From: Lacibacter sp. H375
GTDB taxonomy: Bacteria > Bacteroidota > Bacteroidia > Chitinophagales > Chitinophagaceae
Direction of reading: 5' to 3'
NCBI RefSeq assembly: GCF_037892425.1
Contig: NZ_JBBKTT010000001.1
Location: forward strand, 1,364,001-1,428,000
DNA length: 64,000 nt
Shown: piece by piece, positions 1-64,000 of the stretch
Position numbering within the stretch: position 1 is the first letter of the stretch
How the letters are laid out: each line of letters begins with the position of its first letter
The notes under the pieces: generated by a model
Database searches by the model: none
The model's input: only the letters and a program-made list of their open reading frames with translations
What the model was told of the DNA's origin: nothing
Made by a program: the position numbers and the translations under genes

Positions 1-1854
1 GTTACATGGCTGGGTTATCATACACCCTATGAAAGTCCAACTGTAACTCCTGCTTTTTTTACTCATCAAAAAAGGAAAATTTACTTTCTACACTTAGTGG
101 ATAATATTTGGAATCCTTGGGTGATTGACACTTCACTTAACGTAATCAGTGGAGGAATGAAAACTAATTCTGACCGGGGAGAAATTACTAATTATGTCAA
201 TTATTTCTCAGACGGGAGTAAGGCAATTGTTGGTTTGGCTAAAGGTAAAACTGCACTTGATGTTGATTCCCTCAATATTGTCAGCAACCAGGCAAAAAGC
301 GATTTGTTTTTTGTTGGGATGACTAAAAATGACAAAGTAAGCTGGTATAAAAGAATGAATCACAGTTTTGCAAATCTTGGGATTCAAAAGGTCGTCACAA
401 GAAATGAAATGATCTATGTATCATTTGTGTTGCTTGGCCCCCGTAATACCGGTGCAAATAATTATATACGTATTGACAGTTCTGTTTTTTTCTTTACGCC
501 GCTGCCATCTCAATCATCAGGTATGTTGATATTCGACAAAAACGGGAAATTTAAATTGCTCTTATTGCCGACACCATTCCAGACAGCGACCATCTTTGAT
601 GTGTTTGCAGACGGAAGCTTCGCAACAATAAGTGCCCCCACTTCCACAAGTCTAACTGTTTCTGGAAAATCATTTACGAACACCGGAGGTGTATATGTCG
701 GCAGGTTTGATACAACTGGCGCCCTCATAGATGCAATAAAATTTTCAGGATCTGCAAATACTTCCTTGACATCACCAACAGATCTTATTGCAGATACACT
801 GACCAAAAGCTTTAAAATTTTGTGGGTGAGCAACATCAGCCCAAGTTCTTCAGGCAATTCTTTTGCTTTCATGAATGGAATAAGCCCAACAAGCAATTAT
901 ACAATAGCAAATCCACAGCCTGCCATCACCAGCAGCAAATTGTACTTGCTTGCAACAAACAGCAGCTTCGCAAGTGTGTTTGGCTCTGCAACAATAGGAC
1001 CGTTAAACACTACCACAAGAACAAGTGCACAAATAAATAGTAAGATATTTTTGTTGCTTGGAAAATCAAACTTAAAGGATTCAATCTATTTTAATACTAA
1101 CCTGATTATACCAGATAGTAACAGTAATGTGCGATTCATAATAGGCATGGATACAGCTCTAAATTATTATCAACACAAGATTCTTAATACGACAAACGAT
1201 ATCAGGCTTGAATTTGGTTTCACAAATCTTAAAGCTTATAATAATTCCATTTATGCCTCGGGCAGTAATATGGCCACCGTCATGTTTGATACAATAAATG
1301 TTGGATACTCCGGTATGTCAGATGCAATTACAGTTCAATTTGACACAACCTTTAAAGCAAAAAGAGTATTCAGAGTAGCATCCCCTTTCAATGAAACAAT
1401 GCTTGGTTGTGATATCTATAAAGATTCAATCATCAGTTTTGCTTATACCTCCCAGGGAAACCCTTCATTTGTCAACGGTCGTTTTTCCGCAAGGAATACA
1501 AATACCGATCTGACCGACCTTGATGAAAACGCATACATACAAACTGTGCTCCTTAAAACAGGTGTTGTTACTTCAGTTGATGAACCGTTAAGAGTTGAAG
1601 GATTTAAGCTGTTTCCTAATCCTGTTCTTTCCAATATCGTGACAGTTGACTTTGGTAACACCGAAGGGGGCCGTTATCAATGGTTGTTGTATAACACGGA
1701 AGGAAGATTAATCGAAAGTAATATGCTGCTGTGGAACCCGGGCCAAACGAAACAAATACAATTCAGTAACAGATTGCAGGCGGGGAATTATGTATTGGTG
1801 ATTAAAACCGGGAAACAACAAACACTAAAAGCAGTTAAACTAACAATATTGTAG
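1..1854 (+). CDS. Secreted protein with type IX sorting domain (5' end missing)
   Basis: The reading frame is open back to base 1, so the true start lies outside the window; the GTG at 97 is only the first start-like codon. The visible 618 residues are rich in Asn, Ser and Thr with many short beta-type stretches, as in large extracellular proteins. The last 80 or so residues form a typical Por secretion system (T9SS) C-terminal sorting domain: FKLFPNP near its start, then a YNTEGRL-type strand, LQAGNYVLVI, and a basic end (KAVKLTIL). In Bacteroidota such domains direct export through the outer membrane by the gliding-type machinery and are usually cleaved off. The part in front matches no enzyme family that I recognise; it resembles repetitive adhesin or beta-propeller-like surface proteins. 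Next comes a convergent gene only 14 bases away. Confidence 0.85.
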   Translation, partial: VTWLGYHTPYESPTVTPAFFTHQKRKIYFLHLVDNIWNPWVIDTSLNVISGGMKTNSDRGEITNYVNYFSDGSKAIVGLAKGKTALDVDSLNIVSNQAKSDLFFVGMTKNDKVSWYKRMNHSFANLGIQKVVTRNEMIYVSFVLLGPRNTGANNYIRIDSSVFFFTPLPSQSSGMLIFDKNGKFKLLLLPTPFQTATIFDVFADGSFATISAPTSTSLTVSGKSFTNTGGVYVGRFDTTGALIDAIKFSGSANTSLTSPTDLIADTLTKSFKILWVSNISPSSSGNSFAFMNGISPTSNYTIANPQPAITSSKLYLLATNSSFASVFGSATIGPLNTTTRTSAQINSKIFLLLGKSNLKDSIYFNTNLIIPDSNSNVRFIIGMDTALNYYQHKILNTTNDIRLEFGFTNLKAYNNSIYASGSNMATVMFDTINVGYSGMSDAITVQFDTTFKAKRVFRVASPFNETMLGCDIYKDSIISFAYTSQGNPSFVNGRFSARNTNTDLTDLDENAYIQTVLLKTGVVTSVDEPLRVEGFKLFPNPVLSNIVTVDFGNTEGGRYQWLLYNTEGRLIESNMLLWNPGQTKQIQFSNRLQAGNYVLVIKTGKQQTLKAVKLTIL

Positions 1855-1868
1855 AGAAATTAAATCAC

Positions 1869-2702
1869 TTATTGTTCTACCGCTTTTATTCCGGTTTTTG
1901 TTAACTCTATCTTTTTCTCTTTATAGAGTTTGCCAATGGTCATTTTGAATGCTTTCTTACTCATGCCGAAGAAATTGTAGATTTCTTCGGGATCACTTTT
2001 ATCATGATAGGGGAGATAGCCGTTTGCTTCTGCGAGCAGGCGCATGATCTTCTGCGCTTCATCTTCTACACGCAGATAACCTTGCTTGCCAATGCCTACA
2101 TCAATCTTTCCATCTTCACGAATGGTTTTAATGTAGCCTGTTACTTTATCGCCAATGTTCAGCGGTTGAAAAACATCACTGAAAAATAAAAGCCCGATAT
2201 GTTTTTTGTTGATGATGACCGACCAGCCTAACTCTGTCTGGCGATAAATGATCAACTCCACTTCATCTTTTTCTTTTACGGTCAGCTCTTCATTGCTCAG
2301 TAAATGTTCAATGTATTGCGATGCGGCTGCACGACCTGTTTGTTCATCAATATACACATGCACCAGGTATTCGCCACCCAAACGCATAGCAGAAATCTGT
2401 TTGCTCTTGGGTACAAACAGGTCTTTCATTAACCCCCAGTCTAAAAAAGCACCATGCGGGCTGGTACCTACAACTTTCATCAAAGCAAAATCGCCCACTA
2501 CAGCTGTAGGGTGTTGTGTGGTAGCAATCAACCTGTCTTCACCATCGTGGTAAACAAATACTGTTAATTCATCACCCGCTCTTGTGCCACGGGGAACAAA
2601 ACGTTTAGGTAACAGGATGCCTTCTCCTCCATCATCAAGATAAGCTCCTGCATCTTTCAAACGCTTTACAATAAGACGGTTATATTGACCAACTTCTACC
2701 AT
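1869..2702 (-). CDS. S1-domain RNA-binding protein, CvfB/YitL family
   Basis: The 277-residue protein fits the CvfB (YitL) family: several S1-like OB-fold domains followed by a C-terminal winged helix. The N-terminal part (VGQYNRLIVKRLKDAGAYL, then GILLPKRFVP) is the family's first degenerate S1 domain. A typical S1 domain with GDKVTGYIKTIREDGKIDV is near residues 175-200, and the winged helix (YNFFGMSKKAFKMTIGKLY) ends the protein. In firmicutes CvfB binds RNA and affects virulence gene expression; its role in Bacteroidota is unknown. I place the start at the ATG at 2702 rather than the in-frame TTG two codons earlier. It is a single gene converging on the T9SS gene. Confidence 0.85.
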   Translation of the reverse strand: MVEVGQYNRLIVKRLKDAGAYLDDGGEGILLPKRFVPRGTRAGDELTVFVYHDGEDRLIATTQHPTAVVGDFALMKVVGTSPHGAFLDWGLMKDLFVPKSKQISAMRLGGEYLVHVYIDEQTGRAAASQYIEHLLSNEELTVKEKDEVELIIYRQTELGWSVIINKKHIGLLFFSDVFQPLNIGDKVTGYIKTIREDGKIDVGIGKQGYLRVEDEAQKIMRLLAEANGYLPYHDKSDPEEIYNFFGMSKKAFKMTIGKLYKEKKIELTKTGIKAVEQ

Positions 2703-2734
2703 GTACAACGAAGATAAGTTAAGAGACCGAAGAA

Positions 2735-2840
2735 GATGTCTGATTTCTGATGTAGGATTTATGATTTGGATTCTTGAACCTTGTGTCTTGACTCTTGTTT
2801 TCTTCTTTGGATTTTGGGATTTCTTTGTATTTCTTTCGCC
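2735..2840 (+). repeat. Intergenic repeat, GATTTATGATTTG family, copy 1
   Basis: This AT-rich, non-coding stretch is built from near-repeats of GATTTCTGAT, GGATTTATGATTTGGA, CTTGACTCTTG and GGATTTTGGGATTTC. The same blocks in the same order, on the other strand, occur at 5834-5915, and parts occur at 17793-17836 and 61491-61530. It lies upstream of the S1-domain gene and before the small basic protein gene. Confidence 0.6.
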
Positions 2841-2936
2841 TTAGCGCTTTTGTAGCTCAAAAAAAGAATTGGTATATTCACGTCCGTTTGCAGCGTCAAA
2901 CGAAACCAATATTATTATTCACTAAAACTCATAGTT

Positions 2937-3101
2937 ATGTCGTTGTTTAATACAGGGAAAAATAAAAAAGACAAAAAGAAGAATGCACCTGCAAGCAATA
3001 AATCATCCATGTTTATTGCGCCAAAAGGTGGAGGAAAAGCAAATACAAAAACATCAAGTAATGCCGGAAAGCATGTTGGTGGCGCACAAAGAGGAGCGTA
3101 A
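2937..3101 (+). CDS. Small lysine-rich basic protein (54 aa)
   Basis: An ATG at 2937 opens a 54-codon frame ending TAA at 3101. The product starts MSLFNTGKNKKDKKKNAPA, has a short hydrophobic island (SSMFIAPKGGG) near residue 25, and ends in a Gly/Ala-rich tail (HVGGAQRGA). About one residue in four is Lys or Arg, so it is strongly basic and probably disordered. I have the impression that similar short basic proteins are common in this family of bacteria, but cannot name a function; nucleic-acid or ribosome contact is only a guess. It lies 15 bases before a membrane protein gene on the same strand, so the two may be cotranscribed. Confidence 0.55.
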   Translation: MSLFNTGKNKKDKKKNAPASNKSSMFIAPKGGGKANTKTSSNAGKHVGGAQRGA

Positions 3102-3116
3102 GTATTTAATTTGTTT

Positions 3117-3602
3117 ATGAACTCTATGGAACATCAACCAGACGTCCTTACTGAAATAATAACTAATTCGCAAATCAAACGATCAAAGCTTCTTCCCTGG
3201 TGGATTAAAGTGTTCATGTGGATCTTCTTGATTTTTGGATTGCTAGTTCCGATAAGCTTAGTTGTTGCTTTCTTAGGTTTCGGTTTTCATATATCACTTT
3301 ATGGAATTGAAACAAATGGACCACTGTCCTTCACTGGTCTTTTACTTATGGGTCTTTTTTTGTTGAAAGGGGTCGTTTCTATTGGTTTGTTGAAAGAAAC
3401 TGGGTGGGCTATAAAGTTGGGAATTGTAGACGCTCTTATTGGAATTGTTATTTGTGGATTTGTAATGTTTGTTTATCCATTTTTTAAAGAAGGAAATGGA
3501 TTTGTATTCTCACTAAGGTTGGAGTTATTATTACTGATTCCTTATGCAATTAAACTCAGAAAAATCAAAGATGATTGGGAAGGTCAAAGTGTTATGGCCT
3601 GA
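3117..3602 (+). CDS. Uncharacterised four-helix membrane protein
   Basis: The 161-residue protein has about four hydrophobic helices: roughly residues 25-50 (WIKVFMWIFLIFGLLVP), 65-85, 90-115 and 120-140. A basic stretch follows each loop and the C-terminus is charged (IKLRKIKDDWEGQS). I do not recognise the family and see no catalytic motif. I chose the ATG at 3117; the ATG at 3126 (MEHQPDVL) is equally possible, while the upstream TTG at 3111 is unlikely. A strong hairpin terminator follows directly after the stop codon. The gene may share a transcript with the small basic protein 15 bases upstream. Confidence 0.6.
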   Translation: MNSMEHQPDVLTEIITNSQIKRSKLLPWWIKVFMWIFLIFGLLVPISLVVAFLGFGFHISLYGIETNGPLSFTGLLLMGLFLLKGVVSIGLLKETGWAIKLGIVDALIGIVICGFVMFVYPFFKEGNGFVFSLRLELLLLIPYAIKLRKIKDDWEGQSVMA

Positions 3603-3612
3603 TAAGTAACGA

Positions 3613-3640
3613 GAGGGCGACCAATAGTCGCCCTCTTTTA
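3613..3640 (+). terminator. Rho-independent terminator
   Basis: A 9-bp perfect stem (GAGGGCGAC, 3613-3621, with GTCGCCCTC, 3627-3635) with a 5-base loop is followed by TTTTATTTT. It ends the membrane-protein transcript; no T-run is present in the opposite direction. Confidence 0.9.
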
Positions 3641-4729
3641 TTTTAATTTAAGCAGCTCTTTGTCGATTTCTTTCTTCACTTTTTCCCGTTCAATATTCAG
3701 TGTATTTGCATTGGTTGGTTGTGCTGAAATTTTTAATGTAAGCTCCATTTCTTTTTTTCGCAACTCTACATATCGGTTAACCGTTGCTGCTAATTTTTTC
3801 ATTTCATCACCCACATCAAGGTTCATCATTTTCACCGCAATGCTATTGGCCTGTTCAAGTTTCAGTTTGAATTGCTCCAGTATTGGTTGAGGTAAACCTG
3901 AAAGGTTATCGCCGTGTTGATGATAGATTTGCAAAGCATCGTCTTGTACAATCACAAATTCCTGATACAATTCTTTGAACCGATCAACGTCGGGATAGCT
4001 GTCGTTTTTTATATCACGAAGAACATTGTTACGAACATCGGGTGATACTTTGTTTTGCTGCAGATACCAACCACAAATAAATATACTTATAGCGATCACT
4101 GCAGGAGCAACCCATAGAGCAGCTTGTTGCTTCTTTTCTTTTTTGATAGTGAAAGCAAACAGGTAGCCGATGATGGCACCACTTACCAATCCTCCTATAT
4201 GAGCGGCACTATCAATGCCTCCCTTCAGTCCGTAAGCAAGATTGAAAAGCACGAAGATCACAATACTTTGTAACAATTGCTTCCGTGCTTTTTTAGGTAT
4301 GATGTTCGTTGTAAGCAATGCCAGGAATACACCATACATGCCAAACACGGCACCGGATGCACCGGCACTGTTTACTGAATCAGTATGCCACCACAAACTT
4401 GCAAGACTGGCGAGTATACCACAACATAAATAAGCAGCGATATACCGCAGTTTTCCCAACATCGGTTCGAGATATGCAGCAATAGAAAAAAGCGCATACA
4501 TATTAAACGCAAGATGGAGAATACCGAAATGAAGAAAAATTGCCGTAAACAAACGCCACCAATCGCCGCTTGCTGTAAGCGGCCCGTAATTGCTTCCCCA
4601 GCGAAGATGCACCAAACCATTTGCTTCGAAAATACCTGCGCCCTGTAACCCCATGATCATAAAAACAAGAACATTGATGCCAATGATAGTGTAGGTAACT
4701 GAAAGACTACCGTTTTCGTCCTGGGGCAT
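3638..4729 (-). CDS. Rhomboid family intramembrane serine protease
   Basis: The 363-residue protein has a six-helix rhomboid core in residues 10-200 and a soluble, partly coiled-coil C-terminal tail of about 150 residues. Catalytic Ser125 lies in GASGAVFGMYG and catalytic His177 in DSAAHIGG; the HFGILHLAFNMYAL loop (near residues 67-80) matches the family L1/TM2 region. Rhomboids cleave transmembrane proteins inside the lipid bilayer. The tail (repeated KLEQ, RYVELRKKEMELTLKI) is not a known domain and may hold substrates or partners; its C-terminal 60 residues are rich in Lys and Glu. The start is the ATG at 4729. It converges on the membrane protein gene and lies downstream of the JmjC gene, separated by a terminator. 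Confidence 0.93.
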   Translation of the reverse strand: MPQDENGSLSVTYTIIGINVLVFMIMGLQGAGIFEANGLVHLRWGSNYGPLTASGDWWRLFTAIFLHFGILHLAFNMYALFSIAAYLEPMLGKLRYIAAYLCCGILASLASLWWHTDSVNSAGASGAVFGMYGVFLALLTTNIIPKKARKQLLQSIVIFVLFNLAYGLKGGIDSAAHIGGLVSGAIIGYLFAFTIKKEKKQQAALWVAPAVIAISIFICGWYLQQNKVSPDVRNNVLRDIKNDSYPDVDRFKELYQEFVIVQDDALQIYHQHGDNLSGLPQPILEQFKLKLEQANSIAVKMMNLDVGDEMKKLAATVNRYVELRKKEMELTLKISAQPTNANTLNIEREKVKKEIDKELLKLK

Positions 4730-4780
4730 AGAGGGTGGTTAAGTGATAGATAAAAATAACTTTCTTCCGGAAATTATGAG

Positions 4781-4812
4781 AATAAAAAAAGGGCTGCAAA
4801 TTGCAACCCTTT
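4781..4812 (-). terminator. Rho-independent terminator of the JmjC gene
   Basis: On the minus strand AAAGGGTTGC pairs with GCAGCCCTTT (one G-U pair) around a 5-base loop, followed by TTTTTTTATT. It lies 17 bases past the stop of the JmjC-type gene. Confidence 0.88.
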
Positions 4813-4828
4813 CCTTAATTGATTTCTT

Positions 4829-5716
4829 TTATTGCAAAGCTGCGGCCTGTATCTTCTGCATCGCTTTCTCTGCACGTTTAATCGCCAGTTGCTTTTTGTA
4901 GTTGAACCATTTTTGTCCACGAATCTTGAACATGATATCGTCGAACTTACGCTGCAGCGTTACATTCCATAACCCGGTTAAGATAGTGCCCAGGCTTGCC
5001 CCAATGGTGCGAACAGATAAACCAAATCCGCCTTCAGCATATTCAATATGATGCCAGTAACCGCTCGGCATATACAGCGTATCGCCATACTCTAAATATC
5101 CGGTGTAACCTTTTGCGTATTGCATGGCAGGATAGGTTTCAAAATCGGGCTTATCAATATCTACTAACCCATGCACGTTAAACGGCAGGCGATATAAAAA
5201 ATCGCTTTGATCAGGAGGAAATAACACTACACGACGCTTACCTGCAAACTGTGTAAGAAACACATTACTCATGTCGATATCCATGTGCATACGGGTTACC
5301 GAATGTTTTGGACCGAAAAACATAAATGGTATTTTGATATAACGGCCGGTAATCTTTGGATAGCCAAAATCTTTCAGCAGTTCAGGTTTATGTTTGAAGA
5401 CAGGGAATAAGAACAAACGAAGATCGGTTGGTTCTTTTTCAATGAGATCTAAATATTCATTGAACTTCATTTCAGCATGTGCCACACTTAAGGTTTCGCT
5501 GGGGTTGGCTTTTTTGGTGCTGAACAGTTTCACTTTTATATCGCCCATGGATTGTCTGAAATAATCCATCGTCCATTTTTCGTAGGCGGGATATTGTTTC
5601 CATAAGCCACGAAGAATAACAGGTTTCTGCGGCCTCAGGTATTTTTCGGTAAACTCTTTGCGTGTAATTGTTGTTCCGTCAACGATAGGAATTGGCGTAT
5701 CAATATTCATCTTCAT
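4829..5716 (-). CDS. Cupin-like JmjC domain protein (cupin_8)
   Basis: The 295-residue protein is a JmjC-type Fe(II)/2-oxoglutarate oxygenase of the cupin_8 class. The metal triad is visible: His144 and Asp146 in RMHMDID and a C-terminal His (222 or 223) in SGYWHHIEY. The PVILRG motif (32-37) and the LFPP strand (near 165-168) are typical of the FIH/JMJD5/TYW5-like group. Such proteins hydroxylate protein side chains or other small substrates; the substrate here cannot be told. The C-terminal 60 residues (WNVTLQRKFDDIMFKIRGQKW) are helical and basic. The start is ATG 5716, preceded by AGAGG 7 bases upstream, one of the few plausible ribosome sites in the window. A Bacteroidota -7 box lies at 5750-5757. 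Confidence 0.87.
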   Translation of the reverse strand: MKMNIDTPIPIVDGTTITRKEFTEKYLRPQKPVILRGLWKQYPAYEKWTMDYFRQSMGDIKVKLFSTKKANPSETLSVAHAEMKFNEYLDLIEKEPTDLRLFLFPVFKHKPELLKDFGYPKITGRYIKIPFMFFGPKHSVTRMHMDIDMSNVFLTQFAGKRRVVLFPPDQSDFLYRLPFNVHGLVDIDKPDFETYPAMQYAKGYTGYLEYGDTLYMPSGYWHHIEYAEGGFGLSVRTIGASLGTILTGLWNVTLQRKFDDIMFKIRGQKWFNYKKQLAIKRAEKAMQKIQAAALQ

Positions 5717-5749
5717 GTTTGCCTCTTTTTACAAATTTTGTAAGCGGCA

Positions 5750-5757
5750 CAAATTTA
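5750..5757 (-). promoter_or_regulatory. Promoter -7 box of the JmjC gene
   Basis: TAAATTTG on the minus strand fits the Bacteroidota -7 consensus TAnnTTTG. Transcription would start near 5744, giving a leader of about 28 bases. No convincing -33 box is seen. Confidence 0.5.
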
Positions 5758-5833
5758 GGCCAATTCGGGCAACAGCGGTCAGGCAAAGGCTGATACTCGT
5801 CAGATGCAACTAAATTTTGACAAATGGCTGAAC

Positions 5834-5915
5834 GAAAACCCAATGTCCAAAAAACAAACTCCAAGAAAAAGACATAAGTCTCAAATCATAAATCCCGCAT
5901 CCGAAATTAAACATC
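5834..5915 (-). repeat. Intergenic repeat, GATTTATGATTTG family, copy 2
   Basis: Read on the minus strand, this begins GATGTTTAATTTCGGATG, continues GGGATTTATGATTTGAGA and ends near TTTTTTGGACATTGGG. Blocks and order match copy 1 at 2735-2840. It starts directly after the Mur ligase stop codon. Confidence 0.6.
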
Positions 5916-7295
5916 TTACAGTTGTTCCCAAACGGTTTTTGCAAACTGTTCCAATCCCGGGTCACGAGCACCCATGAGCAGCAGCACACAATCTTCCGTA
6001 AAATGCGGACGAAGGGCTGCAACCAGATCGTTCCTGTTTTCAACAAAAAATGCATGCGAACCATTTGCTTTCAAGTCGTTGATAAGATCGTTGGCAGAAA
6101 TATCTTTTACAGCAGTACCACCGGCATAAAAAATTTCGCTCATCCATATTTCATCTTGTGGACGAAGGGCTCTGCTGATCTCTTCTACAAAATCGTTGCG
6201 CAGGAATTTTGTTGGTCCATATCCGTGTGGCTGAAACCAGGCAATTACTTTTTTTGCCAATGGCTGACAAGCTTCAATACTCGCCGCACACTTGGCAGGG
6301 TTATGAGCATAATCATCGATCAGCCAAACATTGTTTTTTTGTCCGATGATCTGGTGACGACGATAGATACCTTCATAACTCTTCAACGCTTCGGCAGCAG
6401 TTTCTAATGGAACACCAATGAGGTTGGCAACTGTTGCTGCAGCAAGGGCGTTTTCCATATTATGCTTCCCAACACTGTTGAGTGTAAATGGAACCTTATT
6501 GATTTGAAATGAAATGCTGAAACCAACCTGCTTAAACTCTGATGCATGATACGCTGCATCATCAGTTACATCAACTGAAAAATTATGTTTAGGATTGGCT
6601 GATAACCTTTTCGCCAACGCATGCGATTGATTCACCACGAAGAATTGTGAAGTGTTCTTTTTGAACTGTTCAAAAATTTCAATGAGTGTATCAATCTCTT
6701 TATGGTCCTTATCGATGTTGATGAGCAACCCAATTTCCGGTGTATAGTTCACAATGCTGCCATCACTTTCATCGGCTTCAATTACAAGCCAATCGCCACT
6801 TCCAACTTTTGCATTGCCGATCTTTCCTTCTTTAATGATACTTGTTAAACCTGCTCCACTGATAATGCTTGGCTTCATACCTGCATGTTGAAGAATATCA
6901 AATAACATAGCACTCGTGGTTGATTTGCCACTGGTGCCGCCAACAGCAATTGTTTTTTTGCTTCTTGCAATAATGGCCAACAACTCTGCACGTTTTATGA
7001 TGGGAATGTTGAGTTGTTTGGCTTTGATCACTTCTTCAACAGTGTCTTCTACCGCCGTTGAAACCACAACGAGATCTGTTGCATTTGTAATGCCTTCTCC
7101 ATTTTGTAAAAAACAACGGATGTTTTCTGTTTCGAGTTTTTCTTTTGTTTCATTCGGTTGGCCAGGATGAAAGTAACGGTCGCTGCCGCTTACATCTTTA
7201 CCAATACCTTTTAAATATTGTGCAATGGCACTCATGCCCGTACCGGCAACACCAATAAAGAAAACTTTTTTGAAATCGTTGATAGAAGTAATCAT
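5916..7295 (-). CDS. MurC-like Mur ligase
   Basis: The 459-residue protein has the three Mur ligase domains. The N-terminal Rossmann domain has FIGVAGTGMSAIA (near residues 11-23), the central ATPase a P-loop GGTSGKSTTSAM (near 113-124), and the C-terminal domain DDYAHNPAK and FQPHGYGP. Overall order is that of UDP-N-acetylmuramate:L-alanine ligase (MurC), but the P-loop is GTSGKS instead of the usual GTHGKT, and the C-terminal MGARDPGLEQFA is unlike canonical MurC. It is outside any mur/fts division cluster. It may be a MurC paralogue or a muropeptide ligase rather than the essential MurC. The start is ATG 7295, not the TTG eight codons earlier, because a -7 promoter box at 7302-7309 sits just before it. 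Confidence 0.75.
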   Translation of the reverse strand: MITSINDFKKVFFIGVAGTGMSAIAQYLKGIGKDVSGSDRYFHPGQPNETKEKLETENIRCFLQNGEGITNATDLVVVSTAVEDTVEEVIKAKQLNIPIIKRAELLAIIARSKKTIAVGGTSGKSTTSAMLFDILQHAGMKPSIISGAGLTSIIKEGKIGNAKVGSGDWLVIEADESDGSIVNYTPEIGLLINIDKDHKEIDTLIEIFEQFKKNTSQFFVVNQSHALAKRLSANPKHNFSVDVTDDAAYHASEFKQVGFSISFQINKVPFTLNSVGKHNMENALAAATVANLIGVPLETAAEALKSYEGIYRRHQIIGQKNNVWLIDDYAHNPAKCAASIEACQPLAKKVIAWFQPHGYGPTKFLRNDFVEEISRALRPQDEIWMSEIFYAGGTAVKDISANDLINDLKANGSHAFFVENRNDLVAALRPHFTEDCVLLLMGARDPGLEQFAKTVWEQL

Positions 7296-7301
7296 AGAAA
7301 G

Positions 7302-7309
7302 CAAATGTA
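7302..7309 (-). promoter_or_regulatory. Promoter -7 box of the Mur ligase gene
   Basis: TACATTTG on the minus strand matches TAnnTTTG and ends only 6 bases before the ATG at 7295, so the mRNA would be almost leaderless. Confidence 0.5.
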
Positions 7310-7339
7310 ATTGAAACAATAAAGTGAAATGAGATTCTC

Positions 7340-7347
7340 TACCTTTG
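7340..7347 (+). promoter_or_regulatory. Promoter -7 box of the fumarylacetoacetate hydrolase gene
   Basis: TACCTTTG matches TAnnTTTG and lies 34 bases before the ATG at 7382, in the gap between divergent genes. Confidence 0.5.
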
Positions 7348-7381
7348 GCCTCTCTATTTTATGAGTTAAAAATATTGCTGT

Positions 7382-8392
7382 ATGAAATTGATCTCCTACT
7401 TAAAAGATGAACACGAACAATTAGCGGCTGTACACAACGGACTTGTGTATGATATGGACACGCTACATCCTGATCTGCCAACAAGCATGAATATGTTTTT
7501 GCAATACTGGGATGAATATCTTGAACTTGCCCAAGCCAGTTTAAAAGCTGTGCAGGAAGGTCGTTTGATGCCGGGTAATGTTGTGCCTGTAGAACAAGTG
7601 CAATTGCTGGCACCAATTCCTATGCCTCCCAGTTGCAGGGATGGTTATGCGTTTCGTCAGCATGTTGAAGCTGCAAGAAGAAACCGTAAGGTGGATATGA
7701 TCGCTGAGTTCGATCAATACCCGATCTTTTATTTCACCAATCATCATAGCATACAAGGCCCCGGCGATGTGCGTTGCATGCCCGATCATTTTGAAAAACT
7801 CGACTTTGAATTGGAAGTTGCCATTGTTATCTGTAAGCACGGACGCAATATCCGTGCAGAAGAAGCCGATGAATACATTGGCGGTTTGATGATCATGAAC
7901 GATCTGAGTGCACGTCGTTTACAGATGGAAGAGATGCTGCTGAATCTTGGTCCGGCAAAAGGAAAAGATTTTTCTACAGCAATTGGCCCATGGTTGGTAA
8001 CGCTTGATGAGTTGCAGCAATACGTAGTACCTGCAAAAGAAAATCATGTTGGTCTTAACTGGAATTTGAATATGAAATGTTGGGTGAACGGCAAACAGGT
8101 GAGCGCAGGTAATGTTGCCGATATGGATTGGACCTTTGCCGAGATCATTGAACGTGCATCGTATGGTGTTGATCTTTATCCTGGTGATGTAATTGGCAGC
8201 GGCACTGTTGGTACAGGTTGTTTCTTGGAACTCAATGGCACAGGTAAGCTAAACGATCCTGGTTATAGTGAACAATGGTTGCAGGATGGTGATATCGTGG
8301 AAATGGAAATTGATGGATTAGGAAGGTTGAGTAATACGATGGTGAGAGATGAGGATGATTTTTCGATATTGGCTAAGAAGAAAAATATTTAA
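7382..8392 (+). CDS. Fumarylacetoacetate hydrolase family protein
   Basis: The 336-residue protein has the FAH C-terminal fold over residues 100-325, with metal-site acidic residues in the LDFELEVAIVI stretch and a typical GTVGTGC loop near 275-281. In the FAH family such enzymes cleave the carbon-carbon bond of fumarylacetoacetate to fumarate and acetoacetate in tyrosine breakdown, or hydrolyse or decarboxylate related diketo acids. The N-terminal MKLISYLKDEHEQLAAVHNGLVYDMDTLHPDLP is the usual lead-in domain. The ATG at 7382 agrees with the promoter box at 7340-7347. The next gene, a flavin reductase, follows after 68 bases that hold a repeat; the pair could form a short aromatic-degradation unit, but no hydroxyphenylpyruvate or homogentisate enzyme is present here. 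Confidence 0.88.
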   Translation: MKLISYLKDEHEQLAAVHNGLVYDMDTLHPDLPTSMNMFLQYWDEYLELAQASLKAVQEGRLMPGNVVPVEQVQLLAPIPMPPSCRDGYAFRQHVEAARRNRKVDMIAEFDQYPIFYFTNHHSIQGPGDVRCMPDHFEKLDFELEVAIVICKHGRNIRAEEADEYIGGLMIMNDLSARRLQMEEMLLNLGPAKGKDFSTAIGPWLVTLDELQQYVVPAKENHVGLNWNLNMKCWVNGKQVSAGNVADMDWTFAEIIERASYGVDLYPGDVIGSGTVGTGCFLELNGTGKLNDPGYSEQWLQDGDIVEMEIDGLGRLSNTMVRDEDDFSILAKKKNI

Positions 8393-8447
8393 CCACTGAG
8401 ACACAAAGATCACGGAGATTCTCTGCGTACTCTGCGAGCTCTGTGTG
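8393..8447. repeat. Imperfect palindromic intergenic repeat (ACTGAGACACAAAG type)
   Basis: CCACTGAGACACAAAGATCACGG is followed by TTCTCTGCGTACTCTGC and GAGCTCTGTGTG. The left half approximately mirrors the right (CACAAAG/CTCTGTG, CGGAGA/TCTCTGCG). A related unit (ACCATAGAGGCACAGAGAAG) occurs at 11350. This type recurs between genes in many Bacteroidota genomes, from memory. Confidence 0.55.
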
Positions 8448-8460
8448 AAAAAGATAAAAA

Positions 8461-9345
8461 ATGATTATTGATCTCTCACAACTCAACCCCATGCAAAAAC
8501 AACAATGGCTGCAACATGCCATTGCGCCACGCCCTGTTTGTTTTGCATCAACTATCGATAAAGAAGGAAATGTTAACCTGAGCCCCTTCAGTTTTTTCAA
8601 TTTGTTTTCATCGCATCCACCGATCGTTGTGTTTTCACCTGCACGCAGAGTGAGAGACAATACTACCAAACATACATTGCAGAATGTGCTGGAAGTTCCG
8701 GAGGTAGTGATCAATATTGTCGATTACGATATGGTGCAGCAGGTAAGTTTAGCCAGCTGCGAATTTCCAAAAGAGGTGAACGAATTTGTGAAAGCTGGAT
8801 TTACAGAAGAAGCGGCAACTATGGTAAAACCACCAATGGTAAAAGAAAGTAAAGTAAAGATGGAGTGCAAGGTGATTGAAGTAAAGCCCCTTGGTAACGA
8901 AGGTGGTGCTGGCAATCTGGTTATTTGCGAAGTGTTGCGCATGCACGTTGATGAAAGCATTCTTAATGCAGAAGGCACCATGATCGATCAGCGCAAGCTG
9001 CATCATATTGCACGCCTCGGCGGCGATTGGTACTGCAAAGTAGATGAGCACAGTTTGTTTCATGTTGCCAAACCAAATACACAACTCGGCATTGGTGTTG
9101 ATGCTTTGCCGGAGACGATCCGCAACAGCAATATTCTCACTGGCAACAATCTTGGCCAGTTAGCGAATGTGCATGAATACCCAATTGTTGATGCAACGTT
9201 TGAAGACGAGCGCTTGAAAAATATCATCCAGTATTTCTCCATCAACCCCGACGAAATGGATCAGGAACTACATAAATATGCGAAGGAATTGTTAGATGCA
9301 GGAAAAGTGAACGAAGCCTGGCAAATACTGCTGGCCGATAGTTAA
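8461..9345 (+). CDS. Flavin reductase family protein (flavoredoxin-like)
   Basis: The 294-residue protein has a split-barrel FMN-binding domain in residues 10-200, with the family hallmarks APRPVCFASTID (22-33), NLSPFSFFN and SSHPPIVVFSP (near 50-62). Such proteins either reduce flavin for a partner oxygenase or are flavoproteins on their own. The C-terminal 90 residues add a helical tail (DEMDQELHKYAKELLDAGKVNEAW) with no known role. Its place just behind the fumarylacetoacetate hydrolase gene suggests aromatic catabolism, supplying reduced flavin, but this is inference. It starts at ATG 8461, right after the intergenic repeat. No terminator is visible after it. Confidence 0.85.
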   Translation: MIIDLSQLNPMQKQQWLQHAIAPRPVCFASTIDKEGNVNLSPFSFFNLFSSHPPIVVFSPARRVRDNTTKHTLQNVLEVPEVVINIVDYDMVQQVSLASCEFPKEVNEFVKAGFTEEAATMVKPPMVKESKVKMECKVIEVKPLGNEGGAGNLVICEVLRMHVDESILNAEGTMIDQRKLHHIARLGGDWYCKVDEHSLFHVAKPNTQLGIGVDALPETIRNSNILTGNNLGQLANVHEYPIVDATFEDERLKNIIQYFSINPDEMDQELHKYAKELLDAGKVNEAWQILLADS

Positions 9346-9523
9346 TTGCAGATTTTCGTAAAAGATTCTTCTTCAGTTATGCTGTTCGGCAAAAATTGCA
9401 AACCTTCATTTTTCGTTAGGTAAACATCAATTAGGAACTCGCTCCTGCCAGAAATAGCTTAGTGGTAGAAAAGAAACAGTGTAAAACCTGTATCGATCAT
9501 CAACTACTATCAAACTTCTGTGT

Positions 9524-9958
9524 ATGAAAAAGTTAATCTTAATTCTGCTGGTGGCTATGCTTGCAAACAGCGTTACAGCATCCTCAATTCCCACAGATAC
9601 TACTCAGAAAATTTTAGCAAAGCCAATTGTTTTTATTACAGGGGGAGTTCTCTTACCTGGAATTGGAACAACAAAGCTTCCATCAAGTAGCGCTATGACA
9701 AAAGCAGGGATAAATGCCGTGCCTGTTACTGCTAAAGTGATCAATACAAAAACAGTCAGCAACAGTAATACAGGGAATGATTTATTCACAAGCGGTATTG
9801 TCGCTATTATCACAGGCGAGCCTCTTTTTGTTGTTTCATCACGGCATAAAGAAAGAGCGTTTTCTGTATCAACAACAGAACAGGTGATCAAGAAAATGCA
9901 ACGAAACAGTATAAGCAGGGTTTCAATTCCTTCCATCAAATTAACGATCCATTTATGA
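9524..9958 (+). CDS. Uncharacterised secreted protein
   Basis: The 144-residue product starts with a clear signal peptide (MKKLILILLVAMLANSVTA, cleavage near residue 20). The rest is rich in Ser, Thr and Ile, with two glycine-containing hydrophobic stretches (FITGGVLLPGIG near 34-45 and SGIVAIITGEPLFVV near 91-105) that could be membrane-associated hairpins. I recognise no family. It overlaps the next gene by four bases (ATGA), so the two are translationally coupled and probably act together at the envelope. The 178 bases upstream hold no promoter box that I can identify with confidence. Confidence 0.6.
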   Translation: MKKLILILLVAMLANSVTASSIPTDTTQKILAKPIVFITGGVLLPGIGTTKLPSSSAMTKAGINAVPVTAKVINTKTVSNSNTGNDLFTSGIVAIITGEPLFVVSSRHKERAFSVSTTEQVIKKMQRNSISRVSIPSIKLTIHL

Positions 9959-10488
9959 GACAGACATTAACCCTGTTGATCTTTACAGTTGCTGTAATGG
10001 AAAGTTATGCAACAGTAACCTTCTTGAACGTGCGTGATACATTTCATATGGTGAAGGTGATTACGAAAGGAGGTAAAATAATACACGGCGAGCTACAGTA
10101 TGTAACCGACAGCACAGTGCATATTCAACCGGGATCGAATAGGGAAGTTCGTAAGGGCTTTTTATATGAACCGGTTTCAATACCATATTCCGACATTGTT
10201 TCCATTCGGTATAAAGAATTTAACTGGATCGGTGCCTTGCTAAGCCTGGGTGGAATGACGGTAATCTATTTAATGATAACGGGTGTAATACCGGTGTTTA
10301 ATAATGGTTTGGGTGATCTGAATTTTCTGATCTGGCTTTCTCCTTTACTGTTTGGATATAGTCTTTTTCGAATGTTTAAACGAAAGCGATATGTTATTAA
10401 CGGCGATAAAAAGCGGTTTGATAAATTCAAATTATGGCACGAGAAAAGAAACCGGTCTGAAAAGAAATGGATGGAAGATAGCAGATAA
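9955..10488 (+). CDS. Uncharacterised membrane protein with beta-domain and two helices
   Basis: The 177-residue protein has a signal-like N-terminus (about 1-20), then a short beta-rich domain in residues 30-85 with the pattern KVITKGGKIIHGELQYVTDSTVHI, two hydrophobic helices (about 92-112 and 122-140) and a basic cytoplasmic tail. The arrangement, signal followed by an Lsm-like G-x-I-x-G strand pair, two helices and a KRYVINGDKKRFDKF end, closely resembles that of the protein at 56621-57139, suggesting distant relatives. Function is unknown. Its ATG overlaps the stop of the preceding secreted protein gene, which argues for a two-gene operon. Confidence 0.6.
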   Translation: MRQTLTLLIFTVAVMESYATVTFLNVRDTFHMVKVITKGGKIIHGELQYVTDSTVHIQPGSNREVRKGFLYEPVSIPYSDIVSIRYKEFNWIGALLSLGGMTVIYLMITGVIPVFNNGLGDLNFLIWLSPLLFGYSLFRMFKRKRYVINGDKKRFDKFKLWHEKRNRSEKKWMEDSR

Positions 10489-10532
10489 CAATTTTTGTCG
10501 AGCTCATTCAAAGTCTGTCTTAACTTTAATCT

Positions 10533-11300
10533 ATGTTTCATCCTGATGGCACATGGATCAGTTATTTCCTGGTAATAGGCTTGCGATATGTAGTTATTGC
10601 CGGACTGGCTTTTTTGCTATGGTATGTGTTACTGAAGAAGAAGATTGCATTCAAAAAAATTCAACTACGCTTTCCCGCCAATAAAGATTACCAACGGGAA
10701 ATTTTCTTTTCACTTTGTACCATGTTCCTCTTTGCATTCGTGCCTTGGTTCTTTCTTGGCCATGCAGAAATAAGAAAAACAACCACGTTTTATAAAGACA
10801 TCAACCAATATAGCCAATTGTATTTCTGGCTGGCCTTTCCGTTAATGTTGCTCATACACGATACTTATTTCTATTGGATACACCGGTTGATGCATCATCC
10901 CAAACTGTTCCGCATTTTTCATCTCATTCATCATAAAAGCACCAACCCATCACCTTGGGCAGCTTTTGCTTTTCATCCCTTGGAAGCAGTTCTTGAAGTA
11001 AGTATTTTGATCGTACTCATCTACACAATCCCGGTTACCAAAGCTCACCTGTTCTTTTTCTTTTTGTTCCAGATGTTTTACAATGTGTATGGTCATTTGG
11101 GTTGGGAATTGTTTCCGAAAAATTTCCAACGTACATGGTTTGGCAAATGGATCAATACTTCTGTAACGCATAACCAGCACCATCAATACTTCACCGGTAA
11201 TTATGGTTTGTACTTTTTATTCTGGGACAGATTGATGGGAACACTACGAGACGATTATGATGCGAAATTTGATGAAGTGAAAGGCAGAGCTAAGAGTTAA
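10533..11300 (+). CDS. Sterol desaturase / fatty acid hydroxylase family protein
   Basis: The 255-residue integral membrane protein has the histidine boxes of the FA_hydroxylase superfamily: HDTYFYWIHRLMHH (near 109-122), HLIHH (near 130-134), a further His in AFAFHPLEA, and HNQHHQ near residue 215. These bind a di-iron centre used to hydroxylate or desaturate lipids. Four or so hydrophobic helices surround them. Bacterial members include beta-carotene hydroxylase-like and alkylglycerol monooxygenase-like enzymes; the substrate cannot be told here. The ATG is at 10533. It stands alone, converging on the DUF4197 gene with a two-way terminator in between. Confidence 0.88.
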   Translation: MFHPDGTWISYFLVIGLRYVVIAGLAFLLWYVLLKKKIAFKKIQLRFPANKDYQREIFFSLCTMFLFAFVPWFFLGHAEIRKTTTFYKDINQYSQLYFWLAFPLMLLIHDTYFYWIHRLMHHPKLFRIFHLIHHKSTNPSPWAAFAFHPLEAVLEVSILIVLIYTIPVTKAHLFFFFLFQMFYNVYGHLGWELFPKNFQRTWFGKWINTSVTHNQHHQYFTGNYGLYFLFWDRLMGTLRDDYDAKFDEVKGRAKS

Positions 11301-11322
11301 AAGGGGAGAAGAAGAAAAAGAG
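11290..11322 (+). repeat. CTAAGAG polypurine repeat, left arm
   Basis: CTAAGAGTTAAAAGGGGAG followed by AAGAAGAAAAAGAG straddles the stop codon of the hydroxylase gene. Its inverted partner (TTTTTTAAACTCTTAGC) is at 11487-11503. It belongs to the same family as 17891-17923, 21172-21662 and 45914-46044. Confidence 0.6.
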
Positions 11323-11349
11323 TTTTTGTTCGCTTTGCTTACAATGTTT

Positions 11350-11431
11350 ACCATAGAGGCACAGAGAAGCAGAGAAAACGAGTAGGTTAATTGAATATTC
11401 ACATCTGTGCTAATCCGTGTAATCAGTGAGA
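11350..11431. repeat. Intergenic repeat remnants (ACAGAGAAG and CTGTGCTAATCCGTGT types)
   Basis: ACCATAGAGGCACAGAGAAG (11350 onward) is related to the unit at 8393. ACATCTGTGCTAATCCGTGT and AATCAGTGAGA (11401-11431) is a second type that I remember from intergenic regions of other Bacteroidota. Both lie between the inverted CTAAGAG arms. Confidence 0.5.
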
Positions 11432-11474
11432 CATAAAAAATAAAGAGGGCTGCACTTAGTACAGCCCTCTTTTA
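11432..11474. terminator. Two-way terminator between convergent genes
   Basis: AAAGAGGGCTG (11442-11452) pairs perfectly with CAGCCCTCTTT (11462-11472). An A-rich stretch lies before and T-residues after, so it can end both the hydroxylase and the DUF4197 transcripts. Confidence 0.88.
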
Positions 11475-11486
11475 TCTCATTTCACA

Positions 11487-11503
11487 TTTTTTAAACTCTT
11501 AGC
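11487..11503 (-). repeat. CTAAGAG polypurine repeat, right arm
   Basis: Read on the minus strand, GCTAAGAGTTTAAAAAA abuts the stop codon of the DUF4197 gene, mirroring the arm at 11290. Confidence 0.5.
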
Positions 11504-12214
11504 TTACCATTTAGCCCCAAACACTTTCTTCATAATTTCTGTGGTGCGCTTCACCGGGTTTTCACGAATCTCCAGTTCTTCCTTAGCAATCTGGTCGAAC
11601 AACGCATCAACTGCTTTTCCTACAACATAAGCTGTAAGATCGGGGTTAAGTTTGTTACGTGTAGTGGGCAAACGGTTATATCCATTAACCAGGTCGCCAT
11701 AATATTTTGTTGCTTCTACTTTATCAAGTGAATTTTTAACAGCAGGTGAAAATGCGGCGATTAACTGCTCAGTGGTTTTTTGACGGAAATAATTAGTAGC
11801 ACCATCTTTGGGTCCTCTGATGATGTTAATGGCATCAGTAATGGTCATTTGCTTGATGGCATTCACAAAAATAGGAGTAGCATAACCCACTGCATCTTCT
11901 GCACCACGGTTGATCTGGAGGATAGCTTTGTCTACTGTTTTGCCAAGTCCAATATTACGGAGAGTGCGTTCCACCTTCTGTACTTCAGGGGGCAACAAAA
12001 TTTTGTAGAAATCGTTGCCAAAGAACGCATCTGTTTTATTGAGATTACTTACGGCACGGGTAAGTCCCTGCCCTAATGCATCTTTAATACCCTGGCCGGC
12101 TTCAGCTTCAGTTACCCCGGTAGCGCCGGGCAAGCCGTTTGGTAACTGACTCAAAACTTCGCATGAACTTAACAGGAACGCCGCAAGGGAAAGTGAGAGG
12201 ATAAATCTTTTCAT
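11504..12214 (-). CDS. DUF4197 domain lipoprotein
   Basis: The 236-residue protein begins with a lipoprotein signal (MKRFILSLSLAAFLLSSC, acylated Cys18) and then matches DUF4197 over nearly all of the mature part: GIKDALGQGLTRAV, NDFYKILLPPEVQKVE, TDAINIIRGPKDGATNYF and ALFDQIAKEELEIRENPV. The family is widespread in Bacteroidota and Proteobacteria and its role is unknown; the mature part is predicted all-helical. An ATG six codons upstream (12232) is an alternative start; I prefer 12214 because it gives a standard signal peptide. It is a single gene, divergent from lysS. Confidence 0.85.
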   Translation of the reverse strand: MKRFILSLSLAAFLLSSCEVLSQLPNGLPGATGVTEAEAGQGIKDALGQGLTRAVSNLNKTDAFFGNDFYKILLPPEVQKVERTLRNIGLGKTVDKAILQINRGAEDAVGYATPIFVNAIKQMTITDAINIIRGPKDGATNYFRQKTTEQLIAAFSPAVKNSLDKVEATKYYGDLVNGYNRLPTTRNKLNPDLTAYVVGKAVDALFDQIAKEELEIRENPVKRTTEIMKKVFGAKW

Positions 12215-12287
12215 CTGTTGGATTGTTTTCATTAATAAACGGTATTTCAATGCAAAACGTTGCATATTCTGTGCCGAAGATACTTGC

Positions 12288-12319
12288 TTTGCTGGTATGC
12301 CTTACTTACGGTAATTTTG
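12288..12319 (+). promoter_or_regulatory. Promoter of lysS
   Basis: TTTG at 12288-12291 and TAATTTTG at 12312-12319 are separated by 20 bases, which matches the Bacteroidota -33/-7 promoter closely. Transcription would start near 12325, about 48 bases before the ATG. Confidence 0.7.
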
Positions 12320-12372
12320 CGGGCTGTTAAAAAGAAGCCAAACAACGGAACGGCTTACATCAACCAATCGTT

Positions 12373-13893
12373 ATGAGTACACATTTGAGCGAACAGGAAA
12401 TTATACGTAGAGAAAAACTAGCTGAGTTAACTAAACTGGGCATCGACGCATATCCTGCACCATTATATCCGGTTTCTCATTATTCAACTGCTATAAAAGC
12501 GGGATTTAATGAAGAAACAAAAGAAGAGTACAAAGAGGTTTGTATTGCAGGCCGTGTTATGAGTGTGCGTGATATGGGCAAAGCTTGTTTTGCAGTGTTG
12601 CAGGATAGTCACGGTCGTTTACAGATCTATGTGCGCAGGGATGATATTTGCCCCGGTGAAGACAAGACGCTTTATGATGTTGTGTTTAAAAAATTATTAG
12701 ACATTGGTGATATTATTGGCGTGAAAGGATTTGTGTTCACCACCAAAACAGGTGAAACAAGTTTACATGTAAAAGAACTTACTGTTCTTACAAAATCACT
12801 AAAACCTTTACCCGTTGTTAAAGAAGCAGAAGGACAAACTTTTGATGCAGTAACAGATCCTGAATTCAAGTACCGTCAGCGTTATGCCGATCTTATCATT
12901 AATCCGCAGGTGAAGGATGTGTTTGTAAAACGTACTATCCTCGTTAATACTATTCGTGAATATTTGAACGAACATGGTGCATTGGAAGTTGATACACCTG
13001 TATTGCAAACCATTCCCGGTGGCGCTGCTGCCCGTCCGTTCAGTACACACCACAACGCATTGGATGTACCTATGTACATGCGTATTGCGAATGAACTTTA
13101 TTTAAAACGTTTGATCGTTGGCGGTTTCGATTGGGTGTATGAGTTCAGCCGCAACTTCCGTAACGAAGGCATGGACCGCACACATAACCCCGAGTTTACT
13201 GTGTTAGAATGGTACACAGCATACAAAGATTATTTCTGGATGATGAATATTACAGAGAACCTGTTGGAGCGAATTGCGATTGCACTACATGGTACTACTG
13301 ATGTGCAGGTGGGCGATAAAACCATCAGCTTTAAAGCACCATTCAAACGTCTTTCTATTTTCGATGCTATTAAAGAAAATACCGGTATTGATGTGAGCGA
13401 AATGGATGAAGAGGGATTGCGCAGTGTTTGTAAGCAACTCAACATTCGTGTTGATGCATCGATGGGTAAAGGCAAACTGATTGATGAATTGTTTGGCGAA
13501 ACAAGTGAAGCAAAATGTATTCAGCCAACATTTATTATTGACTACCCAATTGAAATGAGTCCGCTTACGAAGAAACACAGGAGTAAAGAAGGATTGGTTG
13601 AGCGTTTTGAATTAATGGTGAATGGCAAAGAAGTAGCAAATGCATACAGTGAGTTGAATGATCCAATTGATCAGCGTGAACGTTTCGAAGATCAGGTGAA
13701 GTTGAAAGAGCGGGGCGATGATGAAGCGATGTTTATTGACTATGATTTCTTACGTGCATTGGAATATGGTATGCCGCCAACAAGTGGTATTGGAATTGGT
13801 ATCGACCGATTGGTGATGTTGATGACGAACCAACCAAGTATACAAGATGTTTTGTTGTTCCCGATGATGAGGCCAGAGAAGACAGTGGAGTAA
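12373..13893 (+). CDS. lysS: Lysine--tRNA ligase, class II
   Basis: The 506-residue enzyme attaches lysine to tRNA-Lys using ATP. The N-terminal OB-fold anticodon-binding domain (about 55-150) has CIAGRVMSVRDMGKACFAVLQD. The class II catalytic core follows, with motif 2 (FRNEGMDRTHNPEFT, near 258-272) and motif 3 (GIGIGIDRLVMLM, near 475-487). The usual AEGQTFDAVTDPEFKYRQRY linker is at about 155. Length and order are normal for bacterial LysS. A long insertion near 305-385 (KLIDELFGE) is also found in other Bacteroidota. A near-consensus promoter precedes it and a strong terminator follows, so it is transcribed alone. Confidence 0.97.
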   Translation: MSTHLSEQEIIRREKLAELTKLGIDAYPAPLYPVSHYSTAIKAGFNEETKEEYKEVCIAGRVMSVRDMGKACFAVLQDSHGRLQIYVRRDDICPGEDKTLYDVVFKKLLDIGDIIGVKGFVFTTKTGETSLHVKELTVLTKSLKPLPVVKEAEGQTFDAVTDPEFKYRQRYADLIINPQVKDVFVKRTILVNTIREYLNEHGALEVDTPVLQTIPGGAAARPFSTHHNALDVPMYMRIANELYLKRLIVGGFDWVYEFSRNFRNEGMDRTHNPEFTVLEWYTAYKDYFWMMNITENLLERIAIALHGTTDVQVGDKTISFKAPFKRLSIFDAIKENTGIDVSEMDEEGLRSVCKQLNIRVDASMGKGKLIDELFGETSEAKCIQPTFIIDYPIEMSPLTKKHRSKEGLVERFELMVNGKEVANAYSELNDPIDQRERFEDQVKLKERGDDEAMFIDYDFLRALEYGMPPTSGIGIGIDRLVMLMTNQPSIQDVLLFPMMRPEKTVE

Positions 13894-13919
13894 GTTGATA
13901 AGTATAAAAATAAATAAGT

Positions 13920-13949
13920 AACCGTAGTTTTATCAACTGCGGTTTTTTT
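13920..13949 (+). terminator. Terminator of lysS
   Basis: AACCGTAGTT (13920-13929) pairs with AACTGCGGTT (13935-13944), one G-U pair, followed by seven T and an A. Confidence 0.9.
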
Positions 13950-13959
13950 ATTGCTTTCG

Positions 13960-13985
13960 GAATATGTTAAAATAAAAACATATTC
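13960..13985. promoter_or_regulatory. Perfect 9-8-9 inverted repeat, possible operator
   Basis: GAATATGTT (13960-13968), an 8-base AT spacer, and AACATATTC (13977-13985) form a perfect inverted repeat 57 bases before the beta-barrel gene. It lacks a T-run and directly follows the lysS terminator, so a protein-binding site is more likely than a terminator. Confidence 0.45.
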
Positions 13986-14042
13986 AATCCTTTGCTTTTT
14001 TATAACAGTGTCTGATGATTTCTTTGCTCAAAATTTATAATC

Positions 14043-14633
14043 ATGAAAACATTTTACTTAACAACTGCTTTACTTGTATGCACAATTGCTGCAACTGCTC
14101 AAACAGAAAAAGGAACAATTAATATCAACGGACAATTTGGTAGTAATAGGGGCGGTCAGTACTACACTGTCCCAAACGGATTGGTCAAGAGTTTCTCTTT
14201 AAATCTCAACCCTAATGTTGGATATTTTGTAAAAAATAATTGGGAAGTTGGAGCAGGCGTATTATTTGGAACGACAAGAAGCCGATATACAAACGTAATC
14301 CCTGAAAACATGGAAAAATCAAATTCAAACAGCTTTGGGTTACAGGCGTATTCAAAGTACTACTTTGGTAAAGGGTCAGTTAAACCATATGTCACATTAG
14401 AAGCAGGACATAATTGGCTATCGGGTAAAACGACGTTTGTTAATGGAGAAAAACAGAGTTACAACTCTGGGAATTGGAATGCAGGAGGTGGAGCAGGTGT
14501 TGTGTGGTTTGTAACGCCGAAAATTGGCCTGTTTTCACAAATTACCTATAATAGAAATTTGGAACAGATCAAATATTCAACCGGGACGCTCAATCTCAAC
14601 TTTGGTGTGCAGATCAATTTAGGTAAGAAATAA
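14043..14633 (+). CDS. Outer membrane beta-barrel protein
   Basis: The 196-residue protein begins with a signal peptide (MKTFYLTTALLVCTIAATAQ, cleaved near residue 19). The mature part has alternating hydrophobic strands with aromatic ends (FSLNLNPNVGYFVKNNWEVG, SFGLQAYSKYYFG, YVTLEAGHNWL, GGAGVVWFVTPKIGLFSQITY, LNLNFGVQINLGKK), the pattern of the small eight-strand OmpA/X-like barrels (OMP_b-brl). It ends in a C-terminal strand as expected for assembly by the BAM complex. Its cargo or role is unknown. Upstream is a perfect inverted repeat (13960-13985) that may control it. A strong terminator follows. Confidence 0.85.
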   Translation: MKTFYLTTALLVCTIAATAQTEKGTININGQFGSNRGGQYYTVPNGLVKSFSLNLNPNVGYFVKNNWEVGAGVLFGTTRSRYTNVIPENMEKSNSNSFGLQAYSKYYFGKGSVKPYVTLEAGHNWLSGKTTFVNGEKQSYNSGNWNAGGGAGVVWFVTPKIGLFSQITYNRNLEQIKYSTGTLNLNFGVQINLGKK

Positions 14634-14653
14634 GAAAGGAATACATCAAACTT

Positions 14654-14685
14654 AAGCCGCAGTTAAAACGACTGCGGCTTTTTTA
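14654..14685 (+). terminator. Terminator of the beta-barrel gene
   Basis: AAGCCGCAGT (14654-14663) pairs with ACTGCGGCTT (14671-14680), followed by TTTTTATT. Confidence 0.9.
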
Positions 14686-14756
14686 TTCCATTCATCCAAT
14701 TCAAATGCGGGCTATCAGCAAAAAAATTATCTTCATCCCCTTAAAAAAATTCAAGC

Positions 14757-16883
14757 ATGAGAAAAACAGGATTGTTTCTGTTGTGGATGATTGTTGCAAC
14801 CGCAGCATCGGCTCAAACAGCATTAACCACTGATCAGATGCTCAAAGGAGCAGCACAGAAAGTAACCAAACCATTGCCGCAGTTTGTAGAATGGGCCGGC
14901 GATAACAGTTTCATCATTCGTCGTGAAGGAAAGCAATATGTACACGACATTAAAACAGGAAAAGAAACAGATTATAAAGCACCCGATATGCATATTATGG
15001 TGGTGGTGCCTGAAATTATTTATAAAGACAAGGATCTGTTTCTGAAAATGGCAAACGAAGAAACACGTTTGACCAACAATACCGATGAAGAAAAGAATCC
15101 TGTTCTTTCACCTGATAAACAATACGTGGCGTTTACACGTAACAATAATCTTTTCACTATCAATCTTGCAACAAAAAAAGAAACACAGCTTACCAATGAT
15201 GGTACTGATGTGATCTTGAACGGTTATGCAAGCTGGGTTTATTTCGAAGAAATTCTTGGTCGTGCAAGCCGTTATAAATCTTTTTGGTGGAGCCCCGATA
15301 GTAAGAAGATCGCTTATATGCGCATGGATGAAAGTGAAGTGCCGATGTTCCCTATTTACAGCGAAGAGGGTCAACATGGTTTTATTGAACGCACACGTTA
15401 TCCTAAAGCAGGTGATAAAAATCCTGAAGTAAAAGTGGGTGTTGTTGCTCCTGATGGTGGCGCAACAGTGTGGGCTGATTTTAATCAGAAAGATGATCAA
15501 TACTTTGGTATGCCAATGTGGAAACCGGATGGCAGCGCCTTATGGATACAATGGATGCCACGCACGCAGGATAACCTGAAAGTATATGAAATGAACTTAG
15601 CTGACGGCAGCAAAAAAGTGATCTACGATGAAACACAAAAAACATGGGTTGATCTTGATGATGCAAACCGTATTACGTTCTTACAAAACGGTAAACAGTT
15701 TATTCTGCAAAGCGATGCAACAGGATGGAATCATTTGTATCTGCATGATATGAGTGGTAAACGCATTAATGCTATCACCAGCGGTTCATACACTGTTACT
15801 GCAGTAAATCTCGTTGATGAAAAAAATAAACTCGTGTACTTCACTTGCCGTAAAGATAACAGCGCAAGATTTGATCTGTACAAAGTAAAATTTGACGGCA
15901 GCGGTTTAATGCGCTTAACGTTTGGTGAGTTTACACATCGCAATATTCGTGTGTCACCAATGGGAACACATTTTGTGACAAGCTATTCAAATGTTTCAAC
16001 GCCTGATGTAATGGCTGTAGTGAATAACAAAGGAAAGGTTATTCGTGAATTAGGCAATGCTGCCGGCGAAGCATTTGCAACTACTGCATTGGCAAAAACA
16101 GAATTGCTTCGTGTAAAAAGTGAAGATGGTAAATATGATCTGCCGTTGCGGATTGTTTGGCCTGCTAATTACGATAAGAATAAAAAGTATCCTGTAATGA
16201 TCAGCATTTATGGTGGTCCGAATGCAGGTACGGTTTCTGATGGCTGGCAATTGAATATGCAGCAGCAATGGTGGGCGAAAGAAGGAATGATACAGGTGGC
16301 AATGGATCACCGTGCAAGTGGTCACTTTGGAAAAGAAGGTATCAACTACATGCACCGCAATCTTGGTTACTGGGAAATGAAAGACTGGATCACGATTGTA
16401 AAATGGTTAATTGAAAATGCAGGTGTTGATAAGAACAAAGTTGCCATCAGTGGTTTCAGTTATGGTGGTTATATGAGCGCTTATGCATTAACGTATGGTG
16501 CTGATTATTTCACACATGGATTAGCTGGTGGAAGCGTAACAGACTGGAGTTTGTATGATACACATTACACTGAACGTTTCATGGATACGCCGAAAGAGAA
16601 TCCTGAAGGGTATAAATCGTCTTCTGTTTATACACATATTGATAAGTACAAAGGGTTGCTGCGTATCTATCACGGAACAATGGATGACAACGTACACATG
16701 CAGAACAGCATGCAGCTGGTGAAAAAATTACAGGAAAAGAAAAAGCATTTTGAGTTTATGTTGTATCCCGGCGGTCGTCATGGTTGGGGTGGTAACCAAA
16801 ACCTACATTCACAAAATGAAATAGCAATGTTTATTTATAAGAATTTATTGGAGAGAGAAGTGCCGAAGGATGTGTTGAGATAA
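14757..16883 (+). CDS. Dipeptidyl peptidase IV, S9 family
   Basis: The 708-residue secreted peptidase removes N-terminal dipeptides, usually X-Pro, from peptides in the periplasm. A signal peptide (residues 1-19) is followed by the DPPIV N-terminal eight-blade propeller (about 80-460) and an alpha/beta-hydrolase domain (about 490-700). The catalytic triad is Ser568 in GFSYGGYMS, Asp643 or Asp644 in GTMDDNVH, and His675 in GGRHGW. The WVYFEEILGR segment carries the double-Glu motif that anchors the free amino end of the substrate. Length and motifs are standard for Bacteroidota DPP4 enzymes. It is a single gene with a two-way terminator after it. Confidence 0.95.
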   Translation: MRKTGLFLLWMIVATAASAQTALTTDQMLKGAAQKVTKPLPQFVEWAGDNSFIIRREGKQYVHDIKTGKETDYKAPDMHIMVVVPEIIYKDKDLFLKMANEETRLTNNTDEEKNPVLSPDKQYVAFTRNNNLFTINLATKKETQLTNDGTDVILNGYASWVYFEEILGRASRYKSFWWSPDSKKIAYMRMDESEVPMFPIYSEEGQHGFIERTRYPKAGDKNPEVKVGVVAPDGGATVWADFNQKDDQYFGMPMWKPDGSALWIQWMPRTQDNLKVYEMNLADGSKKVIYDETQKTWVDLDDANRITFLQNGKQFILQSDATGWNHLYLHDMSGKRINAITSGSYTVTAVNLVDEKNKLVYFTCRKDNSARFDLYKVKFDGSGLMRLTFGEFTHRNIRVSPMGTHFVTSYSNVSTPDVMAVVNNKGKVIRELGNAAGEAFATTALAKTELLRVKSEDGKYDLPLRIVWPANYDKNKKYPVMISIYGGPNAGTVSDGWQLNMQQQWWAKEGMIQVAMDHRASGHFGKEGINYMHRNLGYWEMKDWITIVKWLIENAGVDKNKVAISGFSYGGYMSAYALTYGADYFTHGLAGGSVTDWSLYDTHYTERFMDTPKENPEGYKSSSVYTHIDKYKGLLRIYHGTMDDNVHMQNSMQLVKKLQEKKKHFEFMLYPGGRHGWGGNQNLHSQNEIAMFIYKNLLEREVPKDVLR

Positions 16884-16901
16884 ATATTTGAATGATAGAA
16901 T

Positions 16902-16934
16902 AAAAAAACCGGAGCTCATCACTCCGGTTTTTTT
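16902..16934. terminator. Two-way terminator
   Basis: Seven A, then ACCGGAG (16908-16914), a 7-base loop, CTCCGGT (16922-16928) and T-residues. It can end both the DPP-IV gene and the convergent membrane protein gene. Confidence 0.9.
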
Positions 16935-17310
16935 ATTCTGTCGTATTCCACAACACCAATCCCTCCACCCCCGAAAGCAACGTATAAACAATTCCAAAAA
17001 TCAAAATATCTTCTTCCGGATTGCCATCTAACGAACCAAGCCATAACACAACTATGGTAAACAGGAAACTGATAATGCCGTTAATGAGCGGAAGCATTAA
17101 TGTTAGTACCCAATTGGTTTTTGCAATGGAGATTTGCAGCACAACAAAATAAAAGAAGCTGACAAACAACAATACTTCCAATGCAATAAATAACTCTTCA
17201 CCTTTTTTTGTTGCGTAAGTGTCGTAATACTGACTCCAGTAAACTGTAAACAGCAATAAAGCTGCTGCATAAAACAAGCTGATCACCTGCAAACGGCTGA
17301 GCTTAAACAT
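16933..17310 (-). CDS. Uncharacterised four-helix membrane protein
   Basis: The 125-residue protein has four predicted transmembrane helices (about 7-27, 40-62, 69-93 and 99-120), with an acidic loop (GSLDGNPEEDI) before the last one. I do not recognise the family. The ATG at 17310 follows the stop codon of the upstream PPC-domain gene by two bases, which fixes the start and suggests that the two genes are cotranscribed and translationally coupled. The longer frame starting inside the previous gene is not credible. Confidence 0.65.
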   Translation of the reverse strand: MFKLSRLQVISLFYAAALLLFTVYWSQYYDTYATKKGEELFIALEVLLFVSFFYFVVLQISIAKTNWVLTLMLPLINGIISFLFTIVVLWLGSLDGNPEEDILIFGIVYTLLSGVEGLVLWNTTE

Positions 17311-17312
17311 GC

Positions 17313-17780
17313 TTACTGTTTTGGTTTTATCTGCAGTTCTTCCCAAGGCGTAGTTCCATCTTTCTCTCTGGTAAATACAAGCTGCTTGCCTTCACCAATT
17401 ACAATTTCAGCTGTGGTATAAACAATGTTGCTGTCGAGCAAATGACCACCAATTGTTGCACCGGTGCTATCGCTCACACTCATGTGCAGGTGTGAACCGT
17501 TGATGCTGACTGTTCCAACCAAACTCACAATTTCAAAATGGCCACTGGCTATATTGCCTTCGGGTTGATTTGCAAAACGAAGATTGTATTGTGCAACACT
17601 GCCCACACAGGTCATGATCCATCCTGCTTCAATCTTGTGCTGCTGCACATAAGCAGCTATTTCCTGTTTCAGATCCTGTCCGGGTTTTAAACGGAAGGCG
17701 TGAATTTTTACAGTTTCGTTTTGCATGGCTGGTTTTGTTTTACATGCTGCGAATAAAAGAAGTATGAATAAGTATTTCAT
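17313..17780 (-). CDS. PPC/DUF296 domain lipoprotein
   Basis: The 155-residue protein begins MKYLFILLLFAACKTKP, a lipoprotein signal with acylated Cys13. The remainder is a PPC (DUF296) domain: FRLKPGQDLKQEIAAYVQQHKI, GWIMTCVGSVAQYNLRFA, VSLVGTVS and HLHMSVSDSTGATIGGHLL. In plants this fold follows AT-hooks, and automatic annotation calls such proteins DNA-binding; an exported copy cannot bind chromosomal DNA. The HLH and GGH histidines could hold a metal, as in other bacterial PPC proteins. The ATG at 17780 is chosen for the signal peptide; the longer frame reads through repeat sequence. The next gene starts 2 bases after its stop. Confidence 0.8.
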   Translation of the reverse strand: MKYLFILLLFAACKTKPAMQNETVKIHAFRLKPGQDLKQEIAAYVQQHKIEAGWIMTCVGSVAQYNLRFANQPEGNIASGHFEIVSLVGTVSINGSHLHMSVSDSTGATIGGHLLDSNIVYTTAEIVIGEGKQLVFTREKDGTTPWEELQIKPKQ

Positions 17781-17792
17781 TTTTTCCAGAAG

Positions 17793-17836
17793 AGAGAAAA
17801 TCCAAAACCCAATGCCCAAATTCCAAAAGACGAACG
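17793..17836 (-). repeat. Intergenic repeat, GATTTATGATTTG family, partial copy
   Basis: On the minus strand TTTTGGAATTTGGGCATTGG followed by GTTTTGGATTTTC matches the end part of the copies at 2735 and 5834. Confidence 0.45.
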
Positions 17837-17890
17837 CTCTGCGTTCACGGTGCCCACTGAATGTTGAAATGGTAAGCGAAGAGCACAATC

Positions 17891-17923
17891 CTCCTTTTCT
17901 CTTTTCCCTCTTTCAATCTCTTA
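17891..17923 (-). repeat. CTAAGAG polypurine repeat, single arm
   Basis: On the minus strand CTAAGAGATTGAAAGAGGGA followed by AAAGAGAAAAGGAG begins inside the stop codon region of the SDR gene. No inverted partner is seen nearby. Confidence 0.55.
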
Positions 17924-18742
17924 GTCCACAAATAAATCGGTAAACAACTTACCACCCGGGACCACACTATACTTACTCAGATCAGTAATTCCTTCTGCAG
18001 CAAACAGCTGCTCATCAACAAATAAGTTACCAGTACATTCATTCGATGGTTTGCTAAGAATAATATGTGCGGCATCAGCAAGTATATCAACTGTTCTGCT
18101 CATATTCGCTAATGCTTCGCCTCCCAACAAATTTCTTACAGCAGCTGTATCAATGGTTGTTCGTGGCCAAAGTGCATTGGCAGCAATACCATCCTCCTTT
18201 AATTCTTCGCTCCAGCCAAGTGTCATCATACTCATGTTGAACTTGGTGAGTGTGTACGCAATATGTCCGGCCAGCCATTTCGGTTTTAAATTAACGGGAG
18301 GCGATAAGGTGAGGATATGTGGATTCTTTCCCTTGCGTAAATGCGGAATACAGGCTTTCGTCATTAAAAATGTACCACGCACATTAATGCTGTGCATCAG
18401 ATCAAAACGTTTTGCTTCTGTTTGTTCTGTTGGCGTTAATGAAATAGCCGATGCATTGTTGATGAGTATATCAATGCCACCAAATGTCGCAACAGTTTTA
18501 TCAACTGCTGCCTGTATCTGATCTTCAAAACGAATATCTAATTGAATGGCCAATCCCTTGCCACCAGCTGCAGTCATTTCATCAGCCGCAGAAAAAATAG
18601 TACCACCCAGCTTGGGGTTTTCTTCCACACTTTTTGCTGCCACCACTACGTTGGCTCCTTCCTTCGCCAATTTCAATCCCATTGCTTTACCGATACCTCT
18701 CGATGCACCTGTAATAAAAACTGTTTTTCCGTTGAATGACAT
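17921..18742 (-). CDS. SDR family oxidoreductase, HSDL2-like
   Basis: The 273-residue protein is a short-chain dehydrogenase. It shows the nucleotide motif TGASRGIG (near 10-17), NNASA (near 97-101) and the catalytic Tyr-Lys pair in AYTLTKFN. The extended N-terminal loop (VVAAKSVEENPKLGGTIFSAADEMTAAGGKGLAIQLDIR) and the LSPPVNL strand are typical of the peroxisomal HSDL2-like branch, which is linked to lipid metabolism; the natural substrate is unknown. The ATG at 18742 starts the standard MSFNGKTVFITGASRG; the longer frame overlaps the divergent beta-helix gene and is rejected. Its stop codon merges with a CTAAGAG repeat. Confidence 0.9.
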   Translation of the reverse strand: MSFNGKTVFITGASRGIGKAMGLKLAKEGANVVVAAKSVEENPKLGGTIFSAADEMTAAGGKGLAIQLDIRFEDQIQAAVDKTVATFGGIDILINNASAISLTPTEQTEAKRFDLMHSINVRGTFLMTKACIPHLRKGKNPHILTLSPPVNLKPKWLAGHIAYTLTKFNMSMMTLGWSEELKEDGIAANALWPRTTIDTAAVRNLLGGEALANMSRTVDILADAAHIILSKPSNECTGNLFVDEQLFAAEGITDLSKYSVVPGGKLFTDLFVD

Positions 18743-18829
18743 AACAAACGTTTTAGTAATGAAAGTTAGGGAAAGCCCTGCAAGCATAGAAAAGAATTTG
18801 TAATTTGTCTGCAACCTTATACAACCTTT

Positions 18830-20020
18830 ATGCTTTGCCAACTTCGTCTTACTTCAACATTTGTTTTATTAGTTTCGTTTGCAACTGTTCAATCGCAGGA
18901 TACAGAACAAAAGAAAATTCAGCGCCTGTTTGTTTCTGCAACTGACAACTCAATCATTGAATTACCGGAAGGAACGTTTCAACTCAATATGAGTTTGTGG
19001 CTCGATGGAAAGAAAAATGTACTCATTAAAGGAAAGGGAATGGATAAAACCATTCTCAACTTTACTAACCAGGTAAGTGGTGCGGAGGGAATAAAAGTCA
19101 CCAACGGAATAAATATTGTGTTGCAGGATCTTACTGTACAAGATACCAAAGGTGATGCGGTGAAAACGCAGAACGTTGATGGCATTACGTTTAAACGGGT
19201 GAAAGCAGAATGGACACGTGGGGCTAACAGCAAGAATGGCGCTTATGGTTTGTATCCTGTGCAATGCACCAATGTATTGATCGACGGGTGCGAAGCAAGA
19301 GGTGCAAGTGATGCGGGGATTTATGTGGGTCAAAGCAGTTACATTATTGTAAAAAATTCAAAGGCCATCGAAAATGTTGCTGGTATTGAAATTGAAAATT
19401 CGTTGTATGCTGATGTATATGATAATGAAGCAACCAATAACACCGGTGGAATTTTAATTTTCGATCTGCCTGATCTTGTGCAGAAGAAAGGTGGCTTCAT
19501 CAGGGTGTATAAAAACAATGTGCATCATAACAATCATATCAACTTTGCACCAAAAGGAAATATTGTGGGCAAAGTGCCACAGGGAACAGGTGTAATGATA
19601 CTCGCCACCAACCATGTAGATGTGTTTGAAAATAAAATTGTCAATAACATTACAGTTGGCACCGCTGTGGTGAGTTATTATATTACCGAAAATCCAATTA
19701 AGGATTCATCATACTACCCTTTTCCTACACAGATCAATATTTATAATAACAGTTACGAACGTGAAGCAGTGAGAACAACAGGTAAGGGACGTATGGGGAA
19801 AATGTATCGATTCAAATTACGTTTCGGAAAAAATGTGCCGCATATACAATATGATGGAATTGTGGATGCAAAATCACCAGCAGAAATATGTATACGTAAC
19901 AACAGCAATCAGAGCTTTGCAAATCTTGATGCAGAGAATGGGTTTAAGCATATCAGCAGAGATGCATCGAAACATGATTGTACGCTGCAGCCGGTGCCGA
20001 AAACAGAATTGAAAAATTGA
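18830..20020 (+). CDS. Parallel beta-helix domain protein (TIGR03805 type)
   Basis: The 396-residue exported protein has a signal-like N-terminus (about 1-22, ending VQSQD) and then right-handed beta-helix turns: IELPEGTFQLNMSLWLDG, NVLIKGKGMDKTILNF, GITFKRVKAEW, NVLIDGCEARGASDAGIYVG, YADVYDNEATNNTGGILIF. From memory it fits the TIGR03805 family, whose members regularly occur next to a TIGR03806 (SO2930-type) diheme cytochrome; that partner is the next gene here. The function of the pair is unknown; beta-helix proteins often bind or cleave polysaccharide, but no catalytic residues can be assigned. The start is ATG 18830. The genes are 108 bases apart, with a palindromic repeat between them. 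Confidence 0.85.
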   Translation: MLCQLRLTSTFVLLVSFATVQSQDTEQKKIQRLFVSATDNSIIELPEGTFQLNMSLWLDGKKNVLIKGKGMDKTILNFTNQVSGAEGIKVTNGINIVLQDLTVQDTKGDAVKTQNVDGITFKRVKAEWTRGANSKNGAYGLYPVQCTNVLIDGCEARGASDAGIYVGQSSYIIVKNSKAIENVAGIEIENSLYADVYDNEATNNTGGILIFDLPDLVQKKGGFIRVYKNNVHHNNHINFAPKGNIVGKVPQGTGVMILATNHVDVFENKIVNNITVGTAVVSYYITENPIKDSSYYPFPTQINIYNNSYEREAVRTTGKGRMGKMYRFKLRFGKNVPHIQYDGIVDAKSPAEICIRNNSNQSFANLDAENGFKHISRDASKHDCTLQPVPKTELKN

Positions 20021-20030
20021 TGAATAATGC

Positions 20031-20105
20031 TGTCATCCCGACGAAGGAGGGATCTGTTCAACTGCAGTACAAAGCTCGGCAGATTTCTCCTTCGTCGAAA
20101 TGACA
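20031..20105. repeat. Palindromic intergenic repeat (TGTCATCCCGACGAAGGAG type)
   Basis: Arms of 26 bases, TGTCATCCCGACGAAGGAGG plus GATCTG (20031-20056) and its inverse (20080-20105), match at 22 of 26 positions around a 23-base loop. I remember this sequence as a widespread intergenic palindrome in Bacteroidota. There is no T-run after it. Confidence 0.75.
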
Positions 20106-20128
20106 ATTGACAATTATACATTCGAACC

Positions 20129-21175
20129 ATGAAGAAACTGATCGTTACAGTTGTTGTATTAGCCTTTATGCTTGTTGCTTTATCATTCAGCAACAAACAC
20201 AGCAATCCTTATTTTCAGTTTCATGAAAATCTCAGCGAATACAATTTCTTCAAAGGGAAACTAAAAGAATTACAGCCTGCCGATGGCATAATTCCTTATG
20301 ATCTTAATACGCCGCTGTTCAGCGATTATGCAGAGAAGGCAAGATTTATAAAAGTCCCAGCAGGTAAAAAGATCAATTATAATGCTGCATCCGTATTCGA
20401 AATGCCGTTGGGTACAGTGCTAATCAAAAACTTTTATTACTATAATGATGTGCGTAAGCCTGCTCTTGGCAAACGCATTATTGAAACACGTTTACTGGCG
20501 AACATGGAGGATGGTTGGCATACCTATCAATACATTTGGAACGAAACACAAACAGAAGCGGTGTTTGAACCCATTGGTGATGTAACCACTGTTGAATACA
20601 TTGATGCAGCAGGAAAGAAAATAAAAGCACGGTATGTCGTTCCCAGTCAACCGCAATGCAAAGGTTGTCATGGTCGTAAGGATACCATCATTCCGATTGG
20701 TATAGCTGCACGTCATCTTAATGGCGACTATGTTTATGCAAACGGGAAACAAAATCAATTGCAGTATTGGCAAAAAATTGGACTAATTGATCTGCCATCA
20801 ACATCTATTCCTGCCAATGCAAAGTGGAACGATGAGCAAAGCGGAACACTCAACGAGCGTGCAAGAGCGTATCTTGATATTAACTGTGGAAATTGTCATA
20901 ACCCCAATGGCCCGGCAAATACATCCGGGTTGTTCTTAGATATTCATACTACAAATTCAACTGCACTTGGCATCACCAAAACACCTGTGGCTGCAGGTAG
21001 AGGAAGTGGCAATCTGAAATATGCAATTGATCCCGGCAAGCCCAACCAATCATTTATGATTTTTCGAATGAACAGTATTGATCCTGGTATTGCGATGCCT
21101 GAACTTGGTCGCAACAGAATTCATAAAGAAGGGGTGGCGTTGATTTCGAAATGGATAAAGGAAATGAGGAACTAA
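20129..21175 (+). CDS. SO2930-type diheme c-type cytochrome
   Basis: The 348-residue protein has an N-terminal signal or anchor (MKKLIVTVVVLAFMLVALSF) and two haem c sites: Cys177-Cys180-His181 (CKGCH) and Cys253-Cys256-His257 (CGNCH). Between and around them are family-typical segments: IIPYDLNTPLFSDYAEKARF (near 54-73), FEMPLGTVLIKNFYY and MPELGRNRIHKEG. It fits TIGR03806, named after Shewanella SO2930, the constant partner of the beta-helix family encoded just upstream. Electron transfer in the periplasm is expected; donor and acceptor are unknown. Its stop codon lies within the left arm of the CTAAGAG repeat that frames the next gene. Confidence 0.9.
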   Translation: MKKLIVTVVVLAFMLVALSFSNKHSNPYFQFHENLSEYNFFKGKLKELQPADGIIPYDLNTPLFSDYAEKARFIKVPAGKKINYNAASVFEMPLGTVLIKNFYYYNDVRKPALGKRIIETRLLANMEDGWHTYQYIWNETQTEAVFEPIGDVTTVEYIDAAGKKIKARYVVPSQPQCKGCHGRKDTIIPIGIAARHLNGDYVYANGKQNQLQYWQKIGLIDLPSTSIPANAKWNDEQSGTLNERARAYLDINCGNCHNPNGPANTSGLFLDIHTTNSTALGITKTPVAAGRGSGNLKYAIDPGKPNQSFMIFRMNSIDPGIAMPELGRNRIHKEGVALISKWIKEMRN

Positions 21176-21206
21176 GAGTTTAAAGAGGGAAAAAAGGAAA
21201 GGAAAA
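21172..21206 (+). repeat. CTAAGAG polypurine repeat, left arm of the GxxExxY cassette
   Basis: CTAAGAGTTTAAAGAGGGAA followed by AAAAGGAAAGGAAAA. The inverted partner is at 21624-21662; together they enclose the GxxExxY gene. Confidence 0.7.
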
Positions 21207-21212
21207 CAATAT

Positions 21213-21608
21213 CTAGACTATTTCTTCACGGCCTTTATTGTTGAAGACACGGTGGATTCCATCTTTCATAAGGGGCACTTTGAAATTAAGAAGCAAACCA
21301 TGTTTCAGATTTGTCAGCACCAGATGTGTTTGTAATTGATTGAAGTAAACAGGAGGAAGTGGATTTACAGATTTTAATTCAACAATTAATTTATCTTCAA
21401 TTAACAGGTCAAGTTTATACGCATTCTTTAAATATAAATTCTCATATTCAACAGGCAATAACAGTTGACGCTCTACTTTTACGTTAGCTTGAATTAATTC
21501 ATAATAGAGAATTTCTTCATAAACTTTTTCAAAGCAACCGGGACCGATGCGTGTGTGCATTTTAATACATAGGTTAATCACGAGGTTAGTAAGATCATCG
21601 ATATGCAT
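21213..21608 (-). CDS. GxxExxY protein
   Basis: The 131-residue protein carries the name-giving motif Gly24-x-x-Glu27-x-x-Tyr30 (GCFEKVY) and a PD-(D/E)xK-like core: Asp67 (KLDLLI), then Glu77-x-Lys79 (VELKSV). The fold suggests a nuclease relative, but no activity is established that I know of. The gene occupies almost all the space between two inverted copies of a CTAAGAG polypurine repeat, one merged with the stop codon of the cytochrome gene, the other ending at the stop codon of the transporter gene. This makes it look like a small inserted cassette. The start is ATG 21608 (MHIDDLTNLV). Confidence 0.88.
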   Translation of the reverse strand: MHIDDLTNLVINLCIKMHTRIGPGCFEKVYEEILYYELIQANVKVERQLLLPVEYENLYLKNAYKLDLLIEDKLIVELKSVNPLPPVYFNQLQTHLVLTNLKHGLLLNFKVPLMKDGIHRVFNNKGREEIV

Positions 21609-21623
21609 AAAATAGAATTGGTG

Positions 21624-21662
21624 TTTCTCTTTCTTCTCTTTTCCCCCCCTTCAAACTCTTAG
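21624..21662 (-). repeat. CTAAGAG polypurine repeat, right arm of the GxxExxY cassette
   Basis: On the minus strand CTAAGAGTTTGAAGGGGGGG followed by AAAAGAGAAGAAAGAGAAA. It mirrors 21172-21206 and ends four bases before the transporter stop codon. Confidence 0.7.
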
Positions 21663-21665
21663 CTT

Positions 21666-22706
21666 CTAACTTCCATGCTCATGCGGATTTTCTACCGGAT
21701 TCATTGATCCAAATTCGTTTGTATAAATTTTAAACAACAGCATAAAATAACTGATGAGTAGTGGACCAAAAATGAAACCCCAGAAACCAAACAAACTTAA
21801 TCCCACAATAACACCTAATACCGTCACCAGCGGATGAACATCACCTAAACGTTTCATAAGTGTGACCCTTGCGAGGTAATCAACATTACCTGTTACAAGT
21901 AAACTGTAGATCAATAAGCCGATGCCTTGGCCGGTATTTCCTTGTGAAAACAGGAATACAACCAATGGTGCCCAAATCAACGTAGTTCCCACAATCGGGA
22001 AGAACGCAAACACACCGGTAATAAAACCCCACAGCACAAATTCATTGATGCCAAAGATCCAGTAACCAACGAGTGCAAAAATCCCTTGTATCAACGAGAT
22101 CAGGGGAATGCCGATAGCATTTGCTCTTACCACGCTGATGGTTTCTTTGGCAAGGATATCAATGTTCTCTTCATGCAAGGGTAAAAAATAATCGAACGAT
22201 CTTTCCATTTCTTTACCGTTGGTGAGCATAAAGAAATAAACAAACAACATCATCGCCAGGTTAGAAAGGATCATGGCTGTGCTGTTAAGAAACGCAGGAA
22301 AAAAATTAGCAACCCGCTTCTGTAGTTCAGCTACGTTCTCATCTGTAAATAATTCCTGACCAGTCCATTCTTTTATTTGGGCCGAAACAGATTTTAAACC
22401 CTGTACTACTTCATCTGAATGGCTGAATACTTCCGTAATTTTTGGGGATAATAAATTGATGATATAATAAACGGGCAAGCCAAACAGCACCAGGAAGCCG
22501 AGCATAAAAGCTGTTGCTGCTAAACCTTTGTTCCATTTTTTCTTAATGGTAAGATAGCGGTACCAGCCTCTGCTGAGAATATAAAGTGTAATAGCGCCAA
22601 GAAAACCCGGCAGAAAAATATAAAGCTCCTTTACAAGTAGTAAGCCAAGTGCAATTAAAACAACTAAGAGAATGATTTGCCGTAAACGGCTGCTGAATGA
22701 TGCCAT
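21666..22706 (-). CDS. AI-2E family transporter
   Basis: The 346-residue membrane protein has about eight helices and the family pattern: paired N-terminal helices (LVVLIALGLLLVKELYIFLPGFLGAITLYI), a long cytoplasmic or periplasmic helical domain (residues 75-150), then GIPLISLIQGIFALVGYWIFG (near 194-214) and the C-terminal PLVTVLGVIVGLSLFGFWGFIFGPLL. Family members export autoinducer-2 (TqsA), act as Na+/H+ antiporters or have unknown substrates; nothing here decides between these. It ends with a His-rich tail (NPHEHGS). The start is ATG 22706. A terminator separates it from the CHRD gene upstream. Confidence 0.88.
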   Translation of the reverse strand: MASFSSRLRQIILLVVLIALGLLLVKELYIFLPGFLGAITLYILSRGWYRYLTIKKKWNKGLAATAFMLGFLVLFGLPVYYIINLLSPKITEVFSHSDEVVQGLKSVSAQIKEWTGQELFTDENVAELQKRVANFFPAFLNSTAMILSNLAMMLFVYFFMLTNGKEMERSFDYFLPLHEENIDILAKETISVVRANAIGIPLISLIQGIFALVGYWIFGINEFVLWGFITGVFAFFPIVGTTLIWAPLVVFLFSQGNTGQGIGLLIYSLLVTGNVDYLARVTLMKRLGDVHPLVTVLGVIVGLSLFGFWGFIFGPLLISYFMLLFKIYTNEFGSMNPVENPHEHGS

Positions 22707-22748
22707 GAAATGAAATTACAAATAAAAACAGCAAATGATTTCAGGCAT

Positions 22749-22778
22749 AAAAAAACCGGGCAAAGCCCGGCTTTTTTT
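22749..22778 (-). terminator. Terminator of the CHRD gene
   Basis: CCGGGC (22756-22761) pairs with GCCCGG (22765-22770) around AAA, with A-runs on the left and T-runs on the right. It works in both directions; in context it ends the minus-strand CHRD gene. Confidence 0.9.
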
Positions 22779-22791
22779 ATAAGAATTTTTG

Positions 22792-23622
22792 TTATCGAAT
22801 TTGCCCCCTTACAACTCCACCCGTGAAAATAGTAGAATGTGCATTTACATACAAAGGACCTGTGCCATCGATTGCTGTTTTTTGTACATCGGTTAATTGT
22901 AATTGTTTATCGACGTCAAAATCAGCTAAGGAACCTGCTAATAAGATCAACACTGATCCATTTGCCCCCGCTGCACCATTATGAATGTGGGCAGCACTAA
23001 GAGTTCCATCACCTGCCGTTAACCCGGTAACAGTTACTCTGTAAAATAACTTACCATCGGAAGTTAAACGAAAACGTGCAATACCCGTTGCCGTTGTTGT
23101 TACTGCAGGAACCTCATTGGCACCGGAAAGAACAACATCCTGTGCCCACTGAACAGTACTGTTTAACTGTGCTCTTACCAAGCCGCTTCCCACTTGTGTT
23201 GAGTGAACGTTTACATATAACTCAGCAACACCATTTTTCATACTGTCTAGTAATGTTGGGCGCACATTTGCAACAGAACCAGCTGCAGTGCTGCCAGTAA
23301 ATGTAGGTGCGAAATTTAAAATAACTCCTCCGTTTACACCCGGGTTGCCTGTATGAATATGTGCCGCAGTTAATGCATCACCACCCGTAAGACCAGTAAC
23401 ACTGATATTATACTGTACAGAGTTATCGCTCATAATGCGTAACACAAACGTTCCTGTTTCGTTGCGACCTGCAGGTGCAGGGTTTTCATTTTTTGCACTC
23501 AGATTAAGCGTCCACTCCTTTACAGTTGTTACTGTTGGGCCATCATCTTTATTTTTTTTACAAGAAATAATAAATGCTGTGCAAGTAAGCAGCATTACCG
23601 ATTTTAATACCAGTGTTCTCAT
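22792..23622 (-). CDS. Lipoprotein with two CHRD domains
   Basis: The 276-residue protein starts with a lipoprotein signal (acylated Cys21 in FIISC) followed by KKNKDDG, a Lys/Asp-rich stretch like the signals that send Bacteroidota lipoproteins to the cell surface. Two CHRD domains follow (about 33-145 and 150-276). Each has the NEVP/NENP-type start (SAKNENPAP, SGANEVPAV), a GLT-GD-AAHIH segment (ALTAAHIHTGNPG, LSAAHIHNGAAG) and an LYVNVHS/LYVNAHS strand ending in RGQ or RAQ. CHRD was first described in chordin; bacterial functions are unknown, possibly binding at the cell surface. The His pairs in each repeat could bind metal. It is a single gene. Confidence 0.92.
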   Translation of the reverse strand: MRTLVLKSVMLLTCTAFIISCKKNKDDGPTVTTVKEWTLNLSAKNENPAPAGRNETGTFVLRIMSDNSVQYNISVTGLTGGDALTAAHIHTGNPGVNGGVILNFAPTFTGSTAAGSVANVRPTLLDSMKNGVAELYVNVHSTQVGSGLVRAQLNSTVQWAQDVVLSGANEVPAVTTTATGIARFRLTSDGKLFYRVTVTGLTAGDGTLSAAHIHNGAAGANGSVLILLAGSLADFDVDKQLQLTDVQKTAIDGTGPLYVNAHSTIFTGGVVRGQIR

Positions 23623-23766
23623 GCCAATATTTTTTTTAATGATGAAATAACTGACCTAAAGAGGTATAAACGGAGAAAGTAAGATATTAGTTGCCTCTTA
23701 TTCGATTAAGATAAGTATTAGATTAGAAACCGGGCGATAAAATGAATTGATAGAAACTTAGGAGAC

Positions 23767-24798
23767 CTATTCTTCCCACACTTTTAATCCTTCGCTGCAA
23801 TTGGCGCAGATGTCGATATTCTTTCGACTGGTCATGAGTTCCCTGCGGAACTGTTTGTAGTTATCGTTATGCCAAACTTCTTTGAATGATTGCATTTTTA
23901 AGTTACCGAGCTGATGCATGGCATCTTTATCAAAACAACAGGGAACTACCAATCCATCCCAAGTGATCACATTGGCATGCCACAGTTTCCAGCAATGATT
24001 CTGCAATTTGTTTTTGGGTTCATATGAACCGTCAGCGTTCTTTTTATACCTGCTGTATTTATTTAAAGTAGGGATGAGTTTGTTTGGATCATTCTCATAA
24101 TCGTATACCTGTGCAGTTTTAAACCACACATCATCAACACCCACTTCCTTTGCTAACTGTTTTACCTCTTCCATTTGATGTTCGTTCGGCTTCACCACCA
24201 GGAACTGAAACACAACAAATGGTTTTTTGCTGTTGAGTTCTTTCTTCCACTTAACAATATTCTTTGCACCTTCCAAAACTTTTTCAAGCTTGCCTCCAAC
24301 TCTGTATTGCTGATACACATCCTGAGTGGTGCCATCAATAGAAATGATCAAGCGGTCCAAACCACTTTCAACAGTTTGCTTTGCTTTTTCGCTTGTTAAG
24401 TAATGAGCATTGGTGGATGTAGCTGTATAGATCTTTTTCTGGGCAGCGTATTTCACCATCGGCAAAAACTCAGGATTGAGATAGGGTTCGCCTTGAAAAT
24501 AAAAGATGAGATAAAGAAGGTCTCTATGAATATCGTCGATGGTTTGTTCAAAAAAACTTTTCTGCAACATACCTGTTGGTCGTGTGAACTCACGTAAACC
24601 ACTTGGGCATTCGGGACAACGCAGATTACAACTTGTTGTAGGCTCAAACGATATAGAAATTGGATAACCCCACTGTACAGGCTTCTTTAAAAAGCGGCTC
24701 AACTGGTAACTGCTCCACACCTTCGTCATATTCCAGGCACGACGGGGTGTGATCTTTGAGAAAAGGTTGAGTATATCGTTTCGGTGTAATTGCGGCAT
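23767..24798 (-). CDS. Radical SAM/SPASM domain protein
   Basis: The 343-residue enzyme carries the radical SAM 4Fe-4S motif Cys57-x3-Cys61-x2-Cys64 (CNLRCPEC) and a C-terminal SPASM region with clustered cysteines (NHCWKLWHANVITWDGLVVPCCF and DICANCSEG, about 270-335) for auxiliary clusters. SPASM proteins mature peptides, activate sulfatases or modify sugars and cofactors; no peptide precursor or sulfatase is next to it, so the substrate is open. The start is the ATG at 24798: a -7 promoter box lies just upstream at 24807-24814, within the longer frame, so the ATG at 24837 cannot be used from that promoter. Confidence 0.88.
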   Translation of the reverse strand: MPQLHRNDILNLFSKITPRRAWNMTKVWSSYQLSRFLKKPVQWGYPISISFEPTTSCNLRCPECPSGLREFTRPTGMLQKSFFEQTIDDIHRDLLYLIFYFQGEPYLNPEFLPMVKYAAQKKIYTATSTNAHYLTSEKAKQTVESGLDRLIISIDGTTQDVYQQYRVGGKLEKVLEGAKNIVKWKKELNSKKPFVVFQFLVVKPNEHQMEEVKQLAKEVGVDDVWFKTAQVYDYENDPNKLIPTLNKYSRYKKNADGSYEPKNKLQNHCWKLWHANVITWDGLVVPCCFDKDAMHQLGNLKMQSFKEVWHNDNYKQFRRELMTSRKNIDICANCSEGLKVWEE

Positions 24799-24806
24799 TG
24801 AGGGGT

Positions 24807-24814
24807 CAAAGATA
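24807..24814 (-). promoter_or_regulatory. Promoter -7 box of the radical SAM gene
   Basis: TATCTTTG on the minus strand matches TAnnTTTG and ends 8 bases before the ATG at 24798, implying a nearly leaderless mRNA. Confidence 0.5.
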
Positions 24815-24853
24815 GCCCGCAAAAAGAGTATTTGCATTACTAGTTCAAAAGAA

Positions 24854-24887
24854 CAAAGCCTGTTGTGTGATCATACAACAGGCTTTG
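24854..24887 (-). terminator. Long hairpin after the DUF418 gene
   Basis: CAAAGCCTGTTGTGT pairs with ATACAACAGGCTTTG over 15 bp (one G-U) with a 4-base loop. On the minus strand a broken T-run (TTCTTTTG) follows, so it probably ends the DUF418 transcript. Confidence 0.8.
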
Positions 24888-24891
24888 AAAA

Positions 24892-26199
24892 TTATTTTAC
24901 AAACGGCTGCCTCTTCCAATACGTTAAGCTTCGCCAGCACCACTCCAGCGGTCCGAAGCGGAAGAACCGTAACCAGATATGGCTCCATATAATTTGTAAT
25001 AACCAGGTTGCCCCAACAACATAGTACATTTCAAAACGACTGAGTTTGCCATACATGCCAAAGCCAACACCATAAAAGAACAGTCCAACTAAAAGCGATT
25101 GCATGAGGTAATTGGTAAAAGCCATTTGTCCAACAGGACGAAGTAATGCAAAGAACCATTTGAACCAGCCCGATTTATAGAGCAGCATGATCAACCCAAA
25201 AATACCAATGGCACGAAAGGTCCTTGAAATTTCATAAAACTCAAAGAGAACATTTTTCTTGTAGTCAAATTCGTTGAACTTATAATCAATGTATGGTTGC
25301 AAACGGAAATAAGAAAACACCAGGCCGATGCCGAGTCCGCCAATAAACAGAACCCAATAAACTTTTGTTGAAGCCAGCCCGGTTAAAATGCCTGATTTAA
25401 AAAAAGCCATGCCTAAAAACATAAAGAGCAGAATATCCCAGATGCCGAAGTAAGTATAAAAAATTTCGCCCCGTAAACTTCTTGCACTTTGATAATCATA
25501 AAAACCCGAATAGTTGCCTCTTACAATTGCAAGATTTTTATTCGTTTCTTTCAACTTCGCTTTCTCTGTTGTTTTTTCTTTAAAAGAAATCATTTCCCCG
25601 AGATCTTCTTTTTGCTGATCATTTAGTTTGATCGATGTTGTATCCATCTTAGCGATCAACTCGCCTTTAGCAATCATTTTCCGATCACGGTAAGCATCTA
25701 CATTCTCTCTTGCTGTTTGCAGAACAAGACAAACAATTGCAGCAATAATCAGCGCTTTAGGGGTCATTCTGCGAAACGCAAATGCGATCATACCAATACA
25801 TGCATAATGAAACAGGATATCCCAAAACCACAACAACACAAAGGCGTTAAACAATCCAAATACAAGTAGCCATAGCTGACGACGGAAAAAATAATCGGCA
25901 GGCCAGAGTCCATCATTCTTCTTTTCCTGCCTGCTGATAAATAAGATAATACCTGCGCCAAATAACATGGAGAATAAAGCACGCTGACTTCCTTCCATAA
26001 ACCAATCGATAAAATACCATGCTTGAAAGTTGATGGTTCCCCACTCGTTTAACACCGATGGGTCGTGATAAACCGGGTCGGGCAATGCAAAACCCGGAAT
26101 GTTCATTAATAAAATACCAAGGATGGCGATACCTCGTAAAGAGTCGAGTAATACAATTCGTTCTTCCTGCGACACAGGCGCAGCCAGTTGAGTGCTCAT
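24892..26199 (-). CDS. DUF418 domain membrane protein
   Basis: The 435-residue integral membrane protein starts with the family signature ERIVLLDSLRGIAILGILLMNIPGF (near 13-37) and has about nine helices, with the DUF418 region in the C-terminal 160 residues (MAFTNYLMQSLLVGLFFYGVGFGMYG, then WSHIWLRFFRFGPLEWCWRSLTYW). A charged stretch (DRKMIAKGELIAKMDTTSIKLNDQQKEDLGEM, about 170-215) forms a long loop. Related proteins resemble acyltransferase-3 proteins and include YeiB; the activity is unknown. The start is ATG 26199. It is divergent from the MarR gene, with 142 bases between them. Confidence 0.88.
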   Translation of the reverse strand: MSTQLAAPVSQEERIVLLDSLRGIAILGILLMNIPGFALPDPVYHDPSVLNEWGTINFQAWYFIDWFMEGSQRALFSMLFGAGIILFISRQEKKNDGLWPADYFFRRQLWLLVFGLFNAFVLLWFWDILFHYACIGMIAFAFRRMTPKALIIAAIVCLVLQTARENVDAYRDRKMIAKGELIAKMDTTSIKLNDQQKEDLGEMISFKEKTTEKAKLKETNKNLAIVRGNYSGFYDYQSARSLRGEIFYTYFGIWDILLFMFLGMAFFKSGILTGLASTKVYWVLFIGGLGIGLVFSYFRLQPYIDYKFNEFDYKKNVLFEFYEISRTFRAIGIFGLIMLLYKSGWFKWFFALLRPVGQMAFTNYLMQSLLVGLFFYGVGFGMYGKLSRFEMYYVVGATWLLQIIWSHIWLRFFRFGPLEWCWRSLTYWKRQPFVK

Positions 26200-26287
26200 G
26201 CTGATTGGTTTTGGTTTGTGAAAAATGGGAAAGCTTTCGCAGGGAAAGAAAAATGATTTGAGAAGGTACTCATTTTAGCAAAAAAAG

Positions 26288-26320
26288 TTGCGCATTTTCC
26301 AAAAACTATTATTACATTTG
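26288..26320 (+). promoter_or_regulatory. Promoter of the marR-type gene
   Basis: TTG at 26288-26290 and TACATTTG at 26313-26320 lie 22 bases apart, close to the Bacteroidota arrangement. Transcription would begin near 26326, inside the operator candidate. Confidence 0.6.
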
Positions 26321-26322
26321 AG

Positions 26323-26340
26323 TAGTTGCATAAACAACTA
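26323..26340. promoter_or_regulatory. Candidate MarR operator
   Basis: TAGTTG, 6 bases, CAACTA is a perfect inverted repeat with the TTG...CAA core common to MarR sites. It covers the predicted transcription start and ends just before the ATG at 26342, ideal for autorepression. Confidence 0.6.
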
Positions 26341-26341
26341 T

Positions 26342-26782
26342 ATGCCAAACAACCAATTTAAAAAAGGGGAATTATACAGCTTCATGACGGGTAAAGCCAG
26401 CACGGCTATCGCACGGCGTTTACAAAAAAATATGAAGCAGGGCGGAATCGAGATTACCGTTGAACAATGGAGCGTGCTCTATCATCTGTGGAAGAACGAT
26501 GGGTTGAGTCAGCAAGATTTGTGCAATGCCACTTTTCGTGATAAGCCCAGCATTACACGTTTAGTGGACAATCTCGAAAAGCTGAAACTCGTGAAACGGG
26601 TAGCGAGTAAAAACGATCGTCGTATCAACCAGGTGTTCTTAACTGATCAGGGTCGTAAGCTGGAAGAAGAAACGATGAATGTTGCCAACAACACATTGAA
26701 CGAAGCATTGCTCGGAGTACCTGCTGATAAAATTGATATCTGTAAAGAAGTGTTACAGATAGTATATGATAATCTGAAATAA
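26342..26782 (+). CDS. MarR family transcriptional regulator
   Basis: The 146-residue protein has the MarR winged helix in residues 30-115: EQWSVLYHLWKNDGLSQQDLCN, then the recognition helix region RDKPSITRLVDNLEKLKLVKR and the wing KNDRRINQVFLTDQGR (DxRxxxxxLT type). N- and C-terminal helices serve dimerisation. MarR proteins are usually repressors released by a small ligand. The inverted repeat at 26323-26340 over its own transcription start suggests autoregulation. The acyl-CoA dehydrogenase gene follows after 46 bases without a terminator, so it is the likely target, perhaps with an acyl-CoA as ligand. ATG 26342 is used; the longer frame starts upstream of the promoter. Confidence 0.9.
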   Translation: MPNNQFKKGELYSFMTGKASTAIARRLQKNMKQGGIEITVEQWSVLYHLWKNDGLSQQDLCNATFRDKPSITRLVDNLEKLKLVKRVASKNDRRINQVFLTDQGRKLEEETMNVANNTLNEALLGVPADKIDICKEVLQIVYDNLK

Positions 26783-26828
26783 GAATCATTTCAAAAAAAT
26801 AATTCTACACACTTTAAATACTATTGAT

Positions 26829-28619
26829 ATGAGCACCGCAACGATTGCAACAAAACTGAAAGGTGGCGAATGGTTAATTAAAACAAGCACACCCCAGGAT
26901 ACTTTTACTCCTGAAAATTTTAATGAGGAACAAGTGATGGTAAAAGAAATGTGTGCAACGTTTCTTGATACCGAGGTTTTGCCGGTTGTAGCACGGCTGG
27001 ATAAAATGGAAGAAGGGTTGATGCCTGCACTGATGGATAAAGCCGGTGAACAAGGTTTACTTGGTACATCTGCTCCGGAAGAATTTGGCGGACTTGGTAA
27101 AGATTTTATCACGGCTACATTGGTGAATGAAGGATTAGGTGGAGGCTATTCTTTTTCTGTGGCCATTGCTGCACACACGGGTATCGGAACATTGCCTATT
27201 CTATATTTTGGCACACCCGAACAAAAAGCAAAATACATTCCCAAATTAGCAACGGGTGAATGGAAAGGTGCTTACGGTTTAACCGAACCCAACAGCGGTA
27301 GTGATGCATTAGGTGCAAAAACAACAGCTGTGTTAAGTGAAGATGGTAAGCATTACATATTGAACGGACAAAAATGCTGGATCACCAATGGTGGTTTTGC
27401 AGATATCTATACTGTGTTTGCAAAAATTGATGGTAAAGATTTTACCGGCTTTATTGTAGAGCGAGGCATGGAAGGCTTTACACAAGGATCGGAAGAACAT
27501 AAGATGGGCATTAAAGGCTCATCAACTGTGCAACTCTATTTTCAGGATTGTAAAGTGCCGGTTGAAAATCTGCTGGGTGAAAGAGGCAAAGGTCACATCA
27601 TCGCTTTCAACATATTAAACATTGGTCGTTTGAAGTTGGCAGCGGCTGCATTAGGTGGTTCAAAACGTTCATTGAATATTGCATTGACCTATGCAATGAC
27701 ACGTGAGCAATTCAAGACACCCATCGTCAATTTCGGCGCAATCCAATACAAGCTGGCAGAAATGGCAACCCGAATCTGGGTTTGTGAAAGTGCATTGTAC
27801 CGCACCAGTAAGTGGATCGATGATATGGAACATGATCTCTTAGCAGCCGGCAAACCTTTCAACGAAGCATTGCTTGGTGCCGCTGAAGAATATGCCATTG
27901 AGTGTGCGATGTTGAAAGTAGATGGCAGTGAAGTGTTGGATTATGTGGTGGATGAAGGCGTACAGATACATGGTGGAAACGGATTCAGTGATGAGTATGA
28001 TATTTCAAGAGCTTATCGAGATAGTCGCATCAATCGTATTTACGAAGGAACAAACGAGATCAATCGTTTATTAACCGTTGATATGGTGTTGAAGCGTGCC
28101 ATGAAAGGTCGTTTGGATATTATGACCGCTGCCATGAACGTACAAAAAGAACTGATGAGCATTCCTGATTTTGGCAGCGAAGATGAAACGCCATTTGCAA
28201 AAGAATACAAAGCTATCGCCAATTTCAAAAAAGCCATCATGTTAACAGCGGGTGCTGCGGTACAAAAATTCATGATGAAAATTGAGCATGAACAGGAAGT
28301 ATTGATGAATATTGCTGATATGGCCATACAAACCTTTAATGCTGAAAGTGCATTGTTGCGTGCTGCCAAAATGGTTGAAGAAAAAGGTGAAGCTGCTTGT
28401 CAGTTTGAACTGGATATGATGCATACGTATTTGTATGATGCGGCCGACCGTATCAACAAATATGGTAAAGATGCCATCAATGCATTTGCAGAAGGTGATG
28501 AACATCGCATGATGTTACTGGGCTTGAAACGTTTTACAAAAGTTGATCCTTACAATACTAAAGAGGCCAGAAGGCGAATCGTAGCAAAGCTGAGAAATGA
28601 TGGGAAATATCCATTGTGA
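26829..28619 (+). CDS. Acyl-CoA dehydrogenase family protein (long form)
   Basis: The 596-residue flavoenzyme performs the first oxidation of fatty acid beta-oxidation. It has the N-terminal helical domain (to about 155), the beta domain with YGLTEPNSGSDALGAKT (near 151-167) and the C-terminal helical domain with YRDSRINRIYEGTNEINRLL (near 395-414), plus an extra helical region of about 170 residues as in very-long-chain enzymes and their bacterial relatives. The active-site Glu is expected near GVQIHGGNGF or in IYEGTNEI, as in other members. It follows a MarR gene by 46 bases and probably shares its promoter. A clear terminator lies 50 bases past its stop. Confidence 0.95.
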   Translation: MSTATIATKLKGGEWLIKTSTPQDTFTPENFNEEQVMVKEMCATFLDTEVLPVVARLDKMEEGLMPALMDKAGEQGLLGTSAPEEFGGLGKDFITATLVNEGLGGGYSFSVAIAAHTGIGTLPILYFGTPEQKAKYIPKLATGEWKGAYGLTEPNSGSDALGAKTTAVLSEDGKHYILNGQKCWITNGGFADIYTVFAKIDGKDFTGFIVERGMEGFTQGSEEHKMGIKGSSTVQLYFQDCKVPVENLLGERGKGHIIAFNILNIGRLKLAAAALGGSKRSLNIALTYAMTREQFKTPIVNFGAIQYKLAEMATRIWVCESALYRTSKWIDDMEHDLLAAGKPFNEALLGAAEEYAIECAMLKVDGSEVLDYVVDEGVQIHGGNGFSDEYDISRAYRDSRINRIYEGTNEINRLLTVDMVLKRAMKGRLDIMTAAMNVQKELMSIPDFGSEDETPFAKEYKAIANFKKAIMLTAGAAVQKFMMKIEHEQEVLMNIADMAIQTFNAESALLRAAKMVEEKGEAACQFELDMMHTYLYDAADRINKYGKDAINAFAEGDEHRMMLLGLKRFTKVDPYNTKEARRRIVAKLRNDGKYPL

Positions 28620-28665
28620 TCATTTCCTTGACCGGTAGCTCCAACTACATAAGCGAGCAACCATT

Positions 28666-28702
28666 TAAAAATCCTTTGCCTAATTTGCAAAGGATTTTTT
28701 AT
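28666..28702 (+). terminator. Terminator of the acyl-CoA dehydrogenase gene
   Basis: AATCCTTTGC (28670-28679) pairs with GCAAAGGATT (28687-28696), 7-base loop, then T-residues. It ends only 13 bases before the next ATG. Confidence 0.88.
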
Positions 28703-28714
28703 TCAACTTACATT

Positions 28715-30460
28715 ATGAAGGTTCTTTTTCTTTTCATTTTTTGGTTTCTGTTTCAAACAGCACAAGCACAACAGGTGTTTCTCCGGCTGAATACACCTGC
28801 AAAAAATCAGAACAGCGTTACATCTTCAAAACAATTTGTTACGGGGCTTACTTGTAAGACTTGTACCGTAACGATGAATGGAAACGAAATTAAAGTGTGG
28901 CCAACGGGTGCCTTTGCTGCTGAGTTGCAGTTGCAGTTAGGTGACACCAGTTTCCTGTTACAAGCCACGAATGCAAGTGGAGCAAAAGAAACACAACGGA
29001 TATTTTATAACTATCAATTGCCTCAGAAGGAAAAAACACTAACAACAAATACTGTTGCCTATTGGCGGGTAGAACCACAAGCCGATCTTTTATTGGTGAA
29101 GCCGGGTGATAAATTAAAGATGACAGTTAAAGCACTACCCGGTGATGTAGTGCAACTTGAAAACGGCACATCATTCAAAGAAATTTATGTGAAGGATTCG
29201 AACGGCGTAAAAGGCGTCTATCAAATGGAATATGTGGTAAAAGAAAAAGATGACCTGTTTGCTGATAAGCCCTCCAAACTAAAACTAATGGTATGGGCTA
29301 AAGGAACAGATGATCCTATTGAAGCCACGAGCAAAAGTAATTTCGCAATGATGCCCGCGAATGGTTTGTTACTTGAAACAAAAGGAAAGATACCTTACAT
29401 TCTTGTGGGACTTGGTGAAGACAGATTGGGAGGAACAAAGTTGGGTTATGTTGATTCGCTTGTTCGGCTAAAAGCGGTTAGCAAGGTTGGGAATAAATAT
29501 TGTGTGCAGTTGAGTAAAAACCGCCAGGCTTATATTGAAGATGAACATGTGAATGTGCTTGAACATAACTACACACCATCATCACTAACTGGCAATATGC
29601 GTGTATGGGGCGATAGCAGTTTTGATTATGTATCGCTTTCATTAACTGAGCGGTTGGCTTATCAAACATTTCAGCAGGTAAACCCATCAAAGATCGTGGT
29701 AGATGTATTTGGCGCTGCATCCAACACAAACTGGATCACACAAATGGGCAACACCAAAGAAATCAGCGACGTTTACTACAATCAAATCGACCAGGATATT
29801 TTCCGCATCAGTATTGATCTTAAAAACAAACAACACTGGGGTCATCGTATTTATTACAATGGCAACAATCTCGTCATTCGCATCAAGCGTCAACCACAAC
29901 TACTTTCACTCAACAATCTGGTTATTGCAATTGATGCCGGACATGGCGGTGGTAATAAAGGTGCTTTTGGTTTGACTGGTGTGATGGAAAAAGATATGAC
30001 ACTGGCCATTGCGAAGGAACTTCAAGCTGCACTGGAAGCAGAAGGTGCAAAAGTGATTACCACCAGAACAAGGGATACCACCTACGATAACCACGATCGC
30101 TATACCGTGTTTCAACAGGCGAATCCTCATATGCTCCTTAGCATACACCTTAACAGCAGTGCCGATCCGGTAAATATCAAAGGCGTGAGCACCTATTACA
30201 AACACATTGGCTATAGACCGCTTACACAAACCATTCTTCAACGAATGCTCGATATGGGGTTGAAGGAATATGGTAATGTCGGAAATTTCAATTTTATATT
30301 AAATGGTTTCACCGAATTCCCGAACGTCTTGGTTGAAACGTTATTCATTAGTCATCCCGAAGATGAAGCAAACGTACTTGATCCAGCTTACCGTAAACAA
30401 ATGGCCGATGCAATTGTAAAAGGCATAAACGATTGGTTGGAACAATGTAAAAAACAGTAA
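28715..30460 (+). CDS. N-acetylmuramoyl-L-alanine amidase, Amidase_3 type
   Basis: The 581-residue exported enzyme cleaves the bond between muramic acid and the stem peptide of murein. After a signal peptide (1-19) come about 270 residues of beta-rich sequence, an AMIN-like domain (about 295-392) and the Amidase_3 domain (about 402-578). Zinc ligands are His410 (DAGHGG), Glu425 (VMEKDM) and His478 (SIHLN); catalytic Glu541 is in LVETLFIS. Of note are Cys47 and Cys50 (CKTC) in the N-terminal part, which could form a disulfide. The ATG at 28715 is chosen because the frame upstream runs through the terminator of the previous gene. Confidence 0.93.
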   Translation: MKVLFLFIFWFLFQTAQAQQVFLRLNTPAKNQNSVTSSKQFVTGLTCKTCTVTMNGNEIKVWPTGAFAAELQLQLGDTSFLLQATNASGAKETQRIFYNYQLPQKEKTLTTNTVAYWRVEPQADLLLVKPGDKLKMTVKALPGDVVQLENGTSFKEIYVKDSNGVKGVYQMEYVVKEKDDLFADKPSKLKLMVWAKGTDDPIEATSKSNFAMMPANGLLLETKGKIPYILVGLGEDRLGGTKLGYVDSLVRLKAVSKVGNKYCVQLSKNRQAYIEDEHVNVLEHNYTPSSLTGNMRVWGDSSFDYVSLSLTERLAYQTFQQVNPSKIVVDVFGAASNTNWITQMGNTKEISDVYYNQIDQDIFRISIDLKNKQHWGHRIYYNGNNLVIRIKRQPQLLSLNNLVIAIDAGHGGGNKGAFGLTGVMEKDMTLAIAKELQAALEAEGAKVITTRTRDTTYDNHDRYTVFQQANPHMLLSIHLNSSADPVNIKGVSTYYKHIGYRPLTQTILQRMLDMGLKEYGNVGNFNFILNGFTEFPNVLVETLFISHPEDEANVLDPAYRKQMADAIVKGINDWLEQCKKQ

Positions 30461-30536
30461 AGTCGTTTCCATTCATCCTTTGCGGTTTTACCATTCTTCA
30501 AGGCAGTCGGCATTTATCATTTCTTTAAGAGTATCT

Positions 30537-30618
30537 GAAACCCTTTCCTACAGGGTGTTTCATCATTTGCCAATGTCGATGTTACACATGTTGCATCCGT
30601 TCATCACTATGAAGGATG
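30537..30618. other. Two hairpins in a 275-base gap
   Basis: ACCCT...AGGGT lies near 30540-30557 (GAAACCCT and AGGGTGTTTC with a bulge). A second hairpin has CATCC-TTCAT (30594-30604) pairing with ATGAA-GGATG (30609-30618), one bulged base and a 4-base loop. Neither has a T-run. They may be leader or processing structures; the rest of 30461-30645 shows nothing. Confidence 0.4.
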
Positions 30619-30645
30619 TGTTAACAGCCTTTTGTCAAGATTAGG

Positions 30646-30676
30646 TTGCACTACTATATACAGCAAACTACATTTG
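30646..30676 (+). promoter_or_regulatory. Promoter of the PepSY-like gene
   Basis: TTG at 30646-30648 and TACATTTG at 30669-30676 with 20 bases between fit the Bacteroidota promoter well. The leader would be about 53 bases. Confidence 0.65.
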
Positions 30677-30735
30677 GCTCATCAATGATTTCTGTAAAAA
30701 GAGTCATTAATCATTAAACCTTAAAAATGTTAATT

Positions 30736-31185
30736 ATGAAAAAAGTATTTGTAATGCTGTTTGCAGTTATCATCGCTGTATCAGCCTCGGCTAAAGTTGA
30801 CCCTGCTCCAGTAGAAAATGAAAAAGTAATGGCTGCTTTCGAAAAGCAGTTTACAGAAGCAAAAGATGTTACGTGGACCGAAAAACAAGGTTACTATCTC
30901 GCATCTTTTAAATTGAATAATGATCGCATGCTGGCCTGGTATACAGCAGATGGTGAAGTGGAAGCTGTTCACCGTTCTATTCAACAAAAGCAAATGACAT
31001 TCCTTGCATCGGAAGCTGTAACACAGCTCACGAAAGACAAACAAATATTGAACATCGCTGAAATAAGTAAGCAGGGCGAATTGTTTTACCTCGTAAAAAC
31101 TGATGAAGAAAAATGCTTTTCTATTTACAAAGTTTCTGCATCAGGTGATTATACACGCATCAGTAAAACAAAAAAGAGAAAATAA
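30736..31185 (+). CDS. Secreted PepSY-like (BLIP-fold) protein
   Basis: The 149-residue exported protein has a signal peptide (MKKVFVMLFAVIIAVSASA) and a mature part with the pattern FEKQFTEAKDVTWTEKQGYYLASFKLNNDRMLAWYTADGEV, the layout of the PepSY-like, beta-lactamase-inhibitor-like domain common in Bacteroidota. It ends in a basic tail (KTKKRK). The function is unknown; such proteins are usually periplasmic and highly expressed. The ATG at 30736 is chosen over the one three codons upstream because it gives a standard signal peptide. It has its own promoter and terminator. Confidence 0.75.
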   Translation: MKKVFVMLFAVIIAVSASAKVDPAPVENEKVMAAFEKQFTEAKDVTWTEKQGYYLASFKLNNDRMLAWYTADGEVEAVHRSIQQKQMTFLASEAVTQLTKDKQILNIAEISKQGELFYLVKTDEEKCFSIYKVSASGDYTRISKTKKRK

Positions 31186-31214
31186 ATACACTACAGGTGT
31201 TGTTTTGGAATAGG

Positions 31215-31246
31215 GCTCCCCGGATTAAATCAGGGGGGCTTTTTTA
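31215..31246 (+). terminator. Terminator of the PepSY-like gene
   Basis: GCTCCCC (31215-31221) pairs with GGGGGGC (31233-31239), one G-U, 11-base loop, then seven T. Confidence 0.85.
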
Positions 31247-31281
31247 TTGATAAATTAATCATCCTAAACCACCATAATCTT

Positions 31282-31289
31282 TACTTTTG
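31282..31289 (+). promoter_or_regulatory. Promoter -7 box of the deoxyhypusine-synthase-like gene
   Basis: TACTTTTG matches TAnnTTTG; transcription would start near 31295, leaving a leader of about 64 bases that contains the structured element at 31309-31338. Confidence 0.5.
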
Positions 31290-31308
31290 CAACTCTTTCG
31301 CAAAGTCT

Positions 31309-31338
31309 CCCGCCGCTACGGTTGGGATCTGAAGGCGG
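31309..31338 (+). ncRNA. Structured 5' leader with alternative hairpins
   Basis: TCCC-G-CCG-CTA-CGG-TT-GGGA can fold as one hairpin, while CCGCC at 31310-31314 can instead pair with GGCGG at 31334-31338. The two folds exclude each other, as in an RNA switch. No known riboswitch class is recognised. Confidence 0.3.
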
Positions 31339-31358
31339 TCACTTTTAAAAATTAAAAA

Positions 31359-32333
31359 ATGAACAAAGGACCCGTTTCACAATTCATTCAACATCATTAC
31401 CGTCATTTCAACGCTGCTGCATTGATAGATGCTGCCAAAGGTTATGAAACACACCTGAACGAAGGTGGCAAGATGATGATTACGCTGGCTGGTGCCATGA
31501 GTACTGCTGAACTTGGCTTAAGCTTAGCAGAAATGATCCGCCAGGATAAAGTGCAGATCATCAGCTGCACAGGGGCCAATCTTGAAGAAGATGTGATGAA
31601 CCTGGTGGCGCACAGCCATTACAAGCGTGTACCCAACTATCGTGATCTTACCCCGCAGGATGAGTGGGATCTGTTAGAGAACCACTACAACCGTGTAACT
31701 GATACCTGTATTCCTGAAGAAGAAGCTTTCCGTCGGCTGCAAAAACATTTGCACCGTCAATGGGTGGAAGCAGAAGCAAAAGGTGAACGTTATTTTCCAC
31801 ATGAATTTTTGTATAAAACTGTTTTAAGTGGTGATCTCAAACAATATTATGAGATCGATCCAAAGAACAGCTGGATCGTTGCCGCTGCTGAAAAAAATAT
31901 TCCGATCGTAGTACCGGGTTGGGAAGACAGCACTACCGGTAATATCTTCGCCAGTTACGTGATCAAGAATGAACTGAAAGCAAGCACGGTAAAAAATGGT
32001 ATTGAATACATGGTGTGGCTGGCCGATTGGTACCGCCAGAACAGTGGTGGCAAAGGTGTTGGCTTTTTCCAGATTGGTGGTGGTATTGCAGGTGATTTCC
32101 CGATCTGCGTTGTACCGATGATGTACCAGGATCTTGAATGGCATGATGTTCCTTTCTGGAGTTATTTCTGCCAGATCAGCGATTCAACCACATCGTTCGG
32201 TTCTTACAGCGGTGCAGTACCAAACGAAAAAATTACCTGGGGTAAGCTCGACATCAACACGCCAAAGTTTATCGTAGAGAGTGATGCTACTATTGTGGCT
32301 CCGTTGATATTTGCATGGATACTTGGTTTGTAA
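31359..32333 (+). CDS. Deoxyhypusine synthase family protein
   Basis: The 324-residue protein belongs to the deoxyhypusine synthase fold. It shows the NAD-binding and active-site segments MITLAGAMSTAELG (near 39-52), SCTGANLEEDV (near 65-75), VPGWEDSTTGN, and the catalytic-lysine segment EKITWGKLD near residue 293. In eukaryotes and archaea the enzyme transfers aminobutyl from spermidine to eIF5A. Bacteria lack eIF5A, so the bacterial branch must do something else, most plausibly making homospermidine from polyamines. No other polyamine gene is adjacent. It has its own promoter, a structured leader and a terminator. Confidence 0.9.
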   Translation: MNKGPVSQFIQHHYRHFNAAALIDAAKGYETHLNEGGKMMITLAGAMSTAELGLSLAEMIRQDKVQIISCTGANLEEDVMNLVAHSHYKRVPNYRDLTPQDEWDLLENHYNRVTDTCIPEEEAFRRLQKHLHRQWVEAEAKGERYFPHEFLYKTVLSGDLKQYYEIDPKNSWIVAAAEKNIPIVVPGWEDSTTGNIFASYVIKNELKASTVKNGIEYMVWLADWYRQNSGGKGVGFFQIGGGIAGDFPICVVPMMYQDLEWHDVPFWSYFCQISDSTTSFGSYSGAVPNEKITWGKLDINTPKFIVESDATIVAPLIFAWILGL

Positions 32334-32354
32334 TTACGATCATTTAATTTGATT

Positions 32355-32390
32355 AAGGCGGCACATTCAAAAAGTGTCGCCTTATTTTTT
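32355..32390 (+). terminator. Terminator of the deoxyhypusine-synthase-like gene
   Basis: AAGGCGGCAC (32355-32364) pairs with GTGTCGCCTT (32374-32383), one G-U, then ATTTTTT. Confidence 0.88.
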
Positions 32391-32413
32391 ATCTTGTAAG
32401 CAAATGGATAGTT

Positions 32414-32818
32414 ATGAAAAAACTTGCATTGTTTGCTTTTCTTTTATCAATAGCTCTCAGTTCATCAGCACAAACTGATACTTCTAATAAAAAACCTGGT
32501 TATAAGCCTCTGCTTAAACAACAGGTAAAACTGAAAGCAATCCCGGCTTCAAGAGCTGTGTTGGTTCGTAAAGATGTTGGTAAACTGCAATTGCAAATGA
32601 GTCAATTCAAAGATTCGCTTGTTGTAACAAGAGCGGAGATCGATAAGTTATTGAGCGAGATGAACCAGAAAAAAGATGATATGAGTGAGATGGGCGAAAT
32701 GGAGAGCTTGCGTTTGCAGATGGCGATGGACAGAATGAGTAAAATGATGAGTACCTTAAGCAACCTCATGAAAAAGATGAGTGAAACTCAGAGCAGCATA
32801 GCACAAAATCTAAAATAG
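32414..32818 (+). CDS. Secreted coiled-coil protein, uncharacterised
   Basis: The 134-residue protein has a signal peptide (MKKLALFAFLLSIALSSSAQ) and a mature part that is mostly one or two long helices with heptad spacing (KLQLQMSQFKDSLVVTRAEI, then a Met-rich stretch EMGEMESLRLQMAMDRMSKM). The Met content of the C-terminal half is striking (about 12 of 50 residues). No family is recognised; a periplasmic coiled-coil or metal-contact role is conceivable. It starts at ATG 32414, 24 bases after a terminator, and no terminator separates it from the transporter gene downstream (107 bases). Confidence 0.65.
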   Translation: MKKLALFAFLLSIALSSSAQTDTSNKKPGYKPLLKQQVKLKAIPASRAVLVRKDVGKLQLQMSQFKDSLVVTRAEIDKLLSEMNQKKDDMSEMGEMESLRLQMAMDRMSKMMSTLSNLMKKMSETQSSIAQNLK

Positions 32819-32925
32819 CTGCGCTGTTGAAATGACAGTTTTAGAAATATACTGCTTATAAAAAGCCTGGATACTGATTTTGGTTGGTTGAACAACTTAT
32901 AACCCGCTACTACTTTTACTGCATT

Positions 32926-34593
32926 ATGAATTGGTTTATAAAACTTCTCACGGAAGAAAGTATTCCTCAAACCGTGATCATCTATGGAATTGTCATCGCT
33001 ATCGGTATCTGGCTGGGCCGCTTGAAAATTTTCGGCATTTCGTTGGGCGTCACCTGGATATTATTTATGGGGTTGGCCGTATCTTATTTCGGTATACACA
33101 TTAATAAGGAAACAGAGCATTTCTTAAAAGAGTTCGGCTTAATTCTATTTGTTTACTCAATAGGCCTGCAGGTGGGGCCGGGTTTCTTTTCGTCACTTAA
33201 AAAGAATGCAGCTGTTACTAATGGATTAGCAGCAATGGTAGTTTTTTTGGGTGTACTCATTGTAGTTGCCTTTTATTTCCTGTTGCAGCAACCAATCACC
33301 ACACTTACCGGTGTAATGAGTGGTGCAGTTACTAATACACCTGGTCTTGGTGCGGCACAGGCTGCTGCAAAAGATCTGCATCTTGCTGCAAACGACACTT
33401 CATTTATCACATTAGCATACGCAGTAGTTTATCCCTTTGGTGTATTTGGCATCATTGGAGCAATCCTGATTTTGAAAGCGGTGTTTCGGGTGAACCTCGA
33501 TAAAGAACGGGAATTGCACCGTAAGCTTGACGTGATCAAATCAAACAAACCTGTCTCCATTCATTTGGTAATGCAGAATAAACAACTGATCGGCAAACCG
33601 CTTCGTACAATTTTTGAGTTGTTGAAAGAGCCCATTGTTGTTTCAAGATTATTTCACAACGGAACAGTTGTTACGCCAACACCACAAACACATTTAGGGG
33701 AGAATGATGTATTGCTGATTGTTGCACATAAAGATCAGCTGGATGTGTTGAAGATGATCATTGGCGAAGAAAGTAAAATGAATCTGAAAGAGATTCCGCA
33801 AAACGAATTGATCTCACGCATCGTTGTGGTAACACAGGCCGATGTTACGCATAGAAGGTTGGGTGATATTGCTGCATTGCATCAACACGATTTTACATTA
33901 ACACGTTTAAGTCGTGCAGGGGTGGAGATGGTGGCACACGGCGATATTGTGTTACAACTCGGAGATCAACTGAAAGTAGTTGGTACAAAAGAAGGTGTTG
34001 ATCTTGTTACGAAAACGATCGGTAATCAGTTGAAGCGCCTTGATGTGCCTGATCTGGCACCCATCTTTATTGGTATTGTAGCTGGTGTATTGCTGGGCAG
34101 TATTCCCATGTTCTTCTTTAATATGCCGGTACCGGTGAAGATCGGTTTGGCAGGGGGGCCGCTGATCATTGCTTTATTGTTGAGCCGTTACGGCGGTAAG
34201 CTTTATTTGAATCAATATACTACCTACAGTGCCAACTTAATGCTGCGTGAATTAGGCATCAGTTTATTCCTTGCCAGCGTAGGCTTAAGCAGCGGAGCTA
34301 ATTTGCAAACAGCATTATCCGGTAACAATGCGTGGTTATGGATCGTGATGGGACTTACTATTACGATTGTTCCACTGTTGATCGTTGGCATGATCGCTCA
34401 CTACGTATTTCGTAAAACATTTTTTGAAGTGTGTGGATTGCTTTCAGGTGCAAGTACCGATCCGCCTGCATTGGCATTCTCAGCACAGTTAGCAAAAAAT
34501 GAAGTGGCCTCTGTTACGTATGCAACAGTTTATCCGTTAACAATGATCTTACGGATCATTGCAGCGCAATTGCTGATCTTGTTCTTGTCCTGA
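32926..34593 (+). CDS. AspT/YidE-type transporter with two TrkA_C domains
   Basis: The 555-residue membrane protein has the internal duplication of the AspT/YidE/YbjL family: an N-terminal set of about five helices (to 190), two TrkA-C-like cytoplasmic domains (about 200-285 and 290-375), and a second set of helices (385-555). The duplicated motifs GVMSGAVTNTPGLGAAQAA (near 135-153) and GLLSGASTDPPALAFSAQ (near 508-525) are diagnostic. Family members exchange aspartate and alanine (AspT) or have unknown anion substrates. The ATG at 32926 (MNWFIKLL) is preferred over the upstream frame start. A two-way terminator follows. Confidence 0.9.
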   Translation: MNWFIKLLTEESIPQTVIIYGIVIAIGIWLGRLKIFGISLGVTWILFMGLAVSYFGIHINKETEHFLKEFGLILFVYSIGLQVGPGFFSSLKKNAAVTNGLAAMVVFLGVLIVVAFYFLLQQPITTLTGVMSGAVTNTPGLGAAQAAAKDLHLAANDTSFITLAYAVVYPFGVFGIIGAILILKAVFRVNLDKERELHRKLDVIKSNKPVSIHLVMQNKQLIGKPLRTIFELLKEPIVVSRLFHNGTVVTPTPQTHLGENDVLLIVAHKDQLDVLKMIIGEESKMNLKEIPQNELISRIVVVTQADVTHRRLGDIAALHQHDFTLTRLSRAGVEMVAHGDIVLQLGDQLKVVGTKEGVDLVTKTIGNQLKRLDVPDLAPIFIGIVAGVLLGSIPMFFFNMPVPVKIGLAGGPLIIALLLSRYGGKLYLNQYTTYSANLMLRELGISLFLASVGLSSGANLQTALSGNNAWLWIVMGLTITIVPLLIVGMIAHYVFRKTFFEVCGLLSGASTDPPALAFSAQLAKNEVASVTYATVYPLTMILRIIAAQLLILFLS

Positions 34594-34645
34594 AAAACAG
34601 AAAATAAAACCGTCTACTATTGATGATGTATAGGTTTAAAAACCA

Positions 34646-34680
34646 AAAACCCCGACATTTCTGTCGGGGTTTTGTTTTTA
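34646..34680. terminator. Two-way terminator
   Basis: AAAACCCCGACA (34646-34657) pairs perfectly with TGTCGGGGTTTT (34662-34673) around TTTC, with more T after. It serves the transporter gene and the convergent M28 peptidase gene. Confidence 0.93.
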
Positions 34681-34695
34681 TCTCAATTCAATGAA

Positions 34696-36159
34696 TTATC
34701 TCGGAGGAACATTCAACGGAATATCTCTTACAAACATGTTATTTCTGTTAGCTGCATCCCATGCAAGGAAGAACACCAAACGTGTGCGTTTCTCATGCAG
34801 ATCGTAATTGATCTTATCAGGTGTATCGCTTGGTTTGTGATAATCTTTATGAATGCCATCAAAGAAAAATACAATCGGAACTCCCTTCGCTGCAAAGTTG
34901 TAATGATCGCTGCGGTAGTATAAGCGATTCGGATCTTTTGGATCATTGTATTTTCTGTCGGTAATAATTTTGATGTACATATTGTTGATGCTGTCAACAA
35001 AACGTGGCAACTCACTGCTGAGTTTATCATCACCAATTAAGTAAACATGATTGTTTGTATCGAGTGATTTGATATTATCATCTTTACGTCCGATCATATC
35101 AATATTGATATCGATGCTTGTTTTTTCTAATGGAAACACAGGATGATCTGCGTAGTAAGCACTTCCCCACAAACCTTTTTCTTCGCCACTTACGGCTAAA
35201 AATAAAATGCTACGGCGTGGTCCTTTGCCTGCTGCTTTTGCTTTTGCAAATGCTTCAGCAACTTCCAACACACCAACAGTACCACTGCCATCATCATCAG
35301 CACCCGGATGAAGTTTGCCATTGATAATACCCACATGATCGTAGTGTGCAGAAATAATGATCCACTCATCTTTCTTATCTGTTCCTTCGATCATACCTAA
35401 CACATTTGATGCCTGTGTGATCTCTGTTTCTTTACGGAAATCAAGCATCAGTTCTGTGGCCACTGTTTTTGTTTCAAGTGTTTGTGATTTCGCATTTGCG
35501 AAATCGCCTTTTAATAAAGTTTCGCCTACAGCTTCAGAAACACGAACTACCAATGGGGTTTGACGGCTGCGGTATAAACTGAATGTTAAACGACCAGCAC
35601 GTGGTGAAGGTTGTTTGTCAATATTGTTCACCACAAATAAAATAGCAGCCGGTTGACGGCTGTACAGTTTATTGATATCATTAAATGCAGGAAGTTGTGT
35701 GCCGTTCTTTGCAACGATCACCACTGCTTTACCACGGATATCAGTTGTTGTATCAACCTTGCTCATATAAACCACTTCACTGAAGAACTGTTGTGAAGTG
35801 ATAACGCTGTTCAGAGTTGCTGAAAAGTCTTTTCCAAATTCAAATTTCTTTCCATCTACTGCTACAGTTGCATCTTTCAATGTGTCTTTGTACAAAGGAT
35901 AGAACTGTTCATAGTTGCCATTGTTGGCCGGTGCAATACCAATACGCTGAAACTGTTGTTTCAAATATTCGGCTGCTTTGCGTTGACCTGCAGTACCAGT
36001 TTCTCTTCCTTCCATTTCCGGTCCGGCAAGGATGTAGAGATGGGTTTTAAGATCATTTTCAGTAATGGTTTTCGAAAACTGTTCAGCCGTTTTGTTTTTC
36101 TTTTGGGCCGATACGGAGAAGGCAAGCAAACTAAGTGCTGCCAGTAAGAATGTCCTCAT
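34696..36159 (-). CDS. M28 family zinc peptidase
   Basis: The 487-residue exported protein has a signal peptide (MRTFLLAALSLLAFSVSA) and a PA-like inserted region (about 150-235) ahead of the M28 peptidase domain (about 255-470). Zinc and catalytic motifs are HYDHVG, HPGADDDGSGT, SGEEKGLWGS, DMIGR and SDHYNFAAKGVP. Such enzymes are di-zinc aminopeptidases acting on peptides in the periplasm or outside the cell. Length and layout are standard for Bacteroidota members. The start is ATG 36159. It ends next to a shared terminator and lies downstream of rpiB, with a hairpin between them. Confidence 0.92.
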   Translation of the reverse strand: MRTFLLAALSLLAFSVSAQKKNKTAEQFSKTITENDLKTHLYILAGPEMEGRETGTAGQRKAAEYLKQQFQRIGIAPANNGNYEQFYPLYKDTLKDATVAVDGKKFEFGKDFSATLNSVITSQQFFSEVVYMSKVDTTTDIRGKAVVIVAKNGTQLPAFNDINKLYSRQPAAILFVVNNIDKQPSPRAGRLTFSLYRSRQTPLVVRVSEAVGETLLKGDFANAKSQTLETKTVATELMLDFRKETEITQASNVLGMIEGTDKKDEWIIISAHYDHVGIINGKLHPGADDDGSGTVGVLEVAEAFAKAKAAGKGPRRSILFLAVSGEEKGLWGSAYYADHPVFPLEKTSIDINIDMIGRKDDNIKSLDTNNHVYLIGDDKLSSELPRFVDSINNMYIKIITDRKYNDPKDPNRLYYRSDHYNFAAKGVPIVFFFDGIHKDYHKPSDTPDKINYDLHEKRTRLVFFLAWDAANRNNMFVRDIPLNVPPR

Positions 36160-36191
36160 GCTTTATTTTTTTAGAATGCCGAATATAAAAG

Positions 36192-36213
36192 AAAATCCCG
36201 CCATTGGCGGGAT
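36192..36213 (-). terminator. Terminator of rpiB
   Basis: ATCCCGCC and GGCGGGAT (8 bp, ATT loop, 36195-36213); on the minus strand TTTTCTTTT follows. Confidence 0.85.
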
Positions 36214-36246
36214 AGATATATGAGCGGTTGCGTAAGTAGTCAATTA

Positions 36247-36684
36247 TCAGGCACAGGCAATTTTACCAACTCTCAGTCCATGACGGCCACCTTCAAATTC
36301 AGTCGTCATAAAGGTATCCACCATTTTTTCAGCATCACCCTCACGAACAAAACGTGCAGGAATACAAATGATATTTGCGTTGTTGTGTGCACGAACCAAT
36401 TGAGCAATTTCTTCGCCCCAGCAAAGACCGGCACGAATACCCTGGTGTTTGTTTGCTGTGATGGCAACACCGTTAGCACTGCCGCACAACAAAATACCAA
36501 AGGCAGCCTCGCCATTCTCAACAGCTGAAGCAACAGGATGAGCAAAGTCTGGATAATCAACACTGTCTTTTGAGTAAGTGCCGAAATCTTTGAAAGCAAT
36601 GCCCTTACCTTCAAGATAAGAAATCAGGTCTTCTTTGTAATCGAACCCTGCATGATCGCAACCAATAGCAACGGGCTTACTCAT
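36247..36684 (-). CDS. rpiB: Ribose 5-phosphate isomerase B
   Basis: The 145-residue enzyme interconverts ribose 5-phosphate and ribulose 5-phosphate in the pentose phosphate pathway. The N-terminal IGCDHAGFDYKEDLI, the active-site region DYPDFAHPVA (near 41-50), GILLCGSANGVAITANK (near 62-78, active-site Cys about 66) and NANIICIPAR are all characteristic of RpiB/LacAB. I take the ATG at 36684 (MSKPVAIGCDH), which matches the usual family length; an ATG five codons upstream (36699) is possible. A -7 box is at 36730-36737. Confidence 0.93.
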   Translation of the reverse strand: MSKPVAIGCDHAGFDYKEDLISYLEGKGIAFKDFGTYSKDSVDYPDFAHPVASAVENGEAAFGILLCGSANGVAITANKHQGIRAGLCWGEEIAQLVRAHNNANIICIPARFVREGDAEKMVDTFMTTEFEGGRHGLRVGKIACA

Positions 36685-36729
36685 ATCGAAAATTTGCATA
36701 TCGAATAGTTTAAAATTGATGATCTTTTA

Positions 36730-36737
36730 CAAAGGTA
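36730..36737 (-). promoter_or_regulatory. Promoter -7 box of rpiB
   Basis: TACCTTTG on the minus strand matches TAnnTTTG; the leader to the ATG at 36684 would be about 40 bases. Confidence 0.5.
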
Positions 36738-36797
36738 GCACCTCTGTTTAAGTTGTAGACAATATCAATTATTCATTTTAAAATTATCCATTAAGAA

Positions 36798-37679
36798 CTA
36801 ACTCCACTCTTCAATATCTTCTTGCTTGATCTGGCGTCTGTAAATACGCATACTCAGCATAATGCTGAATTCATACAAACCATACAAAGGAATGGTCACC
36901 AATGCAAGACTGAATGGATCGGTTGATGGCGTGATGATGGCCGCCATAATAATGATCACTACGAATGCATACTTGCGGATCTTGCGAAGAGTAATAGGCG
37001 TAAGCATGCCCACTTTTGTAAGCAGCATCACTACTACCGGCAACTGGAATAACAAACCCACACCAACAGTTAAGTATATCAGGTTTTCAAAATAATCGCT
37101 GATGGTTGGACGAAACTCGATTAATGGACTGAGTGAATAGTTTGAATAAAAATTTACCATGAACGGTGTGAGAACAAAATAACCAAACGCCACTCCAAGG
37201 AAAAACAAAGAAGATATCCAGAAGATAGCACCGGTTGTGCCGCTGCGTTCTTTATCGTTCAACGCCGGACGAACGAATTTCCAGATCTCCCAAAAGATAT
37301 AAGGGAAGGCTAAAATGAAACCTGAAGTAAAACCAACTGTGAACGTAGTAAGGAATTGTTCCGTCATGGCATTACTCTGGAACTTAATGCTGAAATCAGA
37401 AAGGCAAAGAGCATCAACATGCATCCATTTCCCAAGATCACACAACCAACGGTAGGTGATAAAATCTTTATGTGCCGGTCCCATAAAAATATTATTCACC
37501 ACATAATCGATATTGAACAATACAATAAGGGAAGCAATAATAATGGCAATAACGGCACGCACCACGTGCCAACGCAGTTCTTCGAGGTGATCAATAAAAC
37601 TCATTTCAGCTTTTTCTTCGCCTCTTGCACCACGGATGCGTTGTATAATTGATCTGCGTTCTGATTTTGTTTCGGCCAC
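36798..37679 (-). CDS. tatC: Sec-independent protein translocase TatC, GTG start
   Basis: TatC is the core membrane receptor of the twin-arginine export pathway. The family signature MSFIDHLEELRWH (near 26-38) opens six helices; FVRPAL, SSLFFLGVAFGYFVLTPF and the late GLLFQLPVVVMLLTKVGMLTP loop are also typical. I place the start at a GTG (37679), giving 293 residues beginning VAETKSERRSIIQRIRGARG. Reasons: a -7 promoter box at 37698-37705 lies 18 bases upstream, and Bacteroidota TatC proteins commonly carry such a basic lead-in. The ATG at 37604 would give a shorter but still functional-looking form. No tatA/B gene is in the window. Confidence 0.92.
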   Translation of the reverse strand: MAETKSERRSIIQRIRGARGEEKAEMSFIDHLEELRWHVVRAVIAIIIASLIVLFNIDYVVNNIFMGPAHKDFITYRWLCDLGKWMHVDALCLSDFSIKFQSNAMTEQFLTTFTVGFTSGFILAFPYIFWEIWKFVRPALNDKERSGTTGAIFWISSLFFLGVAFGYFVLTPFMVNFYSNYSLSPLIEFRPTISDYFENLIYLTVGVGLLFQLPVVVMLLTKVGMLTPITLRKIRKYAFVVIIIMAAIITPSTDPFSLALVTIPLYGLYEFSIMLSMRIYRRQIKQEDIEEWS

Positions 37680-37697
37680 GGTTAATGATTTCAGTTG

Positions 37698-37705
37698 CAA
37701 ATGTA
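37698..37705 (-). promoter_or_regulatory. Promoter -7 box of tatC
   Basis: TACATTTG on the minus strand fits TAnnTTTG and supports a start at GTG 37679. Confidence 0.5.
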
Positions 37706-37728
37706 ACCCGAAATGGATGAGCAAAAAA

Positions 37729-37791
37729 AGGGTTGCCAACCTTTCAACAATTCCTCTGCACCTGCGGGAATAAATCCAGGTTGGCAACCCT
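37729..37791. repeat. Palindromic REP-like element
   Basis: AGGGTTGCCAACCT (37729-37742) and AGGTTGGCAACCCT (37778-37791) are perfect 14-base inverted arms; each arm is itself nearly palindromic (GGTTGCCAACC). The 35-base middle holds CACCTGCGGG. It lies between the tatC promoter and the terminator of the metalloprotease gene. Confidence 0.7.
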
Positions 37792-37800
37792 GATACGACC

Positions 37801-37830
37801 ACAAAAAAAGCGGTCCACAAGGACCGCTTT
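37801..37830 (-). terminator. Terminator of the zinc metalloprotease gene
   Basis: AAAGCGGTCC and GGACCGCTTT form a perfect 10-bp stem with a 4-base loop; on the minus strand a T-run follows. Confidence 0.92.
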
Positions 37831-37851
37831 CAATCATCAGATAAAGTCTGT

Positions 37852-40443
37852 TTATTTTACAGCCAATGCTTTATCAATCAAAAATGTGAGCATGCTGCGG
37901 TGAGCACGTGTTTGCTCGTTCGGCGAAACGGCTGTAGCAAGCATGGTTCTTACCTTACGTAAAGTGTTGTAAGCAGCACTTTTTGAAGGGTTATCGAAAC
38001 CGGCTGGAGCTGCCACAATTGCTGCCGCACCCTTAACAAATTCTGTCTGCAGGTTTTGGCGGTACACATTTACTGCACCCGCTGCATCTGCTTTAAAGAT
38101 GGCATTCATAATGTCATTCATTACATCAGCCACGCTGTAAGTATTACCATACAATGCACTGTTGTTGATACGACGCAACGTAGTTGGGTGCAACAGTTGT
38201 GCAAGAATATTCGTTTGGAAATTCTGCACAAGTGAAGTGTGCTTAGGATCTTCAGGCGCACCGAAGAAATTATAACCACGACGCTGAACCTGCAGGTAAG
38301 GCAATAATTGCTGATCTGCTTCAAATGCATTTGGTGCAAATACATAAGTTGCCAGGAAGTTCATTGCTTTTTTCTGATAAGCAACCGGCGTGATCACAAA
38401 TGGTTTGCTGCCATTGTTCTGGCCGGGGAAACTTCTGTCAACCTGAACACCACCAATATAACGGCTGATGGCATTGGCCATTGAGAAACGTTGGCCGTTC
38501 AAAACATTGTAGCGGATCAATACTTCCTGGTAGCTCTTGTCGCCTTTCGCATATTTGCTTACCAGTTTACTCATAGCACTGTTCACAAATTTGATACGGT
38601 CTTCGCCATAAGCAACCATATCATTACTCATGTCATTGATCATAACACGTGGATCAATACCATTACCGGGGCTACGCATATCATCAGCATCATTACCAAA
38701 CGTAAGATTTGGTTCATGACTGCGACGGAGAATTTTATTCAGCTCTGTTTGCTCCTGGCTGGCAGGAAACTCACGGTAACCAAATTCAATTGCCCACAGA
38801 TCGTATGGTCCGGGTTTCATAGTGTAATAATCACCCTGCTTGCTTCTGTCGCTATTTATATTGATGGAAGGATAATCCATTACAGAACCCTGCAATCCTA
38901 ATTTTTGTGTGATAGCAGTGTTATGTACTTCTGCCGGGCTCAGCATCTGGCTGGCTTTCATGTTATGGTTCAAACCAAGGGTATGACCCATTTCATGCAG
39001 AATGAGATAATACAAAAACTGTTCGTGTGCTTTTCTCACTTCTCCGGGAGGAGCATCAGCAGTTGTAATAAGTGTTGAGCCTGCCATGTATTGTTTTGCC
39101 AACTCACTGCCAATAGTGCAGGTAGCCCAATGCTTGCGCATGTGCGATGGCATGTTCTCCATCATTTGCTGTTGCAGATTGAGCGTTACAGCAGCTGCAT
39201 TGTTCTCTTCTGTTACATCGAGGAAAGGAGTTTCAGCACCGCTTGCCCACTCAATGGTAATATCGCTGCCAAGAATCTGACCTGTTTTTGGATTTACAAA
39301 ACTGGGTCCGATGGCTCCATAAGGAGGATAAGGAGACGATACCCAACGGATCACATTGTAACGGATATCTGAAGGATCCCAAGTAGCATCATCAGGCATG
39401 ATCTTCATCACCACTGCGTTTTTGAAACCTGCTTTTTCAAACGCTTCGTTCCAGCGTTCGCCTGCTGCTTTTACAATTTCACGGTATTCAACAGGGGTTG
39501 TGTTTTCTACCCAGAATGTGATCGGTTCAACCGGTTCGCTCAATGCCGCAGAAGGATCTTTCTTCTTCAAATGCCAGCGGTTGATCATATCACGATAGTT
39601 GATGATCTCGTTCGAAGTAAGATCATCCACTTCCTGTGTAAAGAAACCAACACGAGGATCATCGAAACGTGGTTTGTAATCGTTCACCGGCATTTCAATA
39701 AATGTGTGCTGGAGTTTGATGCGCACAAAACGGGCATCAGTAATATCTTTTCCACCCTGGTTGAAAGGCATCGGGTTATCGTAAGCCAAGTCAACAACTA
39801 CATCGCTGTTGTTGGGATAAGAACGGATATTGCTGTACTTGCTTTTTGTTGGATTGTAACCGCCAAGATTAAAAACAGCTCCCGGAGGAATGGTGGGAGG
39901 GAAAATCGGTTTCACCGGATCGAGTTTATCACTCAGGAATAATTGATCAACACTTACCAGGTAACCGCTTGAATCTTCTGCACCTACTTTATCAGCATAA
40001 AAAACCGCATCGGCCACATCTACATTAGCAGCTTTGCTTACTGCGTTTTTTGAATCGTAGTAGAAGTTGGTGTTTACGGTAGAGAATTCAATCTTGTCAT
40101 AGGCCTTTTTCATTTTAAACACCAGTGTTGCACGGTGCATACCCTGATGAAGGAATAAACTGGTTGGGCCGCTGAGGGAGAAACTCTGGTAAATAAAATC
40201 TTTGTTCAACTGATCTTTCCTGATGTACATCTGTACACTGCCAGTTACGGTATCCTGGTAAAGAGTAAACAGGCCGGAATGTTTTTTACTTGCTTTTACT
40301 TTGTCGGTAATACCGGCAGGTTTTGGGGGAGCCTTTTTTGTTGTGTCAGCGGGAGCGGGTGCTCCGGGTTTTGCTTGGGCTGAAATTTCGGTGCCCAGTA
40401 ACAAACAAACAGCTGATAAGGCTAATGCGAAACGCTTGTTCAT
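37852..40443 (-). CDS. Exported zinc-dependent metalloprotease (DUF5117/DUF4953 type)
   Basis: The 863-residue protein has a signal peptide (MNKRFALALSAVCLLLGTEISA), a Pro/Lys-rich spacer, the DUF5117 region (about 85-290) and the DUF4953 metalloprotease region (about 400-740). The metzincin-type zinc site is HEMGHTLGLNH with His483, Glu484, His487 and His493. The family is abundant in Bacteroidota and thought to act on proteins outside the cytoplasm; specific substrates are not known to me. It ends without a T9SS sorting domain, so it is probably periplasmic or outer-membrane attached. It is a single gene with a strong terminator. Confidence 0.92.
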   Translation of the reverse strand: MNKRFALALSAVCLLLGTEISAQAKPGAPAPADTTKKAPPKPAGITDKVKASKKHSGLFTLYQDTVTGSVQMYIRKDQLNKDFIYQSFSLSGPTSLFLHQGMHRATLVFKMKKAYDKIEFSTVNTNFYYDSKNAVSKAANVDVADAVFYADKVGAEDSSGYLVSVDQLFLSDKLDPVKPIFPPTIPPGAVFNLGGYNPTKSKYSNIRSYPNNSDVVVDLAYDNPMPFNQGGKDITDARFVRIKLQHTFIEMPVNDYKPRFDDPRVGFFTQEVDDLTSNEIINYRDMINRWHLKKKDPSAALSEPVEPITFWVENTTPVEYREIVKAAGERWNEAFEKAGFKNAVVMKIMPDDATWDPSDIRYNVIRWVSSPYPPYGAIGPSFVNPKTGQILGSDITIEWASGAETPFLDVTEENNAAAVTLNLQQQMMENMPSHMRKHWATCTIGSELAKQYMAGSTLITTADAPPGEVRKAHEQFLYYLILHEMGHTLGLNHNMKASQMLSPAEVHNTAITQKLGLQGSVMDYPSININSDRSKQGDYYTMKPGPYDLWAIEFGYREFPASQEQTELNKILRRSHEPNLTFGNDADDMRSPGNGIDPRVMINDMSNDMVAYGEDRIKFVNSAMSKLVSKYAKGDKSYQEVLIRYNVLNGQRFSMANAISRYIGGVQVDRSFPGQNNGSKPFVITPVAYQKKAMNFLATYVFAPNAFEADQQLLPYLQVQRRGYNFFGAPEDPKHTSLVQNFQTNILAQLLHPTTLRRINNSALYGNTYSVADVMNDIMNAIFKADAAGAVNVYRQNLQTEFVKGAAAIVAAPAGFDNPSKSAAYNTLRKVRTMLATAVSPNEQTRAHRSMLTFLIDKALAVK

Positions 40444-40554
40444 AATTCTTGTTTTGTTGTTAACTGATAAGAAAAGGTAAAATAAAGTTTTCGTAGATGG
40501 GCGGGGTTTGTATAAGCGGACAAAGCTTCCTGTAACTGGTTATTACGAATGAAA

Positions 40555-41817
40555 TCAGCGTAGGACTTTCATTTTTACAGTCTCAATTCTTGTTTCGCTT
40601 ACGGAGAGGATATCAAACTCGTAGTCGTCAATAATGATACGGTCTTTTGCAACAGGTATGGTTTCATGGTGTTCAACAATATAGCCCGATAAGGTTTCGG
40701 CATCGCTTTCTTCCTTAAACTCGAGATTGTATTTTTCGGCGAGATAATCTGTTTCCAGGCGGCCACTGAAAATAAATTCATTGTCGGAAAGTTGTTTTTC
40801 AACAAACTCTTCAATGTCGTACTCGTCCTGAATTTCCCCAAAAATTTCTTCCAGCAAATCTTCCATGGTTACAATACCGCTGGTGCCGCCAAACTCATCA
40901 ACCACCCACGCAATACTTTTGCGTTCACGGGTAAATTGGCTGATTAGATCGGTAAGCCCCATGCTTTCAGGTACGGCAGGGATCGGTAATAAAATTGATT
41001 TGATGTCTTCCGGTTTTCGAAACAGATCGAGCTGGTGAACGTAACCAAGAATATTGTCGATGTTACCTTCGTACACAATGAGTTTGCTGAGTTTAGTTTC
41101 TACAAACTTTTGTTTTACTTCTTCAACACTGGCCGACGATTCGACACCAATGATCTCTTTACGTGGAATTAAACACTCACGCACTTTTACACCGGGCAAC
41201 GATAATGCATTTTCAAATAATTCCGTATTGATGTCTTGTGATTCCTCGTTATCGTCTTTTCCCTGTTGAATAAAATGTTCAAGGTCAACTTTTGTGAATG
41301 CTTCTTTCTTATCACTGATCCGCACATCAAATAAGTATTTCAGTATCCATTCGGCCAAACCAACAAATAAGGAAGCCACAGGAGAAAATATGCTGTAAAG
41401 TAAACTAACGATGCGTGCAAAAAACGAAAGAACAGAGTTGCTTTTTTTACGGAAGACGGATTTAAATACAACCTGTATCAACAAGGCAAGCAAACCCGAA
41501 GTAAATAACTCGATGGTAATGCGCAAAAAAGCCGAATTGCGGATAGGTGTTGGCATCTGTTTCCATAACGGATCAAAGAAACGGTTCACCAACAATACAA
41601 ATACCACCAATGATAATGTTACTGCAACGAGTAAAGCACCAATAAAACGGCTTTGATTTTCGATAAAGAAACTAAGGATGCGGCCACTTGCAACACCTTG
41701 TTTTTTCTTAAGCTCCACGGAGAAACGATTGAGCGAACCAAATGCTGTTTGCAATCCGGCAAAAAAGCCAACAAACAACATACTTACCCCGATCCATATC
41801 AATAACACCCAATTCAT
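40555..41817 (-). CDS. CNNM/CorC-type hemolysin family protein (GldE-like)
   Basis: The 420-residue protein has an N-terminal CNNM (DUF21) membrane domain (about 1-190, three to four helices), a CBS pair (about 210-330: PRKEIIGVESSASVEEV, then VVDEFGGTSGIVTMEDLLEEIFG near 303-326) and a C-terminal CorC/HlyC domain (about 345-418, ending TVKMKVL). Such proteins take part in Mg2+/Co2+ efflux or, as GldE in Flavobacteria, in gliding or T9SS function. No GldD or other gliding gene is adjacent, so I do not name it. The start is ATG 41817. It lies 42 bases downstream of gmk. Confidence 0.88.
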   Translation of the reverse strand: MNWVLLIWIGVSMLFVGFFAGLQTAFGSLNRFSVELKKKQGVASGRILSFFIENQSRFIGALLVAVTLSLVVFVLLVNRFFDPLWKQMPTPIRNSAFLRITIELFTSGLLALLIQVVFKSVFRKKSNSVLSFFARIVSLLYSIFSPVASLFVGLAEWILKYLFDVRISDKKEAFTKVDLEHFIQQGKDDNEESQDINTELFENALSLPGVKVRECLIPRKEIIGVESSASVEEVKQKFVETKLSKLIVYEGNIDNILGYVHQLDLFRKPEDIKSILLPIPAVPESMGLTDLISQFTRERKSIAWVVDEFGGTSGIVTMEDLLEEIFGEIQDEYDIEEFVEKQLSDNEFIFSGRLETDYLAEKYNLEFKEESDAETLSGYIVEHHETIPVAKDRIIIDDYEFDILSVSETRIETVKMKVLR

Positions 41818-41859
41818 AGTAATTAAAAATAGTGTTTTTGCAGGAATTACAAAGGCCGA

Positions 41860-42438
41860 TTACTCAGCCTTGATGAATGCCCCTACAATGGCCGTTGCTT
41901 CTGCAATAGCTTTTTCAAGATTGTCGTTAACGATCACGTGTTGAAACGAATGTTTAAAAGATATTTCGTAAGATGCTTTACTTACACGTGCCTGGAGTGA
42001 ATCGGATGTTTCTGTACCACGACTTTCTAACCTTCGCTTCAACTCTTCAATGGATGGCGGTTCAATGAAAATAGTGAGTATTTGTTTGGGATACAGGTCC
42101 TGAATATGAATAGCACCTTTTACATCAATATCAAGAACAGGAATTTGCCCATTGCTCCAGATACGTTTCATTTCCGATTTCAGTGTGCCGTAATAGTTTC
42201 CTTCATAAACCATTTCCCATTCCATAAATGCATCTTCATGAATTTTTTGCTGAAAAGCTTCGGTGCTCATGAAATGATAATCAACACCATCTTTTTCGTG
42301 GGCTCTCGGTTTACGGGTAGCTGCTGATATAGAGAACGCCAGTTGCGGGAAATTTTTCATCAATTGCCTTGTAATGGAAGTTTTTCCTGCACCTGAAGGA
42401 GCTGTAATGATGATGATCTTGTGGTATTCCTGTTCCAT
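41860..42438 (-). CDS. gmk: Guanylate kinase
   Basis: The 192-residue enzyme phosphorylates GMP to GDP with ATP. It shows the P-loop APSGAGKTS (near 10-18), the GMP-binding segment TRKPRAHEKDGVDYHFMS (near 40-57), EWEMVYEGNYYGTL and the IDVKGAIHI strand, plus the lid region RLESRGTETSDSLQARV. Length is normal. It starts at ATG 42438; a possible -7 box (TATTTTTG, minus strand, 42446-42453) lies 7 bases before it. The CNNM/CorC gene follows 42 bases later without a terminator and may be cotranscribed. Confidence 0.96.
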   Translation of the reverse strand: MEQEYHKIIIITAPSGAGKTSITRQLMKNFPQLAFSISAATRKPRAHEKDGVDYHFMSTEAFQQKIHEDAFMEWEMVYEGNYYGTLKSEMKRIWSNGQIPVLDIDVKGAIHIQDLYPKQILTIFIEPPSIEELKRRLESRGTETSDSLQARVSKASYEISFKHSFQHVIVNDNLEKAIAEATAIVGAFIKAE

Positions 42439-42551
42439 AAAGCTTCAAAAATAAATGAATAGCTGTAATGTTAACAGAAACATTATCGGCATTGCGCCTG
42501 CTGAAATAAAACTGAGCTAATTAAGAAAAGATATTCCGGCCTTAAACAACA

Positions 42552-43232
42552 TCACGCCAGTCCCAGTGACCTGCGTATATTATTGTGGAATTCACGGATG
42601 GCTTTGGTGTGGAAGAAGGGATAAATTATTCTATCTCTCAGCCATGAACCGCTTTTGTAAATCGTATGATGTGAAATTTCAGTGAAACCATCCTTACAGG
42701 TTTTTAACTGAATGCGCTGGCTGCCCAACGATTTTCCTTTCACGAGATAGCTCGTTTCAAGACACATTTCTTTTTCATGCACCGCTGTAATTTCGTGACC
42801 CACGGCCACTTTTGCCAAACCACCCAATGCTTTTACACGAATAAGAACGATCTGCCCGGCTTTTGCGCCAGCATATTCATCATCAATATAAGATATGGAA
42901 TTATTCTTGCGGCAGTACTGCATACCAAACTGTAGCATGTTGCCACACCAGGCTTGTTTTGGATGAATGTTTTTATAAGCCTCCCATACTTTTTCGATCC
43001 GCTCACGGATGTGAAATGTTTTATGGTGCGTATAAAATGCCTTGGTACAATTTGATTTAGGACAGAACGATTCCAATGCTGCAAAATCATTCAGCTGGTA
43101 CAACCGGTTATCATGTATAAAAGAAACAACCTGTTTACTGGAAATTCGATCAAGATTTACGTCCTGTGTGTGTAGCAAGCTCAAGATATAGGAATTGGCT
43201 TTTATAATTATTACGAATATAAACAGTTTCAA
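42552..43232 (-). CDS. Uncharacterised protein, uncertain start
   Basis: The 226-residue frame shows conserved-looking segments: IEKVWEAYKNIHPKQAW, AGQIVLIRVKALGGLAKVAVGHEI, TSYLVKGKSLGSQRIQ, GFTEISHHTIYKSGSWLRDRIIYPFFHTKAI. The spacing resembles lipid-binding START/SRPBCC-like proteins, but I cannot assign a family. There is no ATG in the first 95 residues; starts would be TTG at 43232 or TTG at 43178. A short hydrophobic frame on the same strand ends (TGA, 43236) just before 43232. The N-terminus may therefore be coupled to that frame, or the two may be parts of one gene split by a frameshift. Confidence 0.55.
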   Translation of the reverse strand: MKLFIFVIIIKANSYILSLLHTQDVNLDRISSKQVVSFIHDNRLYQLNDFAALESFCPKSNCTKAFYTHHKTFHIRERIEKVWEAYKNIHPKQAWCGNMLQFGMQYCRKNNSISYIDDEYAGAKAGQIVLIRVKALGGLAKVAVGHEITAVHEKEMCLETSYLVKGKSLGSQRIQLKTCKDGFTEISHHTIYKSGSWLRDRIIYPFFHTKAIREFHNNIRRSLGLA

Positions 43233-43235
43233 CGG

Positions 43236-43355
43236 TCAGACAAGAACCTGTGCACGTATAACGCTCATTTTCATAAACAGTACTACAAAAAGCATGTTAA
43301 AGATGACGGATATGACCAGAAAAGGCATAATTGCGACCTGTGGTTGGCTTTGCAT
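43236..43355 (-). CDS. Candidate small membrane protein (39 aa)
   Basis: ATG at 43355 opens a 39-codon frame: MQSQPQVAIMPF, then a single hydrophobic helix (LVISVIFNMLFVVLFM) and a short basic end. It stops 3 bases before the frame at 43232. The frame remains open about 25 codons further upstream with plausible amphipathic sequence (LADSLKHWERK). Either a small membrane protein or the displaced N-terminus of the next gene. Confidence 0.3.
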   Translation of the reverse strand: MQSQPQVAIMPFLVISVIFNMLFVVLFMKMSVIRAQVLV

Positions 43356-43463
43356 CTTCCTTTCCCAATGCTTCAAAGAATCAGCGAGGCCCTCTTTGTT
43401 TGGCGTTAAATTGAAATGAGGTTAACCGAAATCCTTTAACTTGCAACCCTTGAATTGAAAATT

Positions 43464-44009
43464 ATGGAATACGGAAAATTAATTGCAGTTACCGGAATGC
43501 CCGGCTTGTTTGAACTCGTTAGCAGCAAAAGCGATGGTGCAATAGTGCGTTCGCTCGATGATAACTCAACAAAGTTTGCATCTACTCGTCAACACCAGTT
43601 CTCACACCTGGAAAGTATTGAAGTTTACACTGTTCGTGACAATGTAAACCTTACAGATATTTTTAAAGCCATGGAAAGTGCAGGTGGCAAGTTGCCCGAT
43701 GAAAAAGATGCAAAAGCCATTAAAGCTTATTTCGAAAAAGTATACCCCGATCTGGATTTTGAACGTGTATATACCAGTGATATGAAGAAAATGGTGAAGT
43801 GGTATGGCATCATCAGTGCAAAAGGAATTGAAATTAAATTAACAGAGGTGGCTGAGGAAGAAACACCGGTTGAAGAAGCAGTAGTTGAAGAAGAAGCGAA
43901 GCCTGCAAAGAAAGCAGCGAAGAAAAAAGCTGAACCCAAAGCAGAAGAAGTTGCTACTGAAGAAGCACCCAAAAAGAAGGCAGCTGCAAAAAAGAAGAAA
44001 GAAGATTAA
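43464..44009 (+). CDS. DUF5606 protein with lysine/alanine-rich tail
   Basis: The 181-residue protein matches DUF5606 in residues 1-130: EYGKLIAVTGMPGLFELVSSK, QFSHLESIEVYTV, VNLTDIFKAM and FERVYTSDMKKMVKWYGII. The last 50 residues are an acidic then Lys/Ala/Pro-rich low-complexity tail (EEAKPAKKAAKKKAEPKAEE, ending AAAKKKKED) like histone H1 tails. The function of DUF5606 is unknown; it is restricted to Bacteroidota as far as I know. The tail suggests contact with nucleic acid or ribosomes. The ATG at 43464 is chosen over the TTG three codons earlier. A complex hairpin terminator follows. Confidence 0.88.
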   Translation: MEYGKLIAVTGMPGLFELVSSKSDGAIVRSLDDNSTKFASTRQHQFSHLESIEVYTVRDNVNLTDIFKAMESAGGKLPDEKDAKAIKAYFEKVYPDLDFERVYTSDMKKMVKWYGIISAKGIEIKLTEVAEEETPVEEAVVEEEAKPAKKAAKKKAEPKAEEVATEEAPKKKAAAKKKKED

Positions 44010-44028
44010 TTTATACTCATCACATTTG

Positions 44029-44096
44029 TGCCGGTAAGACGGGGAGCGGGAAGTTAAACTTCTTATCTGCTTACCGGTTTACCGGCATCATTTTTT
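44029..44096 (+). terminator. Terminator of the DUF5606 gene
   Basis: TGCCGGTAA (44029-44037) pairs with TTACCGGCA (44079-44087), with an inner AAGT/ACTT hairpin and an alternative CTTACCGG partner; then TCATTTTTT. Confidence 0.8.
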
Positions 44097-44111
44097 AAAC
44101 AGTTTTTGATT

Positions 44112-45833
44112 ATGACGTTGACAGCAGATATTAAACCTATTGAGCGGAAATTCTTACCGAAAGATTTCACCATTACAACTTGGGAAACTCTTGAGCCTTA
44201 TTTTAAACAGCTGCTTGAGCAACCCATTAACAGTAAGGCAGAGCTTGAGCAATGGTTGCAGAACAGCAGCGAACTGGAAGCAGTGATCAGTGAAGATGCC
44301 TGCTGGCGCCAGGTACGTATGACCTGCGACACGGAGAATAAACAACTGGAAGAAGCCTTCAACTATTTCTACATTGAGATCGCACCAAAGATGCAACCTT
44401 ATGCAGATAAGCTTAACCGCAAACTGGTTGAATGTGCGTTCACCAAAGAACTGGATGCAGATAAATATTTTACTTATCTGCGTTCAATTAAAAAGAGCAT
44501 TGATCTTTTTCGTGAAGCGAATATCCCGATCATGAGCGAACTGAATGTAATGCAACAACAGTTTGGACAGATTGCCGGTAAGATGACGGTGGAAGTAAAT
44601 GGCAAGGAATACACCTTGCAACAGGCAGGTAAGTTCTTAGAAAATCCTGATCGTAAGTTGCGTGAAGAAGTGTACATGAAAATACAGAACCGTCGTTACC
44701 AGGATCGTGATGCATTGAATGCATTGTTTGATAAACTTGTAGAAAAACGTCATCAATTAGCATTGAATGCCGATTTTAAAAATTATCGTGATTATAAGTT
44801 TAAAGAACTTGGTCGTTTTGATTACACGCCACAAGATTGTTTCAATTTCCATGAAGCAGTAAAGCAACATGTGATACCGCTGGTAAAAATTATTTACGAA
44901 GAACAACGCAAAGCGATTGGTGTTGATCAGTTACGTCCATGGGATATGGATGCAGAGCCGGAAGGCATTGTTCCGTTACAACCGTTTACTAATGGAACAG
45001 AGTTGACAGAAAAAACAATTGAATGTTTCGAACAACTCAATCCTTTCTTTGCTGATTGCTTGCGCAAGATGAATGAATTGAAACGCTTTGATCTCGACAG
45101 CCGCAAAGGAAAAGCCCCCGGCGGTTACAATATGCCGTTAGCTGAAACAGGTGCACCGTTTATTTTTATGAATGCTGCCGGTACGTTGGATGATGTTACC
45201 ACAATGGTACACGAAGGTGGTCATGCTGTACATTCATTCCTTACACATGATCTTGAACTCACAGGCTTTAAAGAATATGGTGCGGAGATTGCTGAGGTGG
45301 CGAGTATGGCCATGGAACTCTTCAGCATGGAGCATTGGGATATTTTCTTTAAGGATAAGGAAGAGTTGCGCCGAGCAAAATTCAAACAATTGGAACGTGT
45401 GCTCACCATTTTACCCTGGATTGCTCGCATTGATGCATTTCAGCATTGGCTCTATGAAAACCCAACACACACTGCTGAAGAGCGTGGTGCAAAATGGATG
45501 GCGCTGGCAAATGAATACAGTACGGGACTGATCGATTATAGTGGTCTTGAACAATTCCGCCCATACGAATGGCAGCGTCAATTGCATTTGTTTGAAGTGC
45601 CGTTCTATTATATTGAATATGGAATTGCCCAGTTAGGCGCCATTGGTTTGTGGATGCAGTTCAAACAGAACCAACAGGAAGCATTGCAGAATTATATCAA
45701 TGCATTGAGCCTGGGTGGTACGAAAACATTGCCCCAATTGTATGAAGCAGCAGGACTCAAGTTCGATTTTTCACCGAACCACATTAAAACCCTCATGGAT
45801 TTTACAAAAACAGAAATGGATAATCTTAACTAA
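44112..45833 (+). CDS. M3 family oligoendopeptidase
   Basis: The 573-residue cytoplasmic zinc peptidase degrades short peptides. It has the M3 zinc motif His367-Glu368-x-x-His371 (HEGGHAVHSF) with the third ligand expected in the downstream Glu of EIAEVASMAMELFS, and the N-terminal helical domain (RKFLPKDFTITTWETLEPYF at the start; NREYQDRDALNAL-like repeats). It fits the PepF branch widespread in Bacteroidota. The ATG at 44112 is chosen; the frame extends two codons further to a TTG. It is a single gene, followed by a hairpin terminator. Confidence 0.94.
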   Translation: MTLTADIKPIERKFLPKDFTITTWETLEPYFKQLLEQPINSKAELEQWLQNSSELEAVISEDACWRQVRMTCDTENKQLEEAFNYFYIEIAPKMQPYADKLNRKLVECAFTKELDADKYFTYLRSIKKSIDLFREANIPIMSELNVMQQQFGQIAGKMTVEVNGKEYTLQQAGKFLENPDRKLREEVYMKIQNRRYQDRDALNALFDKLVEKRHQLALNADFKNYRDYKFKELGRFDYTPQDCFNFHEAVKQHVIPLVKIIYEEQRKAIGVDQLRPWDMDAEPEGIVPLQPFTNGTELTEKTIECFEQLNPFFADCLRKMNELKRFDLDSRKGKAPGGYNMPLAETGAPFIFMNAAGTLDDVTTMVHEGGHAVHSFLTHDLELTGFKEYGAEIAEVASMAMELFSMEHWDIFFKDKEELRRAKFKQLERVLTILPWIARIDAFQHWLYENPTHTAEERGAKWMALANEYSTGLIDYSGLEQFRPYEWQRQLHLFEVPFYYIEYGIAQLGAIGLWMQFKQNQQEALQNYINALSLGGTKTLPQLYEAAGLKFDFSPNHIKTLMDFTKTEMDNLN

Positions 45834-45874
45834 TTAATACCGATATTTGCACTGCTAAATCAGAACATTAATCA

Positions 45875-45911
45875 TGTCCTGCCGTTTCTACGGGAGGGCA
45901 TTTTTATTTTT
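45875..45911 (+). terminator. Terminator of the M3 peptidase gene
   Basis: TGTCCTGCCGT and ACGGGAGGGCA pair over 11 positions (one G-U, one mismatch) around TTCT, then TTTTTATTTTT. Confidence 0.8.
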
Positions 45912-45913
45912 AG

Positions 45914-45951
45914 CTAAGAGAATGAAAGAGTGGAAGGAGGGAAAGAGGAAA
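45914..45951 (+). repeat. CTAAGAG polypurine repeat, left arm
   Basis: CTAAGAGAATGAAAGAGTGG followed by AAGGAGGGAAAGAGGAAA; inverted partner at 46009-46044, with 57 AT-rich bases between and no gene. Confidence 0.65.
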
Positions 45952-46008
45952 TGATAGGTTACGATATATGACAATTAGTATTAATAAAAAAGAGAACCAT
46001 TGGTACAC

Positions 46009-46044
46009 TTCTCTTTCAAGTCTTTTCTCTTCTTTAAACTCTTA
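46009..46044 (-). repeat. CTAAGAG polypurine repeat, right arm
   Basis: On the minus strand CTAAGAGTTTAAAGAAGAGA followed by AAAGACTTGAAAGAGAA, starting 3 bases after the Fur gene stop codon. Confidence 0.65.
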
Positions 46045-46046
46045 GT

Positions 46047-46466
46047 CTAGCTTCTGCAGTCACTGCAAAAACCATTCACCACCATATTGCTTTGCTGTGG
46101 TTGAAAACCCGTTGGCAATTTTACTTCCGGCACTAATACATCATCAAGACAAATAGTTTTACCACATTGATCACATACAAAATGTACGTGGTTATCGTGA
46201 TGATGACCTTCGGCACATTGATCCTTACACAATGCATATTTCACTGAGTTGTCGGCGGTTGGTATTGTATGAATGATGCCTTTTTCTTCAAAGGTTTGTA
46301 AGGTGCGGTAAATGGTAACACGGTCAATTTTGTCGCTGGCTTTCTTTTCAATATCGGCATGCGCCAATGCACCGGGCGCATGATAAAACATGTCGAGTAT
46401 CTGCAACCGGCTGTCGGTTACACTCATGTGATTTTTTTTCAGCAACTCTTTGATCGCTTCGCTCAT
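46047..46466 (-). CDS. Fur family transcriptional regulator (Zur-like)
   Basis: The 139-residue protein has the Fur winged helix (MSVTDSRLQILDMFYHAPGALAHADIEKK, then RVTIYRTLQTFEEKGIIH) and a metal-rich dimerisation domain. The structural zinc site is formed by CDQCG (near 96-100) and FCSDC at the end; a His/Cys-rich loop (CAEGHHHDNHVHFVC) offers further metal ligands. Family members sense iron, zinc or peroxide; the many histidines and the neighbouring metal genes favour zinc or another divalent metal, but this is not decided by sequence. It follows the SCO gene by 13 bases and is in the same operon. A palindrome suited to Fur binding lies at 47199-47217. Confidence 0.92.
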   Translation of the reverse strand: MSEAIKELLKKNHMSVTDSRLQILDMFYHAPGALAHADIEKKASDKIDRVTIYRTLQTFEEKGIIHTIPTADNSVKYALCKDQCAEGHHHDNHVHFVCDQCGKTICLDDVLVPEVKLPTGFQPQQSNMVVNGFCSDCRS

Positions 46467-46479
46467 GTATGAAAATTAC

Positions 46480-47136
46480 TTAATTCGGGTTATTTTGAAA
46501 AATTCCGTTCACAAAACGTGGGCCATCGTAACCTTCTTTTAAAATGAGACTGATGTCTTCATTCAGCTTTGTCAATTCCTGTTTTTTTAGTCCGTCATAA
46601 ATACCTCGCAGCTTACCGCTTTTATCCACTAATGCAAAAAGCTGGGTATGAATAAACTGATCAGCTATTGGATCAAGACCGTTCTTCTGATCATCCAGCA
46701 AATAACTTTTGCGGGCTGCTTCGTATAATTTTTCTTTGGTGCCTGTGAGGAGCATCCATTTTTTTGGATCGATCTTCATCGAATCGGCATATTGCTTCAA
46801 ACGGGCAACAGAATCTTTGTCGGGATCAACCGTGTGGCTCAGAATGATGAAATCTTCTTCATCAGCAAAATCTTTGGCAATCACGGCCATGTTGGTGTTC
46901 ATCTTTGGGCAAATACCGGTGCAGGTCGTAAAGAAAAATTCCACTACCTGTACTTTGCCCGCCACATTATTGTTAGTGATGGTGTCGCCCAATTGGTTTA
47001 CAAACGCAAAGTCTTTTACCTCGTTCATTGTGGGCAATTTTTTACGCCACAGGTCTGTACCCCAGAAAATAGCGAGAAAGAAAACACCCGTTAACAGCAC
47101 GAAGAAACCCAGGTAGAACCACAACTTTTTGGACAT
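46480..47136 (-). CDS. SCO1/SenC family copper chaperone
   Basis: The 218-residue protein is anchored by an N-terminal helix (LWFYLGFFVLLTGVFFLAIFWG) and carries a thioredoxin-fold SCO domain. The copper ligands are Cys72 and Cys76 (TCTGICPKMN) and His163 (FIHTQLF); SHTVDPDKDS (near 100-109) is a family motif. SCO proteins load copper into the CuA site of cytochrome oxidase or keep its cysteines reduced. The fur-type gene follows 13 bases after its stop. Its promoter (-7 box 47154-47161) faces that of the MerC gene, with one palindrome between them. Confidence 0.93.
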   Translation of the reverse strand: MSKKLWFYLGFFVLLTGVFFLAIFWGTDLWRKKLPTMNEVKDFAFVNQLGDTITNNNVAGKVQVVEFFFTTCTGICPKMNTNMAVIAKDFADEEDFIILSHTVDPDKDSVARLKQYADSMKIDPKKWMLLTGTKEKLYEAARKSYLLDDQKNGLDPIADQFIHTQLFALVDKSGKLRGIYDGLKKQELTKLNEDISLILKEGYDGPRFVNGIFQNNPN

Positions 47137-47153
47137 ATCATTAAAATGAACCG

Positions 47154-47161
47154 CAAAGGTA
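47154..47161 (-). promoter_or_regulatory. Promoter -7 box of the SCO-fur operon
   Basis: TACCTTTG on the minus strand matches TAnnTTTG; the start point would be near 47148, 12 bases before the SCO ATG. Confidence 0.55.
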
Positions 47162-47198
47162 CGGAGCGAACCGAGGCGAATTTCAATTCAAAATAAAA

Positions 47199-47217
47199 TT
47201 TGCAACATAATTGCAAA
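47199..47217. promoter_or_regulatory. Candidate Fur-family operator
   Basis: TTTGCAA-CATAA-TTGCAAA is a perfect 7-5-7 inverted repeat. Its left end is the TTTG -33 box of the MerC promoter and it lies between the divergent SCO-fur and MerC promoters. The dyad size fits Fur-family dimers. Confidence 0.6.
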
Positions 47218-47229
47218 TATGTATTTTTG
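47199..47229 (+). promoter_or_regulatory. Promoter of the MerC gene
   Basis: TTTG (47199-47202), 19 bases, then TATTTTTG (47222-47229) match the Bacteroidota promoter. The start point would be near 47235, so the mRNA is almost leaderless. Confidence 0.7.
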
Positions 47230-47238
47230 CTGTCCTTT

Positions 47239-47637
47239 ATGAATATGCGTATTAATTGGGAAGCCTTGGGAATCGCCGCATCTGTAGCCTGTGCCATCCA
47301 CTGTGCTGTTGTGCCGTTATTTATCACCAGCCTTCCTCTCTTCGGAATCAACATCATCCACAATGTGTTTGTGGAAATACTTTTACTAGGAACCGCCTTT
47401 GTGATCGGTTTCTCAACCTTGTGGCATGGTTATAAAAAACACCATCACCATTGGGGAACGCTCGTTCCTTTCTCTATTGGTATGTTACTGTTTACGCTCA
47501 ACCAGTTTATAAAGTTTCCTTACTCTTCATTTGTATTTGTGATACCGGCGGTTGCATTGGTTATTACTGCGCATATTCTCAATCATCGTTTTTGCAGAAA
47601 AGCAAATCATTGTCATACGACAGATTGTAATCACTGA
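47239..47637 (+). CDS. MerC domain membrane protein
   Basis: The 132-residue protein has four helices and the MerC-type motif ACAIHCAVVPL in the first helix region (near 15-25). A His cluster (YKKHHHHW near 65) and a Cys/His-rich tail (FCRKANHCHTTDCNH) indicate metal binding. MerC was described as a mercury transporter; chromosomal relatives in Bacteroidota probably handle other divalent metals. The ATG at 47239 lies just after the predicted start point; the longer frame would begin inside the operator. It is divergent from SCO-fur and shares the palindrome at 47199-47217. The DUF3817 gene follows 20 bases later. Confidence 0.85.
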   Translation: MNMRINWEALGIAASVACAIHCAVVPLFITSLPLFGINIIHNVFVEILLLGTAFVIGFSTLWHGYKKHHHHWGTLVPFSIGMLLFTLNQFIKFPYSSFVFVIPAVALVITAHILNHRFCRKANHCHTTDCNH

Positions 47638-47657
47638 TCTGTTTATTTCTTTGTAAC

Positions 47658-47969
47658 ATGAATCTGAAACCGATCCAACTTTTACGCAAAACAGGAATTG
47701 CAGAAGGTATTTCTTTTCTGGTGCTGTTGTTAATTGCTATGCCCTTGAAATACATATTCGATCTTCCCTTGGCCGTTAAGTATGTTGGCTGGGCACATGG
47801 TTTATTGTTTGTAGTGTATGTTGCACTGGCTTTTTATGTGAAAGAGGTTTATAACTGGCCCTTCAAAAAGTTTGTCTTTGCCTTTATTGCTGCCTGGTTA
47901 CCACTAGGCACATTTGTTTATGATAAGCAATTGAAGAAAGAAGAGCAGTTGCTTGCATCAAACAAATAA
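47658..47969 (+). CDS. DUF3817 membrane protein
   Basis: The 103-residue protein has three helices and the DUF3817 signatures LLRKTGIAEGISFLVLLLIAMPLKY (near 8-32) and VKYVGWAHGLLFVVYVALAF (near 40-59). The C-terminus is short and charged (KKEEQLLASNK). The function is unknown. It follows the MerC gene by 20 bases and probably belongs to the same transcript, which would place it under the same metal-dependent control. It converges on the amidase gene with a 19-base gap and no visible terminator. Confidence 0.88.
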   Translation: MNLKPIQLLRKTGIAEGISFLVLLLIAMPLKYIFDLPLAVKYVGWAHGLLFVVYVALAFYVKEVYNWPFKKFVFAFIAAWLPLGTFVYDKQLKKEEQLLASNK

Positions 47970-47988
47970 TTCTTGTTTATAGTTGTTC

Positions 47989-49647
47989 TTACTGCTTAAA
48001 CATTTCCGGATGTACATCATCCCAACCTGTTGCCAACTGAAACGCCTTTCCCAATTGTAACAATGTTGCTTCATCATACAACTTGCCAACTAAGGTAATA
48101 CTTGTTGGAAGTTTGCGTTGGTTAAAACCTGTCGGCATCACCAATGCAGGATGACCTGTAAGATTGGTGATAGCCAATTGACGGCCGCCATAAGTTGGTG
48201 TGATGACAATATCAACTGTTTCAAAAAATGTTTTCATGTGTTGCATCAACAAATAGCGATGCCGGTTTGCATTGATATATTCTACTGCCGGAATTAACCG
48301 TGCGATACGGAAAGAGTTCGGCCAATCATTTTTGTTTTGACGTGTCAGCAGATCATCCATATCTGTTCTTGTTAATTCGTCGAATGCAGCAGCACTTTCT
48401 GCACTAATCGTGATCCCAACTATATCAAAAGGATAAGCTGCACTGTCAGGGAAATTAACAGGAATAAGTTTGATGCCCATTTGTTCAAATGCCTTTAACA
48501 CTTTCCATTCATTAGCACTTGTATCACGGATACGATCAAAAAAATTCTTTGCATAACCGATGCGGAGTTTTTTGATATCTTTTTTTACACTGTAATTGAA
48601 CGGCATATTCACTGCACCGGGATCTTTACCATCTGTTCCATGAACATAGTTGAACACAACAGCGGCGTCTTCTGCACTTCGACAAATCGGTCCTGCTTTA
48701 TCAAGACTCCATGAAAGCGTCATTGCGCCGCTTCTGCTGATGCTGCCGAATGTTGGTCGTAAGCCTGTTGCGCCACAAACAGTAGAGGGTGAAATAATTG
48801 AACCCAGAGTTTCTGTTCCAATAGCAAAAGGTACAAGCCCTGCTACTGTTGCAGAAGCCGAACCTGCAGATGAACCTGATGAACCGAAGTTGAGATTCCA
48901 TGGATTTTTTGTACGACCACCAAACCACCAATCGCCCATTGCTAAAGCGCCGAGCGTAAACTTGGCAATTAATACTGCACCTGCATCTTTCAGCCTTGTG
49001 TACACATAACTGTCTTCGTCAATTGTTTGGTCTTTGTAAGGTGTAGCACCCCATGTAGTTTTAGTTCCTTTTACAGCAAACAGATCTTTTAATCCGTATG
49101 GGATACCATGCAATGGTCCACGGTATTTTCCTTTTGCTATTTCTGCATCAGCGGATTTCGCTTGCTGCATGGCGATGTCTTCAGTAACAGAAATAACACA
49201 TTGTAACGTGTCGCCATACTTGCGGATACGTTCAATAAAAAATTTTGTCAGCTCAACAGATGTGATCTTTTTGTTTTTGATGAGTGAGGCTAAATGCAGT
49301 ATATCATAAAAAGCAAGATCGGCTTTGTTTATGGGCATGTTTACATTAACAGGAATGTTCCATTGTACAGGCAATTGCTTTGTATCGAACTGCATACCCG
49401 GCAGCACCGGACTTTGCCAAAGACTCATGGGCACATTGTTATTGAGCGGAAGGCTACGCATCCTTGCATACTCCGAATAATTATCCCTCACATCACGCAA
49501 CATACTGTCACGTTCAGGTTCTGTAAAATCAAGTCCAATCACTTTTGCAGCGATCTTCAAATCTTCTTTGCTGATGGTATCTTTTTGTTGTGCTGAAAGT
49601 GTAAGTGATAATATACTGGTAAGAAAAAAGAACAATGATTTTCTCAT
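47989..49647 (-). CDS. Exported amidase (amidase signature family)
   Basis: The 552-residue enzyme begins with a signal peptide (MRKSLFFFLTSILSLTLSA). Its amidase domain (about 130-530) has the Ser-cisSer-Lys site: Lys in GIPYGLKDLFAVKG (near 183-196), the glycine/serine-rich GSSGSSAGSASATVAGL and the catalytic Ser in ETLGSII. Family members hydrolyse amide bonds from glutamine, acetamide or peptide amides; an exported form suggests peptide amides or other outside substrates. Residues 20-120 form an extra N-terminal region without a known domain. It is a single gene, transcribed toward the DUF3817 gene. Confidence 0.92.
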   Translation of the reverse strand: MRKSLFFFLTSILSLTLSAQQKDTISKEDLKIAAKVIGLDFTEPERDSMLRDVRDNYSEYARMRSLPLNNNVPMSLWQSPVLPGMQFDTKQLPVQWNIPVNVNMPINKADLAFYDILHLASLIKNKKITSVELTKFFIERIRKYGDTLQCVISVTEDIAMQQAKSADAEIAKGKYRGPLHGIPYGLKDLFAVKGTKTTWGATPYKDQTIDEDSYVYTRLKDAGAVLIAKFTLGALAMGDWWFGGRTKNPWNLNFGSSGSSAGSASATVAGLVPFAIGTETLGSIISPSTVCGATGLRPTFGSISRSGAMTLSWSLDKAGPICRSAEDAAVVFNYVHGTDGKDPGAVNMPFNYSVKKDIKKLRIGYAKNFFDRIRDTSANEWKVLKAFEQMGIKLIPVNFPDSAAYPFDIVGITISAESAAAFDELTRTDMDDLLTRQNKNDWPNSFRIARLIPAVEYINANRHRYLLMQHMKTFFETVDIVITPTYGGRQLAITNLTGHPALVMPTGFNQRKLPTSITLVGKLYDEATLLQLGKAFQLATGWDDVHPEMFKQ

Positions 49648-49760
49648 GCGTTGTGGTTTAAGAAGTGGAAACTACTAAAACTACAAATGCAACCAACAGA
49701 TTGTTGATTGCATTTGACGAATGGAAAGACTTTATGTTTAACTCTTGATTAAGCGAGCTC

Positions 49761-50492
49761 CTAAAACCTGGTTTCAAGATAATGCGGCAATAAAGCACGC
49801 CAGGTATTCCAATCGTGTGGCCACTCTTCGCCCCAAATATCCAGTTCGTAGTTAATGCCTTTATCGTACAGAATTTTTGCAAAACGTCCGCTGCTCGATG
49901 GGTCCTCATATGCACCACTTCCACTGAAAATATGAATATGATTGCTTTGGCGAATCTGTTCCAATACTGCATGATCAGTTAAGTTGGGCATATAATGCAT
50001 GGGGCTGTTGTAATACACCTGTTCATCATAATGTCCTTTACTGTATTCCATCAGATCATACACACCACTCATGGCAATGACACCATTGATCAAATCAGGA
50101 CGTTTCAAAAATAAGTTCATACTGTGCAATGCACCGAATGATGCACCGCAGGTGATAATTGGCGTATCGAATGATGTGCTTGTTTTGATGAACGGCACCA
50201 CTTCGTTAAAAATATATTCATTGAACTGGTTATGTCGGATGGCCTTATGTGCGCCTTCCATTTCATTGTGCATCCAGCTTTCTGTATTGATGCTGTTTAC
50301 AGAAAATATTTTCACCTTACCAGCTTCCACCCACGGACGCAACGTGTCCATCAATTGAAAGCGTTCATACTCTAAATAATCAGCTGCTGCAGTGGGCACT
50401 AACAATAACGCAAAACCATAATGTCCATAAGTGGCAATAGGCATTTCTTTATTCAATGCGGGGCTATACCATCCGGATAATTCTCTATGCAT
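49761..50492 (-). CDS. Esterase family alpha/beta hydrolase
   Basis: The 243-residue protein has an esterase-D-like alpha/beta-hydrolase fold: HRELSGWYSPALNKEMPIATYGHYG at the start, nucleophile Ser in CGASFGALH (near 122-130), and the catalytic His in EEWPHDW near residue 226. The acid residue is likely Asp in YEDPSSSG. There is no signal peptide. Substrates of this branch are mostly unknown. The ATG at 50492 starts the family-typical MHRELSGWYSP; an ATG eleven codons upstream is less likely. It lies 60-90 bases downstream of the ferritin gene on the same strand without a strong terminator between. Confidence 0.82.
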   Translation of the reverse strand: MHRELSGWYSPALNKEMPIATYGHYGFALLLVPTAAADYLEYERFQLMDTLRPWVEAGKVKIFSVNSINTESWMHNEMEGAHKAIRHNQFNEYIFNEVVPFIKTSTSFDTPIITCGASFGALHSMNLFLKRPDLINGVIAMSGVYDLMEYSKGHYDEQVYYNSPMHYMPNLTDHAVLEQIRQSNHIHIFSGSGAYEDPSSSGRFAKILYDKGINYELDIWGEEWPHDWNTWRALLPHYLETRF

Positions 50493-50585
50493 ATAATCAG
50501 TTTTGTTTCGGGAATAAAATATCATTCGCTCACCTTAATGAAGTTAAACGATAAGCATGTAAACACAAATAGAAGTGTTGAAAGA

Positions 50586-51104
50586 TCAATGCCTGCCACC
50601 GCCGGTAGCTGCTGGCCCACCCATCGTTGATACATCACGATCGAACATGTACAAACCACTCTTATCAGCACCAATCAATTTCAGTTTATCCATGATATGT
50701 CTTGCAAGTGATTCTTCTTCGATCTGTTCACTTACATACCATTGCAGAAAATTATGCGTAGTGTAATCTTTTTCTTTCAAACAAATATCAACCAGTTTGT
50801 TGATCTCTCCACTCACCAGTATTTCATGATCGTGCACCTGCTGAAATAATTCCCGCACGCCTTTGTATTTGGTTGCAGGCGCTTTTAATTGTGGAATGAC
50901 ACCGTGGCCTCCCCGTTCATTAATAAATTTCACCAGTTTTAACATGTGAAGACGTTCCTCGTCGCTATGTTTATAAAGAAAGGCCGCAATACCGCTGTAC
51001 CCCTCTACTTCTGCCCAACTGGCCATGGCTAAATAGATCTGAGATGACTCTGCTTCGAGCAAAACCTGCTCGTTAAGCGCCTTTTCAATTTTTGGGGATA
51101 GCAT
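50586..51104 (-). CDS. ftnA: Bacterial non-haem ferritin
   Basis: The 172-residue iron-storage protein keeps all ligands of FtnA-type ferroxidase centres at their usual positions: Glu17, Glu50, His53, Glu94 and Gln127, with Glu130 as third-site ligand. The four-helix bundle is complete (EAESSQIYLAMASWAE in helix A, SDEERLHMLKLVKFINERG in helix B). It assembles into 24-subunit cages that oxidise and store iron. The C-terminus adds a Gly-rich end (GGPAATGGGRH). The start is ATG 51104. It is divergent from the Nfu gene, which also concerns iron; no obvious Fur-type palindrome is seen in the 138-base gap. Confidence 0.95.
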   Translation of the reverse strand: MLSPKIEKALNEQVLLEAESSQIYLAMASWAEVEGYSGIAAFLYKHSDEERLHMLKLVKFINERGGHGVIPQLKAPATKYKGVRELFQQVHDHEILVSGEINKLVDICLKEKDYTTHNFLQWYVSEQIEEESLARHIMDKLKLIGADKSGLYMFDRDVSTMGGPAATGGGRH

Positions 51105-51214
51105 ATTTGTATGTTTTAATTACTCTAATTTACGATTACGGGAGCTTTTTGGCTATGATTCGTCATAAATGTGCTAAAATGGGAAAACCTCAACCAAAAC
51201 CCGCCGTTTGTTGC

Positions 51215-51222
51215 TAAATTTG
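51215..51222 (+). promoter_or_regulatory. Promoter -7 box of the Nfu gene
   Basis: TAAATTTG matches TAnnTTTG, 20 bases before the ATG at 51243. Confidence 0.5.
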
Positions 51223-51242
51223 CTGCTTAAAGTTTCACCAAC

Positions 51243-51839
51243 ATGATACAAACAGGTAATCCCGTTATCAGCATCTATACAGAAATGACGCCAAACCCGG
51301 AAACAATGAAGTTTGTGGCAAACAAACTCTTGTATCCCGGCAAAAGCATTGACTTTCCTGAAGTAGCAGCAGCAGATGCCTCTCCACTTGCGCAGGAACT
51401 CTTTGGTTTTCCGTTTGTGAAAGCCGTGTTCATTGCCAGCAATTTTGTGACGCTCACCCGTTCTACACCCGATACTGATTGGCAGGAGTTGATCCCTACC
51501 ATCCGCCAGTTTTTGAAAGATTACCTGGAAGAAGGCAAACCAGTTATTGACGAATCGAAAATAGTTGAGCCGGTGAAGGACGAAGTTGTATTGAGTGGCG
51601 ATGAAAGCGATGTGGTAAAGCGCATTCAGGAAATACTCGAGAACTATGTGAAGCCTGCGGTTGAAATGGACGGTGGTGCTATCCAGTTCAAAAGTTTTAA
51701 AGATGGTAAAGTAAATCTTGCATTGCAGGGAAGCTGCAGCGGATGTCCTTCGTCAATGATTACGTTGAAAGCAGGTATTGAAGGAATGATGAAACGTATG
51801 ATTCCTGAAGTGGAAGAAGTAGTTGCAGAGGCAGAATAA
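51243..51839 (+). CDS. NifU family Fe-S carrier (Nfu)
   Basis: The 198-residue protein combines an Nfu N-terminal domain (about 12-95: YTEMTPNPETMKFVANKLL) with a C-terminal NifU domain (about 122-195) that holds the cluster ligands Cys165 and Cys168 (GSCSGCPSS). Such proteins carry Fe-S clusters from the SUF machinery to target proteins. The linker (EEGKPVIDESKIVEPVKDE) is acidic. No suf genes are nearby. The start is ATG 51243, with a -7 box 20 bases upstream. A terminator hairpin follows. It is divergent from ferritin, so both ends of this gap are iron-related. Confidence 0.95.
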   Translation: MIQTGNPVISIYTEMTPNPETMKFVANKLLYPGKSIDFPEVAAADASPLAQELFGFPFVKAVFIASNFVTLTRSTPDTDWQELIPTIRQFLKDYLEEGKPVIDESKIVEPVKDEVVLSGDESDVVKRIQEILENYVKPAVEMDGGAIQFKSFKDGKVNLALQGSCSGCPSSMITLKAGIEGMMKRMIPEVEEVVAEAE

Positions 51840-51877
51840 GACCGATGATGAAATGAATTAAATGATTTGAATGATAG

Positions 51878-51910
51878 AAAGCGTTGCAGTAATTGCAACG
51901 CTTTTTTGTT
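51878..51910 (+). terminator. Terminator of the Nfu gene
   Basis: AAAGCGTTGCA (51878-51888) pairs with TGCAACGCTTT (51894-51904), 5-base loop, then T-residues. Confidence 0.92.
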
Positions 51911-51943
51911 TTTATTAAGGTTTGAAAAAGTAGTTTAGTAAAC

Positions 51944-52522
51944 ATGAAACAGCTTTCAATTTTATTTCTTCTGTTTTTCTGTACTGATGTTTTTGCACAA
52001 ACACAGAACGATTATACTATTCGTCAGCTAAAGAACGGCGAATTCACCAACGATGAAACATATGTTTATGCTCTGCCGTTTGAACAAGGCAAGAAAGTTT
52101 ATTTGGTACAAGCTTATGATAGCAAACTAAGTCATAAAGGAGAGTTTGCTCTTGATTTTAAAGTGAAAGAAGGAACAACAATCTGTGCAGCAAGAGAAGG
52201 AACTGTCATTGCAGTAAGAAGTGACAGTGATAAAGGCGGATTAAATCCTGATAATTTATCAGATGGGAATTATATCAGTATTCAGCACGGCGATGGTTCA
52301 GTTGCACATTATTGGCACTTGCAGAAAAATGGAGTGAAGGTCAATGTCGGAGATACAGTTTCGAAAGGTCAGCAAATTGGCAACAGCGGTAATACAGGTT
52401 ATTCTGCTTTTGCGCATCTTCATTTTGAAGTCGTACAAAATGGGAAACAACAACCAACAAGATTTCAAACAAAAAAGGGAATAAAGTATTTAAGGCCATC
52501 AAGATTTTATAGAGCAAATTAG
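51944..52522 (+). CDS. M23 family metallopeptidase (LytM-like)
   Basis: The 192-residue exported protein has a signal peptide (MKQLSILFLLFFCTDVFA) and one M23 domain (about 60-175). Zinc ligands are His64 and Asp71 (SHKGEFALDF) and His160 (HLHFEV), with catalytic His122 or His125 (AHYWHLQ) and His158 nearby. M23 enzymes cleave peptide bridges in murein. It has no LysM or coiled-coil partner domain, so it is one of the small, soluble periplasmic forms. It starts at ATG 51944 and ends 7 bases from the convergent cupin gene, with no terminator between them. Confidence 0.93.
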   Translation: MKQLSILFLLFFCTDVFAQTQNDYTIRQLKNGEFTNDETYVYALPFEQGKKVYLVQAYDSKLSHKGEFALDFKVKEGTTICAAREGTVIAVRSDSDKGGLNPDNLSDGNYISIQHGDGSVAHYWHLQKNGVKVNVGDTVSKGQQIGNSGNTGYSAFAHLHFEVVQNGKQQPTRFQTKKGIKYLRPSRFYRAN

Positions 52523-52529
52523 TGTTACG

Positions 52530-52889
52530 TCAAAACCTTCCCAACTCCTTCTTCGTAAACTCATTCTCTACATTACCTGTATTCAATGTAGTGGCTGGTT
52601 CAAATAACAACACATGCACTTCTTCTTTTGCATTGGGCCGGTGTTCAACACCTTTTGGAACAATGATGAATTCACCTTCGTTAATGGTAATCGTTTTATC
52701 GCCTAGCTCCATATCAAAACTTCCTTTCACTACATAAAACAGTTCATCTTCATGATCGTGATGGTGCCAGGTAAACGGTCCTTTGAACTTTACAAGTTTA
52801 ACATGTTGTCCGTTTAACTCACCGGCAATCTGCGGACTCCAGTGTTCAGTAAAAAGGTTGAATTTTTCTGCAAGATTTATCTTTTCCAT
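52530..52889 (-). CDS. Small cupin domain protein
   Basis: The 119-residue protein is a single cupin barrel: WHHHDHEDELFYVVKGSFDMEL (near 36-57) holds the HxH...E metal motif and EGEFIIVPKGVEHRP (near 66-80) the second His. Single-domain cupins include mannose-6-phosphate-isomerase-like proteins, dioxygenases and metal sensors; nothing narrows it here. The start is ATG 52889. It lies downstream of the OsmC gene (terminator between) and converges with the M23 peptidase gene. Confidence 0.9.
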   Translation of the reverse strand: MEKINLAEKFNLFTEHWSPQIAGELNGQHVKLVKFKGPFTWHHHDHEDELFYVVKGSFDMELGDKTITINEGEFIIVPKGVEHRPNAKEEVHVLLFEPATTLNTGNVENEFTKKELGRF

Positions 52890-52891
52890 AC

Positions 52892-52932
52892 TGTAAAATA
52901 AAACAGCCGGCCTTCAATTGAAAACCGGCTGT
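52892..52932 (-). terminator. Terminator of the OsmC gene
   Basis: ACAGCCGG (52903-52910) pairs with CCGGCTGT (52925-52932), 14-base loop; on the minus strand TTTTATTTTAC follows. Confidence 0.82.
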
Positions 52933-52951
52933 ATAAATAATGATCAATAAT

Positions 52952-53371
52952 TTATGCAACCAGTGTTGCTGTGCTGCTGATCTCTAAACCCTTTCCTAAT
53001 AATTTTGAAATAGGACAGTTTTGTTCTGCATCTTTTACACACTCCTGGAATTTCGCATCATCAATACCCGGCACAGAAGCAGATACAATGAGGTGAGATT
53101 TAGACAATGTTCCATCAACAAAGGTGATCTCACATTTAGTATCTATTTTTTCAGGAGTAAATCCTGCAGCACCCAATACAAAACTCAACTTCATGCTAAA
53201 ACAACCTGCATGTGCCGCTGCTACCAATTCTTCTGGGTTGGTACCGACACCGCTTTCAAAACGGGAGAGATAAGAATATTGTGTATCAGTTAAAACGGTG
53301 CTTTGTGTAGTTAGGTGTCCGTTACCTTCTTTACCCGAGCCATTCCAAACGGCAGATGCGTGACGTATCAT
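52952..53371 (-). CDS. OsmC family peroxiredoxin
   Basis: The 139-residue protein reduces organic hydroperoxides through two cysteines: Cys57 (AAAHAGCFSM) and Cys119 (AEQNCPISKLL). The N-terminal HASAVWNGSGKEGNGHL, the FESGVGTNPEELVAAAH segment and Arg37 (SRFES) match OsmC rather than Ohr. It is typically regenerated by dihydrolipoamide-dependent systems in related proteins. The start is ATG 53371; no clear -7 box is seen. It is a single gene with its own terminator. Confidence 0.93.
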   Translation of the reverse strand: MIRHASAVWNGSGKEGNGHLTTQSTVLTDTQYSYLSRFESGVGTNPEELVAAAHAGCFSMKLSFVLGAAGFTPEKIDTKCEITFVDGTLSKSHLIVSASVPGIDDAKFQECVKDAEQNCPISKLLGKGLEISSTATLVA

Positions 53372-53452
53372 AATGTTTAAGTTTTTATTTTTTGTAAAAA
53401 GTAAAACTAAGGCAAAAACGGGTTCATCACAAACGATAAATCTGAAAGTTTT

Positions 53453-54565
53453 TTATACTTTCTTCACCCAGCAAACACCCCTGTCTTGCAAATAGCTCAA
53501 CACAAAATCAAAACATCTTTTATCATCACCCAATAGCTCGGGCGGAAATACCCCTTTCTTCGTAACCATGTTTTTAGCTAACAAATGAACAGCTGCAGTG
53601 CAAGTGTAACCTGTTGTGCGAGCCATGGAGGATGTTTGTGTGGCTGTATCATATTTATCGAGCAGGTTGTATTCAATTGTTTTTCCTTCGCCGTGAAGAA
53701 TTACTTTCATCACAGTCAACTCTTCTTCTGTTTCACCCAACTTCCATTCGTTGATCAATAGTTTTGAAGTGAATTGTAATGGTGATAGTTCTTTTCCATC
53801 CACCATTATTTTTTCTTCGCTGAAAAAACCACTTTGTTTTAATGCAATGATTAGATCGATATGCCCCGGGTAACGAAGTGTTTGTTCAATTTGTGTAGTA
53901 ATATGCGGCATGGTGAATAAGAGTGAACGTAAACCATCGGTGTTAAATGCTTCCAATATTCCTATACCATCAAAACTCATCATCTTTCTGTCTGTTAATG
54001 CAGGCTTGGTAACAATCTTACCGTTTTCTTTCAAACGTGCAGGTCTTGTATATTCTTCAATTACATCAACAGGAGAGAACGGAGCTTTATAAAAGAATGG
54101 AGGTTTTGGATACAAGGGTAGCCCTCCAACATAAATTTCAAATCCATCGATCTTCATTTCTGCATTGTAGCGGCCGATGATCCAGTTGCTCATGCCGGGC
54201 GCAACCCCACAATCAACAATGGCGGTTACATTTTTTTCTTTGGCTAAAGCATCTAATTGCAATGCATCTTCAGGAAAGAAAGAAATGTCTGCAACATTCT
54301 TTCCCGCATTGATCACCGCTTTTAACGTTTCAAAACCCATAAAACCGGGAACAGCAGTCACTACAAGATCAAAAGGTTGAAGTAGTGATGAATAGGCTGC
54401 TGTATTTTTCAGGTCAGCAACAACTGTTTTTATTTTGGTTGATTTACGTTGTAAGTGCTGAAGGTTCTGTTCACTTACATCAAAGGAAGTAACATTAAAT
54501 TCTGCAGAAAGATCAAGTGCAATAGCACGGCCCACCATACCGGCACCAAGGACAGCAATCGACAT
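53453..54565 (-). CDS. Saccharopine dehydrogenase family protein
   Basis: The 370-residue protein starts with a Rossmann NAD(P) motif VLGAGMVGRAIALDLS (near 4-19) and continues with the Sacchrp_dh_NADP and C-terminal domains: VVTAVPGFMGFETLKAVINAGKNVADISFF, VDCGVAPGMSNWIIGRY (near 118-134). The real lysine enzyme makes or splits saccharopine; Bacteroidota carry several paralogues of unclear substrate, including possible carboxynorspermidine or lysine-degradation enzymes. No lysine pathway gene is nearby. It is divergent from pnuC with a 75-base gap. Confidence 0.9.
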   Translation of the reverse strand: MSIAVLGAGMVGRAIALDLSAEFNVTSFDVSEQNLQHLQRKSTKIKTVVADLKNTAAYSSLLQPFDLVVTAVPGFMGFETLKAVINAGKNVADISFFPEDALQLDALAKEKNVTAIVDCGVAPGMSNWIIGRYNAEMKIDGFEIYVGGLPLYPKPPFFYKAPFSPVDVIEEYTRPARLKENGKIVTKPALTDRKMMSFDGIGILEAFNTDGLRSLLFTMPHITTQIEQTLRYPGHIDLIIALKQSGFFSEEKIMVDGKELSPLQFTSKLLINEWKLGETEEELTVMKVILHGEGKTIEYNLLDKYDTATQTSSMARTTGYTCTAAVHLLAKNMVTKKGVFPPELLGDDKRCFDFVLSYLQDRGVCWVKKV

Positions 54566-54640
54566 ACGGCAAACATTTTTGCAAAGATGACCGAAAATTT
54601 TTTAGCACTCAATCTGAAAATTTCAATGCATTTTTGAAAC

Positions 54641-55261
54641 ATGATCGAATCTATCTGGCAACAGTTTGTAACAGGGATGAAGGCAACTACGGCCCTTGAA
54701 TACACTGGTGTTGTGTGTGGAATTGCGAGTGTTTGGTTCAGCAGAAAGGAAAACATTCTTGTTTACCCGGTAGGCCTTGTAAACACGGTTATTTATATTT
54801 ATTTGAGTTACAAAGGGCATTTGTTAGGCGAAGCAGCAGTAAATATTTATTATACAGTCATGAGTATTTATGGCTGGTGGCTATGGGCAAAAAAGGACAA
54901 AGAACATCAGCAGGTTTTACACATCAGTTATTCTAATACCAGGTGGATCATTTATCAGCTTTTATTCTTCGCCGGTTTTTACCTTGCATTATACATTTCG
55001 TTATATTATCTTAAACAGAGCTTTGCGCCGGGTGCAATTCCCTGGGCCGATTCCTTTGCAGCAGCCACAGCGTTTACAGGTATGTGGTTGATGGCAAAAA
55101 AGAAAGTAGAAAGTTGGTATTGGTGGATCGCTACCAATATTGCTTCAATTCCCTTGTACTTTGTGAAACAATATGTGTTTACCAGTGTTTATTATGTGGT
55201 GTTATTGATCATGGCTTTTTTTGGATTGGCAGAATGGATGAGAAGAGTAAAATTACGATAG
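54641..55261 (+). CDS. pnuC: Nicotinamide riboside transporter PnuC
   Basis: The 206-residue membrane protein has seven helices in the PnuC arrangement: ALEYTGVVCGIASVWFSRKENILVYPVGLVNTVIYIYLSY (near 18-57), NIYYTVMSIYGWWLWAKK (near 68-85), and the late ESWYWWIATNIASIPLYFVKQYVFTSVYYVVLLIMAFFGL. PnuC lets nicotinamide riboside cross the membrane down its gradient, and uptake is driven by phosphorylation inside. The next gene, 49 bases later, encodes a NadR-type kinase that would do exactly this. The start is ATG 54641. Confidence 0.94.
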   Translation: MIESIWQQFVTGMKATTALEYTGVVCGIASVWFSRKENILVYPVGLVNTVIYIYLSYKGHLLGEAAVNIYYTVMSIYGWWLWAKKDKEHQQVLHISYSNTRWIIYQLLFFAGFYLALYISLYYLKQSFAPGAIPWADSFAAATAFTGMWLMAKKKVESWYWWIATNIASIPLYFVKQYVFTSVYYVVLLIMAFFGLAEWMRRVKLR

Positions 55262-55310
55262 CAGAATTACCCTTGTTTTGTATTGCATCACCCGTTATTT
55301 TGCAACCTTT

Positions 55311-55850
55311 ATGAATTTCCCGAAGAAAGTTGTTCTACTCGGCCCGGAATCTACAGGTAAATCTTTTTTAAGCGAACGTTTGGCGAAACACTACCAATCG
55401 GTATGGTGTCCTGAATATGCAAGAGAATATTTACTGATGTTGGGAAGGCCATATAATGCGGATGATTTATTAGTGATCGCCAAAAATCAAACCGAGCTGG
55501 CAGAGCAATACACGGTTGACGCCCTTACAAAACAAGTAAATACGATCTTTTTTGATACAGATATGCATGTGATGAAAGTATGGAGCGAAGTAGTATTTGG
55601 CTCCTGTGATCCGTGGATACTCCAGCAGCTTAAACATCAGAAATACGATCTTTATCTTCTCTGCAAACCCGATATTCCCTGGGTGGAAGATGAATTAAGA
55701 GAATATCCCGAACAAAAAGTACGCAATGATCTGTTTGCGGTGTACAAGGAATTGTTGCATCAACAAACTACAGCATGGACGATTTTGAGCGGAGATTTTG
55801 AAGAACGTTTCAACAAAGCAGTGAAAGCTGTTGATGCCTTACTTCGCTGA
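55311..55850 (+). CDS. NadR-type ribosylnicotinamide kinase-like ATPase
   Basis: The 179-residue protein is an AAA_28-type P-loop kinase: GPESTGKS (11-18), then CPEYAREYLLMLGRPYNADDL (near 33-53), which is characteristic of the C-terminal kinase domain of NadR, and DTDMHVMKVWSEVVFG. It lacks the N-terminal adenylyltransferase and DNA-binding domains of enteric NadR. It most likely phosphorylates nicotinamide riboside to NMN right after import by PnuC, trapping it for NAD synthesis. ATG 55311 is used. Its end overlaps the convergent mtgA gene by 12 bases. Confidence 0.88.
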   Translation: MNFPKKVVLLGPESTGKSFLSERLAKHYQSVWCPEYAREYLLMLGRPYNADDLLVIAKNQTELAEQYTVDALTKQVNTIFFDTDMHVMKVWSEVVFGSCDPWILQQLKHQKYDLYLLCKPDIPWVEDELREYPEQKVRNDLFAVYKELLHQQTTAWTILSGDFEERFNKAVKAVDALLR

Positions 55851-56606
55851 TACTTTTTTCCTCTTGTCTTTTTTGGGCTGAATATCATCATGGATCAGCT
55901 GCTGAATATCCTCATCACCTTCAAGATTATTCATTTGACGAACTACCCAACCTGTGCGGATTGCAACTGCTTTTGATAAAGGCTTTACAGTATATTTTTT
56001 GGGGTTCCGTAATGATGACGCAATTTGTGCGGCCTCCACCCGTGAAAGTTGTATGGCCGGTTTTGAATAAAATTTTCTTGCAGCAGCTTCAATGCCGTAA
56101 ACACCCTTTCCCATTTCCACTACGTTGAGATACACTTCAAGGATGCGCTTCTTTCCCCAAATCCACTCGATCATTTTTGTAAAATACATTTCCAGTCCTT
56201 TGCGGAACCAGCTGCGGCCCTGCCATAAAAAAACATTCTTAGCTGTTTGCTGCGAAAGTGTGGAAGCTCCACGGATACGTGTTGGTTTTTTTTCATTATG
56301 ATCAATGGCTTTTTCAATCAGCTTCCAGTCGAAACCACTATGATCGGGAAACAGTTGGTCTTCTTCTGCAATAACTGCCAACCTCGCATTGCTGCTCATT
56401 TGTTCGATGTCAATATAATCACGTTTTAAGCCTTCGCCTTTAAGTACACTTACAAGTTGCGTAACAGTAATAGGAGGATCGACCCACTTAAGTAAAATAA
56501 TATAAATAAACTGAGCAATAAACAGAACGATAAATAAGCGTTTCAGGAAACGAAACGTTTTTTGAAGAAATGTCCTGTTGGAGGAATTGGATTTCTTTGC
56601 GGCCAT
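55839..56606 (-). CDS. mtgA: Monofunctional murein glycosyltransferase
   Basis: The 255-residue enzyme polymerises lipid II into glycan chains. A single N-terminal anchor (LFIVLFIAQFIYIILLKW) precedes the GT51 domain (about 60-230) with catalytic Glu82 in AEEDQLFPDHSGFDW, GASTLSQQTAKNVFLWQGR (near 117-135), KKRILEVYLNVVEMGKGVYGIEAAARKFY and AAQIASSLRNPKKY. No transpeptidase domain follows; the end is basic (QPKKDKRKKVSAK). The start is ATG 56606. It lies 14 bases downstream of the uncharacterised protein gene and may be cotranscribed with it. Confidence 0.95.
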   Translation of the reverse strand: MAAKKSNSSNRTFLQKTFRFLKRLFIVLFIAQFIYIILLKWVDPPITVTQLVSVLKGEGLKRDYIDIEQMSSNARLAVIAEEDQLFPDHSGFDWKLIEKAIDHNEKKPTRIRGASTLSQQTAKNVFLWQGRSWFRKGLEMYFTKMIEWIWGKKRILEVYLNVVEMGKGVYGIEAAARKFYSKPAIQLSRVEAAQIASSLRNPKKYTVKPLSKAVAIRTGWVVRQMNNLEGDEDIQQLIHDDIQPKKDKRKKVSAK

Positions 56607-56620
56607 GGTTGCAATATACG

Positions 56621-57139
56621 TTACAGCTTTTTTTCTGGAAGTTTTTCTGATGGATAAAGATCAAGAACCTGCAGATCATATTTATTCCCGATCCTGTATT
56701 TTTTATTGCCGTTGAAAATAAGTTGTTGAGCATTGTACAACAGCACGGGAACGTAAACCAATGCCACACCTGAAATAGCAGAGTTTAAGAAAGGCTCTCC
56801 GCTGATGACCAAACCGGCAGTAAATAACGGAATACCAAGATTGCTGTATAAAAACGCCTGGCCATTAAACGGAATAAAGCGGTGCTTTTTCTTTTGTTTC
56901 TTAAACACAATGGCAATGTCACGTTTGTGAATACCGCCACCAAGAAAATAAATGCTGTCGTTCTGGATCAAATAGATAGTGCCGGTGTACCGCAAACCAA
57001 GTTTTGTTTGCAGCGTAATAGTTGCACCTTCTGCATATCGTTTTTTAGCGATGCCGTTTTTGCGCAACACCAATTCATTGAATTGTGCGTTGGCAACAGA
57101 CGCAACTAATAAAAGCAGTACAAGAATGGCTGGTTTCAT
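56621..57139 (-). CDS. Uncharacterised envelope protein, relative of 9955-10488 in layout
   Basis: The 172-residue protein has a signal peptide (MKPAILVLLLLVASVANAQ), a short beta-rich domain (about 35-80: ATITLQTKLGLRYTGTIYLI, then NDSIYFLGGG), two hydrophobic helices (about 100-118 and 122-142) and a basic end (NGNKKYRIGNKYDLQVLDL). The Lsm-like G-x-I strand pair, helices and KKYRIGNKYDL tail match the layout of the protein at 9955-10488 (KKRFDKF tail). The function is unknown. It lies 14 bases upstream of mtgA on the same strand, so a role in the envelope is plausible. Confidence 0.65.
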   Translation of the reverse strand: MKPAILVLLLLVASVANAQFNELVLRKNGIAKKRYAEGATITLQTKLGLRYTGTIYLIQNDSIYFLGGGIHKRDIAIVFKKQKKKHRFIPFNGQAFLYSNLGIPLFTAGLVISGEPFLNSAISGVALVYVPVLLYNAQQLIFNGNKKYRIGNKYDLQVLDLYPSEKLPEKKL

Positions 57140-57298
57140 CTGTCTATTTATGATTGTTTTTATTGCCAGATGTTTTTCGCCATAAAGATTGTGACCGCCT
57201 GTATATAATTTGCTCTATAATTTTTATGGCTCATTTCATAACAAGCCTCAAAAGAACATCAGAAAAATGAAATTGTATGTTAAGAAGGTACAGCTTAT

Positions 57299-57928
57299 TT
57301 ATTTCCTGTAAAATAAAAGCCCAACGATCAGGATAATTCCGAACACGATCAGAATAGTGCCTGATATTTTATTGATCAATGTGATGGTTTTTAATGTGAG
57401 CCTGCTCCGGAGTTTGTTTGCAAGGAATACTTTCAACAGATCGAAAATAAATACAACAGAAAGACAAACAGCGAAGGTGGCAATACGTTCATTCACCGGA
57501 ATGGTGATGAAAGCAGTGGCCCAGGTAAACCAGAATGCAATCACACTTGGGTTAAGTGTATTCATGAAATAACCGGCAAAAAAGATCTTTACATAATCGC
57601 CGGCACTGCGTTTCATTTCAATACCATCGCCCAGCTCATTCATTTTTATTTTTTTGAAAAAGAGAAAATACACACCGATACCAATAAGCAAAGCGCTGCC
57701 ACCGAGACCAATCACTTTTTCAAACTTCAACAGCCGGTTAAATAGTTCAGTGAAGATATTGCTCACAAGAACCAGCGTAAGATCACTGGCCGATACACCA
57801 AACACAAATGCCAACCCACCTTTGTGACCGTTACTGATGCTTTGTTTAATGATGGAGAAAATAACCGGGCCCATACTGATGGCCAGCAATAAACCTAACG
57901 CCAAACCTTTGATGATTGCTTCGGTCAT
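57299..57928 (-). CDS. LysE family translocator
   Basis: The 209-residue membrane protein has six helices and the LysE pattern: IKGLALGLLLAISMGPVIFSIIKQSISNGHKGGLAFVFGVSASDL (near 5-49) and the late FAGYFMNTLNPSVIAFWFTWAT (near 116-137). LysE/RhtB proteins export amino acids or related molecules; the substrate is unknown. The ATG at 57928 is chosen; the longer frame would overlap the untranslated gap after the GH3-type gene. It follows that gene by 46 bases and is probably cotranscribed, which hints at export of an amino-acid conjugate. Confidence 0.88.
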   Translation of the reverse strand: MTEAIIKGLALGLLLAISMGPVIFSIIKQSISNGHKGGLAFVFGVSASDLTLVLVSNIFTELFNRLLKFEKVIGLGGSALLIGIGVYFLFFKKIKMNELGDGIEMKRSAGDYVKIFFAGYFMNTLNPSVIAFWFTWATAFITIPVNERIATFAVCLSVVFIFDLLKVFLANKLRSRLTLKTITLINKISGTILIVFGIILIVGLLFYRK

Positions 57929-57974
57929 GTCTGATGATGGATTGATAGAAACACCGATCACAAGGATCAATTGC

Positions 57975-59501
57975 TTACAACTTACCTGTTGTTAAAAACT
58001 GTTGCCAATCGGCCAGCATTTTACCTTTCAACACACGGGGAAATTTATGCTGGGCACCGATCTTTCCTTTCAGCTTCATAAATTCCATGAAGGTTGACTC
58101 GGGCATAATATCAAGAAAAACATCTTTTAATGCACTGCCACGTTCAACTGCATAATCATCATTAATTTCTTTCAACGCATTATCTAGGGCAACACGCAAC
58201 TCTTCCGTGTTAACACGATCATCGCAGGCAACATACCAATGGTGCGCAAAGAAATTGCCGTGAGGTTCACCAACAACTGTGTATTCAGGAATCGAAATAT
58301 TCATGTCTTCACTAACCACCTGAATAGCTTTGTTCATATTATCAACACTCAGATGTTCACCTACAAGGCTTAAGAAATGTTTGGTGCGACCGGTGATAAC
58401 GATTTCACATTTTTCTTTATCGGTAAAACGAATGGTATCGCCAATTAAGTAACGCCATGTACCGGCACTTGTACTGATCAGTAATGCATAATCCTTTCCT
58501 TCTTCCACTTCATGGATCATCAAAGCTTCCGGCTTTGCCACAATATTGCCATCGGCATCAAAATTTTTATCTTCAAACGGAACAAACTCAAGAAAGATGT
58601 GCTCGTTCATAACTAAACGCATACCCACAGCGTCTTGCCTGTTTTGGTAAGCGATAAATCCTTCACTTGCCAGGTATGTTTCAATATTAATAAGCGGTTT
58701 TCCTAACAATTTTTCAAACCCATGCTTATATGGTTCAAACGATACGCCACCGTGTACAAAAAATGCCAGATTGGGCCATATCTCATGAATATTTTTGAGC
58801 TGGTAACGTTCAATGATCATTTCCATGCACATCTGTATCCAGGCAGGTACGCCCACCACAAAACCAATATCCCAATTGGGCGCTTCATTTACAATATAAT
58901 CGAGCTTAATATTCCAGTCTTTGGTTTTGGCGATCTTCTTTCCAGGTTTATAAAACGGGCTGAACCAGAAAGGCATTTTCTTGGCAGTGATACCACTGAG
59001 ATCGCCGGCATAATAACCCGGTCCTTTTTGCAGATCGGTACTGCCACCCAACATGAGCCAACCTTTTCCTAAACTACGCACCGGCAGGTTTTCATAAGTG
59101 CGTAAAGAAATCAACTGTTTGATCATGGCAATGCGGTTGCCTTTCATCAGATCGTTGGTAATGGGAATATATTTGCTGGCAGCTTCGCTGGTGCCTGAGC
59201 TCAGCGCAAAATATTTGATCTTGCCCGGCCAGCACACATCAGTATTGCCTTCCAGTGTTTTATGCCACCAATCTTTGTAGATCTTATTATAATCATGAAC
59301 CGGCACCAGTTCCTGGAAACGTTTTCCGGGATGACGGCTATTCAATACTTCGTCGAAATGATATTTCTGACCAAATTCGGTATGCTTCGCTTTCTTCAAC
59401 AGCTTTTTAAGCACTTTGATTTGCTGGCGTTTAGGAGAATTGACCGGCAAATTGAGCGCCTTACTGATTGACTTGGGGAGATTGATTTCAATTAATGACA
59501 T
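57975..59501 (-). CDS. GH3 family acyl-amido synthetase-like protein
   Basis: The 508-residue protein matches the GH3 family of plant auxin- and jasmonate-conjugating enzymes, which adenylate an acid and join it to an amino acid. Seen here are ALSSGTSEAASKYIPITNDLM (near 98-118), the GSTDLQKGPGYYAGDLSGITAKK segment, YLASEGFIAYQN (near 269-280) and YLIGDTIRFTDKEKCEIVITGRTKHFLSLVGEHLS (near 355-390). Bacterial members have unknown substrates. The LysE-type exporter 46 bases downstream would suit a conjugated product. The start is ATG 59501, with a -7 box at 59521-59528. Confidence 0.93.
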   Translation of the reverse strand: MSLIEINLPKSISKALNLPVNSPKRQQIKVLKKLLKKAKHTEFGQKYHFDEVLNSRHPGKRFQELVPVHDYNKIYKDWWHKTLEGNTDVCWPGKIKYFALSSGTSEAASKYIPITNDLMKGNRIAMIKQLISLRTYENLPVRSLGKGWLMLGGSTDLQKGPGYYAGDLSGITAKKMPFWFSPFYKPGKKIAKTKDWNIKLDYIVNEAPNWDIGFVVGVPAWIQMCMEMIIERYQLKNIHEIWPNLAFFVHGGVSFEPYKHGFEKLLGKPLINIETYLASEGFIAYQNRQDAVGMRLVMNEHIFLEFVPFEDKNFDADGNIVAKPEALMIHEVEEGKDYALLISTSAGTWRYLIGDTIRFTDKEKCEIVITGRTKHFLSLVGEHLSVDNMNKAIQVVSEDMNISIPEYTVVGEPHGNFFAHHWYVACDDRVNTEELRVALDNALKEINDDYAVERGSALKDVFLDIMPESTFMEFMKLKGKIGAQHKFPRVLKGKMLADWQQFLTTGKL

Positions 59502-59520
59502 GCTTACCGTTCAGTGTTGA

Positions 59521-59528
59521 CAAATGTA
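59521..59528 (-). promoter_or_regulatory. Promoter -7 box of the GH3-lysE operon
   Basis: TACATTTG on the minus strand matches TAnnTTTG, 19 bases before the ATG at 59501. Confidence 0.55.
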
Positions 59529-59541
59529 ACAACTCAAGGCT

Positions 59542-61479
59542 TTACTTACTGCCTAATTTTTGATAATTCGCAAAGATGGTTTTGAGATCGTAAACGGCTT
59601 CATACTCCCGGGCATACCATTCGTCGGCCAATAAAAGACCCTCTTCTTTCAGGTGTGATAAATGATGGGGTTGCCCGGCAGGTCCTAATACAGATGCAGG
59701 AATTGAAGGCAGATGTTTACGTGAAGTTGAAAAACCAACCCATGTTTTTCGACCAGTGAAGACAGCAACGCTCTGTTGCAATAAACCCAATGCATGTCTG
59801 TTGATGATAAAATGCAATGGAAAGCTGAGTAAAAAGAGTGCTGATGTACTCACATCGATCAGTCGTTTCAAACGAAGATTTACTTCTTCACTCAACTGCA
59901 GTTTCTCCCGATGTAAAACTTCACCTGCTTCATTCTTTGAATCGCTGCCGATAATGCTTTCACTATGTTGAGCATGTAAACGCAATTTTACACGTTTGCC
60001 CGTTTGCTCATATAGAGTAATGATCTGTGAGAAGGAAAGGTCTTTGCTTTGGCACAGGATCAATTCATTCGCCGGCGTGTTTTGCAAAAGTTGTTGCAGT
60101 TCATCGACACGGCCAAGTGATTTTGGTTCGTTCAACGGACTTACAAATCCCTGTATAGTTTGACTACGACCATGATGGTGTAAGAGGTTGTTTACTTTTA
60201 TCAAATCGGCTTCAGTGCCTGCCACCAAAGAAAAATAATCATCTTCATCAATCGCTTTCTCCAGTATATCTGCATATAACAAAATCCTTCGCCATAAGTA
60301 AAGGAAAAAGTAACTGTACATTGCCCCAAGTAATACAAGACCTCTTGAAAAACGATATTCTTCAGGCAATAATGAATAAACAGCCAGAATAATAAGAATG
60401 GAAACCAAGGATGATTGCCACAGATTTTTATAGCGGAACTTTTGCTCGTATAAACCAGTGTAATAACTCACCAGCAAAAACAGGAACGAAAAAACGACAA
60501 ACGAGATCCACAACAATTTATTCATGTAAACGATCTCTGGTCTTATATAACTTGTCCATACAAATTTTGCAAGCATGTAACTGAAGAAGATGAGCACGGC
60601 ATCGAGTAAAGGCAAACCAACACGCTGTATAAAACGCTTCATCAAACTCATTAGAGCTCTTACCCAAATAGCTGCATTGATCAGTGAGCTGAAAACACCT
60701 GCACGTGATGAGGAATAATGCTTGCGCACAAACAAACTCATAGCATCGTAAAACATCCGTACATAATTCACGGATGATTTTTTTGTGCTTTCACCTTTGA
60801 AGTGAAGAATGGAACGATCACTGAAATAATAATTCTTAAATCCAAGCTTTTGTATGCGGTAACTAAGGTCCACATCTTCGCCATACATAAAAAAACTTTC
60901 ATCGAAACCGCCTGTTTGCGCAAGGACATCTTTTCTGATCATCATGAAAGCTCCTGCCAATACATCTACTGCGTGGTTCTTATGCTCATCAAGATAGCCA
61001 AGATGATAACGGCCAAATGTTTTTGAATGTGGGAAAAGGAATGACAAACCGCTCAGCTTATAGAATGAGGTAAGTGGCGATGGGAATGACCGTTTGCTTT
61101 CCGGCAAAAACTTTCCGCTGCCATCAAGCATTCGGATGCCGATAGCACCTGCATCGGGTGTTTGCTGAAAAAAATTGAAGCAGGCAGTAAAACAATCTTC
61201 CGGAACAACAGTATCGGGGTTCAGGAACAGTACAAAATCGCCACTTGCCTGTTTAAGTGCCTGGTTACAGGCTTTGCCAAAACCAATATTCTCTTTATTC
61301 CATGCAAAATGAATGTTCGTGAACTTTGGTTCGAGGTATTCACGGCTACCATCAGACGAAGCATTATCAACCACAAACGCTTCCGCATCTATCCCCTCGA
61401 CAGCCTTTTGCACCGACAGCAAGCATTGCTCCAGGAAAAACTTCACATTATAATTGACGATGATAACCGAAAGCTGCAT
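59542..61479 (-). CDS. Glycosyltransferase family 2 fused to degenerate sugar-phosphate transferase
   Basis: The 645-residue protein begins with a complete GT2 domain (1-260): LSVIIVNYNVKFFLEQCLLS, VVDNASSDGSREYL, and NPDTVVP as the nucleotide-metal site; the fold resembles WbbL-type rhamnosyltransferases. Four hydrophobic helices follow (about 285-400), then a nucleotide-binding-like domain (about 415-510), then a C-terminal segment LRLKRLIDVSTSALFLLSFPL that looks like the membrane helix of polyprenyl-phosphate sugar transferases (WbaP/WcaJ), with the end YDLKTIFANYQKLG. The Asp-Glu catalytic pair and the KFRSM motif of that family are missing, so the second half is probably inactive as a transferase. 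A role in lipopolysaccharide or capsule assembly is likely. Confidence 0.85.
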   Translation of the reverse strand: MQLSVIIVNYNVKFFLEQCLLSVQKAVEGIDAEAFVVDNASSDGSREYLEPKFTNIHFAWNKENIGFGKACNQALKQASGDFVLFLNPDTVVPEDCFTACFNFFQQTPDAGAIGIRMLDGSGKFLPESKRSFPSPLTSFYKLSGLSFLFPHSKTFGRYHLGYLDEHKNHAVDVLAGAFMMIRKDVLAQTGGFDESFFMYGEDVDLSYRIQKLGFKNYYFSDRSILHFKGESTKKSSVNYVRMFYDAMSLFVRKHYSSSRAGVFSSLINAAIWVRALMSLMKRFIQRVGLPLLDAVLIFFSYMLAKFVWTSYIRPEIVYMNKLLWISFVVFSFLFLLVSYYTGLYEQKFRYKNLWQSSLVSILIILAVYSLLPEEYRFSRGLVLLGAMYSYFFLYLWRRILLYADILEKAIDEDDYFSLVAGTEADLIKVNNLLHHHGRSQTIQGFVSPLNEPKSLGRVDELQQLLQNTPANELILCQSKDLSFSQIITLYEQTGKRVKLRLHAQHSESIIGSDSKNEAGEVLHREKLQLSEEVNLRLKRLIDVSTSALFLLSFPLHFIINRHALGLLQQSVAVFTGRKTWVGFSTSRKHLPSIPASVLGPAGQPHHLSHLKEEGLLLADEWYAREYEAVYDLKTIFANYQKLGSK

Positions 61480-61490
61480 AGGCTGTAAAA

Positions 61491-61530
61491 GCTCAAATCT
61501 AAAATCTTAAATCTGCAATCTCAAATCTGT
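61491..61530 (+). repeat. Intergenic repeat, CTCAAATCTAAAATCTTAAATC type
   Basis: CTCAAATCTAAAATCTTAAA followed by TCTGCAATCTCAAATCTG consists of near-identical 7-9 base units and resembles the GATTTATGATTTG family read on the other strand. It lies in the 72-base gap between divergent genes. Confidence 0.5.
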
Positions 61531-61540
61531 GTTGCGGGGT

Positions 61541-61548
61541 TATCTTTG
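61541..61548 (+). promoter_or_regulatory. Promoter -7 box of the inositol monophosphatase gene
   Basis: TATCTTTG matches TAnnTTTG and ends 3 bases before the ATG at 61552, implying a leaderless mRNA. Confidence 0.5.
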
Positions 61549-61551
61549 CGC

Positions 61552-62331
61552 ATGCTTAAACAAACCCTAATTGCTGCTACCAAGGCAGGCGCAGAACAAC
61601 TGACGCATTTTTTTCATGGTGATTTTATTGTTCATAACAAGGAAGGCGTGAACAATCTTGTAACGGAAGCTGATCATGCAGCGGAGAAAGCCATTTTTGA
61701 AGTCATAAAGAAAGAATTTCCTGATCATTATATTTTAAGTGAAGAAGCGGGAGAGATGGCACAGGATTCAAATTACAAATGGATCATCGACCCGATCGAT
61801 GGTACAGTGAATTTTGCAAATGGCATCCCTATATGCTGTGTAAGTATCGGTATTGAGAAAGATGGGAAGATGATAATGGGAGCTGTGTTCAATCCGCTCA
61901 TGAATGAATTCTTTTTTGCTGAACGTGGTGAAGGTGCATATTTGAATGATAAACCCATTCATGTGAGTGAACAGAGCGAATTGATCAAAGCATGTATGGT
62001 TACGGGTTTCCCCTATACTTATCTTGATATGCCGAACGGTCCATTGCAGGTGTTTGAACGTTTTATTCGCAAGGGTATTCCTGTTCGTCGCTTAGGTAGT
62101 GCCGCAATTGACCTGTGTTGGGTGGCTGCTGGTCGCTTTGATGGCTTTTATGAACACAAGTTAAATGCATGGGATAGCGCAGCTGGTTTTCTGTTGGTAG
62201 AAGAAGCAGGCGGTAAGGTTACCGATTTTAAAGGCGATCATTATTCACCTTATCAACCACATATTGTTGCAACCAACGGAAAAATTCATGATGATCTGGT
62301 GGAAGTGATTAATGACAGGAAGAAACTATAA
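61552..62331 (+). CDS. Inositol monophosphatase family protein
   Basis: The 259-residue protein has the Mg2+-dependent phosphatase motifs of the IMPase family: Glu-Glu in SEEAGE (near 63-68), IDPIDGTVNFANGIP (near 77-91) and WDSAAGFLLVEEAGG (near 206-220), with GSAAIDLCWVAAGRFDGFYE between. It may act as inositol-1-phosphatase, as fructose-1,6-bisphosphatase, or as SuhB in rRNA transcription; sequence alone does not decide. ATG 61552 is used because the -7 promoter box overlaps the TTG at 61546. No terminator is visible before the repeat-framed four-helix-bundle gene. Confidence 0.92.
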   Translation: MLKQTLIAATKAGAEQLTHFFHGDFIVHNKEGVNNLVTEADHAAEKAIFEVIKKEFPDHYILSEEAGEMAQDSNYKWIIDPIDGTVNFANGIPICCVSIGIEKDGKMIMGAVFNPLMNEFFFAERGEGAYLNDKPIHVSEQSELIKACMVTGFPYTYLDMPNGPLQVFERFIRKGIPVRRLGSAAIDLCWVAAGRFDGFYEHKLNAWDSAAGFLLVEEAGGKVTDFKGDHYSPYQPHIVATNGKIHDDLVEVINDRKKL

Positions 62332-62362
62332 CATGTACGATGTTCGTTGTACGATGTACATG
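62332..62362. repeat. Left flank of the four-helix-bundle cassette
   Basis: CATGTAC (62332-62338) and GTACATG (62356-62362) are inverted; GTACGATGT occurs twice in tandem (62335 and 62349). GTACGATGTAC at 62349-62359 is the exact inverse of 62752-62762 downstream of the gene. Confidence 0.65.
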
Positions 62363-62399
62363 GGCGTGTTATTTTTGAAACATCTTAATTTGCTGACAT

Positions 62400-62744
62400 A
62401 TGGATGCCGAAGAAATGAAAAGGCGAACAAAAATGTTTGCCATTAACGTTGCAAGACTAACACAAAAAATACCTGATAGCCCAATTAACAGGGCGTATAA
62501 AAACCAGATCATTCGTTCTTCAAGCTCAGTAGGTGCAAATTACCGGGCAGCAAGGAGAGCGAAATCGAAACCCGATTTTATTAATAAACTAAAAATAGTT
62601 GAAGAAGAATTGGATGAAAGCTTGTTCTTTTTAGAGTTATTGCAAGAGTTTAACAAAGATTTTGAAAAAGAAATAACACAGCACTTTCACGAAGGAGAAA
62701 CTTTATTAAAGATTATTGTTAGCTCGATTGTGTCGTCCCGTTGA
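62400..62744 (+). CDS. Four helix bundle protein (23S rRNA IVS / S23 family)
   Basis: The 114-residue protein fits the four-helix-bundle family first noticed in the intervening sequences of 23S rRNA genes: RRTKMFAINVARLTQKIPDSPINRAYKNQIIRSSSSVGANYRAARRAKSKPDFINKLKIVEEELDES. The strongly conserved SSSVGANYREA-like turn is near residues 41-51. The basic first half suggests RNA or DNA contact; relatives include the Avd accessory protein of diversity-generating retroelements, but no reverse transcriptase or rRNA gene is here. Inverted 11-base repeats flank the gene exactly, marking it as a small inserted cassette between the phosphatase gene and thiL. Confidence 0.88.
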   Translation: MDAEEMKRRTKMFAINVARLTQKIPDSPINRAYKNQIIRSSSSVGANYRAARRAKSKPDFINKLKIVEEELDESLFFLELLQEFNKDFEKEITQHFHEGETLLKIIVSSIVSSR

Positions 62745-62751
62745 GAGAGGC

Positions 62752-62774
62752 GTACATCGTACATCTAACATCAA
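62752..62774. repeat. Right flank of the four-helix-bundle cassette
   Basis: GTACATCGTACATCTAACATC follows the gene stop by 8 bases. Its first 11 bases mirror 62349-62359. Confidence 0.65.
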
Positions 62775-62787
62775 ACATTCTAAAATT

Positions 62788-63822
62788 ATGAGCGAAGAAC
62801 GTACAGAACTATCCTCCCTTGGTGAATTTGGTCTTATCGATCATCTCACAAAAAATATTGAGCATCAGAATGCATCAACAATTCTTGGCGTGGGAGATGA
62901 TGCAGCAGTGATCGATCATTTCGGAAAACAGACTGTTGTTACAACTGATCTGTTGATCGAGGGTGTGCATTTTGATCTGATGTATACACCACTTAAACAC
63001 CTTGGTTATAAAAGTGTGGTGGTAAATGTGAGTGATATTTATGCTATGAATGCAACACCAACACAGATCACTTTAAGCTTGGCTGTGAGCAATCGTTTCA
63101 GTCTTGAAGCGTTAGAAGAATTTTATGATGGTGTATATGTGGCTTGCGAAGAATATGGTGTTGATCTGGTTGGCGGCGATACCACTTCTACTACCAAAGG
63201 TTTTGTAATAAGTGTAACAGCTATTGGAGAGGTGGCGCCTGATAAATTTGTAAAACGGAGCACAGCAAAACCAAACGATCTGATATGTGTAACCGGTTAT
63301 CTTGGTGGCGCATATCTTGGCTTGTTATTACTTGAAAGGGAGAAGAAAATTTTTCTTGAAACAAAAGGAGTACAACCTGATCTGGAGAACAGGGATTATA
63401 TCGTTGGCCGATTACTGAAACCAGAAGCGAGAAAAGATATCATCGATTTTTTAGAGAAGGAGAAAATTGTCCCAACGGCAATGATGGATATCAGCGATGG
63501 ACTCAGCAGTGAAATATTACACATCTGCAAACAAAGCGAAGTGGGTGCATTGATCTACGAAGACAAGATACCTGTACATCCGGATGCAAAGGAGTTTGCG
63601 TATAAATTAGAATTGGATCCAACTGCTTGTGCATTGAGTGGAGGTGAAGATTATGAACTGGTCTTTACCATTGCACAAAGTGATTATGATAAGATAAAAG
63701 ATGTGAACGGCATCAGGATCGTAGGGCATATTACAACAGCTGCAGAAGGTGCTCACATCATAACAAGAGGTGGCAATAAGCATCAGCTGACAGCTCAGGG
63801 CTGGAATGCATTTGGTAAATAG
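62788..63822 (+). CDS. thiL: Thiamine-phosphate kinase
   Basis: The 344-residue enzyme phosphorylates thiamine monophosphate to the active cofactor thiamine diphosphate. AIR-synthase-like N-terminal motifs are GVGDDAAVIDH (near 33-43), TTDLLIEGVHFDL and SDIYAMNATPTQITLSLAV (near 86-104); VGGDTTSTTKGFVISVTAIG and the C-terminal ALSGGEDYELVFTI are typical of ThiL. ATG 62788 is used because the longer frame runs through the cassette repeat. The S41-type lipoprotein gene follows 4 bases after its stop, so the two are cotranscribed. No thiamine riboswitch is visible. Confidence 0.95.
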   Translation: MSEERTELSSLGEFGLIDHLTKNIEHQNASTILGVGDDAAVIDHFGKQTVVTTDLLIEGVHFDLMYTPLKHLGYKSVVVNVSDIYAMNATPTQITLSLAVSNRFSLEALEEFYDGVYVACEEYGVDLVGGDTTSTTKGFVISVTAIGEVAPDKFVKRSTAKPNDLICVTGYLGGAYLGLLLLEREKKIFLETKGVQPDLENRDYIVGRLLKPEARKDIIDFLEKEKIVPTAMMDISDGLSSEILHICKQSEVGALIYEDKIPVHPDAKEFAYKLELDPTACALSGGEDYELVFTIAQSDYDKIKDVNGIRIVGHITTAAEGAHIITRGGNKHQLTAQGWNAFGK

Positions 63823-63826
63823 TTTT

Positions 63827-64000
63827 ATGAAGAAAAACATCTTTTTTATAGTTGCAGTAGTAATGCTGTATGCACTAAGTTCCTGTTCCGCAACAGGAAG
63901 TGTTGCTTATACACCTGAACGTAAGTACAGCCCGGAGCAGTTGAAAGAAGATGTGCAGGTGATGGAAGAAACATTCAAAAAAAATCATCCTTCACTTTAC
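63827..64000 (+). CDS. Lipoprotein, probable S41 peptidase family (3' end missing)
   Basis: The frame opens at ATG 63827 and runs off the window after 58 codons. It begins with a lipoprotein signal (KKNIFFIVAVVMLYALSSC, acylated Cys20). The next residues, KYSPEQLKEDVQVMEETFKK and then NHPSLY, match the N-terminal helix found before the tail-specific protease (S41) domain in many Bacteroidota lipoproteins. The catalytic domain lies outside the window, so the family call is tentative. It starts 4 bases after thiL stops and is likely cotranscribed with it. Confidence 0.6.
   Translation, partial: MKKNIFFIVAVVMLYALSSCSATGSVAYTPERKYSPEQLKEDVQVMEETFKKNHPSLY

Follow-up and report, generated by a model that had tools for sequence, protein, structure and literature searches.

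Taken together, a small GxxExxY gene and the two inverted repeat arms that enclose it suggest a single selfish, possibly mobile, unit that was previously unrecognised. The gene lies on the minus strand of a 64,000-nt stretch of Lacibacter sp. H375 DNA (the window), and the reading that we consider probable is that gene and arms form one compact intergenic cassette of a nuclease and its own repeats, which would resemble RAYT/REP systems while being made of unrelated parts. In RAYT/REP systems, the gene is located between two inverted copies of its own repeat, gene and repeat co-vary, gene-less copies are scattered through the genome and copy number is tied to the gene (PMC2817692). Our proposal draws on sequence evidence of several kinds, namely inverted arms, unit lengths, the pairing of arm word and protein subfamily, gene-less copies, a conserved active site and fold, and the turnover of the slots in which the units sit. 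Exchange of a whole unit, with empty sites, was found for a sister class of cassette that carries a four-helix-bundle protein (PF05635), not for the GxxExxY class.

Results

The preliminary description of this DNA placed the GxxExxY gene between inverted polypurine arms, which is confirmed here with the addition of the strand (minus), absent from that description. The locus consists of:

21172-21209, plus strand: left arm, the CTAAGAG polypurine word read inward, holding the stop codon of the cytochrome gene (21173-21175)
21213-21608, minus strand: GxxExxY PD-(D/E)XK nuclease-like gene, 131 aa, with D67 and E77-x-K79 intact
21625-21662, minus strand: right arm, an inverted copy of the left arm's word, ending 3 nt short of the stop codon (21666-21668) of the AI-2E transporter gene

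From 21172 the left arm reads CTAAGAGTTTAAAGAGGGAAAAAAGG..., and the right arm, followed from 21662 inward to 21625, reads CTAAGAGTTTGAAGGGGGGGAAAAGAG.... The diheme cytochrome gene (TIGR03806) ends in a TAA that falls within the CTAAGAG of the left arm, and the described relation of the arm ends to the stop codons of the neighbours holds on both sides. In an ungapped comparison the two arms are 74% complementary over 50 nt, and with gaps they score 25, compared with a mean of 12.1 and a maximum of 23 for dinucleotide shuffles. Each arm is 84-87% purine, as would be expected if purine-rich intergenic DNA merely looked inverted. This composition or chance explanation is refuted and has practically no probability left, given that 0 of 5,000 dinucleotide shuffles reach the observed score and that words of non-purine composition are arranged in the same way. 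Another inverted word, GTCATCCCGACGAAGGAGGGATCTG / GTCATTTCGACGAAGGAGAAATCTG, is located at 20006-20123, between the gene at 18830-20020 and the cytochrome gene, and encloses no gene.

The other two GxxExxY genes of this genome and all five of its PF05635 genes are also bounded by inverted words, each by its own. We surveyed 76 GxxExxY and 47 PF05635 loci from the genus and family, with near-duplicates removed, using as arm score the best inverted match between the 150 nt upstream and the 150 nt downstream of the gene. A score of at least 16 is reached by 68% of the GxxExxY loci, 79% of the PF05635 loci and 2.3% of 300 other genes of this genome, which were drawn from 400 kb of stretches plus the window; the highest-scoring of these 'control' genes is itself a PF05635 gene. 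By the same score test, arms are undetected at 32% of GxxExxY and 21% of PF05635 loci. The mean score is 19.0 for the true flank pairs and drops to 10.8 when upstream and downstream flanks are re-paired at random (sd 0.22, 2,000 permutations). The arm score is 19.8 versus 12.0 in an independent set of 76 GxxExxY loci of other phyla, spanning Bacteroidota, Ignavibacteria, Acidobacteria, Nostoc, Planctomycetes, Desulfobacteria, an archaeal bin and others, and 17.5 versus 10.7 for PF05635 loci across Bacteroidota. The outer arm ends coincide with the ends of neighbouring genes (median gap 0 to -1 nt), in line with the earlier suggestion that the repeats are placed at gene ends. The expectation that GxxExxY genes of relatives would be flanked by the same polypurine arms survives only in part, as inverted arms are frequent but the word varies by subfamily. 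One universal GxxExxY repeat is ruled out, and the polypurine word does not stand for the GxxExxY family as a whole because subfamilies differ in their words.

PF05635 arms consist of repeated 7-nt units (self-identity 0.51 at shift 7 and 0.48 at shift 14, background 0.30) with a median length of 31 nt, corresponding to four to five units, and the 7-nt periodicity is confirmed in the phylum-wide set (0.52 and 0.52). GxxExxY arms are built of 8- or 9-nt units (self-identity 0.38 and 0.33), with 0.34 and 0.34 in the wide set. Typical GxxExxY words are CACAGAGGCACAGAG, CACGCAAAGACGC, AACCGCAAGGTTCGCAAAG, TCTGAACCATGATTTG, GCCGGGAAGAAGGGAAGG and CTAAGAGTTTAAAGAGGG, and typical PF05635 words are TTCATAGTTCATAG, TTAGCCATTAGCC, GTGAGTAGTGAG, GTCGATAGTCGAC and TACGAAGTACGAG. 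The two arms within one locus are more alike than arms of same-word relatives (18.7 versus 11.4, sd 0.72), an excess that arises partly from choosing the best-matching stretch; this likeness points to the arms of one locus being copied in concert.

Inverted arms could also act in RNA, as an element of the 23S rRNA intervening-sequence kind: the transcribed arms would pair with each other, and RNase III would excise the unit from messages. The 23S intervening sequences, whose protein family is PF05635, have inverted repeats at their borders and are cleaved by RNase III (PMC4990558). However, the mismatches between arms have no G-U bias on either strand (165 versus 191; 64 versus 60), gene-less pairs fold no better than shuffles (DNA parameters) and Rfam gives no match within the window. 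The lack of a G-U bias and the unremarkable folding speak against selection for RNA or hairpin pairing, and we regard an RNA element as quite improbable.

Which word is found depends on the protein. Arm similarity grows with protein identity among pairs under 60% identity (103 loci; Mantel r 0.256, permutations sd 0.047, maximum 0.175), in a test that is independent of word typing. On the GxxExxY tree, which is a quick one of 127 columns only, the six word types, defined after the data were seen, need 12 changes versus a mean of 38.6 for shuffled labels (0 of 200 shuffles as low). Within PF05635, individual subfamilies show the pairing of word and protein, but the overall correlation below 60% identity is weak (r 0.09, permutation sd 0.07). 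One genome houses different subfamilies with different words, and therefore the sequence style of the host is not the cause. These results bear on the idea that the genes are passive cargo that entered pre-existing, harmless intergenic repeat pairs, with arms unrelated to the protein. Gene-less pairs of the same words do exist, and one slot holds different words in different species, both of which fit passive cargo, but unit length depends on the gene family and word type tracks the protein tree. The idea is hence already disfavoured, and we give it very little credence.

The product of the gene at 21213-21608 is a GxxExxY protein by both TIGR04256 (116.6 bits, cut-off 35) and PF13366 (111.3 bits, cut-off 22), and it contains the GxxExxY motif (G24, E27, Y30) as well as the PD-(D/E)XK residues (D67, E77, K79). 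The nuclease-like core of Asp67 and Glu77-x-Lys79 that had been pointed out earlier is conserved, with D67, E77, K79, G22, G24, E27, Y30, N108, F109 and R120 all invariant in an alignment across 64 relatives. A structure model built with 64 sequences has a pLDDT of 94.8, compared with 40 from the single sequence. The best solved fold match for the model is Cas4 SSO0001 (4ic1; Z 9.1, 101 residues at 3.8 Å), followed at Z 5-7 by many PD-(D/E)XK enzymes, including exonucleases and Holliday-junction resolvases. In VIA-align, the Cas4 row alone exceeds the level of common arrangements, and no family is listed that excludes Cas4-, resolvase- or restriction-type relatives. A PDB sequence search with the protein returned chance S100 matches only, the PADLOC models gave no match at E 0.01 and no phage family matched either; in the open-access literature GxxExxY is mentioned incidentally, plus once in a virus genome paper. 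Conservation and model support GxxExxY as a predicted DNA nuclease, and the fold does not tell its substrate.

The window also contains the words without a gene:

8378-8469, no strand: inverted pair of the CACNRAG word (one of the other GxxExxY word types), without a gene
11290-11502, no strand: gene-less element with inverted CTAAGAG arms and, in the nearest relative, another interior
17911-17924, minus strand: single CTAAGAG arm, overlapping the stop codon of a short-chain dehydrogenase gene and conserved in genome G003
45914-46045, no strand: gene-less element with inverted CTAAGAG arms, the same arms as in the GxxExxY cassette

These gene-less CTAAGAG copies again sit at gene ends. To count the word in whole genomes, a 14-nt pattern with 2 mismatches is too loose (it equals the control) and a 22-nt pattern is specific. 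The 22-nt version occurs in 11 copies in this genome versus 1 for the reversed control, in 13 copies in G001, 13 in G003, 11 in G009 and 22 in G008 (reversed control 0-1), and it is absent from four other genomes of the genus. The CTAAGAG word thus persists in G003 and G009, both of which have no GxxExxY gene at the window locus. At the family level, 348 copies of the CRCARAGRCRCARAG word are found in 61 genomes versus 29 for the reversed pattern, and their number correlates with the number of GxxExxY genes (Spearman rho 0.44, p 4e-4 across 61 genomes, the p value being optimistic because the genomes are related). At least two copies are present in 25 of the 40 genomes with a GxxExxY gene and in 4 of the 21 without. 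The GxxExxY gene is therefore associated with the repeats and not required for their persistence, the CRCARAG word being retained in those 4 of 21 gene-less genomes. A search of the open-access literature for six arm words gave no relevant match.

Two further loci show what the arrays can look like. In G009, the orthologue of the window element at 11290-11502 (locus L335, 1500-1960) has several word families nested as a mosaic between CTAAGAG arms in one intergenic region. In G008, the right arm of the CTAAGAG GxxExxY unit (locus L182) is amplified into a run of CTCTTAGTTCCTCTTAG-type copies in tandem, and the gene beside the unit is not that of G000.

At the window locus, the gene with CTAAGAG arms occupies the slot in G000, G001 and G008, although the right neighbour in G008 is another one. 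In G003, G009 and G004 the slot contains a short inverted pair of the ACCACAAAG type without a gene, and G011 and G012 lack any such element. Where the preliminary description envisaged a clean empty site, near relatives thus carry a different gene-less pair instead. Alignment of the whole window with G003, the nearest relative, leaves about a dozen gaps, five of which are arm-bounded slots (8383, 11323, 21166-21672, 45952 and 62360). On inspection, the gaps at 37735-37803 and 51912-52529 are not arm-bounded. Cassettes with other genes were considered for two gap segments of the nearest relative and ruled out, one arm only being present. Among the pairs of loci listed by identity, none with near-identical genes lies in different contexts, and no recent move was seen.

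The sister type of cassette, also present in the window, consists of:

62324-62359, plus strand: left arm of the four-helix-bundle cassette, TGTACGATG, of the 7-nt type
62400-62744, plus strand: four-helix-bundle gene (TIGR02436 / PF05635)
62752-62787, minus strand: right arm of the four-helix-bundle cassette, inverted

We take the junction at 62331-62788 to be suhB-thiL, the gene names being presumptive, by similarity, and compared it in 12 genomes of the genus. Three PF05635 subfamilies, about 50-65% identical between groups, occupy this one site with three words: TACGATG in G000, TACGAAG in G001, G003, G004, G008 and G012, and TTAGATTTACGATT in G009, G011 and G013. The site is empty in 3 of the 12 genomes (G005, G006 and G010), which have a short spacer only, and between G000 and G003 the right-hand neighbour is 99% identical and the PF05635 units are different. 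As each subfamily comes with its own word and three sites at the same junction are empty, gene and arms switch together; on this comparison, what is exchanged at the orthologous site is the whole unit of PF05635 gene and arms. No target-site duplication was recognised by eye at the empty thiL site, where the junctions are strongly diverged. For the claim that gene and repeats move as one unit, the outcome is mixed, with the PF05635 exchange at an orthologous site in its favour and, on the other side, no recent move and a word that also occurs gene-less.

Exchange of this kind could also come about by homologous recombination between the neighbouring genes, with nothing mobile involved, if the protein bound its own word for expression control or in a chromosomal role and the scattered words were further sites. 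Such an operator or chromosome-structure role accounts for the pairing of word and subfamily, and for each gene being single-copy per genome with no recent copies. However, it leaves unexplained the inverted array that is also found downstream of the gene, the gene-less pairs with the same inverted two-arm layout at gene ends, and a turnover of the slots that is faster than that of all surroundings, and we consider it unlikely.

Discussion

The cassette that we propose has a simple layout, in which an array of degenerate 8-9-nt units is followed by the nuclease gene and by the same array inverted. Each GxxExxY subfamily would bind its own word array at both ends, and the PD-(D/E)XK site would probably nick or resect DNA at that word, after which repair or replication would copy or swap whatever lies between the arms. 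Gene-less derivatives with that word at their borders, like the cassette itself, could in this way be copied or exchanged into slots at gene ends. The sister class would be organised in parallel, with the four-helix-bundle protein PF05635 and 7-nt units.

The closest known counterpart is the RAYT/REP system (PMC2817692, PMC3116915, PMC8266576). In both, a nuclease-type gene is framed by two inverted repeat copies (here at most, not all, loci), repeat and protein co-vary, and gene-less copies are scattered between genes and more numerous in genomes with the gene, which here is an association only. The parts differ, however. RAYT is an HUH tyrosine transposase related to IS200/IS605, whereas the protein described here belongs to PF13366, a PD-(D/E)XK nuclease family. 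REPs are GC-rich palindromes with a GTAG-type head, whereas the arms here are degenerate tandem arrays of 8-9-nt (or 7-nt) units, for example CTAAGAG... or CACAGAGGCACAGAG. Copy numbers here are in the tens, not hundreds, and a parallel class exists with a non-nuclease four-helix-bundle protein. With unrelated parts, the cassette would therefore work like a RAYT/REP system without being one. It likewise shares with MITEs and insertion sequences the short gene-less inverted pairs related to a gene-bearing form, but has no transposase gene, its arms are degenerate and periodic, and no target-site duplication was seen at the diverged junctions.

For the PF05635 class, the known relative is the 23S rRNA intervening sequence, an S23/IVP four-helix-bundle ORF between inverted repeats for which mobility is suspected and no mechanism is given (PMC4990558). 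The cassette at 62324-62787, not the GxxExxY one, shares with it the PF05635 ORF between inverted repeats and a scattered distribution. It differs in being located between protein genes and not in rRNA (no Rfam rRNA match in the window), and in having 7-nt arrays as arms, with no sign of selection for RNA pairing. Two reports describe direct heptanucleotide repeats, with no partner gene, between the genes of Beggiatoaceae, cyanobacteria, Bacteroidetes and Geobacter (PMC4679880, PMC2700814). These share with our arrays the short tandem 7-nt units between genes and the scatter across the same phyla, and the passages on them make no link to PF05635 units. PF05635-type units may have left behind the heptanucleotide repeats of Beggiatoaceae, cyanobacteria and Geobacter.

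A wider proposal, which we put forward tentatively and at somewhat less than even chances, is that GxxExxY and PF05635 each define a class of minimal selfish cassette, that the two classes run in parallel and cross phyla, each with periodic arms specific to its protein (8-9 nt and 7 nt, respectively), and that the short-unit intergenic repeats of Bacteroidota, cyanobacteria and others are their gene-less offspring. As part of this proposal, a pentameric PF05635 ring may recognise an array of four to five 7-nt units, with one unit for each subunit. A PF05635 relative with a solved structure has five chains (2rld), and for another PF05635 protein an arrangement of five four-helix bundles is described (Lin et al. 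2006, as cited in PMC10053308).

The cassettes give two common protein families whose function is unknown, GxxExxY and the 23S-IVP four-helix bundle, a partner and a role that can be tested. They may also be where short-unit intergenic repeats, on record for years but unexplained, come from. Given the pairing of word and subfamily, each protein is expected to recognise the word of its own subfamily. Should PD-(D/E)XK or four-helix-bundle proteins indeed spread repeats, they would represent a second, unrelated solution to the task performed by RAYT.

Follow-up and report, generated by a model that had tools for sequence, protein, structure and literature searches.

Inverted heptanucleotide arrays around a four-helix-bundle gene between inositol monophosphatase and thiL, and around its relatives in other genomes

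Introduction

Small genes of the S23p family are known from the intervening sequences (IVSs) of 23S rRNA in Leptospira and Coxiella, where one small gene lies within inverted terminal repeats and no transposase is present. The IVS of Coxiella, with a terminal stem of 28 bp, is a substrate of RNase III in vitro (PMC4990558, accessible part). A related fold is that of Avd (4dwl), a protein of diversity-generating retroelements. In REPIN/RAYT systems, a gene for a Y1 transposase has inverted short repeats around it, and gene-less hairpin copies lie elsewhere in the genome. Orphan heptanucleotide repeats have also been described, namely GGGAATC in Xanthomonas, GGGGA(T/C)T in Nostoc and TAACTGA in Beggiatoaceae. 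The cyanobacterial STRR are another heptanucleotide repeat class. The Xanthomonas heptamers include 70-75 convergent pairs (PMC4692102, accessible part), and slippage has been proposed as the origin of bacterial heptamers (PMC4692102, PMC4679880, accessible parts). The accessible text of these two papers holds no mention of S23, of a four-helix protein or of an intervening sequence; nor did we find a link between heptamers and IVP genes in the accessible parts of PMC4990558, PMC11270868, PMC4679880, PMC4692102 and PMC10053308, a set that most of the subscription literature, being beyond reach, does not enter.

IVP genes are thus far annotated in many genomes without a function, and intergenic heptamers are described without a maker. 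Here we describe an IVP gene that lies in an operon between inverted arrays of a heptanucleotide, and compare it with IVP genes of the same genome, of its relatives and of other phyla.

Results

The cassette between IMPase and thiL

The window, that is, the whole stretch of 64,000 nucleotides analysed, carries the IVP gene after the stop codon of the inositol monophosphatase (IMPase) gene (62329-62331) and before the thiL start (Table 1); the names IMPase and thiL are those of an earlier note on this DNA, given without a family search. That note had placed the gene in the S23/IVS family, and the profiles agree: the product scores 47.2 bits against PF05635 (cut-off 33.8) and 70.5 against TIGR02436 (cut-off 24). 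It had also reported perfect inverted repeats of 11 bases around the gene, which we confirm and extend. The 11-mer GTACGATGTAC at 62349-62359 (+) has its exact inverse at 62752-62762, and the exact match in fact spans 12 nt (62348-62359 / 62752-62763), a length found in 3 of 2000 shuffles of both intergenic flanks. The full arms align over 27 columns with a score of 34, which was reached by none of 5000 dinucleotide-preserving shuffles of the intergenic flanks (68 + 42 nt). The sole other near match to the 11-mer in the window, with one mismatch, lies at 62335-62345, within the upstream arm itself. A feature absent from the earlier note is the heptad makeup of the arms, each of which consists of about four units of the 7-nt word (A/T)TGTACG.

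Table 1. Positions in the window of the cassette, its neighbours and two related elements
Feature	Position	Strand	Remarks
Upstream arm	62333..62359	+	ATGTACG ATGTTCG TTGTACG ATGTAC, degenerate heptad x4
Downstream arm	62752..62778	-	Reverse complement = ATGTTTG ATGTTAG ATGTACG ATGTAC
IVP gene, 114 aa four-helix bundle	62400..62744	+	PF05635 / TIGR02436
IMPase ORF as listed, operon neighbour 5'	61546..62331	+	Likely ATG 61552
thiL, 344 aa, operon neighbour 3'	62788..63822	+	ORF list
Solo heptad array, AAATCTN word, gene-less, possible relic	61488..61528		Between divergent glycosyltransferase-like gene and IMPase
GxxExxY (PF13366) match of sister cassette (L008), arms of other design	21246..21596	-	Profile match

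The AlphaFold model of the protein has four helices (pLDDT 89.5). Its closest solved folds are 2rld and 2gsc (TM 0.68-0.75), the latter being the IVP of Xanthomonas campestris, followed by Avd 4dwl (TM 0.58-0.62). The crystals of 2rld and 2gsc have five chains each.

Private arms with a period of seven

The genome that holds the window (G000) has five PF05635 and three PF13366 (GxxExxY) matches, and all eight of these genes are framed by a private arm pair. When each upstream flank was compared with each reverse-complemented downstream flank in an 8 x 8 table, the eight matched pairs scored 25-57, all above the 56 mismatched pairs (maximum 22). PF05635 is present in 50 of the 59 genomes searched. 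We sampled 30 loci and 60 more among the matches listed, mostly from the same genus, plus the genome's own loci and the thiL loci, which gave 108 IVP ORFs in 104 loci; the 104 unique cassettes with enough flank were kept. Matched arms reach a score of at least 24 in 90 of these 104, versus 6.2% of mismatched pairs, and the other 14 cassettes of this genome and its relatives lack clear arms by score. The arms of IVP genes are tandem units with a period of exactly 7 nt: self-identity is 0.644 at lag 7, 0.611 at lag 14 and 0.573 at lag 21, but only about 0.21-0.34 for the other lags (91 cassettes with arms of at least 18 nt), and in 78 of the 91 no lag from 4 to 12 does better than 7. The median array has about 4.5 heptads per arm, which, set beside the five protomers of the solved structures, invites the speculation of one heptad per protomer. 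The arms also have a polarity, the 5' arm (gene strand) being richer in G than in C in 87/97 cassettes.

The same organisation is evident far beyond the genus. A scan of genome contigs yielded 390 loci, of which the best 80 were taken; they come from Bacteroidota, Desulfobacterota, Nitrospinota, Chloroflexi, Omnitrophota, candidate phyla and others, and 74 had enough flank (six were skipped). Among these best-ranked loci, arms score at least 24 in 66 of 74 cassettes, with eight lacking clear arms; identity is 0.58 and 0.55 at lags 7 and 14, and the 5' arm has more G than C in 64/66. Because some cassettes have words in common, 19% of mismatched pairs in this sample also reach 24. Out of 52 plasmid records with a match, we opened eight cyanobacterial IVP loci and found heptad arms at six, and none at the other two. 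Two of the six armed cassettes (L365, L369) lie between cas6 and cas4. Four cassettes from Desulfobacterota-type MAGs (L256, L266, L270, L275) have, besides the heptad arms, a second, outer inverted repeat that is GGTTCTTCTCCAATTTAGTTGG-like.

The heptad word and the protein clade

Sequence comparisons indicate that the word goes with the clade of the protein, even where sites are unrelated and phyla differ. A common word is seen in no more than 2% of IVP pairs from different sites that are less than 0.55 identical; the proportion is 62% for pairs 0.60-0.70 identical (n = 86) and 69% for pairs at least 0.70 identical (n = 13), and sharing among similar IVPs at different sites resembles that at shared sites. 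With words taken from lag-7 segments, the Mantel correlation between word and protein is 0.172, the maximum of 300 permutations being 0.148. Many of the word-sharing pairs involve L207 or L210, and we therefore kept a single row for each site and cluster. In the resulting ten clusters, the 17 within-cluster pairs average 0.536, versus 0.413 for 2494 between-cluster pairs; nine clusters lie above the between-cluster median and four above its 95th percentile. This result was obtained with a strict definition of "same site", a looser rule having merged nearly all loci into three groups with no usable pairs. When the word was measured over the whole aligned arm, almost no link to the protein was seen (Mantel r 0.06-0.09), since the phase was obscured by gaps in the arms and by outer hairpins, an effect clearest in the Desulfobacterota cassettes.

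The plasmid cassettes illustrate the trend. Two Nostocaceae plasmid IVPs (L366, L370) have the word AGAAGTCAGGAGTCAG, and their nearest non-cyanobacterial proteins, at 68-72%, are three from the genus studied here (L073, L074, L059) and one from Thermodesulfobacteriota (L255), with words AGAAG..AG. Similarly, L365 (word TTAGCTT) is nearest, at 58%, to L228 from an Anaerolinea MAG (TTAGCCA). The word of the Nostoc plasmid IVP, AGAAGTCAGG, differs from the ATGTACG of the thiL-locus IVP. The arms that the earlier note looked for at orthologous gene-bearing loci are present, but in words that differ between loci; and its concern that the flanks might be an unrelated abundant repeat is half borne out, since the repeat class of the arms is indeed abundant, yet tied to the IVP family.

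Word recognition versus RNA pairing

The earlier note thought it conceivable that a structured RNA carries the gene. In its fullest form, this would be an mRNA counterpart of the 23S rRNA IVS: the arms would pair in the operon transcript, RNase III would cut the stem, and the gene-bearing loop would be removed. The cutting of the Coxiella IVS by RNase III in vitro (PMC4990558, accessible part) offers a precedent, the segment folds as RNA with a z of -4.86 versus shuffles and with its arms paired, and the cassettes are placed in sense: both neighbouring genes are on the strand of the IVP gene in 91 of the 101 cassettes with both neighbours identified, versus 291 of 647 control triples of ORFs in 800 kb of G000. 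But the arms do not vary as a conserved stem would. Their mismatches in 162 cassettes comprise 170 wobble-compatible versus 195 mirror changes, which is no bias towards G.U wobble, and Rfam has no match in 61400-63200. In the 117 cassettes with clear heptads, the downstream arm varies most at the very heptad phase where the upstream arm does (0.646 versus 0.79-0.90), and it is there that mismatches between the arms gather, uncompensated (0.436 versus 0.10-0.22 elsewhere). Mismatches at one shared variable position point to a recognised word with one free position. Moreover, an RNA stem requires neither a 7-nt period nor a link between word and clade. Wobble asymmetry and mismatch phase thus give no support to RNA pairing as the constraint on the arms, and we regard the mRNA IVS as unlikely.

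The order of heptads is slightly more alike between the two arms than when shuffled (6.36 versus 6.01; n = 34), and some pairing or copying effect between the arms may be responsible. This measure replaced a comparison of in-register with off-register pairing, which was set aside because selecting the best core had biased it. Overall, the arms seem to be held by sequence recognition rather than by RNA pairing, with RNA processing as a possible consequence of them.

GxxExxY cassettes

The earlier note had ascribed the same design to the GxxExxY cassette of the window (Table 1). This is correct as regards one small gene, one arm pair and the lack of a transposase; that the arms of the two cassettes differ in period is a point absent from the note. 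We took 30 of the 31 GxxExxY loci of the genus, of which 29 were readable, and found matched arms in 20; these have no 7-nt period (0.256 at lag 7, 0.383 at lag 8) and are of CACAGAG type, unlike the heptads of IVP arms. The two kinds of cassette are alike in their private inverted arms, in their similar sites and in their co-occurrence across genomes. GxxExxY is found in 43 of the 50 IVP-bearing genomes and in none of the nine without IVP (59 relatives, 14 of them of one genus, with no correction for phylogeny), which suggests that IVP and GxxExxY have hosts or a helper in common.

A moxR/vWA-like site (named by eye) holds a GxxExxY cassette in G000 and G013 (L169, L171). The upstream arm there inverts a stretch of host sequence that includes the start codon of the next gene, and the same host sequence is present in the cassette-less G003 and G009 (L170, L173), which indicates that at least some arms arose by inverse copying of the flank. 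At this site G012 (L174) has a different hairpin, CCCCCTCCAACCTCCCC / GGAGAGGGAGAAGGAGGG, where its relatives have GxxExxY cassettes. One further GxxExxY copy (L178) has an in-frame TAA, its cassette decaying with the arms kept.

Hairpins and arrays without a gene

Heptad arrays also occur on their own. The nrdB-nrdA site (named by eye) holds an IVP cassette in G000 but, in four relatives (L184-L187), a gene-less heptad hairpin, whose arms match each other and whose words vary by species. We counted lag-7 arrays with a score of at least 13 in five genomes. G000 has 13 and 10 in two 400-kb blocks (32.5 and 25 per Mb), and G017, which has 14 IVPs, has 22 in 400 kb (55 per Mb); of the genomes without IVP, G031 has one in 400 kb (2.5 per Mb), and G028 and G027 have none in 200 kb each. 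Lags 4-6 and 8-13 give 0-5 arrays each in every set. Seven of 30 solo arrays of G000 resemble the words of its own IVPs (1.4 expected). The overall match to the genome's own five words is weak, with a mean of 0.554 versus a permuted-column mean of 0.519 (maximum of 200, 0.564), and in 10.5% of draws random words of other cassettes score as high. The words that match best belong mostly to IVPs from other members of the genus. The solo array next to IMPase (Table 1) has no good partner arm within 2 kb.

Several arrays were noted besides. A weak one at 2735-2767 of the window, GATGTCTGATTTCTGATGTAGGATTTATGATTT, has a word like that of the nrdB-nrdA cassette (L003). Others lie in frame within genes on contig C1 of G000, at 97138-97167 (L133), 4570763-4570849 (L157), 4787106-4787135 (L168) and 394806-394837 (L148), the host genes being aroA-, hutU-, rsmB- and polysaccharide-deacetylase-like (names by eye). 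They encode peptides such as THHSPL, and one of them forms a full heptad hairpin 29 codons long.

Such arrays might be passive repeats, with polymerase slippage making the 7-nt units, template switching at quasi-palindromes making the arms alike, and the IVP a bystander. Quasi-palindrome mutagenesis is a process in which template switching makes arms alike, and the inverse host copy at the moxR/vWA-like site argues that fold-back copying can make arms; slippage, as noted above, has been put forward for bacterial heptamers (PMC4692102, PMC4679880, accessible parts). We nevertheless consider passive origin improbable: it accounts neither for the near absence of arrays from the three IVP-less relatives nor for words that track the protein clade, and the strict period of seven in IVP but not in GxxExxY arms, as well as the fixed strand polarity, stand against it.

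Exchange and persistence at one site

Of the 56 genomes in which thiL had a match, we read the IMPase-thiL site in 30. Within the genus, an IVP is present in 8 of 12 loci, with three arm types, and absent from L016, L017 and L021, L018 being the twelfth; outside the genus, one of 18 loci (L037) has an IVP, and another, L032, a GTACACC array with no gene. Three pairs at this site (L009/L010, L011/L012, L015/L014) have a flank dS of 0.6-0.9, yet their IVPs are only 55% identical and their arms differ. In L009/L010 the flanking DNA is 0.86-0.90 identical up to the stop codon and again from the start codon on, and in L012 an older upstream arm was left beside the new cassette. Whole cassettes thus appear to have been exchanged as units at one site, as judged from flank dS, inspection and, for one pair, locus-wide DNA identity, with the thiL values of L015 excluded. 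Within one type, the IVP gene is under purifying selection (L010/L015: dN 0.03, dS 1.9).

Movement between sites has left fewer traces. In the first sample, no cassette pair at unrelated sites is more than 75% alike (4262 pairs), which suggests that recent jumps are rare; L256 and L275, from the wider sample, have IVPs 91% identical and unrelated flanks. In the IVP tree, the nine thiL-site rows cluster (two changes, with one long-branch intruder, L005), pointing to a site-faithful lineage and counting against frequent jumping. Comparison by eye with the empty sites of L016 and L017, whose flanks are too diverged, revealed no recognisable target-site duplication. Most of the turnover is at one site, and ordinary homologous exchange could be its source. 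That the IVP is a domesticated, immobile operon regulator, which binds the arms as DNA or RNA and tunes the neighbouring genes, would suit the purifying selection within a type and the long stay at one site, but is very improbable with neighbours that vary by cassette, three genus loci (L016, L017, L021) without a cassette at the same site, and gene-less hairpins that take the cassette's place.

Discussion

The reading that we favour, with moderate confidence, is that of a minimal mobile cassette without a transposase, made up of an IVP gene within two inverted arrays of a degenerate heptad, the IVP reading its own word. DNA binding by the IVP and movement of the cassette are what we infer from the patterns above. 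In both arms, an IVP oligomer would bind double-stranded DNA at its own heptad; the ends would thereby be paired, and through this pairing the unit could be moved, replaced or collapsed by the recombination or replication of the host. Placed after one gene's stop codon and before the following start, the unit would cost the host little and be transcribed from the operon promoter. Hairpins without a gene, like the solo arrays, would be either relics or non-autonomous copies.

A broader proposal, which we put forward tentatively and hold with somewhat less than even confidence, is that IVPs in general read a 7-nt DNA word specific to their clade and form the core of widespread transposase-free mobile elements, each with its own address written as two inverted arrays. 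Gene-less arrays, some inside coding genes and perhaps including the orphan heptamers of Xanthomonas and Nostoc, would be products of these elements, and GxxExxY would be a second family with the same plan and another word geometry. If this were true, the heptamers would gain a testable maker, together with a protein-to-word code for which many natural pairs exist; a possible route for the spread of DNA without a transposase would come into view; and the 23S rRNA IVS would become a special case.

Among the systems already described, diversity-generating retroelements have in Avd a protein of related fold, but PF00078 (reverse transcriptase) has no match in G000, G010 or G011, the last with 16 IVPs, and on that ground we reject an RT-dependent, Avd-like mechanism for G000. 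REPIN/RAYT elements resemble the IVP cassette in having inverted repeats round a gene and gene-less hairpins. They differ in the protein, which here is a four-helix bundle, with only PF05635 and four-helix NCBIfam matches and no Y1 (HUH) transposase between the repeats, and in the arms, which here are tandem heptads varying by cassette. The orphan heptamers share with the IVP arrays the 7-nt period, the intergenic location and a frequent position just past a stop codon, but the IVP arrays bracket IVP genes and their words track the protein. With the 23S rRNA IVSs, the IMPase-thiL cassette has in common the S23p family and the plan of a single gene between inverted ends with no transposase. The IVSs lie inside the 23S rRNA gene, whereas the IMPase-thiL cassette lies between protein genes of an operon; and in its arms, unlike those of the 23S rRNA IVSs, a pairing constraint is not apparent, the arms being heptad arrays whose word is tied to the protein clade.
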